Shown: piece by piece, positions 1 through 26,135 of the stretch
Layout: the number at the start of each line of letters is the position of its first letter
How positions within the stretch are numbered: the stretch's first letter is position 1
IMG/VR virus record: IMGVR_UViG_3300030090_002191
Location: 1 to 26,135 of that record
Source of the DNA: a virus
Reading direction: 5' to 3' (one strand)
DNA: 26,135 nucleotides
Program-made: the position numbers and the translations under genes
Notes under the pieces: generated by a model
What the model was told of the DNA's origin: nothing
The model's database searches: none
What the model saw: only the letters and a program-made list of their open reading frames with translations

Positions 1-2
1 AT

Positions 3-1064
3 GCCCAGCGCAGGATACTGGAACGCTTAACCTTTTTACTGGGTAGCATGGCTTTTCGTAGTAAATGGAACGATATACAACAAAAGGTCGAATATGAGAT
101 ACTGCCACATTTTACGCCATTGTTCTTAGCTGGTGATAGCAGAGATAAACCAATTGGTGTGATGTATCCAATTGAGAATCCCGGTAACGCAGCCACCTCA
201 GAAGTGATGTACAGCGTATGGACAGAGGAGCGTTACGGTGTGCCTGGAAGACATTTCTTAGTGGATATGGAAGGCAGGGTGATGAGTGTCAACGATACAG
301 ATTCTAATCCGTACGGTTTATTGCCAGTAACCTTTTGCCATCGCTATCCACCAATCAGAGATTATCATGTTGGCAACGCAATGGATGTGGCAAAAACCGA
401 TCTCTCTGTAAATGTTGCGCTGTTGGAAGTCAATCTAGCCATTCGATATGGCTGTCTTGGGATTAAATTTATTAGTGGTGTCGATGATCCATCGCGTATC
501 TCTATTGGTACAGATAAAATTTTGTACCTGCCAGAGCAGGCGAATTTTGGCGTAACCTCAACTGGTGGTAACCTAAATCAGATTATCGACTCGACACGAT
601 TCTTAGTAGAAACAACACTGAATAACAATCACATCCGAGCTAAATACGCTAGAGATGATTCTGGCAACGCACCTAGTGCTGCGAGCTTGTCAATTATTGA
701 AATGGAAAATATGGACGAGCGCAGCGCAATGACTGAAGACACATGGAGGCCATGGGAACAGCGCAGGTATCAAGTCGATAAAAGAATCATTGAAGTAGAA
801 GCAGGTCAAAATGTAGGTGAGGATTATAGTGTTGATTTCTTAGAACCAAACTATGCATTAACGCCAGAAGCGGAGATTATGCTATGGAGTTGGAGATTCG
901 ACCGTAAATTATCTACACCGATGGATTGGTTTGATTACCACAACCCGGATGCTGGCCCAGAAGATAAAGCGCGGTTTATGGAGCAGCAAGCTGAAGTCGA
1001 AGAACCTGCGCCACAAAACAGATTATTAAATATTTTAAATGCCAACAATAGACCAAGCAGTTAA
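3..1064 (+). CDS. Portal protein, C-terminal part (5' truncated by window)
   Basis: Phage portal proteins form the dodecameric ring at one capsid vertex through which DNA is packaged and to which the tail connector binds. The reading frame is open from base 3 to the stop at 1064. The first in-frame ATG (48) has no ribosome-binding site, and the codons before it (AQRILERLTFLLGS) read as ordinary protein, so the true start lies upstream of the window. The visible 353 residues include a PYGLLPVTFCHRYPP segment, a helical middle, and an acidic Gln/Glu-rich tail. The call rests on general resemblance to portal C-terminal halves and on position: it is followed by a MuF-like protein, a morphogenesis protein, a scaffold and the major capsid protein, the usual head-gene order. 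It overlaps the next gene by 26 bases. Portal identity is likely; the subfamily is unassigned. Confidence 0.8.
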   Translation, partial: AQRRILERLTFLLGSMAFRSKWNDIQQKVEYEILPHFTPLFLAGDSRDKPIGVMYPIENPGNAATSEVMYSVWTEERYGVPGRHFLVDMEGRVMSVNDTDSNPYGLLPVTFCHRYPPIRDYHVGNAMDVAKTDLSVNVALLEVNLAIRYGCLGIKFISGVDDPSRISIGTDKILYLPEQANFGVTSTGGNLNQIIDSTRFLVETTLNNNHIRAKYARDDSGNAPSAASLSIIEMENMDERSAMTEDTWRPWEQRRYQVDKRIIEVEAGQNVGEDYSVDFLEPNYALTPEAEIMLWSWRFDRKLSTPMDWFDYHNPDAGPEDKARFMEQQAEVEEPAPQNRLLNILNANNRPSS

Positions 1065-1710
1065 CAGTTATGAATCGAGTGTCGATGATGCAATCAATGG
1101 ATTTCAGCAAGATGTGGAAGAACTTGAAGAAGAGGGCCTATCTACAGTGGAAATATTGGGCATTGTCGCTGCGGTGGATTTTGCGTCCTATTTTGTTGAA
1201 GAGCTACGCTTCTCTACCGGGATCAACGCCTTTATGGCTACTACGGAAGATATTCTTGTGGATTTGCCACTTTTTGGAAATCCATCCGAAGTACAACTTG
1301 TGGCTCTACAAAATCTACAACGCCAGGGAATCGAAGGCGTGACACGACAGGTAAGCAACGCAATGCAAAATGCGATGGTATCTGGTTTGTCTAGTGGCCT
1401 GCGCGGTGAGCAGTTAAAGGATGCGATGCGTTCTGCGGTCCGCACAAATATTCCACGAGTAGAAAATATGGTTGGTACGATGCTTGGTGACTATAGACGC
1501 GCAGTAATTGGTGCAATGGCGGTTGATTTACCAGAAAATACTCAGTATGAGTACATTGGCCCGGATGATGAAAAGACGCGTCCAGTATGCAGAACGTATT
1601 TATCGAGTGATCCACTCACGTTAAGTGAAATAAGAAGAGTAAAGTCTGATGGTTTTGAGCATGGTGGTGGTGTTAATTGCAGACATTATTGGAGTCCTAT
1701 CGATGTTTAA
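1039..1710 (+). CDS. MuF-like minor head protein
   Basis: This 223-residue protein resembles the phage Mu gpF / SPP1 gp7 minor head family, which associates with the portal and the capsid interior. The N-terminal two thirds is helical. The C-terminal part carries the family signature: GPDDEKTRPVCRTYL at about residues 173-187, then a Gly-rich stretch and GGGVNCRHYW near the end. The Asp/Arg/Cys and Asn-Cys-Arg-His residues match the D..TR..C and NCRH pattern typical of MuF domains. It starts inside the end of the portal gene, which suggests translational coupling, and it sits in the position normal for this family. There is no C-terminal toxin extension of the kind fused to some MuF proteins. 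Confidence 0.85.
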   Translation: MPTIDQAVNSYESSVDDAINGFQQDVEELEEEGLSTVEILGIVAAVDFASYFVEELRFSTGINAFMATTEDILVDLPLFGNPSEVQLVALQNLQRQGIEGVTRQVSNAMQNAMVSGLSSGLRGEQLKDAMRSAVRTNIPRVENMVGTMLGDYRRAVIGAMAVDLPENTQYEYIGPDDEKTRPVCRTYLSSDPLTLSEIRRVKSDGFEHGGGVNCRHYWSPIDV

Positions 1711-2161
1711 GTTGCAAGATATACTAAAATTCAATGAGTCTGATGTTAAAAGGATGGCACAAAATACTGTTGATAGGCATAAAAGACAGATTCTTAGTGG
1801 TAAAGATTCTAATAATCAGCCATTTAAAAAATATTCTAAACGATATGCGAAACGTAAAGGTGTAAGCAGAGGAAATGTTAATTTAAAATTAACTGGTAAA
1901 ATGTTAAATGCATTTAATGTCCAACGCACAAAAGTAAAAAAGAATCAAGAAATACAATTTTTATATGGAATAAAGAAAAATAAGCAGGGAACAAAACTGT
2001 TTAATCATAATGAAGGTGAAGGAAAAATGCCACCGCGTTCCGTTGCACAAAATCAAGAATTAGGCGATAAAGTGGAAGAAGGTATCGTCAAAGACTTTGC
2101 TAATGTTATTAGCAAGAACCTATCACGCATGCGCAAGAGACGCGTTATAATAAACATATAG
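1703..2161 (+). CDS. Virion morphogenesis protein, Mu gpG-like (head/tail completion)
   Basis: This 152-residue basic protein resembles the phage virion morphogenesis family (Mu gpG-like), which is involved in completing the head-tail joint. The sequence has the typical order: a short helix with RHKRQILSGKDSNNQPF near residues 25-41, then KYSKRYAKRKG, then LTGKMLNAF near 60-70, and a C-terminal basic helix. I start it at ATG 1703, which overlaps the MuF stop by 8 bases and follows TTGGAG at about 1690-1695; a longer in-frame reading back to 1649 would run through the MuF motif region and lacks a site. The frame is more AT-rich than the portal gene. Family assignment is by pattern memory, so moderate. 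Confidence 0.6.
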   Translation: MFKLQDILKFNESDVKRMAQNTVDRHKRQILSGKDSNNQPFKKYSKRYAKRKGVSRGNVNLKLTGKMLNAFNVQRTKVKKNQEIQFLYGIKKNKQGTKLFNHNEGEGKMPPRSVAQNQELGDKVEEGIVKDFANVISKNLSRMRKRRVIINI

Positions 2162-2170
2162 GAGGACAGA

Positions 2171-2719
2171 ATGTCCGAAGAACAAACACAAGTTGCACAG
2201 TCCGTGCCGGAACCTACGGTTGATCCTGTAGGACCAGAACAAACCCAAGAACAGGACCAACAAAAACTCGAAGTTGGTAATCTGATAGCCGATGCTAAGA
2301 AATATAGAGCCAGAGCGCAAAAAAGCGAGATGGAACTATCTAAGCTACGCAAAGAAATCGAGGATACACGCATTTCACAAATGGAAGAACAAGAGCAATG
2401 GAAGTCTCTTGCCGAGGAGAGAGCATCAAAGCTCGAACAACTCGAACCCATTGTCAAAGCTGCGCAGGAGCAGGAACAATCCTTGCGTGGTGAACTTCTT
2501 AGTGAATTGCCAGAAGATGAGCGCGATGTGTTTGGTGACTTACCGATCCAATCACTGCGTGCCATAGTGAAAAAGTTCAGAAATCAACGCGTAAATGTTT
2601 CTAACGCACCATCTGCGCCTGTGAACGATAAGCAAGTAGATTTGAGAAAAATCAAAGATGCAGACAGGCGATTGAACTGGAGCAACATTTTAGAATCATA
2701 TAAACGCAAAGGTCAATAA
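2171..2719 (+). CDS. Capsid scaffold protein
   Basis: This 182-residue protein has the look of a phage scaffold, which guides procapsid assembly and is then removed. It begins with a Gln/Pro/Glu-rich unstructured segment (about residues 1-35), then a long charged helical coiled coil (about 36-110, rich in Glu, Lys, Gln, Arg and Leu), then a C-terminal region ending in the basic helix SNILESYKRKGQ, the sort of tail that contacts coat protein. A clear GGAGG lies 6 bases before ATG 2171. It sits directly before the major capsid gene, the standard scaffold position. No protease motif is seen in it or beside it. The assignment rests on composition, predicted coiled coil and location rather than on a conserved motif. 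Confidence 0.75.
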   Translation: MSEEQTQVAQSVPEPTVDPVGPEQTQEQDQQKLEVGNLIADAKKYRARAQKSEMELSKLRKEIEDTRISQMEEQEQWKSLAEERASKLEQLEPIVKAAQEQEQSLRGELLSELPEDERDVFGDLPIQSLRAIVKKFRNQRVNVSNAPSAPVNDKQVDLRKIKDADRRLNWSNILESYKRKGQ

Positions 2720-2730
2720 AGGAATAGAAA

Positions 2731-3830
2731 ATGGCTGATGGTAACGTAACAACCACCACGGCGGCTAAGTTCATCCCTGAGTTATGGCGTGACGCAATAT
2801 TAGACTACGCAGAGCGTAAGTTTGAATTGCGTAACCAGGTGATGGACTTTTCATCCGAATTACCCTCGGGAGACGTGCTTCACATACCCAAGGTAACTGA
2901 GGAGACTGCCGCCGCAAAATCCGCAGGAAGTGCGGTAACATACACAAACAACACTGATGGTGAGGTCACCATTACTGTTGATCAACATCATTACGAAGCA
3001 AAGCGTATTGAAGATATTGTCAGAGTTCAAGAGTCTGCAAACCTTTTTGGTGCTATTAATTTGGCGTTTGCATAAGTAATTATGCTTATTATGATTGCGG
3101 AAAAAAACTGGAAACCTAAGTCGCAAGATAAGGCAATCAGAGGTGAAGGCGTAAGCCAGCCGCAGAGACTAGGTAGTGAAATAATCTACCCACGAGACCG
3201 CGACACCCATATTGGGTGAAGAGATAGTCCGATACTCCATAGAAATGTGGAGAGCCTAGATAAAGAGCTAGGCGATAACAATTGTATGCACAATCTATGG
3301 GTTATGCCCTAGCCAAAAAGGTTGAAAACTACTTGGCGGTAGATGTTCTTCAATCTGCGACTGGAAATGATGTTAGTTTGTCTAGTGACAACACAATAAC
3401 ATCTGCGCTACTGCGTAGCGGTTTGCAGAAGCTCTTAGATGCTGGCCATGATTATGCTGATGGTGAAACATATTTATATGCTTCTCCGGCTGCGTACATG
3501 GGACTGTTAGGATTGCAGGATTTCTTTGATTCATCTCGTAGAGGTGATGAGCAGAACCCTAACGTCTCTGGTGCTGTAGGTATGATCTACGGTATGCCAA
3601 CATTTATCTCAACAGATTGGGATGATGATGGTGGGTCTGGTGATGAGACTGCATCTGTGTTTAAAAAAGAAGCTGTTTACATGGCAATGCAGATTGCACC
3701 TAGAGTGCAGTCAGCATACGACATTGACCACTTAGCTACATCAGTGGTAGCCGACATTTTGTTTGGCGCATCTTTGTCGCATGGTGCTTCTAGCACATCA
3801 CTTGGAGTTGTAAACTTCAATAATCCGTAA
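2731..3830 (+). CDS. Major capsid protein, interrupted by a group I intron; predicted join 2731..3054 and 3285..3830
   Basis: This gene encodes the coat protein that forms the head shell, probably with the HK97 fold. Read without splicing, exon 1 runs into a stop at 3073-3075, and the downstream frame has no ATG start, only a TTG at 3282. Removing 3055-3284 joins the frames in phase and gives 289 residues: 108 from exon 1 and 181 from exon 2. The joined peptide reads RVQESANLFGA then YAQSMGYALAKKV. This matches the spacing I expect in phage coat proteins, where a VQ..VNL segment is followed closely by Y...MGYALA. Exon 1 has the coat-like start FIPELWRDAILDYAERKF and an E-loop region with DVLHIPKV. 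Exon 2 contains YLYASPAAYMGLLGLQDFFD and a GMIYGMPTFIS strand. A terminator follows at 3846. The intron is described separately. Confidence 0.9.
3055..3284 (+). ncRNA. Group I self-splicing intron, probable subgroup IA, no internal endonuclease ORF
   Basis: The insert in the capsid gene folds as a compact group I ribozyme. P1: exon end GGTGCT (3049-3054) with guide GGCGTT (3063-3068), giving the required U-G pair U3054/G3063. P2: GCATAA (3070-3075) with TTATGC (3080-3085), closed by the GNRA loop GTAA. P3: TTGCGG (3095-3100) with CCGCGA (3198-3203). A GGC-GTAA-GCC hairpin (3148-3157) fits P6. P7: GACTA (3167-3171) with TAGTC (3225-3229), within AAGAGATAGTCC, close to the conserved group I S element. 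P7.1: GGTAG/CTACC (3172-3190), a subgroup IA feature. P8: CACCC/GGGTG (3204-3218). P9-type stems: CTCCA/TGGAG (3235-3252) and GCCTAG/CTAGGC (3254-3273). The last base, G3284, fits as terminal guanosine. P10 is not evident. P4 and P5 are only partly resolved by eye. Confidence 0.88.
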
Positions 3831-3845
3831 ACCTGGGTTAATAAT

Positions 3846-3875
3846 AAAAGTGGGGTGATAAACACCCCACTTTTT
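3846..3875 (+). terminator. Rho-independent terminator after the major capsid gene
   Basis: The arm AAAAGTGGGGTG (3846-3857) is perfectly complementary to CACCCCACTTTT (3863-3874), with a 5-base ATAAA loop and a T run through 3875. It begins 15 bases after the capsid stop codon and before the next small gene. It would separate the head operon from the fibre/lysis block or partly attenuate read-through. The flanking A and T runs mean that it could also act on the opposite strand, but no gene lies there. Confidence 0.88.
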
Positions 3876-3888
3876 AAAAGGAAACAAA

Positions 3889-4050
3889 ATGATATACTTT
3901 AAAAGAAAAGATGGATCGGTTTTTGGTAAAATGGATTCTATAAGTAAAGAACAGATTGATGCTTACTTAAAAGATGGTTGTAAGCCTTGTAACGAAAAAG
4001 GCGAGCTCAAAAAACCAAAAAGAAAAATGAGTTTAAAAAAGAAAAAATGA
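3889..4050 (+). CDS. Hypothetical 53-residue basic protein with CKPC motif
   Basis: This small frame begins at ATG 3889, preceded by AAAAGGAAAC, a usable ribosome-binding site. It encodes 53 residues starting MIYFKRKDGSVFGKMDSISK. It has a Cys-Lys-Pro-Cys at residues 31-34 and a strongly basic Lys-rich end. Its stop overlaps the ATG of the zinc-ribbon gene by ATGA, so the two are probably translationally coupled. A KMDSI...I..Y...G sequence followed by a Lys-rich tail is a pattern I associate with tiny phage proteins of unknown role lying after the coat gene. I assign no function. Confidence 0.6.
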   Translation: MIYFKRKDGSVFGKMDSISKEQIDAYLKDGCKPCNEKGELKKPKRKMSLKKKK

Positions 4051-4232
4051 AGACTAATGATTTTCTGTGTAATCGATGCAAGTACAAGTGGGAACAAGTA
4101 TGGTCCCTGGGTGATACAATAACTTGCCCAAAATGCAGGTCAAAGAAAGTGCGAAAGTTATTCGCAAGTCCTATCATCCATAATAAAGGAATTACAGATG
4201 CCAGTTTAAGAAGCCAAGGTATCATAGATTAA
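4047..4232 (+). CDS. Small zinc-ribbon protein
   Basis: This 61-residue protein has four cysteines in two knuckles, C8-x2-C11 and C27-x2-C30, separated by a short beta-hairpin-like segment (KYKWEQVWSLGDTIT). This is a typical zinc ribbon resembling the FmdB-type ribbons found in many small phage and bacterial proteins. The C-terminal half (IIHNKGITDASLRSQGIID) lacks further metal ligands. It overlaps the preceding gene by ATGA. Possible roles include nucleic-acid binding or assembly of a virion part, but nothing in the sequence decides this. Confidence 0.65.
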   Translation: MKTNDFLCNRCKYKWEQVWSLGDTITCPKCRSKKVRKLFASPIIHNKGITDASLRSQGIID

Positions 4233-4294
4233 ATAACCAAAATGCCCATGAGATTTAGTCACGCTCGGTAAGGCATTTAGAAAGGAGAAACAAG

Positions 4295-4627
4295 ATGGCT
4301 GATCTTTCCAAACATTCAGTGGTTGAATCGCTGAATATCAGCAGTTCTGCAAATCATTCAGTACAATCAGCGCAAAGCGTAACCACAAGTACTGAATATA
4401 ATTTAAATGTGAGCTCGGTACATAGCATCATTTTGCAGCCTAACGGCGATGTGTATTATGGATTTAGCTCGTCAGCGAGCGACATGATAAGCACATCAAA
4501 CAGTTTATATTTATCTGGTGGAGACACAATATACGAGCTCAATGTACCGCATGGAGTTGGTTCACCTGTGTATTTACATTTACTTGGTAAAGGTGCGACG
4601 GCCACAGTGCGCATCGTATTAGCATAG
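4295..4627 (+). CDS. Putative small virion structural protein (unknown)
   Basis: This 110-residue protein starts at ATG 4295 after AAAGGAG, a strong ribosome-binding site. It is rich in Ser, Val, Thr and Asn with alternating hydrophobics, so it is probably all-beta. It contains the segments SIILQPNGDVYYGFSSSASD and SPVYLHLLGKGATATVRIVLA, reminiscent of small decoration or fibre-associated beta-sandwich proteins. It lies between the coat gene and the large fibre gene, which suggests a capsid decoration protein or a fibre attachment partner. No signal peptide or membrane segment is seen. I do not recognise the family. Confidence 0.6.
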   Translation: MADLSKHSVVESLNISSSANHSVQSAQSVTTSTEYNLNVSSVHSIILQPNGDVYYGFSSSASDMISTSNSLYLSGGDTIYELNVPHGVGSPVYLHLLGKGATATVRIVLA

Positions 4628-4636
4628 GAGTGTACA

Positions 4637-7600
4637 ATGGCTTCATTTAAAAATTTAATCAGCACAACATCTGCGCAAATCTCATCCGGGGGAACCATCA
4701 CAGGTGACCTGGTGGTAGATGGTGATTTACAAATTAATGGTGGTGGCAGTCTTTCATTTGACGAAATTGTAGAAGGTACACAAGTAATTGACATAACCAG
4801 TACAGAGGCATTTTTAGTTCGCAAGAATGGAGATGGGGGTGACCTATTTACATTAGATACAACTAATTCCCGAATGTTATTTGGTGGAGAAATACGATTA
4901 AATGACAAAGATGGTGATGGCACGTTTGGTGGTCGCATACGATACGATAACTCAGATAACGAGTTAAGAATTGAAGCAAACGAAGTGTCTGGTGATGATG
5001 TAGTGATCAAGGGTAATGATGCTATAAAGTTTGAAGATTCTGGTGGCACAAAAATGATTCTTGATGGTGGCAATCTTGGAATAGGAGAAACTACACCATT
5101 AAGCACTCTTGTAGTAAGAGGTGCAAATGCAGTAAATCCTAGCAATGGAAATGGTGGAAATCATACATTACAAGTAATAGACACAACCACTATTGCTCAA
5201 GGAGTTGGTGGTGGAATAGCGTTTGGTGGAAACTTTGTTGGAACTTCAGAAACTTTATTTGCAGAAATCAGAGGCATAAAAGAAAATGCAACTTCACATG
5301 ATTTTGATAGTGCTTTGATTTTTTCAACAAGAATTGAAGGTGCAGATATTACTGAAAGAATGAGAATCACATCAGATGGTAAAGTAGCAATAGGGAACAC
5401 AAGTGCAGACGGTACTCTTCATGTTCATACTGCAACTGCTGGAAGCACAACAGCGAACGCTAATGCAGATGATTTAGTTGTGGAGAATAGCGATCATGGT
5501 GGTATGACTATTTTAACTCCAGACGATAAAATAGCATACATAATGTTTGGTGATGCTTCTGATTCTGCTAGAGCTGGATTGCAATATTATCACGAAGGCG
5601 TAGACAGCGATGAAAGATTACTATTTAATGTTGCTGGTGGTGAAAGAATGAGGCTTACAGCCGCTGGTATGTTAAAAATAGTACAAGGTACAAATTTTGC
5701 CGCAAGCAGTAATACAACGGATAATATATACTTAAACAGTCTTGGAGCCTCTGCCGGTGATGGTAACTATGGAGCGTCAATAGGATTTTCAAGAGCTTCT
5801 GGTGGTGACAATAAAAAAGCCGCTATTGTCGCATTTCAAGATGGAAGCGATGCAGACCCAACTGGTTTAACGTTTTGGACATCTAGTGGCACTGGTACAA
5901 GTGCTGATGCTTCTGAAGTTATGAGAATCACATCAGACGGTAAAATCGGAATAGGTGAGACATCTCCCACCGGTTATGTACACATTTCTCCCCCCTCTGG
6001 AAATTCACCCACAATGTACTTCGAGCAATACACATCAGCAACAGATGGAACATTGGGTGAAATATCATTTGGCAATAGAGCAGTTGATGGTCAATTAGCC
6101 TTAATACAAGCAAAAAATGATGGTGCAAATGACTCAGCTTTCCTAGCTTTTCATACAGAAGTAACTAGTGGTGCTTTAACAGAAAGAATGAGAATTACAT
6201 CTGCTGGTAATGTCGGGATAGGAGCATCTTCACCAAGAAATCTACTTCATGTTTATCATGCAAGTGACGATATTATAGGTCTATTTCAAAGTGGTGATGC
6301 AGGTGCTTATGTATCTTTCAGGGATAATTCTACGGGGGCTGATAACAATGTATTTATTGGAGCTAATGGTGCAGACTTAGCTTTCTATCAAGCTAATTCT
6401 TTAAAAATGCTTATTGATACCAATTCCAGAATCTCACTAAGTAATAATGATGCAAGTGGAGCAGTAGGTACAACTTTATTTGGTAAATCTGCTGGTTTAA
6501 ATATACCCTCTGGTGCAGTAGATAATACCTTTATTGGTCATGAAGTAGCTGGTGCTAATACTATTACAAGTGGTGCAGATTCAAATACGGGTGTAGGATT
6601 TAAAGCTCTATCTCCCCTCACTAGCGGAACTGCCAACACGATGATAGGCTATAGGAGCGGATTTAATATAAGTACGGGAAGTTACAACACCGCTCTAGGC
6701 AATGATACATTAAAAAATTGCAATGATGGTACATATAACGTAGCAATAGGTAGGTCGGCAAATGAAGCAAATGCTGGTGACTATAACGTAGCAGTTGGAG
6801 CATTGTGTTTAATAAATAACACTGCTTCTAATAATACTGCAATTGGATATGGGTCGGCTAAAAATGTCACAACAAGCACCTCAAATACGGCTCTTGGTTA
6901 TAATTCATTAGGTGGTAATGTTTCTACTGCTTTGACTGGTAATGACAACATTGCTTTAGGTGCAAACGCTGGTAGAGATATACAAGGGTCAGCCGAAGCA
7001 AATATTCTAATAGGCAAAGATTCTGGGATTGCTTTGACTACAGGAAATTTCAACGTGCTTATTGGACGAGATGCTGGCGATTCTTTAGTTGATGAAACAC
7101 ACAATACAGCAATCGGAACTGATGCTCTTGGTGGTTCAAGTTTAGTTGATCAAACAGTTATTATAGGTTCTCAAGCTGGTGCTGGTGCTATGGAAGCCAC
7201 TGCTGACGGAACAGTTTGTGTAGGATATGAGTCTGGAGCCGCAATTACCTCTGGAGCTGGAAATGTAGCTGTAGGGTTTCAAGCAGGTAAGGCAATGACC
7301 TCACAAAGTAATTGTACATTGATTGGTTATCAAGCAGGATTAGCTATAAATAATGATAATGCGGCTAATTCAACTTTAATTGGATATAAAGCTGGAGTAG
7401 CAATTACAGATGGTAAACAAAATACTGCTGTAGGTGTCAATGCTCTTTTAGACTGTACATCAGCAGATTATAATGTTGCTGTAGGCAATAATGCCTTAGA
7501 AAATGTTAGTACTGGTGCAAACAATAAAAATACAGGCATAGGATTTGGAACTGGAGCAACTCTTACAACAGGTTTAGAGAATACTATTTTAGGAACTCAA

Positions 7601-8101
7601 TCGGATGTTAGTGCTAGTGATGCAACCAATCAAATTGTGTTAGGTGTAAGTGTAACTGGAAGTGGTAATGGTACTTTAACGTTTGGTCATGGTAGTACAG
7701 ATACTACTTGTACTAACGGAGGAACAACTTGGAGTAATCCTTCAGATGAAAGAATTAAAAAAGATATTCAAGATAGTTCATTAGGTCTTTCTTTTATTAA
7801 AGATTTAAAACCAAAAACTTTTAAATACAGAGCGAAAGGTGACCTACCAGAATTTCATAGTGAATATGAAAAAGGTAGTTCTGATTTATGGAGAGAAGAT
7901 AAAACATATCATGGTTTTATAGCTCAAGAAGTAAAAGAAGCTATTGATAAAGCTGGAGACAGCGTTAAAGATGGATTTGAGGGTTGGTCTGTAAATGCAA
8001 AGACAGACTTGCAACGAGTTGGAGAAAGTGCATTTATTGGAGCATTAATTAAAGCTGTACAAGAGTTATCTGAAAGAGTAGAAGAATTAGAAAGTAAATA
8101 A
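4637..8101 (+). CDS. Tail fibre / host-attachment protein with C-terminal S74 intramolecular chaperone
   Basis: This 1154-residue protein, the largest in the window, starts at ATG 4637 after TAGGAG. Residues 1-60 form a Gly/Thr-rich beta start (ISSGGTITGDLVVDGDLQI). Residues 60-620 contain several copies of an ERMRITSDGKVGIGETSP-type unit seen in many trimeric phage fibres. Residues about 630-1005 contain about 21 NTAIG-type repeats. Residues about 1034-1154 form a peptidase S74 (endosialidase-type) domain: SDERIKKDI (Ser1036, Lys1041-Lys1042), then LKPKTFKYR, then YHGFIAQEV, ending in a Leu/Glu coiled coil. S74 domains help fibre trimers fold and often cleave themselves off, with the Ser and Lys at the start as key residues. 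The gene lies between head and connector genes rather than after the tape measure. No depolymerase domain is recognised. Confidence 0.88.
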   Translation: MASFKNLISTTSAQISSGGTITGDLVVDGDLQINGGGSLSFDEIVEGTQVIDITSTEAFLVRKNGDGGDLFTLDTTNSRMLFGGEIRLNDKDGDGTFGGRIRYDNSDNELRIEANEVSGDDVVIKGNDAIKFEDSGGTKMILDGGNLGIGETTPLSTLVVRGANAVNPSNGNGGNHTLQVIDTTTIAQGVGGGIAFGGNFVGTSETLFAEIRGIKENATSHDFDSALIFSTRIEGADITERMRITSDGKVAIGNTSADGTLHVHTATAGSTTANANADDLVVENSDHGGMTILTPDDKIAYIMFGDASDSARAGLQYYHEGVDSDERLLFNVAGGERMRLTAAGMLKIVQGTNFAASSNTTDNIYLNSLGASAGDGNYGASIGFSRASGGDNKKAAIVAFQDGSDADPTGLTFWTSSGTGTSADASEVMRITSDGKIGIGETSPTGYVHISPPSGNSPTMYFEQYTSATDGTLGEISFGNRAVDGQLALIQAKNDGANDSAFLAFHTEVTSGALTERMRITSAGNVGIGASSPRNLLHVYHASDDIIGLFQSGDAGAYVSFRDNSTGADNNVFIGANGADLAFYQANSLKMLIDTNSRISLSNNDASGAVGTTLFGKSAGLNIPSGAVDNTFIGHEVAGANTITSGADSNTGVGFKALSPLTSGTANTMIGYRSGFNISTGSYNTALGNDTLKNCNDGTYNVAIGRSANEANAGDYNVAVGALCLINNTASNNTAIGYGSAKNVTTSTSNTALGYNSLGGNVSTALTGNDNIALGANAGRDIQGSAEANILIGKDSGIALTTGNFNVLIGRDAGDSLVDETHNTAIGTDALGGSSLVDQTVIIGSQAGAGAMEATADGTVCVGYESGAAITSGAGNVAVGFQAGKAMTSQSNCTLIGYQAGLAINNDNAANSTLIGYKAGVAITDGKQNTAVGVNALLDCTSADYNVAVGNNALENVSTGANNKNTGIGFGTGATLTTGLENTILGTQSDVSASDATNQIVLGVSVTGSGNGTLTFGHGSTDTTCTNGGTTWSNPSDERIKKDIQDSSLGLSFIKDLKPKTFKYRAKGDLPEFHSEYEKGSSDLWREDKTYHGFIAQEVKEAIDKAGDSVKDGFEGWSVNAKTDLQRVGESAFIGALIKAVQELSERVEELESK
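6524..7651 (+). repeat. About 21 tandem NTAIG-type head repeats within the fibre gene
   Basis: Residues about 630-1005 of the fibre repeat an N-(T/V)-x-(I/V/L)-G core roughly every 14-24 residues: NTFIGHEV, NTGVGFKA, NTMIGYRS, NTALGNDT, NVAIGRSA, NVAVGALC, NTAIGYGS, NTALGYNS, NIALGANA and so on to IVLGVS. Most cores are followed by an Ala/Gly-rich turn and a Thr/Ser/Asn-rich linker. The pattern resembles left-handed beta-roll head repeats of trimeric adhesins. The DNA copies are diverged, so recent slippage is unlikely, although repeat number could still vary between related phages. Confidence 0.8.
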
Positions 8102-8123
8102 CAACTAACATAAGGAGTCAATA

Positions 8124-8375
8124 ATGGCTAAAAAAGAAAAAGAAAAGCCAGTTATTAATCTTGATGGTAAAGAGTATATCATTGAGGACTTAACTGATGA
8201 GCAAAAAATGATGGTGAATCATATACAAGACATACAAAACAAACAAGCATCAAACAGTTTTGTTTCAGATCAATTAAGGGTAGGGCGTGATGCATTTATA
8301 AAAATGCTAAAAGAGTCTTTATCCAAGCCTAAAAATCATTCACCACATGACCCCGGAGATGAGAACGACTCATGA
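8124..8375 (+). CDS. Small LDGKEY-type phage protein (unknown function)
   Basis: This 83-residue protein starts at ATG 8124 after AAGGAG. Following a Lys/Glu-rich start, it reads VINLDGKEYIIEDLTDEQKMMVNHIQDI, then QLRVGRDAFIKMLKESL. This arrangement, a short strand pair, a helix with a D.QK..VNHI.D core, and a second helix with V.RDAFI..L, is one I know from many small marine phage proteins near fibre genes (possibly the family called DUF6447, from memory). The helical segment could form a short coiled coil. The role is unknown; position directly after the fibre suggests a fibre-assembly or lysis-region accessory. It overlaps the next gene by ATGA. Confidence 0.65.
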   Translation: MAKKEKEKPVINLDGKEYIIEDLTDEQKMMVNHIQDIQNKQASNSFVSDQLRVGRDAFIKMLKESLSKPKNHSPHDPGDENDS

Positions 8376-8662
8376 TAATTAGATGTGCCTATGATCATGA
8401 TGTAGTAATTCATTTAAATAAAAAGAAGGGAATTACAAAAAAAGTGAAGTTGGCTGATGGAACTTTTATTACATTAACATACCCAGCAGATAAAAATTAT
8501 TTTTTGCGAGTTGGTGATACTATTACTATGAAGAGTGATAGCTTCAAGGATATTGAGGAACAGTATGTGAAGGAATGTGCAAATTTGCAGGATTCTGATG
8601 ATCATGGGCGTATCGACATAGTTAAAAATAAACTTGTTAATAATAAAGTTGTTAATCGATGA
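8372..8662 (+). CDS. Hypothetical protein, 96 residues
   Basis: This 96-residue frame begins at ATG 8372, overlapping the previous stop by ATGA, and ends overlapping the next ATG at 8659. The N-terminal half looks beta-rich (KKVKLADGTFITLTYPADKNYFLRVGDTITMKS), like a small barrel, and the C-terminal part is charged and helical, ending in a run of Lys, Asn and Val. No motif, signal peptide or membrane segment is seen. It lies in the fibre-to-lysis stretch. I do not recognise it. Confidence 0.6.
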   Translation: MIIRCAYDHDVVIHLNKKKGITKKVKLADGTFITLTYPADKNYFLRVGDTITMKSDSFKDIEEQYVKECANLQDSDDHGRIDIVKNKLVNNKVVNR

Positions 8663-8757
8663 AAAAGAAAATAAAAAAGTTGGTTAAGAAGTATTCAAAC
8701 GATTTTGAATTAGGACAAAAGGTGCGAGAATATGTCTTCAAAAAAAATAAATGTTGA
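8659..8757 (+). CDS. Hypothetical 32-residue basic peptide
   Basis: A short frame starts at ATG 8659, overlapping the previous stop by ATGA. It encodes 32 residues, with a lysine-rich start and the core YSNDFELGQKVREYV, a sequence style found in small phage proteins. It ends at a TGA just after an 8-A run (8740-8747). That run is a place where slippage could carry ribosomes into the frame of the next entry (starting 8732), which would give a longer product. Evidence is coupling and composition only. Confidence 0.45.
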   Translation: MKKKIKKLVKKYSNDFELGQKVREYVFKKNKC

Positions 8758-8863
8758 TACGAGCTATAATATTCCTGTTGTGTATGACACACATCAATTG
8801 TTATCAAATGCAAAACGTGGAAAACACTGTGTATGTAGAAATAAAAGACACCAGAGGACTTGA
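8732..8863 (+). CDS. Hypothetical 43-residue protein (overlaps neighbours)
   Basis: This frame starts at ATG 8732 with AGGTG 10 bases upstream and encodes 43 residues beginning MSSKKINVDTSYNIPVVYDT. The N-terminal half looks protein-like; the C-terminal part (HCVCRNKRHQRT) looks less so and overlaps the frame that continues to 8945. Three frames crowd 8659-8945, so at least one is probably spurious. A fusion of the 8659 frame into this one by slippage on the 8-A run is possible. Confidence 0.35.
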   Translation: MSSKKINVDTSYNIPVVYDTHQLLSNAKRGKHCVCRNKRHQRT

Positions 8864-8945
8864 GCATTGGTACAAAGAAAAAGTATTAGATGGCGAGAAC
8901 TACTGCGTACTGCACTTTCAATGGGAAACAGTCAGGATTAAATGA
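8751..8945 (+). CDS. Hypothetical protein, possible signal peptide or membrane anchor
   Basis: This frame encodes 64 residues from ATG 8751, or 45 residues from an internal ATG at 8808. The longer form begins MLIRAIIFLLCMTHINC, which has a positive residue followed by a hydrophobic stretch and could be a signal or anchor segment. The second half (NTVYVEIKDTRGLEHWYKEKVL... ending FQWETVRIK) looks like folded protein. The stop overlaps the next ATG (8942) by ATGA, supporting this frame as part of the operon. No clear ribosome-binding site precedes either start, so the exact start is uncertain. Confidence 0.5.
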   Translation: MLIRAIIFLLCMTHINCYQMQNVENTVYVEIKDTRGLEHWYKEKVLDGENYCVLHFQWETVRIK

Positions 8946-9265
8946 GTGTTAAGCCTAAAACAGCTCGCAGTTACAGAGGTGCTATTATTGATGACAACGC
9001 TGTTATCTCCCTCAACATTAAATTTCTTATTAATGTTTTGCTTGCAGTTGGTGCATTAGTATATGGGTATTGGAAGGTTGAAACTCGAATTGCTTCTCTT
9101 GAAGGGAAAATGCTTGATGCTAATGAACAAATTGGGAGTTTACTTGATAAACACATCGTGGAAGAAAGGATTGAGAGAGAGGAATTGGCAGAAAAGGTAA
9201 AGTTTTATGAGAAAGAATTTAACATCAACCCATTGAGTTGGAATAAAAAAAGGAAAAGAAAATGA
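8942..9265 (+). CDS. Single-span membrane protein with cytoplasmic-style coiled coil, lysis-region candidate
   Basis: This 107-residue protein has one hydrophobic segment at about residues 26-44 (IKFLINVLLAVGALVYGYW), followed by a charged helix with coiled-coil character (about 48-90) and a very basic end (NKKRKRK). It overlaps both neighbours by ATGA. It is the first of four consecutive membrane proteins ahead of the lysis enzyme at 11186. A membrane anchor with a coiled coil fits a holin partner, antiholin or spanin-like accessory, but no lipobox or spanin pair is seen, so the role is inferred only from location. Confidence 0.55.
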   Translation: MSVKPKTARSYRGAIIDDNAVISLNIKFLINVLLAVGALVYGYWKVETRIASLEGKMLDANEQIGSLLDKHIVEERIEREELAEKVKFYEKEFNINPLSWNKKRKRK

Positions 9266-9513
9266 GTAAAGTAAATGATTTTTTTCTTCAGTTTGGGTCT
9301 GATAAATTTATGCATTTCATGGCAGGCTCTGCTGGATTTGCAATTACAGAATCATGGATTGTATTGTCTATCTTAGCTTTTGGTAAAGAATTATATGATT
9401 ATATAGATCATAAAGCATGGTCTAATAAAGATGTTATAGCAACTGTATTAGGCGGTCTGTTTTCTTTTGTTTCTATGTATATTTGGAACCTATTGCCATT
9501 TAAGGTATTTTAA
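9262..9513 (+). CDS. Small membrane protein resembling YfiM/DUF2279
   Basis: This 83-residue protein has a DKFMHFMAG segment (about residues 14-22), a hydrophobic helix (about 23-40), then FGKELYDYIDHKAWSNKDVIATVLGGL, and a second hydrophobic helix. The D(K)..HF...G / KE.YD / S..D..AT..GG pattern matches my memory of the YfiM-like family found in bacterial envelopes and in phages; its biochemical role is not known to me. It is encoded between two single-span membrane proteins in the probable lysis block and overlaps both. Confidence 0.55.
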   Translation: MSKVNDFFLQFGSDKFMHFMAGSAGFAITESWIVLSILAFGKELYDYIDHKAWSNKDVIATVLGGLFSFVSMYIWNLLPFKVF

Positions 9514-9830
9514 TGGATTTTATGGCTCTCTACTCGGAAGCAGGAATGATCGGCGTGGTCGGAGCAATGTTCGTGTATCTAGTGGTATCGTTATCTAATA
9601 AATCTGCAAAACAACAAGAAACTCTAGAAGATTTAAAGACAGAAAACAGGGGTCAGTCAGAAACATTAGAAAATATGGAAGGCATGATTATTAAGTTAAT
9701 TGAACGCTGGAATAAATCTGATGATAAATTGGATCGAAAGTTTGATGCAATGACAAAAGAAATCAACGACCTAGATAATCAAATTAGCCGAGTAGAGGGT
9801 AGTTTATCTAGGATAAATGGAAAACATTAA
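9513..9830 (+). CDS. Holin-like protein (N-terminal membrane helix plus coiled coil)
   Basis: This 105-residue protein has a hydrophobic N-terminal segment (about residues 9-27, EAGMIGVVGAMFVYLVVSL) immediately followed by a long charged helix (about 30-105) with heptad-like Leu/Ile spacing, including a KLDRKFDAMTKEINDLDNQI stretch. This layout resembles BhlA/UviB-type holin-like proteins, small membrane proteins that permeabilise the inner membrane at lysis. It overlaps the previous stop by TAATG and is followed by another short membrane protein and, within 1.4 kb, the lysis enzyme. Holin function is inferred from topology and context. Confidence 0.55.
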   Translation: MDFMALYSEAGMIGVVGAMFVYLVVSLSNKSAKQQETLEDLKTENRGQSETLENMEGMIIKLIERWNKSDDKLDRKFDAMTKEINDLDNQISRVEGSLSRINGKH

Positions 9831-9967
9831 TGGACAGTGTAAAGGTAGCAGCAATTAGTTTTAGTAATTATTTTATAGGTTTAACGCAGGTGCATGAGAT
9901 ATTGCAAATTATTGTAGCACTCTTGTCGATTATTTTACTACTAATGAATATCAAACGAGGAAAATAG
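9830..9967 (+). CDS. 45-residue single-span membrane peptide
   Basis: This frame starts at ATG 9830, overlapping the preceding stop by one base (TAATG), and encodes 45 residues with one strong membrane segment (ILQIIVALLSIILLLMN) and a basic end (IKRGK). Such peptides are common in phage lysis blocks as holins, antiholins or regulators. It is followed one base later by the next start. The continuous coupling to holin-like genes makes it likely to be real. Confidence 0.5.
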   Translation: MDSVKVAAISFSNYFIGLTQVHEILQIIVALLSIILLLMNIKRGK

Positions 9968-9968
9968 T

Positions 9969-10196
9969 ATGGACATCAAATCAATGTTAGTTAAGCTCGC
10001 AGAAGAGCAGGCAGAAAGAATGCAAGAAGAAGCAGTCAAAAGTTTAGCATCCGAAGAGATGAAAGAGAAGATTGCTAGTGCTATAAATAAAAGAATTGAT
10101 ATACCATTTGTCAGCGAAGATAAAGAACAAGTGTTCTTTGAAAAAATGGTTGATGTGGTGACAGATGTTTTAGAGGGCGTATTTAAAGGTAAGTAA
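9969..10196 (+). CDS. Hypothetical helical protein, 75 residues
   Basis: This 75-residue acidic, Glu/Lys-rich protein is preceded by CGAGGAAAA. The first half is a long charged helix (LVKLAEEQAERMQEEAVKSL) and the second half another (EKMVDVVTDVLEGVFKG). No motif or membrane segment is seen. It lies between the holin-like genes and the basic protein cluster and overlaps the next start by TAATG. I do not recognise it; a small cytoplasmic regulator or virion component are both possible. Confidence 0.55.
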   Translation: MDIKSMLVKLAEEQAERMQEEAVKSLASEEMKEKIASAINKRIDIPFVSEDKEQVFFEKMVDVVTDVLEGVFKGK

Positions 10197-10495
10197 TGGC
10201 GGTCCCAGATCGAGTAAGATCAACAATGCGCAGGCTTGGCCTGCGTGGGGTAAACAAGCCAAAGAGAACACCTGGTCATAAAACAAAATCGCATGTTGTT
10301 ATGGCAAAGTCTGGAAGTAAGTATAAGTTAATACGCTTTGGCCAGCAAGGCGCAAAAACAGCCGGGAAACCGCGCAAAGGTGAATCAGCAAGGATGAAAG
10401 CCAAGCGCAGATCATTTAAGGCTAGACATGCTAAAAACATCGCGAGAGGGCGCATGAGCGCAGCGTATTGGGCAGACCGGGTGAAATGGAGCTAA
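10196..10495 (+). CDS. Highly basic protein, marine-phage KHAKNIA-type family
   Basis: This 99-residue Arg/Lys-rich protein contains LRGVNKPKRTPGHKTKSHVV, then KYKLIRFGQQGAKTAGKP, and ends KARHAKNIARGRMSAAYWADRVKW. This three-part pattern is one I know from small conserved proteins of marine phages and some giant viruses (called DUF6321, from memory). Very high positive charge suggests nucleic-acid or capsid-interior binding, but no function is established to my knowledge. It heads a run of five basic small proteins. Confidence 0.65.
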   Translation: MAVPDRVRSTMRRLGLRGVNKPKRTPGHKTKSHVVMAKSGSKYKLIRFGQQGAKTAGKPRKGESARMKAKRRSFKARHAKNIARGRMSAAYWADRVKWS

Positions 10496-10496
10496 G

Positions 10497-10670
10497 ATGA
10501 AAGTAAAAGGAATTAGCGTTACAGGATTAAGTAAAAGACAAGTGGCTGCAATGCGTAGACACGCCAGGCATCATACTGCTAAACATCTACGATCTATGGT
10601 AAATGCAATGCGCAGGGGTGCGACATTTAGTCAGTCACATACCAGCGCAATGAGGAAAGTTGGCAAATGA
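10497..10670 (+). CDS. 57-residue basic His/Met-rich phage protein
   Basis: This frame starts at ATG 10497, one base after the previous stop, and ends overlapping the next ATG by ATGA. Its 57 residues contain LSKRQVAAMRRHARHHTAKH followed by a LRSMVNAMRRGATFSQSHTSAM segment and end RKVGK. The motif R(H)..HHT.KH...M...M..G.TF..(S/A)H..AM..VGK recurs in small marine phage proteins as I recall them. It is probably two helices with clustered Arg/His. Function is unknown; it belongs to the basic microprotein cluster. Confidence 0.6.
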   Translation: MKVKGISVTGLSKRQVAAMRRHARHHTAKHLRSMVNAMRRGATFSQSHTSAMRKVGK

Positions 10671-10855
10671 GAAAAAAGAAACGCAGAAAATCAAGAGTCA
10701 ATGAAGCAGGTAATTACACAAAGCCTGCACTTCGTAAGAGATTGTTTTATAAAATTAAGCGAGGAAATAAGGGCGGTAGGCCAAATCAATGGAGCGCAAG
10801 AAAAAGCCAGATGCTCGCCTTAGCGTATAAACGTGCAGGCGGTGGGTATAAGTAA
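10667..10855 (+). CDS. 62-residue basic protein with NEAGNYTKP...GGRPNQWSARKSQMLA core
   Basis: This 62-residue protein is strongly basic, with the ordered motifs VNEAGNYTKPALRKRLF, KIKRGNKGGRPNQWSARKSQ and a C-terminal YKRAGGGYK. The NYTKP..RKRL and GG..(G/N)QWSARK(S/A)Q elements occur in a widespread small viral family of unknown function (marine phages, some large DNA viruses), from memory. It overlaps the previous stop by ATGA and the next start by TAATG. Charge and conservation suggest binding to DNA or RNA, possibly packaged in the virion; this is inference. Confidence 0.62.
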   Translation: MRKKKRRKSRVNEAGNYTKPALRKRLFYKIKRGNKGGRPNQWSARKSQMLALAYKRAGGGYK

Positions 10856-11103
10856 TGGCGTTGAAAAAGTCACAGCGCAGTTTAAGGAATTGGACTAGGC
10901 AAGATTGGGATTATATATCCAAAGGTGATAGCAAGAAACCACGCAGTAAACGTGGACGATATTTACCAGCTAGTGTTAGAAAAAGATTAAGTAAGTCACA
11001 AAAGGCTTACGAAAACAGATTAAAGCGCGCTGCAAGCAAACAGGGTAAGCAACGCGCAAAGTATAGTAAAAGAACAAGAAGCAAAGTAAGGAGAGCAAGA
11101 TAA
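10855..11103 (+). CDS. 82-residue basic protein, KKSQ..L..W..QDW type
   Basis: This 82-residue basic protein begins MALKKSQRSLRNWTRQDWDY, then has a GRYLPASVRKRLS segment, and ends in an almost purely basic tail (KQGKQRAKYSKRTRSKVRRAR). The KKSQ-L..W..Q.W start and RYLP....L segment match a small conserved viral family I recall from marine phages and giant viruses (DUF5872-like). The tail resembles a nucleic-acid-binding or protamine-like extension. It overlaps its neighbours by single-base TAATG junctions. Confidence 0.62.
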   Translation: MALKKSQRSLRNWTRQDWDYISKGDSKKPRSKRGRYLPASVRKRLSKSQKAYENRLKRAASKQGKQRAKYSKRTRSKVRRAR

Positions 11104-11189
11104 TGCCATATCATAAAGGTCATGGAAAAAAGAAAAAGAAGGGTAAGAAGAAAAAGAATAAAATGATGAGGAAAATGAGACGTAAATGA
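11103..11189 (+). CDS. 28-residue Lys/Arg microprotein
   Basis: This is a tiny frame from ATG 11103 (overlapping the previous stop by TAATG) to 11189 (overlapping the next ATG by ATGA). It begins MPYHKGHG, and most of the rest is Lys, Arg and Met. The MPYHKGH start is one I associate with similar short phage peptides. Both junctions couple it to clear genes, which supports translation. It is the last of the five consecutive basic proteins. Confidence 0.5.
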   Translation: MPYHKGHGKKKKKGKKKKNKMMRKMRRK

Positions 11190-11668
11190 TTGATCAACCG
11201 CAAATCAAAAGTCTCATTGCTGATACTATTAATAGTATGGGTAAGAAGTACGCTAATCCCAAAGCAATTGATTTAGTGTACAATACTGGCTTAGTCGAAA
11301 GCAAATACAAGTACATTGCTCAAATCAAAGGGCCAGCGCGAGGCTTTTGGCAATGTGAACCATTTACAGCAGTTTCACTGTGCAATGATTATCTTCAGTT
11401 TAGACAAAAACTATTAAAAAAAGTTGCAGCACTATGCTACTTAAATGAGTCATATTTTACCGATCCTAGTGAGGATGCTTGGGAAGATATATTAAAAACT
11501 AATCTGATAGCACAAATCATTGTATGTAGATTGCACTACTGGAGAATACCAAAACCTTTGCCACAAACTATTGAAGAACAAGCGGTATACTGGAAAAATT
11601 CATACAATACTAGTTTAGGTAAAGGCACCAAAGAGCATTTTATGGAAATCGTAGAGAAATATGGATGA
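11186..11668 (+). CDS. Transglycosylase/lysozyme-like protein (probable endolysin)
   Basis: This 160-residue protein resembles a phage family of lytic-transglycosylase-like proteins that cut peptidoglycan. The recognisable path is VYNTGLVESKYKYIAQIKG (about residues 27-45, with the Glu of GLVES the likely catalytic acid), ARGFWQCEPFTAVSL (about 47-61), a helical middle ending IAQIIVCRLHYWRIPKPLP (about 109-127), and AVYWKNSYNTSLGKGT (about 134-149). The E-S..Y, G.WQ.E..T and WK..YNT.LG.GT elements are the ones I remember from this family. There is no signal peptide, so release would need a holin; four small membrane proteins lie just upstream. It could instead be a virion-associated wall hydrolase. 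Confidence 0.65.
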   Translation: MIDQPQIKSLIADTINSMGKKYANPKAIDLVYNTGLVESKYKYIAQIKGPARGFWQCEPFTAVSLCNDYLQFRQKLLKKVAALCYLNESYFTDPSEDAWEDILKTNLIAQIIVCRLHYWRIPKPLPQTIEEQAVYWKNSYNTSLGKGTKEHFMEIVEKYG

Positions 11669-11855
11669 TGCGCAGAAGATAGACAATCTTATTCAAATTA
11701 TGATTGAACTAAAAAGTGTGTGTAAGCAGTTAGAGGACCCTCGTAATGATATTGATGTATTAATCGGTACTATGATTGCCATGATTATCTGCGTAGAAAT
11801 ACCAGATGTAACCATTTTACCTACTACTAACAACTTAGGAATCGCAATGGCATGA
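11661..11855 (+). CDS. Hypothetical protein, 64 residues
   Basis: This 64-residue frame starts at ATG 11661, overlapping the end of the lysis enzyme by 8 bases, and ends overlapping the next ATG (11852) by ATGA. It has a charged N-terminal helix (DDAQKIDNLIQIMIELKSVC), a short hydrophobic middle (VLIGTMIAMIICVEI) that is marginal as a membrane span, and a polar end. No family is recognised. Its coupling to both neighbours supports translation. Confidence 0.5.
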   Translation: MDDAQKIDNLIQIMIELKSVCKQLEDPRNDIDVLIGTMIAMIICVEIPDVTILPTTNNLGIAMA

Positions 11856-12826
11856 GTTATTCAGAAGCATTTTGCAACACCACAACTGATTTACAAGCAG
11901 TGATTAGCGACATTGATCGCTACGACAGGAAGCGTGTCTTGATGAATAATTTCATCACTACAGATACCAGTAATCTTTACCAATTGGTAGACACAGGACA
12001 TATAGAAAATTTGTATCGCAATGGTATAGAGATGACATCTGTTACAGACACTCCGAATGCTGATAACGAGTACAATTACAGCAGTAGCACAGACTCATTC
12101 CAGTTCTTTTTGTCATCTTCGTCAGTCAGCGCATTAAACAGCGATGTATTTGAAGCAGGCGAAGATTGGAACACTTTGAAAACCAGGGTCATCAAAGAAC
12201 AAGCAGATCATATTAGAAGTTTTTTGAATCGTCCTATTTATAAGCGTGGTAATTCTAATTATCAAGGCGCAGCAGATAGGCCATATGACTTCATTGTGAT
12301 CCGATGCAATGCGCTGTTGGCCTGCGCTGATTTGGTGCGCAGCCAAGACCCGGAGAAAGCATCTGAGCTCGATGAATTAGTATTAGGCGATGATGGGTTA
12401 CTAGTTAAACTCAAAAGACGCGATTATGTCATGTGGAATGAAACATCATTTCGCAGTGAATCTGGTGTAATACGAGAAGTAAGTGTCAATGGCTCTACTA
12501 CCGGGTATATTGAAGATATTAAGATGTACGGACCACCAAGCACAGATTACGATGAAGTGCGCGTAGTCATAAGCACCGCAGGTACATTTTCTCCTGGTAC
12601 AGCTTCTACGGTCAAATATGATGTGTTTACAAAGGATGACACTGGCCTGCGCAGGCATAAGTCTGTGGATGCAGAGGTAATGAATGGCGATTATCAGCCA
12701 CTTGCATACGGCGCACTGATACGTTTTCAATCTGGAGTATTTACATTAAATGATGAGTGGAGTATTACATTCCAATCAGACGATGTGCAAATGGGAACTG
12801 TGCGCAGTGGACAGATTTATAGATAA
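11852..12826 (+). CDS. Putative head-tail connector/adaptor structural protein
   Basis: This 324-residue protein sits at the start of the tail module, just before a tail-completion candidate, where head-tail adaptors usually lie. Residues 1-220 are largely helical, with a middle segment DRPYDFIVIRCNALLACADLVRSQDPEKASELDELVLGDDG (helical bundle of the kind seen in connector proteins; written here only by its position, about 140-180). Residues 200-324 are beta-rich (IREVSVNGSTTGYIEDI, DEVRVVISTAG, WSITFQSDDVQMGTVRSGQI). No catalytic motif is visible. The connector call is positional; a neck or baseplate component cannot be excluded. Confidence 0.45.
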   Translation: MSYSEAFCNTTTDLQAVISDIDRYDRKRVLMNNFITTDTSNLYQLVDTGHIENLYRNGIEMTSVTDTPNADNEYNYSSSTDSFQFFLSSSSVSALNSDVFEAGEDWNTLKTRVIKEQADHIRSFLNRPIYKRGNSNYQGAADRPYDFIVIRCNALLACADLVRSQDPEKASELDELVLGDDGLLVKLKRRDYVMWNETSFRSESGVIREVSVNGSTTGYIEDIKMYGPPSTDYDEVRVVISTAGTFSPGTASTVKYDVFTKDDTGLRRHKSVDAEVMNGDYQPLAYGALIRFQSGVFTLNDEWSITFQSDDVQMGTVRSGQIYR

Positions 12827-12846
12827 TGTCATCCTTAAAGGTATAA

Positions 12847-13269
12847 ATGATGGCTATAAGTTTTGAAAATGTCATCTTTGAAAGAATAATAGAAAGTGTC
12901 AATACAATCATTGCTGATGAATTTAGTATACAAATATTTTACGATGAGCATCAAGGAAATCAAAGTTTCCTTATTCAACCTGTAAGCGATGAAATTGTTG
13001 ATACTCTTTCACATGGACAGATTAGAGAAGTAACAATTAACATACAATATGAATTAGATTTAAGTAATAAAATCACTAAAAATGCATTTAAACAAGTAAT
13101 GAGTATCACGGAGCGTTTAAAAAGACTGCTTTTTAATAACAACACCTATAGTGTTAGTGGTTCTAATAAATTTCGCAATGGAAGTGTTGCTAACATCGCC
13201 TATGAACAAGAGGAAGACATTTTAAGAAGTATTACAACATTTTCATGTCAAACATTGGAGTTAGTATGA
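12847..13269 (+). CDS. Putative tail completion / tail terminator protein
   Basis: This 140-residue protein fits the size and place of tail terminator or completion proteins, which cap the tail tube at the head-proximal end. It begins with a helix (ENVIFERIIESVNTIIA), followed by strands (FSIQIFYDEHQGNQSFLIQP, REVTINIQYELDL), a second helix (KQVMSITERLKRLLFNN) and a C-terminal strand: the alpha-beta pattern common to these proteins. It follows the connector candidate and precedes the tail tube gene. Two start codons occur in tandem (12847 and 12850), and either would do. Function is inferred from order and secondary structure. Confidence 0.5.
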   Translation: MMAISFENVIFERIIESVNTIIADEFSIQIFYDEHQGNQSFLIQPVSDEIVDTLSHGQIREVTINIQYELDLSNKITKNAFKQVMSITERLKRLLFNNNTYSVSGSNKFRNGSVANIAYEQEEDILRSITTFSCQTLELV

Positions 13270-13457
13270 TTGTAAAGGCAAAAGAAGAATATAAAAATTT
13301 AAAAGATAATGAAAATTTTATAGCGTTAGGCAAAGCAAGCACTCATTTACAATTATTAGCAGGTATGGAGTGTGAGGTATCAAAATCGTTATTGCCACTT
13401 CCAAAAAAATTGTTAGAAGTTTTAGAAACAAAAAAAATTAAAAGTGAGGAAAAATAA
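13266..13457 (+). CDS. Hypothetical 63-residue protein
   Basis: I place the start at ATG 13266, which overlaps the preceding stop by ATGA and follows TTGGAG; an in-frame upstream start would add only seven residues. The protein is helical and charged (VKAKEEYKNLKDNENFIALG, then SKSLLPLPKKLLEVLETKK), ending with Lys/Glu. It lies between the tail-completion candidate and the tail tube. No family is recognised. Confidence 0.5.
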   Translation: MIVKAKEEYKNLKDNENFIALGKASTHLQLLAGMECEVSKSLLPLPKKLLEVLETKKIKSEEK

Positions 13458-14473
13458 TGGCTAAAAGCTCCATATTTCAAACTACTCAACAGACAAATGT
13501 AATCATAGGTACTGAATCAACATTTGGCACAAAAGCAGCAACAGGTGCTACTAGAATTCATATGCCAGTAGTAAGTTATAGTTTTAGTGAAGTTGCTAAT
13601 CATACATTAGCTGTCGCTCCATTTAGACAAGGCGCAGGTGGCGCAACACAATCAACAGAAATGGTAAAGGCTCAACGGCATGATAGAATGTATGAAGTAA
13701 CACTAGAGTTTATGGGTTCACCTCAAGCAATTAATAGAGTTTGTTTAGCGTTATTTGGCGATGATGACGGAACCAATGCGTTGTTAGGATCAATGCCACC
13801 TTCACATAATATTAATGGAAGCACAGCAATTCCAGTGACGTTATATTTTGATAAAGGAAGTGCTAGTGCCGCAGATACTGCAATATCTTTTAAGAGTTGT
13901 ATGTGTACATCATTTACATTATCTGGCGATATTGGTGGTAATGGTGGCGTGATTATGGGTTCGGCTACCTTTGTCACAGGTTTTAATCCAGATAAAGCCA
14001 ATATTTCTTTTAGTGGCGGTACAGAAACCACAATCGCTAACCAATCAAGTTATTTTAATATGCACGATCTTTCTGCAACTACAATTACGCCATCTGGCGG
14101 TAGTGCTGAAGATTTAGTCTTGTTTTCTTTTGAGTTAAATATTGCAAGATCAGTCAATCGAGTTGGATTTGATACTGCTGCAAATGGATTTGCACCATTG
14201 GGATATGTGATTGGCGGATATGAAGTTACTGGTAGCATGGTGGTTAAGCGAGATGCAGAATCCGATGCCGCGATTACTTACGCTGATACCGCTGAACCAG
14301 TATGTGCAATTAGTATAACAGATGGAACATTTGCAATAGCGGCAGCTAAAGCGATTATTGATCAGTCATCAATAAATTTTGATGAGGATGGTTTTAAAAC
14401 TGCCATACCATTTAGATGTACATATGACGCTGCGAACACAAGTAATGCAGTAGTCACAATCTCTACATCATAG
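13457..14473 (+). CDS. Tail tube / major tail protein
   Basis: This 338-residue protein is most likely the major tail tube subunit, which polymerises around the tape measure. It opens with QTNVIIGTESTFGTKAATGA and continues as Gly/Ser/Thr-rich beta structure (YEVTLEFMGSPQAINRV, CTSFTLSGDIGGNGGVIMGS, FSFELNIARSVNRVGF, YEVTGSMVVKRDAES), the pattern typical of tail-tube beta-sandwich proteins, which often contain an E..FGT..A start and a later GG.EVTGS.. strand. It directly precedes the frameshifted tail chaperone pair and tape measure, the conserved order in long-tailed phages. Confidence 0.72.
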   Translation: MAKSSIFQTTQQTNVIIGTESTFGTKAATGATRIHMPVVSYSFSEVANHTLAVAPFRQGAGGATQSTEMVKAQRHDRMYEVTLEFMGSPQAINRVCLALFGDDDGTNALLGSMPPSHNINGSTAIPVTLYFDKGSASAADTAISFKSCMCTSFTLSGDIGGNGGVIMGSATFVTGFNPDKANISFSGGTETTIANQSSYFNMHDLSATTITPSGGSAEDLVLFSFELNIARSVNRVGFDTAANGFAPLGYVIGGYEVTGSMVVKRDAESDAAITYADTAEPVCAISITDGTFAIAAAKAIIDQSSINFDEDGFKTAIPFRCTYDAANTSNAVVTISTS

Positions 14474-14515
14474 ATTTCATCACGATCACACGCCATTTTC
14501 ATCTAAGGATGAACA

Positions 14516-14779
14516 ATGAAAGTAAAAACAGATCATGGTACATTTGATGTACCAGATATTACCTTTGCAAAGCGCAGGGAACTGCACTACCTGGAAGTCA
14601 AAGCAATTGACAAATCTAATAAATTAAATACTGCAAAGTTTTTTGATGTATTAGATTGGATTCTAAATTATTGTTTTACCGATCCAGAAAAACACCTTGG
14701 TCATTTAGATGACAATAGCATTGATGAAGTATTAATGGCTATATACAACCAGTACAAGGAACCAGACAAAAAAAAGTAA
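14516..14779 (+). CDS. Tail assembly chaperone (G-like, upstream part of frameshift pair)
   Basis: This 87-residue protein occupies the place of lambda gpG, the tail assembly chaperone that coats the tape measure during tail assembly. It starts at ATG 14516 after AAGGATG and reads DHGTFDVPDITFAKRRELHYLE at the start (segment about 6-27), then an acidic helical end DDNSIDEVLMAIYNQYKEP. The gene ends in an A run (CAAAAAAAAGTAA) holding the heptamer A-AAA-AAG just before the stop, so some ribosomes should slip by -1 into the following frame and make a 221-residue G-T fusion. The gene order, tube, G, T, tape measure, is the standard one. Confidence 0.75.
   Translation: MKVKTDHGTFDVPDITFAKRRELHYLEVKAIDKSNKLNTAKFFDVLDWILNYCFTDPEKHLGHLDDNSIDEVLMAIYNQYKEPDKKK
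14770..14776 (+). other. Programmed -1 ribosomal frameshift site A-AAA-AAG
   Basis: In the zero frame the codons read GAC AAA AAA AAG TAA. The heptamer A AAA AAG at 14770-14776 is the classic bacterial -1 slippery sequence (as in dnaX) and sits directly before the stop at 14777. The -1 frame is open here, continuing GTA ATC ATG into the next gene. The downstream frame has no ribosome-binding site of its own, which supports fusion translation by frameshifting. No obvious downstream pseudoknot was identified by eye. Confidence 0.82.
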
Positions 14780-14781
14780 TC

Positions 14782-15180
14782 ATGCACCGAGTTGCGACTT
14801 GGATGAGTTACAAAAATCAACCATCTCGCAACTTAACTTTTCCATACAAAGCAAAGTCTCCATCTCTCAAGAAGAGTATTACCTATGATGAAAAAGAGTT
14901 ATGGAGAGAAATCGATAGATTGCTTAGTAAGGATAGTGATGGTAAATATACTCCCGGTGCATTACTCTATCATTCTTTAGTATTCTGCGCAGATGCTTCC
15001 TATTTTCTCAATCATGAAACACTCATAACGATTGAAGAATATATGACAATGAAGAGGTTTAACATTCCATTAGCCACTACGCTGGATAATACTAATTATC
15101 ACCAAGCAGTCATCTTTTCGGCTATAGATGAGGAATTTAATGCACTACAACAAGAAGAGATAAACAAGAAAAATGGCTGA
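14782..15180 (+). CDS. Tail assembly chaperone T-domain, expressed mainly as G-T fusion
   Basis: This frame (132 codons from ATG 14782) lies in the -1 frame relative to the preceding chaperone gene and is open back through the slippery site, so the likely product is join 14516..14776 and 14776..15180, 221 residues. The T part starts WMSYKNQPSRNLTF and contains DEKELWREIDRLLSKDSDGK and YHSLVFCADASYFLNHET, ending in a charged helix. In lambda the T domain recruits tail tube protein to the chaperone-bound tape measure. No ribosome-binding site precedes 14782. It overlaps the tape-measure start by 8 bases. Confidence 0.75.
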   Translation: MHRVATWMSYKNQPSRNLTFPYKAKSPSLKKSITYDEKELWREIDRLLSKDSDGKYTPGALLYHSLVFCADASYFLNHETLITIEEYMTMKRFNIPLATTLDNTNYHQAVIFSAIDEEFNALQQEEINKKNG

Positions 15181-17098
15181 AAAAAGATTTATAATTGAAG
15201 TACGCACTAAAGGTTTTGCTCGTGCAACTAGAGACTTCCAAACCTTAAATAAAAATGGTAAACAATATGTGCAAACTACACAAAGAATGCGCAGATCAAC
15301 CCAGGGACTAGAAAGAGGATTAGGTTCACTTAGAAATCGATTACTTGTAAATGCATTTGCCATAGGTGTTTTAACTAAAGCCGCACAAGTATTTTTTAGA
15401 AGTGCGATTGAATTTGAAGATGTAAAAACAAGATTAATAGGATTAACAGGTAGTGTAGAAGATGCGGAATTTGCCTTTGAACGTCTAAACAAAATTGCTA
15501 CCACTACACCATTTGAACTAGGTGACGTAGTAAACGCAGGTGCGCAGTTAGAGGCATTTGGTGCTAGTGCGCTTGACACCATAAAGCCAATTACAGATTT
15601 AGCAGCATTTATGGGCACTACAGCTACTGAAGCGGCAAATGCATTTGGTCGTGCCTATTCCGGAGGGGCCGGGGCGGCGGACGTGTTCCGCGAAAAAGGC
15701 GTGCTAAATATTGTAAAAGATTTTAAAGGTATAGAGGATATTACTAAGCTAACATTGCCACAATTTAGACAAGCAATGATTGATGCATTTAATGATCCCA
15801 CAACAGGCATTGCAGGTAGCGCAGATAGATTGTCTACAACTTTTAGTGGTGCATTTAGTAACATGGTAGATGCTACTGCTAGACTAACGGCAGAATTAGC
15901 AGAAGGTTTTTTACCAACATTGAAAAATGCTATGAAGGGTACTACCGAATTTTTAAATAAAGGTACTGAATTTATAAGGTTTACTAAAGAAGGAAGACAA
16001 AATTTTGAAACATTTGGCGAATCCGTAGATAGTTTCACATTAAAAGTAAAAAACACAAAAGATATTAACGCGTTACAGCTTGAGGTAAACAGATTAAATA
16101 GTGAAATAAAACAAGCCAATCAGCCTATTGAAAATCTTACAACGACTATTGTTGGATTAGCTCCAGTCACAAAAAAAACAAGTGATAATTTAAAAATTTT
16201 TACAGATTTAAATGAAGAAGGTGCTATTAATCTTGACGCGATGAATAGCGGTGTGATTTTTCAAAAAGCAGTATTTGACGAAGCTGCAAAAGCTATTGAA
16301 AATGAAAATACTGCGTTAATGACTATGGGAACTGGTACATTAAGAGCAGAAGAAAAATTAAAAATTTTATTAGAACGCATAAAAGAATTAGAAGAAGAAG
16401 AACGAAAACGTCTTGATTTATTTGATGCAATAGCACATAAAGAAGATGTAAGACAAGCTAGAATTGCTGCAATTACTGAGTTAGAAAAATTACAAAGTGA
16501 TGAAATAGCAAGAAGAAATCAATTACTGGATGATCAAATTGCTAGGATGGAAAATGCAGCGGCAGCAAGTGCGCAAAGTAATAAAGATTTAAAAAAATTA
16601 ACAGAGTCAGAAAAAGAATTAGATGAAGAAACAACAAAAGGAATTAACAGTGTTTTAGTTTTTACAGGTGCTTTTCGCTCTCTGTCTAATGAAGCACTAA
16701 GCACTAGCCAGAGATTTGCTATATTACTTCGCACATTTGGTGCTATTACTAGCATTATCGATCCAACAAATATTGCTGGTGGCCTTTTTACTGCCGTTTC
16801 TTCTTTTATTGCTCATTCTGGTGGCCTAATTACAAATCGTGGTGTACAGCGTTTTGCGCGTGGCGGTGTCGTAAAAGGTGAGGACAACGTACCAATCTTA
16901 GCGCAGGCAGGTGAATTTGTAATGCGCAGGGAAGCTGTCGAAAACATTGGCCTGCGTAATTTGATGGCCATGAATCAATCTGGTAGCACAGGTGGCGTTA
17001 CCATTAACGTAGCCGGGAATATGATTGCTAATGATGAGTTTGTACGCGATACGCTCATTCCAGAGATTAATCGAACTATGCGTCAGAAGTTAGCGTAA
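15173..17098 (+). CDS. Tape measure protein
   Basis: This 641-residue protein sets tail length; at about 0.15 nm per residue it predicts a tail near 95-100 nm. The N-terminal part has the characteristic FKDVK-like sequence IEFEDVKTRLIGLTGSVEDA (about residues 79-98), ATTTPFELGDVVNAGAQLEAFG, and the conserved AYSGGAGAADVFREKGVLNI patch (about 161-180). A charged coiled-coil middle (about 390-470) is followed by a hydrophobic segment and a C-terminus with GGLITNRGVQRFARGGVV and NVPILAQAGEFVMRREAV, typical tape-measure endings. No peptidase or lysozyme domain is seen. A 30-base patch at 15661-15690 is over 80% GC within an AT-rich gene. Confidence 0.9.
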   Translation: MAEKRFIIEVRTKGFARATRDFQTLNKNGKQYVQTTQRMRRSTQGLERGLGSLRNRLLVNAFAIGVLTKAAQVFFRSAIEFEDVKTRLIGLTGSVEDAEFAFERLNKIATTTPFELGDVVNAGAQLEAFGASALDTIKPITDLAAFMGTTATEAANAFGRAYSGGAGAADVFREKGVLNIVKDFKGIEDITKLTLPQFRQAMIDAFNDPTTGIAGSADRLSTTFSGAFSNMVDATARLTAELAEGFLPTLKNAMKGTTEFLNKGTEFIRFTKEGRQNFETFGESVDSFTLKVKNTKDINALQLEVNRLNSEIKQANQPIENLTTTIVGLAPVTKKTSDNLKIFTDLNEEGAINLDAMNSGVIFQKAVFDEAAKAIENENTALMTMGTGTLRAEEKLKILLERIKELEEEERKRLDLFDAIAHKEDVRQARIAAITELEKLQSDEIARRNQLLDDQIARMENAAAASAQSNKDLKKLTESEKELDEETTKGINSVLVFTGAFRSLSNEALSTSQRFAILLRTFGAITSIIDPTNIAGGLFTAVSSFIAHSGGLITNRGVQRFARGGVVKGEDNVPILAQAGEFVMRREAVENIGLRNLMAMNQSGSTGGVTINVAGNMIANDEFVRDTLIPEINRTMRQKLA

Positions 17099-19245
17099 TG
17101 CCATTTAACATAAAATCTGCTAATATCAATGAAAATTGGCTTTTTGAATTTACTCATAGTGGTGGCACACTGCGATTATCCTACCAAGATTATCACGATG
17201 GTACAAACTTTTATTTTGGTTCAGTAACAAATCGCGTGAGTTTGCGCGAAAGTGTAAACTTAGAGCGATCAACATCACAAAACTCTAATGCTAGTGTTAC
17301 CGTGATGAATTTTACTTTTCAAGGCCAACCATTGAGTGAGTTTATTTTTGGAGCAACAAATAATTTTATCAATCGTAATGTTACAATTAAATCTGTTGTC
17401 AACAAACAAAATGCGCAGACAATAGCAACATTTAGACTAGCTCGCATTGATTTAATGGTAGATACCATACAATTTTCATTGATTGCGCATCGACCCTGGG
17501 ATAATGTAACATTGCCTAATTCTAAAACAATAACCAATAAATATGTGCCTATTGTGTACGGTAATTATACGAGAAATTCTAATACCGAGTTTGTTGCTAC
17601 TGATACACCATCATCAGCTACTGATACGACTTATTTTGCTGATAGTGATTTTATTGAAGACTATACAAGTAATGATTATTTTCCTGCACCATACTATAAA
17701 AGTGGTGGTGGAAGAGAGGAATTCACGACTGGTATTCATTCAATGTCTTCTGATGCGCAAGCTGCTTTTTATGATGCAGCAGTTGATAAGTTCATACCGC
17801 TTTCAACGCCAATAGCTGCGAACAGCGTACGCACTACAAATCATTATGTTACATCATGCAAAAGACATTTTGCTAGAGGTTTTGCATACAGAGCCGATGG
17901 GTTTACTGATAATCACACAGCCTGGACAGATGAAGCAGATGCGTTTGATGGTAGCACAGTTTCTTATGCGCAATTAATTAAAACTTTTACATCAACTAAC
18001 AATGTCGTTTTTACACAATCACACACAGACACAGATATTACATATACTTTTCCAATACCATCTGGAGAAATCAATGCAGGAAGTATGGTCATTCATTTTC
18101 AAACAATAAGCACAATTTTAAATTATAGTTCTGGTGATGTTTATGAGTTAAAAATATATGTTGATTGGACAGGTACAGGTAACAACTTTGAATTAGAGGT
18201 TGATCAAAGCCATTCAAGCAATGGTACGTTTACAAATACAGTAGTAGTGTTTGAAAACTTTGCTGAAGATGAAACATTACCAGAACAATTTTTAATAGGC
18301 GTAAATAGGCGCATTCAAGATAGCTCGTTTGATTCTAGCAATCCATTAAACGCTACCACTACGGTCCGCATAAAAGAGATTGGAATTTTTGTTGAAATGA
18401 TCAATAAAGAAAAAGACGGCCTTACTGCGTACTGCGCAGGTGATGGTTTAACAGATTCGTTTGCAAGTGGTGGCGCAGCCATTACGGAAATACATGAAGC
18501 ACATCGAGATTTATTAATTCGCTTCGCAGGTATGACAAATTCTACACCTACCGGGTGGAGTACACTAGATGCTGCAAAAGATTGGAAGATACGATACTGG
18601 CAAACTCAATTAGAAGATTTAGACAGCATTTTAAATAGACTGCAATATGAAGGTGGGTTTATTTTTCGATTTAAACGAGGTAATTCATCAGAACCAGAAT
18701 ATATATTTATCAAGGATAGTTATTCTAGTGGTGACATAGATTTTACTATTACGCAGGGTGATATTGGTAATGTGAAGATAAGTACTTTAGATTTTTCAAA
18801 ACTACTAACAAAAATGAATGTCAATTATGATTTACATCCAACAGATAGTAGGTATCTTACCAAGAAAACAGCGTTTTCACATACGGTACGCAATGCATAT
18901 AATATAGATACACTTGAAAATATTGTAGATGTAAATCTTAATGCATATGTAGGTCCAGATGTAACCGAATATGACGATTCTACATTAGTTGAAAATGCAA
19001 ACCCAAACAATGATTTTTTTGCATATTATTATAGAATTTACGGACAGCCAGCTATTATTATAAATGCGGACATCGTAAACCCAGCATTTTACGATATAGA
19101 CATCGGTAGTTTGGTGTCGTTTTCTGATATGCATCCTGCAAAAGCCTTTGGAAAAGCATACACAAATGTAGTATTTATGATTACATCTTTGACAAGATCA
19201 CCCGGATTACTAAAAGTTGAAGCAAGAGAAATTGGAGCAATATAA
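17098..19245 (+). CDS. Distal tail / tail hub-like protein
   Basis: This 715-residue protein follows the tape measure directly, overlapping it by TAATG, the usual place of distal tail or hub proteins that close the tube and carry the receptor-binding apparatus. The N-terminal 150 residues show strands like those of distal tail proteins: NWLFEFTHSGGTLRLSYQDY, YFGSVTNRVSLRESVNLERS, SVTVMNFTFQG, then FSLIAHRPWDNVTLP. The middle is Ser/Thr/Asp-rich, and residues about 470-600 (WKIRYWQTQLEDLDSILNRL, EGGFIFRFKRG) recall hub domains with an I.YWQ..ED.. segment. The end is beta-rich (VVFMITSLTRSPGLLKVEAR). No enzymatic motif is recognised. Hub identity is inferred. Confidence 0.6.
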   Translation: MPFNIKSANINENWLFEFTHSGGTLRLSYQDYHDGTNFYFGSVTNRVSLRESVNLERSTSQNSNASVTVMNFTFQGQPLSEFIFGATNNFINRNVTIKSVVNKQNAQTIATFRLARIDLMVDTIQFSLIAHRPWDNVTLPNSKTITNKYVPIVYGNYTRNSNTEFVATDTPSSATDTTYFADSDFIEDYTSNDYFPAPYYKSGGGREEFTTGIHSMSSDAQAAFYDAAVDKFIPLSTPIAANSVRTTNHYVTSCKRHFARGFAYRADGFTDNHTAWTDEADAFDGSTVSYAQLIKTFTSTNNVVFTQSHTDTDITYTFPIPSGEINAGSMVIHFQTISTILNYSSGDVYELKIYVDWTGTGNNFELEVDQSHSSNGTFTNTVVVFENFAEDETLPEQFLIGVNRRIQDSSFDSSNPLNATTTVRIKEIGIFVEMINKEKDGLTAYCAGDGLTDSFASGGAAITEIHEAHRDLLIRFAGMTNSTPTGWSTLDAAKDWKIRYWQTQLEDLDSILNRLQYEGGFIFRFKRGNSSEPEYIFIKDSYSSGDIDFTITQGDIGNVKISTLDFSKLLTKMNVNYDLHPTDSRYLTKKTAFSHTVRNAYNIDTLENIVDVNLNAYVGPDVTEYDDSTLVENANPNNDFFAYYYRIYGQPAIIINADIVNPAFYDIDIGSLVSFSDMHPAKAFGKAYTNVVFMITSLTRSPGLLKVEAREIGAI

Positions 19246-20306
19246 TGGCTAACATGAACGTAAGAACACCTAAATTTTTTGTAGACAATATCAATCATCG
19301 ACTAGCTACAGGCACAGCGCAGGATGGCAACGCAGATGTAATGTCTGGTACAAATTTAATTAATACTTTTAATACAGGATCGGAAGCAGAGCTATTTGAT
19401 ATGCGACCCATGAACCAGGTAGAATTTGAGACATCTGCGAGCTCGGATGATCACGTATTAATTAATATTGACACTGGTGGTGGTTTTAATACAGATTTTA
19501 TAGCCATTCTAAATCATAATATGCTTGATGCGCAGGCAAAAGTAAGAGTATGCCACAATGCAACTGAAGCAAATATAGCCACTAATGCAAAAATGGAAGG
19601 TGGTGGTGGTTCTGATGGAACTCCGATTGCAAATGTCACTGGTGTAATTAATTCTGGCACCGACAATGATGATAATATTGTGATACCTGGTACAAATGGA
19701 TCAACAATTTTTACGTTTACACCAACTACAAATAGATATTTTGGTATACAGTTTGAGGGTTCTGGTAGCGCAGATGGTACTACATCTGGAATCCATTTTG
19801 ACAACTCTATCGATCTTCGCCTTGCTATCATAATGCTGGGAGAGACATTTACCATGCCTTTCTCACCTACGTTACAGCTGACACGTACTATAATCTATGA
19901 TGGTGTGAACGTGCAAGAATCTCTTGGTGGCCAACGATATGCAAATGCGATTCACTTGGGTCGCAACTGGTCAAGCTCCACTAATAAATCTCCATTTACA
20001 CTCGCTAATCAATCATACTATGTTTACAATGGTCGCATAGGCTATGATTTAAATTTTTCTTTCTTAAATAGCAGTGATTTGATGCCTAGTGATTATAGCG
20101 TAGAACAAACAGCATCAGACACTGTAGTAGCTGATTTGTGGAACCGTGTTAATGGTCCGATGACTCCTTTTATATTTAGTTCAGATTCTTCATCTACATC
20201 AGAGGGAGACATGTTATTTGCTAGATTCAAACAAAATAGTCTACAAATGACGCAGTCTGCGCCAGATGTTTTTGATGTAGCAATGTCATTGGAAGAAGAA
20301 TTTTAA
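19245..20306 (+). CDS. Tail structural protein (unknown subtype)
   Basis: This 353-residue protein is the last of the tail genes and overlaps the preceding stop by TAATG. It begins NVRTPKFFVDNINHRLATGT and is rich in Gly, Asn, Ser and Thr with many predicted strands (NTDFIAILNHNMLDAQAKVR, NRYFGIQFEGSG). A later segment reads YYVYNGRIGYDLNFSFLNSS and RVNGPMTPFIFSSD. The N-terminal region with FIAILNHN and a later jelly-roll-like pattern recalls carbohydrate-binding baseplate or fibre-adaptor proteins, but I cannot place it in a named family. Expected to be virion-exposed at the tail tip. Confidence 0.55.
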   Translation: MANMNVRTPKFFVDNINHRLATGTAQDGNADVMSGTNLINTFNTGSEAELFDMRPMNQVEFETSASSDDHVLINIDTGGGFNTDFIAILNHNMLDAQAKVRVCHNATEANIATNAKMEGGGGSDGTPIANVTGVINSGTDNDDNIVIPGTNGSTIFTFTPTTNRYFGIQFEGSGSADGTTSGIHFDNSIDLRLAIIMLGETFTMPFSPTLQLTRTIIYDGVNVQESLGGQRYANAIHLGRNWSSSTNKSPFTLANQSYYVYNGRIGYDLNFSFLNSSDLMPSDYSVEQTASDTVVADLWNRVNGPMTPFIFSSDSSSTSEGDMLFARFKQNSLQMTQSAPDVFDVAMSLEEEF

Positions 20307-20321
20307 AATAATTCTTGCATA

Positions 20322-20354
20322 GTGTTGACAAACTAAATTAGTTTATGTCAACAC
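20322..20354. promoter_or_regulatory. Palindromic operator candidate overlapping the repressor start codon
   Basis: GTGTTGACA (20322-20330) is the exact reverse complement of TGTCAACAC (20346-20354). Just inside, AACTAA (20331-20336) is the reverse complement of TTAGTT (20338-20343), so the arms total 15 bp with a 2-base offset (TA, 20344-20345). The element contains TTGACA, a -35-like hexamer, and covers the ATG at 20345 of the XRE-type gene. This fits autoregulation by the encoded repressor. As RNA it would also hide the start codon. No good -10 lies at the right distance from TTGACA. Confidence 0.65.
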
Positions 20355-20545
20355 TTATGAAGCCTTTACAACAACATATGAGAGAGTGTGGTTTTTCACA
20401 AAATCAACTTGCCAGGCAAATAGCCGTAGATAAAAGCATGCTTTCTTATATGATAAATGGCAAAAGAAAATTTAGATACGAACACAAAGTAAACATAGCA
20501 CGCGTATTAGGCGTAAAAATGGAGTTTATTAAGTGGCCGTATTGA
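20345..20545 (+). CDS. XRE/Cro-type helix-turn-helix transcription regulator
   Basis: This 66-residue protein is almost entirely one helix-turn-helix domain: a first helix (LMKPLQQHMRECG), then FSQNQLARQIAVDKSMLSYM (about residues 17-36), the two HTH helices, then INGKRKF and the closing helices HKVNIARVLGV. The size and S..LA..I.VD.S..S.. pattern match Cro/C1-type regulators. It probably represses a promoter nearby, including its own, through the palindrome over its start. The start is ATG 20345, or possibly ATG 20357, which would leave the full palindrome upstream; neither has a clear ribosome-binding site. It stands at the border of the tail and replication modules. Confidence 0.8.
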   Translation: MSTLMKPLQQHMRECGFSQNQLARQIAVDKSMLSYMINGKRKFRYEHKVNIARVLGVKMEFIKWPY

Positions 20546-20553
20546 CTTTGTTA

Positions 20554-20559
20554 TATAAT
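20554..20559 (+). promoter_or_regulatory. Possible -10 box (TATAAT)
   Basis: A perfect TATAAT lies just downstream of the XRE gene stop and 1-2 bases before the long hairpin. A TTGACT is present, but only 6 bases upstream, so there is no properly spaced -35 box. If used, transcription would begin within the first arm of the hairpin and make the early replication operon. Support is a single hexamer plus location. Confidence 0.4.
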
Positions 20560-20560
20560 A

Positions 20561-20625
20561 GGGTAGCGTCTTCAATAATAGTCTACCAACCACAACTCTC
20601 TCTCACCGACTATTAGACGCTACCC
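20561..20625 (+). promoter_or_regulatory. Long interrupted hairpin ending at the start codon of the next gene
   Basis: The left arm is GGGTAGCGTC (20561-20570), then a 5-base bulge TTCAA, then TAATAGTC (20576-20583). The right arm GACTATTA (20608-20615) then GACGCTACCC (20616-20625) pairs with all 18 bases. The 24-base loop (20584-20607) contains no G and is C/A/T only, including CTCTCTCTC. The ATG of the next gene begins at 20626, directly against the stem, and no ribosome-binding site is present. Possible uses: a translational switch, a processing site, a paired repressor operator, or a replication structure. There is no T run for termination. Confidence 0.7.
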
Positions 20626-20841
20626 ATGCTCCTCACTATCCACATACCAAACAAAGACAAAAGAATTAAACTCGCAAATCAAATCAAAAAAATTCTTGGA
20701 AAATGTGAAACATATATCCCCAGCGCAAGGCCAGTATATCAATGCGATATAGGCATCAAAGGTGATGTTGATGAAAAGCAGTACAAGCATATCATAGCAC
20801 TTTTAGAGCGCAGGGGATTAACCTATAACATAAAGGAGTAA
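20626..20841 (+). CDS. Hypothetical early protein, 71 residues
   Basis: This 71-residue protein starts at ATG 20626, flush with the end of the hairpin, with no visible ribosome-binding site. It is a small alpha-beta protein: strand (LLTIHIP), helix (KRIKLANQIKKILGK), a middle containing YIPSARPVYQCDIGIKGDVD, then helix (KQYKHIIALLERRGL) and a short strand (TYNIKE). The beta-alpha-beta-alpha-beta pattern might be a ferredoxin-like fold. It is the first gene of the replication module and is followed 4 bases later by the ssDNA-binding protein gene. No family is recognised. Confidence 0.6.
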   Translation: MLLTIHIPNKDKRIKLANQIKKILGKCETYIPSARPVYQCDIGIKGDVDEKQYKHIIALLERRGLTYNIKE

Positions 20842-20845
20842 TTAG

Positions 20846-21352
20846 ATGAGTGGACTCATGCAAGCAGACTACGATTTACCTTCATCGGGTGAAAGTAGCT
20901 ACTTGAAATTTAGTCAAGGTGAAAATCGATTCCGTATATTGGCACCACCAATAACTGGGTATCAGTATTGGCAAGATGATCGCGCACCTATTCGGATCAA
21001 AACAGCTAGTGAAGCACCCCAGGGGGAAAAGCCAAAGCATTTTTGGCAAGTGCTTGTATATAGTGGCGGTGCTGTAAAAATACTAGACATTACGCAGGCT
21101 ACCGTTCAAAGTAAACTATTAGAACTAGACAGAAACAGCGAATGGGGTAACCTATTAGATTATGATGTCATAGTTACTAGGTCTGGTGAGGGGATGGATA
21201 CTACTTATTCAGTAACACCATGTCCTAAATCTAAATTAGATAGTAATGTTGCTGACCTGCTAAAAACCTTTAAGGAAAATTATAACCCGGAAGAGGTTTT
21301 CGAGAGTACGCCAAGCGCAGAGAGCGCAAAAGAAGAGAAGCTACCCTTTTAA
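20846..21352 (+). CDS. Single-stranded DNA-binding protein (phage type)
   Basis: This 168-residue protein starts at ATG 20846 after AAAGGAG. It reads YLKFSQGENRFRILAPPITG near the start, then KHFWQVLVYSGGAVKILDIT, a WGNLLDYDVIVTRSGEGMDT segment, and TYSVTPCPKSKL. These match small phage ssDNA-binding proteins with an OB fold, where an F(R)IL, W.V..Y..GAVKIL(D)IT and Y(D)I.V.R.G.G..T.Y.V.P series is typical. The C-terminus is acidic and ends AKEEKLPF, like the hydrophobic-tipped acidic tails by which SSBs recruit partner enzymes. It precedes a Holliday-junction resolvase-like gene by 0 bases. Confidence 0.82.
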   Translation: MSGLMQADYDLPSSGESSYLKFSQGENRFRILAPPITGYQYWQDDRAPIRIKTASEAPQGEKPKHFWQVLVYSGGAVKILDITQATVQSKLLELDRNSEWGNLLDYDVIVTRSGEGMDTTYSVTPCPKSKLDSNVADLLKTFKENYNPEEVFESTPSAESAKEEKLPF

Positions 21353-21724
21353 ATGCCTTCTCCTGCTTCAAGAAAAGGGTACAAAGGCGAAGTCGAGGTT
21401 GTGGAGTTACTCCGCGACCTCGGCTTTATTGCGGATCGATCTTGGGGCAGCGATGGACGTAGCTTTGGCGAAAAAAGCGATATTGATGTGAAAGCCACCA
21501 AAGGCGATTTAACGATACGAGTACAAGTTAAACGCAGAAAAAAACTTGCTAACTTCCTTTCATTTAAAAATGCAGATGTTGTCATGGTCAGGCAAGATCG
21601 AGCTCCTTGGTTATGGATTGTTACACATGATTGGATGAAAGGATTATTCAAAAGCGGAGCCGTAGAAACCCATAAAAACGAAAATGGCGTGTCTAACGAT
21701 CGTGATAGTCAAGGCTCCGCTTAA
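21353..21724 (+). CDS. Holliday junction resolvase-like nuclease (PD-(D/E)XK, Hjc type)
   Basis: This 123-residue protein starts SRKGYKGEVEVVELLRDLGF, with E13 in the GE-E helix. Asp43 and Asp45 (SDID) and a V-Q58-V-K60 motif follow (IRVQVKRRKK), giving the E...D...(Q)xK layout of archaeal Hjc-like and related phage resolvases, which cut four-way junctions during recombination and before packaging. The size fits. It lies right after the ssDNA-binding gene, the start codon being the base after that stop. A similar nuclease fold occurs again at 22723, so one of the two may be a resolvase and the other a different nuclease. Confidence 0.75.
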   Translation: MPSPASRKGYKGEVEVVELLRDLGFIADRSWGSDGRSFGEKSDIDVKATKGDLTIRVQVKRRKKLANFLSFKNADVVMVRQDRAPWLWIVTHDWMKGLFKSGAVETHKNENGVSNDRDSQGSA

Positions 21725-21729
21725 ATTTT

Positions 21730-21909
21730 ATGCCATATCCTATGAAGAAAAGACAACCAAACGCAAAAGCGCAGATGGTACAGGTAGTATCATCAAGTGT
21801 AATGAAAATATTAAAAAATCATATATATGATAAGGACACTAGACTAGATATAAGTTTAGATATATGCGATGACATTTTACGCAGAATAGAAAAGGGAGAG
21901 AGTAAATGA
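21730..21909 (+). CDS. Hypothetical 59-residue protein
   Basis: This frame starts at ATG 21730, five bases after the resolvase stop, and ends overlapping the adenine methyltransferase ATG by ATGA. It encodes 59 residues with a basic start ([15 protein letters not shown]), a helix ([16 protein letters not shown]) and an acidic-helical end ([20 protein letters not shown]). No motif is seen. The overlap and amphipathic helices support a real gene. Confidence 0.5.
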
Positions 21910-22370
21910 AACAAAAAAAACGGTATTGGGCAACGCCACCAGAAATGATGGAACAACTCAACTTGAGATTTAAATTTAATTACGATCCGTGCCCTCATCC
22001 AAGGCCAGAGGATTATGATGGCCTGCAAGCTAAATGGGGCACAAGAAACTATGTAAATCCACCATTTGTTGGTGGTGTTATGAAGTGGGTACATAAGGGT
22101 ATTGAAGAGTACGAGAATAACAAATTAGTAGTATTTATTTTACCAATGTTCGCAACGCGGGCCATCGCTCATTTATGTGAATATGGTGCTGAAATTGAAT
22201 ACGCAGGTGTACCGAAGTGGCTTGCCTTGGAAGACGGTGAACCTCATCCCGGAAGAAAAAGCAATCGACAGCCATGCGTGTTGTTAATATTAAGACCCAG
22301 TCAACCAGAATGCATTATGTGCGATGATAGCGTTTGTGAATATTGCCTGGAGAGTAGCAATGAAATATAA
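21906..22370 (+). CDS. Phage N6-adenine DNA methyltransferase (Dam type)
   Basis: This 154-residue protein starts [19 protein letters not shown], contains YDPCPHPRP (about 26-34) and NYVNPPF (about 48-54). NPPF is the (D/N)PP(Y/F) catalytic motif of adenine-N6 methyltransferases, and the W.TP...-DPCP-...NPP(F/Y) order is the phage Dam family. The S-adenosylmethionine site is the DPCP region by family analogy. The later part has [12 protein letters not shown] and a [14 protein letters not shown] segment. A Cys-rich C-terminus ([12 protein letters not shown]) is additional and could bind metal. It probably methylates phage DNA to avoid host restriction or to mark it for replication. A cytosine methyltransferase lies 2 kb downstream. 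Confidence 0.82.
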
Positions 22371-22716
22371 AGATTTTAGTAAATTAAGAGATAGTTTTTT
22401 TACAACTGCGTCACAAGTAAGTGACAATAAATCTGTCGAATACACCATTAGTAATGATGATAAACTGTACAATTTTAAGCACGTTGCGGAACGGCTTGGA
22501 ATCACGCCAAAGCAGGCACTTATGGTGTATGTATTAAAACATGTAGATGCGCTTACAAATGATGCAAAAACAGGCAAAACGCACAGCGATGAAACCACAT
22601 ATAATAGAGCCATTGATGTTGCTAATTATATGGTGCTGTTAGCTGCAATTGATGCCGAGGAACAAACACATGCCACAAACCAATGGAAGGATTTATCCAG
22701 ACAAAATAAGGATTAG
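22360..22716 (+). CDS. Hypothetical protein resembling nucleotide-modification-associated domain proteins
   Basis: I place the start at ATG 22360, 11 bases inside the Dam gene, because it follows GGAGAG at a normal distance; an upstream in-frame start at 22324 has no such site. The 118-residue product has a variable start, a helix-turn-helix-like stretch [20 protein letters not shown], and [10 protein letters not shown] followed by [20 protein letters not shown]. The Y.R..D..NY..LL segment recalls phage proteins called nucleotide modification associated domain 1, from memory and with low certainty. It sits between Dam and a nuclease, consistent with a modification neighbourhood. Confidence 0.5.
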
Positions 22717-22722
22717 TCTTTA

Positions 22723-23109
22723 ATGCATACACTGCAAAAAGGCGCGATAGGCGAGCTCGCAGTGTGTAAGGATTTAATATCATCTGGCTACGATATATAC
22801 AAGCCAGTCGTTGATACGAATCATGTTGATCTGATTGTTGAGCAGGCAAATGGATTGATGAAGAGAGTGCAGATAAAAACTGTCATGAAAGCACAGCGCA
22901 GCACTACGATTTCTGTCAATACAAGCAAATACAAAAACTCTAAACGCGTTGATGTGGTTGCGATATATTTTTTACCAAAAGATATTATAGCCTATGTTCC
23001 TTATGAAAATACACACGATATTAGCCTGGCGTTGGCTACCGGGAAGAACAATCAAACAAAAGGCAGGAAGTGGTTCTATTCATATGAACGATTTCCAGAG
23101 TTTAGCTGA
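22723..23109 (+). CDS. PD-(D/E)XK family nuclease-like protein
   Basis: This 128-residue protein reads KGAIGELAVCKDLISSGYDI (E11 in GAIGE), then VDTNHVDLIVEQ (D36) and VQIKTV (Q50, K52), followed by a C-terminal strand-helix part and a basic-aromatic end (GKNNQTKGRKWFYSYERF). This is the E..D..(Q/E)xK core of PD-(D/E)XK nucleases, in the arrangement of the small KG..GE...L...GY.V..P..D...VDL(I)V family that includes PD-(D/E)XK homing endonucleases such as I-Ssp6803I. It is free-standing, not within an intron. Possible roles: nuclease in recombination, modification or restriction of competitor DNA, or a homing enzyme. Confidence 0.7.
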   Translation: MHTLQKGAIGELAVCKDLISSGYDIYKPVVDTNHVDLIVEQANGLMKRVQIKTVMKAQRSTTISVNTSKYKNSKRVDVVAIYFLPKDIIAYVPYENTHDISLALATGKNNQTKGRKWFYSYERFPEFS

Positions 23110-23888
23110 TGATGAAAGTAATTAGCTTGGGTATGGGTGTACAATCTACAGCAATGTATATGATGAGTAGTAAAAACATCATAGAAAGAGCAGATCATGC
23201 AGTGTTTGCTGATCCGGGGGCAGAGTTACCAAGAACATATGAGATACTAGAATTTTTACAAGATTGGGCAAGTCTAAATGATGGCATACCGATACATGTG
23301 ACAAACGAAAAAAATCTTTTACAAGACATCATGAAAGCACAAAATTCTAGAGGTGTTAGATGGGCATCAATACCAGCATTTACAGAAAGCGGTGGTATGA
23401 TAATGAGACAATGTACTGGTGAATATAAAATTAATCCAGTAATACAAAAAGTAAGAGAATTACACGGTCTGAAAAGAAAACAAAAAATGCCACAAACTGA
23501 GATGTGGTTAGGTATAACAATGGATGAAATCCAGCGCATGAAAGAGAGTCAATTAGCCAGAATAGACTATGTATATCCATTGATTGAGCAACGTATGACC
23601 AGAGGTGATTGTTTGAAAATATTTGAAAGATTTGAGTTTCCAGTGCCACCTAAATCTAGTTGTGTGTTTTGTCCGTATCACAGCGACAAGAACTGGAAAG
23701 AAATCAAGGAAAAACTGCCAGAAGAATGGGAAAAATGTGTTGAAATAGACAATACGATCCGCGATGCAACGAGAAAAGGTTTGCAGGATAAATTGTATTT
23801 ACATAGATCATTAATACCATTAGAAAGAATAGAGTTTGCGGACCAACAAGAATTATTTATGTGTGAAGAGGGGTTTTGTGGATTATGA
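23109..23888 (+). CDS. PP-loop ATPase, PAPS reductase-like
   Basis: This 259-residue protein begins KVISLGMGVQSTAMYMM (PP-loop-type S..GG/M-VQST, residues about 4-19), followed by FADPGAELPRTYEIL (about 33-47). Later features are C102 in RQCTGEYKI, WLGITMDEIQRMKES (about 133-147), and C185-x2-C188 in SSCVFCPYH. The PP-loop, D(P/T)G.E...T and terminal Cys pair are those of adenine-nucleotide alpha hydrolases related to PAPS reductase. Phage members of this family sit among DNA modification genes, and it here lies between Dam-like and C5-methyltransferase genes; one family member, DndC, takes part in phosphorothioation. The exact reaction is not evident. The start could be ATG 23109 or 23112. 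Confidence 0.75.
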   Translation: MMKVISLGMGVQSTAMYMMSSKNIIERADHAVFADPGAELPRTYEILEFLQDWASLNDGIPIHVTNEKNLLQDIMKAQNSRGVRWASIPAFTESGGMIMRQCTGEYKINPVIQKVRELHGLKRKQKMPQTEMWLGITMDEIQRMKESQLARIDYVYPLIEQRMTRGDCLKIFERFEFPVPPKSSCVFCPYHSDKNWKEIKEKLPEEWEKCVEIDNTIRDATRKGLQDKLYLHRSLIPLERIEFADQQELFMCEEGFCGL

Positions 23889-24121
23889 TATACAATAAAA
23901 ATAGCAAAGAATATTACGCAGGTGGATTCATATTTGATAATGATCATTATGAAATAGATGACATCTATATTACCAGGTTTGAGTATGAAGATTTAGTTGA
24001 GGACCTCAAAAGGATGATGAAAAGAAAAAGAGGTTCTGAGATTTTATTCTGTTGTTTTGTCGATTCACAAGGGCGTGAAACGGATTTGACAGATAAATTA
24101 AAGCGGAGTATCTATGGGTAA
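23885..24121 (+). CDS. Hypothetical 78-residue protein
   Basis: I choose ATG 23885, which overlaps the preceding stop by ATGA; a TTG at 23876 with GAGGGG upstream is an alternative that adds three residues. The protein is acidic-aromatic at the start (EYYAGGFIFDNDHYEIDDIY), with a DL..DLKRMMKRKRG helix and a strand ILFCCFVDSQG. It is probably a small alpha-beta protein. No motif is recognised. It overlaps the following zinc-ribbon gene by 8 bases. Confidence 0.5.
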   Translation: MIYNKNSKEYYAGGFIFDNDHYEIDDIYITRFEYEDLVEDLKRMMKRKRGSEILFCCFVDSQGRETDLTDKLKRSIYG

Positions 24122-24338
24122 CTACATAGTGTATGGGGGTAAACGGCAGCGCAAGCTGAAAAAACCAAGTGAATATAAAAACTTGGATGCACACTTGGCT
24201 GATAAGCTAATATATTTTTGTCCGGAGTGCAGAAACTGTTGGGAAGTAAACAAAAAGAAATGGTCTACAGCGGTTTTATTTTACGAAGATTTTGTCTCGT
24301 ATGGTAAAAAACGCGAGGTCTGTTTGAGGTGTAAATAA
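24114..24338 (+). CDS. Small zinc-ribbon-like protein
   Basis: This 74-residue protein has C36-x2-C39 (CPEC) with a further Cys42, and C70-x2-C73 (CLRC) at the C-terminus, separated by about 30 residues: a zinc-ribbon arrangement. The N-terminal third is basic (GGKRQRKLKKPSEYKN). A W-x-V near C42 and a hydrophobic STAVLFYEDF stretch fill the finger. The basic tail plus ribbon suggests nucleic-acid binding. It is coupled to its upstream neighbour and precedes a short basic peptide gene and the C5-methyltransferase. Confidence 0.6.
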   Translation: MGNYIVYGGKRQRKLKKPSEYKNLDAHLADKLIYFCPECRNCWEVNKKKWSTAVLFYEDFVSYGKKREVCLRCK

Positions 24339-24340
24339 TC

Positions 24341-24463
24341 ATGCCAAATAAACAAGCAAAAGAGCGTAAGCGTAAGCGCAGGAGATTAAATGCGCTGCTT
24401 CAGAGCAATGGTCGTACGAAAAAACAGATACAGAGAATAAAAAGAAAACGTGAAACTACTTGA
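24341..24463 (+). CDS. 40-residue Arg/Lys-rich peptide
   Basis: This frame starts at ATG 24341, two bases after the zinc-ribbon stop, and ends 14 bases into the methyltransferase gene. It encodes 40 residues beginning MPNKQAKERKRKRRRLNALL and continuing with a GRTKKQIQRIKRKRE segment. A short MPNK..K.RKR..LN start followed by a GRT..Q helix is typical of small phage proteins I have seen. It is probably nucleic-acid binding or unstructured; no function is assigned. Confidence 0.5.
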   Translation: MPNKQAKERKRKRRRLNALLQSNGRTKKQIQRIKRKRETT

Positions 24464-25637
24464 TCTATTTAGTGGTATAGGTGGTTTTCATCAAGGCTTT
24501 ACGCAGGCTGGGTATACCTTTGATTGGGTAGGCTTCAGCGAAATAGATAAATATGCCAGCGCAGTGTATAAATATAATTATAAAGAAAGTGAGGAGCTAG
24601 GTGACATTACAACTATTCGACCCGGAAGAGATACCCCAGATAACATTGACATCCTTTGTGCAGGATTTCCGTGCCAAGCATTTAGCGTGGCTGGAAGACG
24701 AAAGGGATTTGATGACAGTAGAGGTACTCTCTTTTTTGAGATTGCACGGATTCTCAAATATTATAGAAAGCAACAAAGGCCAATCAAATGTCTGGTTCTC
24801 GAAAATGTTAAAGGCTTACTTAGTCACGACAGTGGACGCACATTTGCTGTCATCTACAGAATTCTTAGTGACCTTGGGTATACCATTGAGTTCCAATTAC
24901 TTAATACTCGCTGGTGGTTACCCCAAAATAGAGAACGAATATACATTGTCGGATATATTGGAAACCGAGGTGGACCACAAGTATTTCCTATCGGAGAAGA
25001 TGGTAAGCAACTTAATAAAAACAGACTTAAGGGAAGGCGGGTGGTCAACGGACTCGATTCTCACTATTACAAAGGAGCAGACGGCAAACGGACGATGATA
25101 CAAATCGGCACTATAGGAAAGGACAGCGAAGCCACGAAGAATGTAAAAAAGGTTGGTAATATTTATCAAAGCGGTGGAGAGAATGGTAATATTTATGACA
25201 TATCAGGTGTTGCACCAACATTGAAAAGTGGAACGACAAGTAATAAAAAACATGGCGGTATTGGTTCATCAAATTCTCCAAAAATATCTGTTTCAGAAGC
25301 CACAAAGAAAGGCTACGCAGAGGCTACGGTTGGTGATGCAATCAACTTAGAAAGACCGACAAGCAAAACAAGGCGTGGAAGAGTGACCAAAGGATATGCG
25401 CAGAGTTTAGAAACGGTGCAGCATCAGCACACCGTGGATGGTGGAATCCGCAGACTTACACCAGTTGAATGCAATCGCTTGCAAGGTTTTAGCGATGATC
25501 ATAATAAGTATGGTGTCATAGATGCTAAAGTTGTGGAGATGAGTGATACCCAAAGATATAAACAGGCAGGCAACGCAGTGACCGTGGATGTTGTGGAAGC
25601 TGTAGCAAGAATTATAAAACAAAAGGAGTTAATATGA
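24450..25637 (+). CDS. dcm: DNA (cytosine-5-)-methyltransferase
   Basis: This 395-residue enzyme methylates C5 of cytosine in a short DNA site. All the main motifs are visible: motif I DLFSGIGGFHQGF (SAM binding), motif II region VGFSEIDKYA, motif IV AGFPCQAFSVAG with catalytic Cys75, motif VI LENVKGL (118-123), motif VIII PQNRERIYIV (158-167), a variable target-recognition region (about 180-330), and motif X with QAGNAVTVDVVEA near the end. It starts at GTG 24450 inside the preceding peptide gene. Length is normal for the family. No restriction endonuclease lies next to it, so protection of phage DNA against host restriction is likely. A 165-codon frame overlaps it at +1. Confidence 0.93.
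   Translation: MKLLDLFSGIGGFHQGFTQAGYTFDWVGFSEIDKYASAVYKYNYKESEELGDITTIRPGRDTPDNIDILCAGFPCQAFSVAGRRKGFDDSRGTLFFEIARILKYYRKQQRPIKCLVLENVKGLLSHDSGRTFAVIYRILSDLGYTIEFQLLNTRWWLPQNRERIYIVGYIGNRGGPQVFPIGEDGKQLNKNRLKGRRVVNGLDSHYYKGADGKRTMIQIGTIGKDSEATKNVKKVGNIYQSGGENGNIYDISGVAPTLKSGTTSNKKHGGIGSSNSPKISVSEATKKGYAEATVGDAINLERPTSKTRRGRVTKGYAQSLETVQHQHTVDGGIRRLTPVECNRLQGFSDDHNKYGVIDAKVVEMSDTQRYKQAGNAVTVDVVEAVARIIKQKELI
24601..25098 (+). CDS. Candidate overprinted protein inside the cytosine methyltransferase gene
   Basis: This +1 frame relative to the methyltransferase runs 165 codons without a stop, from GTG 24601 to 25098. It is preceded by GAGGAG at 24591-24596 (4 bases from the start), a strong site that also lies in the methyltransferase frame. 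The product has a helical N-terminal part and, at residues 116-133, LSDILETEVDHKYFLSEK. This resembles, from memory, a segment found after motif VIII in other C5 methyltransferases (DILE..VD.KYYLSEK). It could be a translated regulatory protein, or an ancestral reading frame of the enzyme kept by chance. Low certainty that it is expressed. Confidence 0.35.
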   Translation: MTLQLFDPEEIPQITLTSFVQDFRAKHLAWLEDERDLMTVEVLSFLRLHGFSNIIESNKGQSNVWFSKMLKAYLVTTVDAHLLSSTEFLVTLGIPLSSNYLILAGGYPKIENEYTLSDILETEVDHKYFLSEKMVSNLIKTDLREGGWSTDSILTITKEQTANGR

Positions 25638-25804
25638 TAGAATATTATTGGCAGGAGCTTGTGCATCATAGACACGATATTATGATACCAATCTTCATAG
25701 TATGCTACATCATCTTTCGATATTTAGATCGGTGGTGGTTTAATGATAAGATAGAGCGATTATATAATTCAATTGCGGATTTATTTGAGGAGATACGAGA
25801 ATGA
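25634..25804 (+). CDS. Small membrane protein, 56 residues
   Basis: This frame starts at ATG 25634, overlapping the methyltransferase stop by ATGA, preceded by AAAGGAG. It encodes 56 residues with a hydrophobic segment (DIMIPIFIVCYIIFRYL, about 15-31) followed by RWWFNDKIERLYNSIADLFE, a charged helix. It is probably an inner-membrane peptide with its C-terminus in the cytoplasm. Its stop overlaps the next ATG (25801). No family is recognised. Confidence 0.6.
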   Translation: MIEYYWQELVHHRHDIMIPIFIVCYIIFRYLDRWWFNDKIERLYNSIADLFEEIRE

Positions 25805-26135
25805 GTAAAACAAAATTACATGGTCAGAACTATGTATTGTCAAATGGTAAGCGCGCTGCCAGCGTAACCACCATTATTAATACGCAGTTAGGATGGAATA
25901 AAAATACGCTCATTGCCTGGGCGAAGCGAATTACTGCGCAGGGCGAGGACGCAGATGCTGTGATGCGTGAAGCTGGTGACATAGGTACGCTAACGCATAT
26001 TCTTATACAAGGATACCTACAAGGCTTTGATGTCGATACGAAGGATTTTACACCTAACCAAACCACCAAAGCTATGAAAGCATTTATGGGTTTTAGGCAG
26101 TGGTATGACAAAGGTAGTTTTAAAGCTATGTTGAG
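25801..26135 (+). CDS. PD-(D/E)XK exonuclease, RecB/Cas4-like, N-terminal part (cut by window end)
   Basis: The frame starts at ATG 25801, overlapping the previous stop by ATGA, and is open to the window end (111 codons). It begins HGQNYVLSNGKRAASVTTII, then LGWNKNTLIAWAKRITAQGE, and DIGTLTHILIQGYLQGF. The Y.L.NG....SVTTI, L..WA and (D/E).GT..H..I..Y. elements match the N-terminus of phage RecB/Cas4-type nucleases, where the GT..H histidine helps coordinate metal; the acidic and Lys residues would follow beyond the window. Such enzymes process DNA ends in phage recombination, in keeping with the ssDNA-binding protein and resolvase upstream. Confidence 0.68.
   Translation, partial: MSKTKLHGQNYVLSNGKRAASVTTIINTQLGWNKNTLIAWAKRITAQGEDADAVMREAGDIGTLTHILIQGYLQGFDVDTKDFTPNQTTKAMKAFMGFRQWYDKGSFKAML

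What the first reader, a model, noticed from the sequence alone, without database searches (positions are those of the whole stretch)
3055..3284. Compact group IA intron in the major capsid gene, with predicted exact splice sites
The coat protein is split by a 230-nt insert that shows every core group I helix (P1 with the U-G pair at 3054/3063, P2, P3, P7, P7.1, P8, two P9-type stems) in the right order. Removing 3055-3284 joins the frames in phase and restores the expected coat spacing (ANLFGA then YAQSMGYALA). Only a few phage coat genes are known to me to carry introns; this one is very small and has no endonuclease, so it may be a domesticated or degenerating mobile intron. Without splicing no full coat protein is made.
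Basis: partly seen in the sequence, partly recalled or inferred. Interest (0 to 1): 0.85.

Follow-up and report, generated by a model that had tools for sequence, protein, structure and literature searches.

The report
Hopping ribozyme intron in capsid gene
A marine phage's capsid gene is interrupted by a tiny RNA element that should cut itself out of the message, and nearly identical copies sit at other positions of the same gene in related phages, so it has moved recently and may help show how introns without their own enzyme spread.

Summary
Window 3055-3284 is a 230-nt group I intron in the major capsid protein (MCP) gene. Rfam RF00028 matches it (46.8 bits, E 3.9e-9 over the window; just under the curated cut-off of 50). 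Uninterrupted relatives give exactly the predicted junction 3054|3285. Thirty related introns support the helices: 95% of cells paired against 32-38% when partners are slid; 41 of 61 pairs have changes on both sides, P3 and P7 included.

"Domesticated or degenerating" is not supported. The same intron (98% identical) lies at codon 90 of the same gene in relatives, 54 nt upstream. It is 96% identical at codon 118, and 93% identical at codon 90 of a capsid gene whose protein is only 27% identical. In a scan not tied to any gene, 10 of 10 contigs with this intron type carry it in an MCP gene. The wider family occupies about 17 positions in homologous MCP genes, up to four introns per gene. The 5' exon ends GNU, matched by the intron's guide; a second guide (P10) tracks the 3' exon.

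Spread between genomes looks recombinational; moves between sites fit reverse splicing, unproven. MCP introns, multi-intron MCP genes and compact phage introns are known; the within-gene relocation appears new. No RNA data.

The parts
2731..3054 (+). MCP exon 1 (108 codons), ends GGTGCT
   Evidence: phrog_267 major head protein E 4.2e-13; aligns to codons 1-108 of intronless relatives
3055..3284 (+). group I intron, 230 nt, no endonuclease gene
   Evidence: RF00028 46.8 bits; junction by relatives; covariation
3050..3067 (+). P1: 3050-3054 GUGCU with 3063-3067 GGCGU; U3054.G3063 wobble marks the 5' splice site; guide GGC at 3063-3065
   Evidence: sequence; GNU exon end matched to guide across the family
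3070..3085 (+). P2: 3070-3075 with 3080-3085
   Evidence: 5 of 6 pairs with changes on both sides
3095..3203 (+). P3: 3095-3100 UUGCGG with 3198-3203 CCGCGA
   Evidence: 100% of cells paired; UA/GC and UA/UG/CG exchanges
3108..3140 (+). P4 (3108-3111/3137-3140), P5 (3115-3117/3131-3133), P5a 3120-3129 with GNRA-type loop
   Evidence: GC/UA exchange in P4; CG/GC/UA in P5
3142..3161 (+). P6 (3142-3144/3159-3161) and P6a (3148-3150/3155-3157)
   Evidence: GC to CG exchange in P6; 25 of 30 rows break the outermost P6 pair
3167..3229 (+). P7: 3167-3171 GACUA with 3225-3229 UAGUC (catalytic pairing, crosses P3)
   Evidence: 100% paired; GACUA/UAGUC in 5 rows, GCAUA/UAUGC in 25
3172..3190 (+). P7.1: 3172-3176 with 3186-3190 (between P7-5' and P3-3', the IA hallmark)
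   Evidence: 100% paired, 4 of 5 pairs with changes on both sides
3204..3218 (+). P8: 3204-3209 with 3213-3218
   Evidence: 5 of 6 pairs with changes on both sides
3235..3273 (+). P9 (3235-3241/3246-3252) and P9.1 (3254-3259/3268-3273)
   Evidence: P9 99.5% paired, 6 of 7 pairs with changes on both sides; P9.1 87%
3285..3830 (+). MCP exon 2 (codons 109-289 and stop), starts TATGCA
   Evidence: phrog_267 E 8.6e-7; aligns to codons 109-289 of intronless relatives

Best explanation
3055-3284 is a splicing-competent group I (IA-type) ribozyme intron in the MCP gene of an uncultivated marine tailed phage. Inferred from the family: guanosine attacks after U3054, the freed exon attacks after G3284, and the joined frame encodes the 289-aa MCP. 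It belongs to a lineage of compact introns (most 211-258 nt), none of those seen in MCP genes carrying an endonuclease gene, that is concentrated in capsid genes and remains mobile. Between genomes the intron spreads at a given site by recombination that carries some flanking exon. Now and then it relocates to another GNU site of the same gene, most simply by reverse splicing into the abundant capsid mRNA followed by cDNA recombination. Shown by sequence: the intron, its junction, conserved structure, relocation, guide matching and co-converted flanks. Inferred: splicing activity and both mobility mechanisms.
For: RF00028 match. Exact junction against intronless alleles. Covariation: 95.3% paired against 31.7-38.4% slid, 318 cells changed on both sides against 91 in shuffles. 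The same intron is 98% identical at codon 90, 96% at codon 118, 93% at codon 90 of a divergent MCP (that MCP 27% aa identical over 153 aa); a supported clade (99/94) holds sites 90, 108 and 118. In two pattern scans not tied to a gene, 16 of 16 and 10 of 10 contigs carry the intron in an MCP gene. Guide matching: exon ends GCU, GGU, GAU, GUU face GGC, GCC, GUC, GAC; P10 70 of 87 positions paired against 45.8 in shuffles, 0 of 20,000 as high. Exon changes cluster around the insertion: 18 of 23 for L036 (p 8e-16), 11 of 17 for L084 (p 4e-6), 6 of 21 for the window (p 0.009).
Against: No RNA or splicing data. The RF00028 score is 3 bits below the curated cut-off. Reverse splicing needs reverse transcription, and no reverse transcriptase was found or systematically sought. 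Codon 90 is GCG or GCA in all 30 intronless alleles sampled and codon 108 is GCU in 2 of 30, so the presumed GCU targets are rare today. The window's own P10 is poor (1 of 3 positions). The contigs are metagenome assemblies. The window's flank clustering is weaker than the other two, and it has a second cluster of differences at 130-166.
Confidence: 0.93

Rival explanations
1. Relocation and spread are driven at DNA level by an endonuclease acting in trans (collaborative homing), with ectopic moves as by-products of cutting at related sites. The candidate in the window is the free-standing PD-(D/E)XK nuclease at 22723-23106.
For: Co-converted flanks at three sites are what break repair gives. 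The protein matches PF11645 (E 7.8e-16) and weakly the structure 2ost (E 0.0024). Free-standing enzymes with ORF-less introns are known in phages (PMC3984707).
Against: The nuclease gene is also present in intronless relatives, identical in the contig of L001, so it does not follow the intron. The four GCU sites share almost nothing but GCU and a few 3' bases, too little for one homing enzyme's usual site. No endonuclease gene lies beside the MCP in the window.
Confidence: 0.3
2. Ordinary homologous recombination between co-infecting phages, plus rare chance insertions, accounts for everything; no special mobility operates.
For: MCP genes of this clade are mosaic: the window and L001 also differ in a block at 130-166 away from the intron.
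Against: Homologous recombination cannot move an intron to another position of the gene; 98% identity at codons 90 and 108 and 93% identity across a 27%-identical protein need transfer of the intron itself.
Confidence: 0.1
3. The insert is a dead or non-splicing remnant that breaks the capsid gene in defective genomes.
For: No RNA evidence; Rfam score just under the cut-off.
Against: All core helices are kept with covariation, exons keep frame and high identity to intronless alleles, and identical or near-identical intron alleles occur in several samples.
Confidence: 0.03

Closest known systems
Mycobacteriophage LittleE major capsid gene intron (PMC3706429)
   Same: Probable group I intron inside a phage major capsid gene, absent from close relatives; splicing proven there by RT-PCR and protein sequencing. 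A segment is shared with an intron in tail genes of other phages of the cluster.
   Different: About 819 nt with a predicted homing endonuclease; a single position in the capsid gene; no hopping within one gene described in the passages read.
Intron-rich MCP genes of crAss-like phages (PMC7886860)
   Same: Several group I introns in one MCP gene (one MCP ORF in five fragments).
   Different: Identified there mainly by their endonuclease domains; large phages; no near-identical intron at different positions reported in the passages read.
Compact group I introns of Jug phages (PMC12363816)
   Same: Short group I introns (mean about 206 nt), many per genome, 37 of 76 with splicing supported by RNA reads.
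   Different: Scattered over many genes (terL, nrdD, others) rather than concentrated in the capsid gene.
Multi-intron phage genes (Twort, cited in PMC11878797; Bastillevirinae, PMC11878797)
   Same: Up to three group I introns in one phage gene.
   Different: Other genes (DNA polymerase, terminase, reductase), mean length about 802 nt in Bastillevirinae.
Fungal rDNA group I introns with presumed reverse-splicing spread (PMC1299323)
   Same: Related introns at different sites of one gene, explained by guide-directed reverse splicing.
   Different: Ribosomal DNA of fungi and older divergences; here a protein gene of phages with 96-98% identical introns.

Membership tests
Group I intron (Rfam RF00028) | Match to the covariance model | tested here: met
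   46.8 bits, whole model 1-253, E 3.9e-9 over the window; 3.2 bits below the curated gathering score
Group I intron (Rfam RF00028) | Core helices P3, P4, P5, P6, P7, P8 in order, P7 crossing P3 | tested here: met
   61 pairs counted over 30 introns, 95.3% paired, 41 with changes on both sides; outermost P6 pair not conserved
Group I intron (Rfam RF00028) | 5' exon ends in U paired to G of the guide (P1); intron ends in G | tested here: met
   U3054.G3063, G3284; GNU exon end matched to guide across the family; T and G were imposed, the guide match was not
Group I intron (Rfam RF00028) | Guanosine-initiated self-splicing | not testable with these tools
   needs RNA
Subgroup IA | Extra stem P7.1 between P7-5' and P3-3' | tested here: met
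   3172-3176/3186-3190, 100% paired, 4 of 5 pairs covary; subgroup definition from own knowledge; IA1/2/3 not resolved
Homing (endonuclease-encoding) group I intron | Endonuclease gene inside the intron | tested here: not met
   230 nt, no room; no ORF of 60 aa confined to it
Collaborative homing (free-standing endonuclease with ORF-less intron) | Endonuclease that cuts the intronless site | tested here: inconclusive
   PF11645 protein at 22723-23106 is present with and without the intron; cutting not testable
Reverse-splicing spread | Related introns at sites sharing only the guide-complementary bases | tested here: met
   GCU at codons 90, 108, 118, 259 with little else in common
Reverse-splicing spread | Reverse-spliced RNA or cDNA intermediate | not testable with these tools
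   needs experiment

The most novel reading that the evidence does not exclude
A lineage of endonuclease-less ribozyme introns concentrated in phage capsid genes moves between positions of the same gene by RNA-guided reverse splicing, retuning its two guides to each new site: a natural, recent record of group I intron transposition in protein genes.
Probability: 0.4. Interest if true: 0.8.

Novelty: new member of a known kind. Interest (0 to 1): 0.6.

Why it matters
[quoted passage not shown] Here an intron 96-98% identical sits at codons 90, 108 and 118 of one short phage gene, with matched guides and intronless alleles for comparison, which makes the question directly testable. It also shows that in these phages the most abundant structural gene can be missed or split in annotation because up to four introns cut it.

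Tried and rejected
Rfam at the gathering threshold found nothing; the match appears only at relaxed thresholds. DNA search of isolated phages found only short core fragments, and tblastn of exon 2 found no isolated phage. The 84,980-species genome set has no relative of this MCP, so the bacterial host stays unknown. The PF11645 nuclease looked like the driver but does not follow the intron. A general rise of identity near the insertion was not seen at site 17.2, so co-conversion is claimed only for three pairwise comparisons. In some searches the automatic junctions failed for the first two introns of L167, L173 and L278 and for the first of L172; their sites were set by hand or left approximate, hence 'about 17' sites; the position labels are shifted for divergent MCPs and sites were assigned by exon context instead.

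Full report
Observation. The window is a 26,135-base IMG/VR virus record. The MCP is encoded in two pieces, 2731-3054 and 3285-3830, both matching the same PHROG of major head proteins. Between them lies 3055-3284. Rfam's group I model matches 3053-3252 over its whole length with 46.8 bits (E 1.6e-10 in the local search, 3.9e-9 in the whole window), slightly under the curated score of 50, which is why the default search is empty. No other intron of the family is in the window.

Junction. Eighty MCP relatives were fetched from viral contigs. Most are uninterrupted; L001 has an intact 289-aa frame and is 846/867 nt identical to the window after removal of 3055-3284, without a gap. Ten of the 78 loci that reach the N-terminal half are interrupted.

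Structure. Thirty introns from MCP genes were aligned and the group I structure read from the window intron was counted on them: 95.3% of cells form standard pairs (31.7-38.4% when partners are slid by 1-3 columns), and 41 of 61 pairs show changes on both sides. P7 reads GACUA/UAGUC in the window type and GCAUA/UAUGC in the others. P7.1 is present in all. The structure was derived from one of these sequences, so the percentage alone leans towards it; the double changes do not share that bias to the same degree.

Relocation. The window intron is 98.6-97.7% identical to introns at codon 90 (L032, L006, L084), 95.9% to one at codon 118 (L123) and 92.7% to one at codon 90 of L201, whose MCP is 27% identical in amino acids over 153 residues of exon 2. 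A tree places these in one clade (99/94) spanning sites 90, 108 and 118, and a wider one (100/96) adds sites 50 and 17. A specific core pattern gave 16 of 16 contigs in MCP genes, and the P7 GACUA pattern gave 10 of 10. Both patterns came from MCP introns, so they describe this subfamily, not all its relatives.

Family. A profile of the introns finds more: four introns in the MCP genes of L167 and L278, three in L151 and L172, two in L049, L062, L123, L182 and L201, at about 17 positions in homologous MCPs. L140 (three introns) lies in a gene that matches a different major head protein family (phrog_1328, E 4.1e-14), and L160 (two) appears to be the same gene type. Looser relatives occur in tape-measure and terminase genes of other phages; they lie mostly outside the window's clade.

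Guides. Five-prime exons end GCU, GGU, GAU or GUU and the guide reads GGC, GCC, GUC or GAC. In one search the guide match was a filter, it was not, and the sites agree. The three intron bases before the guide pair with the first three bases of the 3' exon at 70 of 87 positions (shuffled mean 45.8; none of 20,000 shuffles as high), although two rows have a misplaced guide, which lowers the count. For example AAA faces UUU at codons 90 and 118 and AAG faces CUU in L201. In the window only one of three positions pairs, which suggests, but does not prove, that codon 108 is the newer site.

Flanks. Compared with its nearest intronless allele, L036 has 18 of 23 exon differences within 40 nt of the insertion (p 8e-16), L084 11 of 17 (p 4e-6) and the window 6 of 21 (p 0.009). 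This is the footprint of recombination carrying the intron with some exon. Codon 90 is never GCU in 30 intronless alleles, codon 108 in 2 of 30, codon 118 in 22 of 30, codon 259 in 3 of 30.

Mechanism. Splicing is inferred from a fully conserved and covarying group I core and from the need for an intact MCP. For spread at a site, recombination is supported; what starts it is unknown. For moves between sites, the four GCU sites share little beyond GCU, which suits an RNA guide better than one DNA endonuclease, but selection for splicing-competent insertions would leave the same trace. The free-standing PF11645 nuclease at 22723-23106 is present with and without the intron.

Known context. Capsid introns are known in mycobacteriophage LittleE and cited for Tuc2009 (PMC3706429), and in crAss-like phages, including an MCP gene in five pieces (PMC7886860). 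Compact group I introns abound in Jug phages, half of the tested ones with RNA support (PMC12363816). A review calls reverse-splicing spread unproven experimentally, with rDNA introns as the best circumstantial case (PMC3984707; PMC1299323). The intron is therefore a new member of a known kind; its recent relocation within one protein gene is what I did not find described, within the open-access papers that could be searched.

Noticed in passing
window 22723-23106: Free-standing PD-(D/E)XK nuclease (PF11645, E 7.8e-16), weakly similar to structure 2ost; a conserved gene of this phage clade, with or without the intron.
   Followed up: partly
window 21353-21721: Small protein with a sub-threshold match to archaeal Holliday junction resolvase Hjc (E 0.001).
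   Followed up: no
window 24450-25634 and 21906-22367: C5 cytosine DNA methylase (E 1e-73) and a Dam-type adenine methylase (E 9e-7) in one small phage genome.
   Followed up: no
window 2860-2900 (MCP nt 130-166): A second block of 10 differences between the window and L001, away from the intron, suggests mosaic MCP genes.
   Followed up: no
L140, L160: Three and two introns of the same family in a different MCP type; L140 matches phrog_1328 major head protein.
   Followed up: partly
L099-L200 (many): A related intron clade sits at a few positions of tape-measure-like genes in prophages of isolate genomes.
   Followed up: no
L173 and L278, first intron: About 29 extra bases (TAAGTC...GACTTA, an inverted repeat) follow the usual intron end; the 3' splice site could not be placed.
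   Followed up: no
L135, L166: HNH-like endonuclease sequence in the frame upstream of related introns.
   Followed up: no
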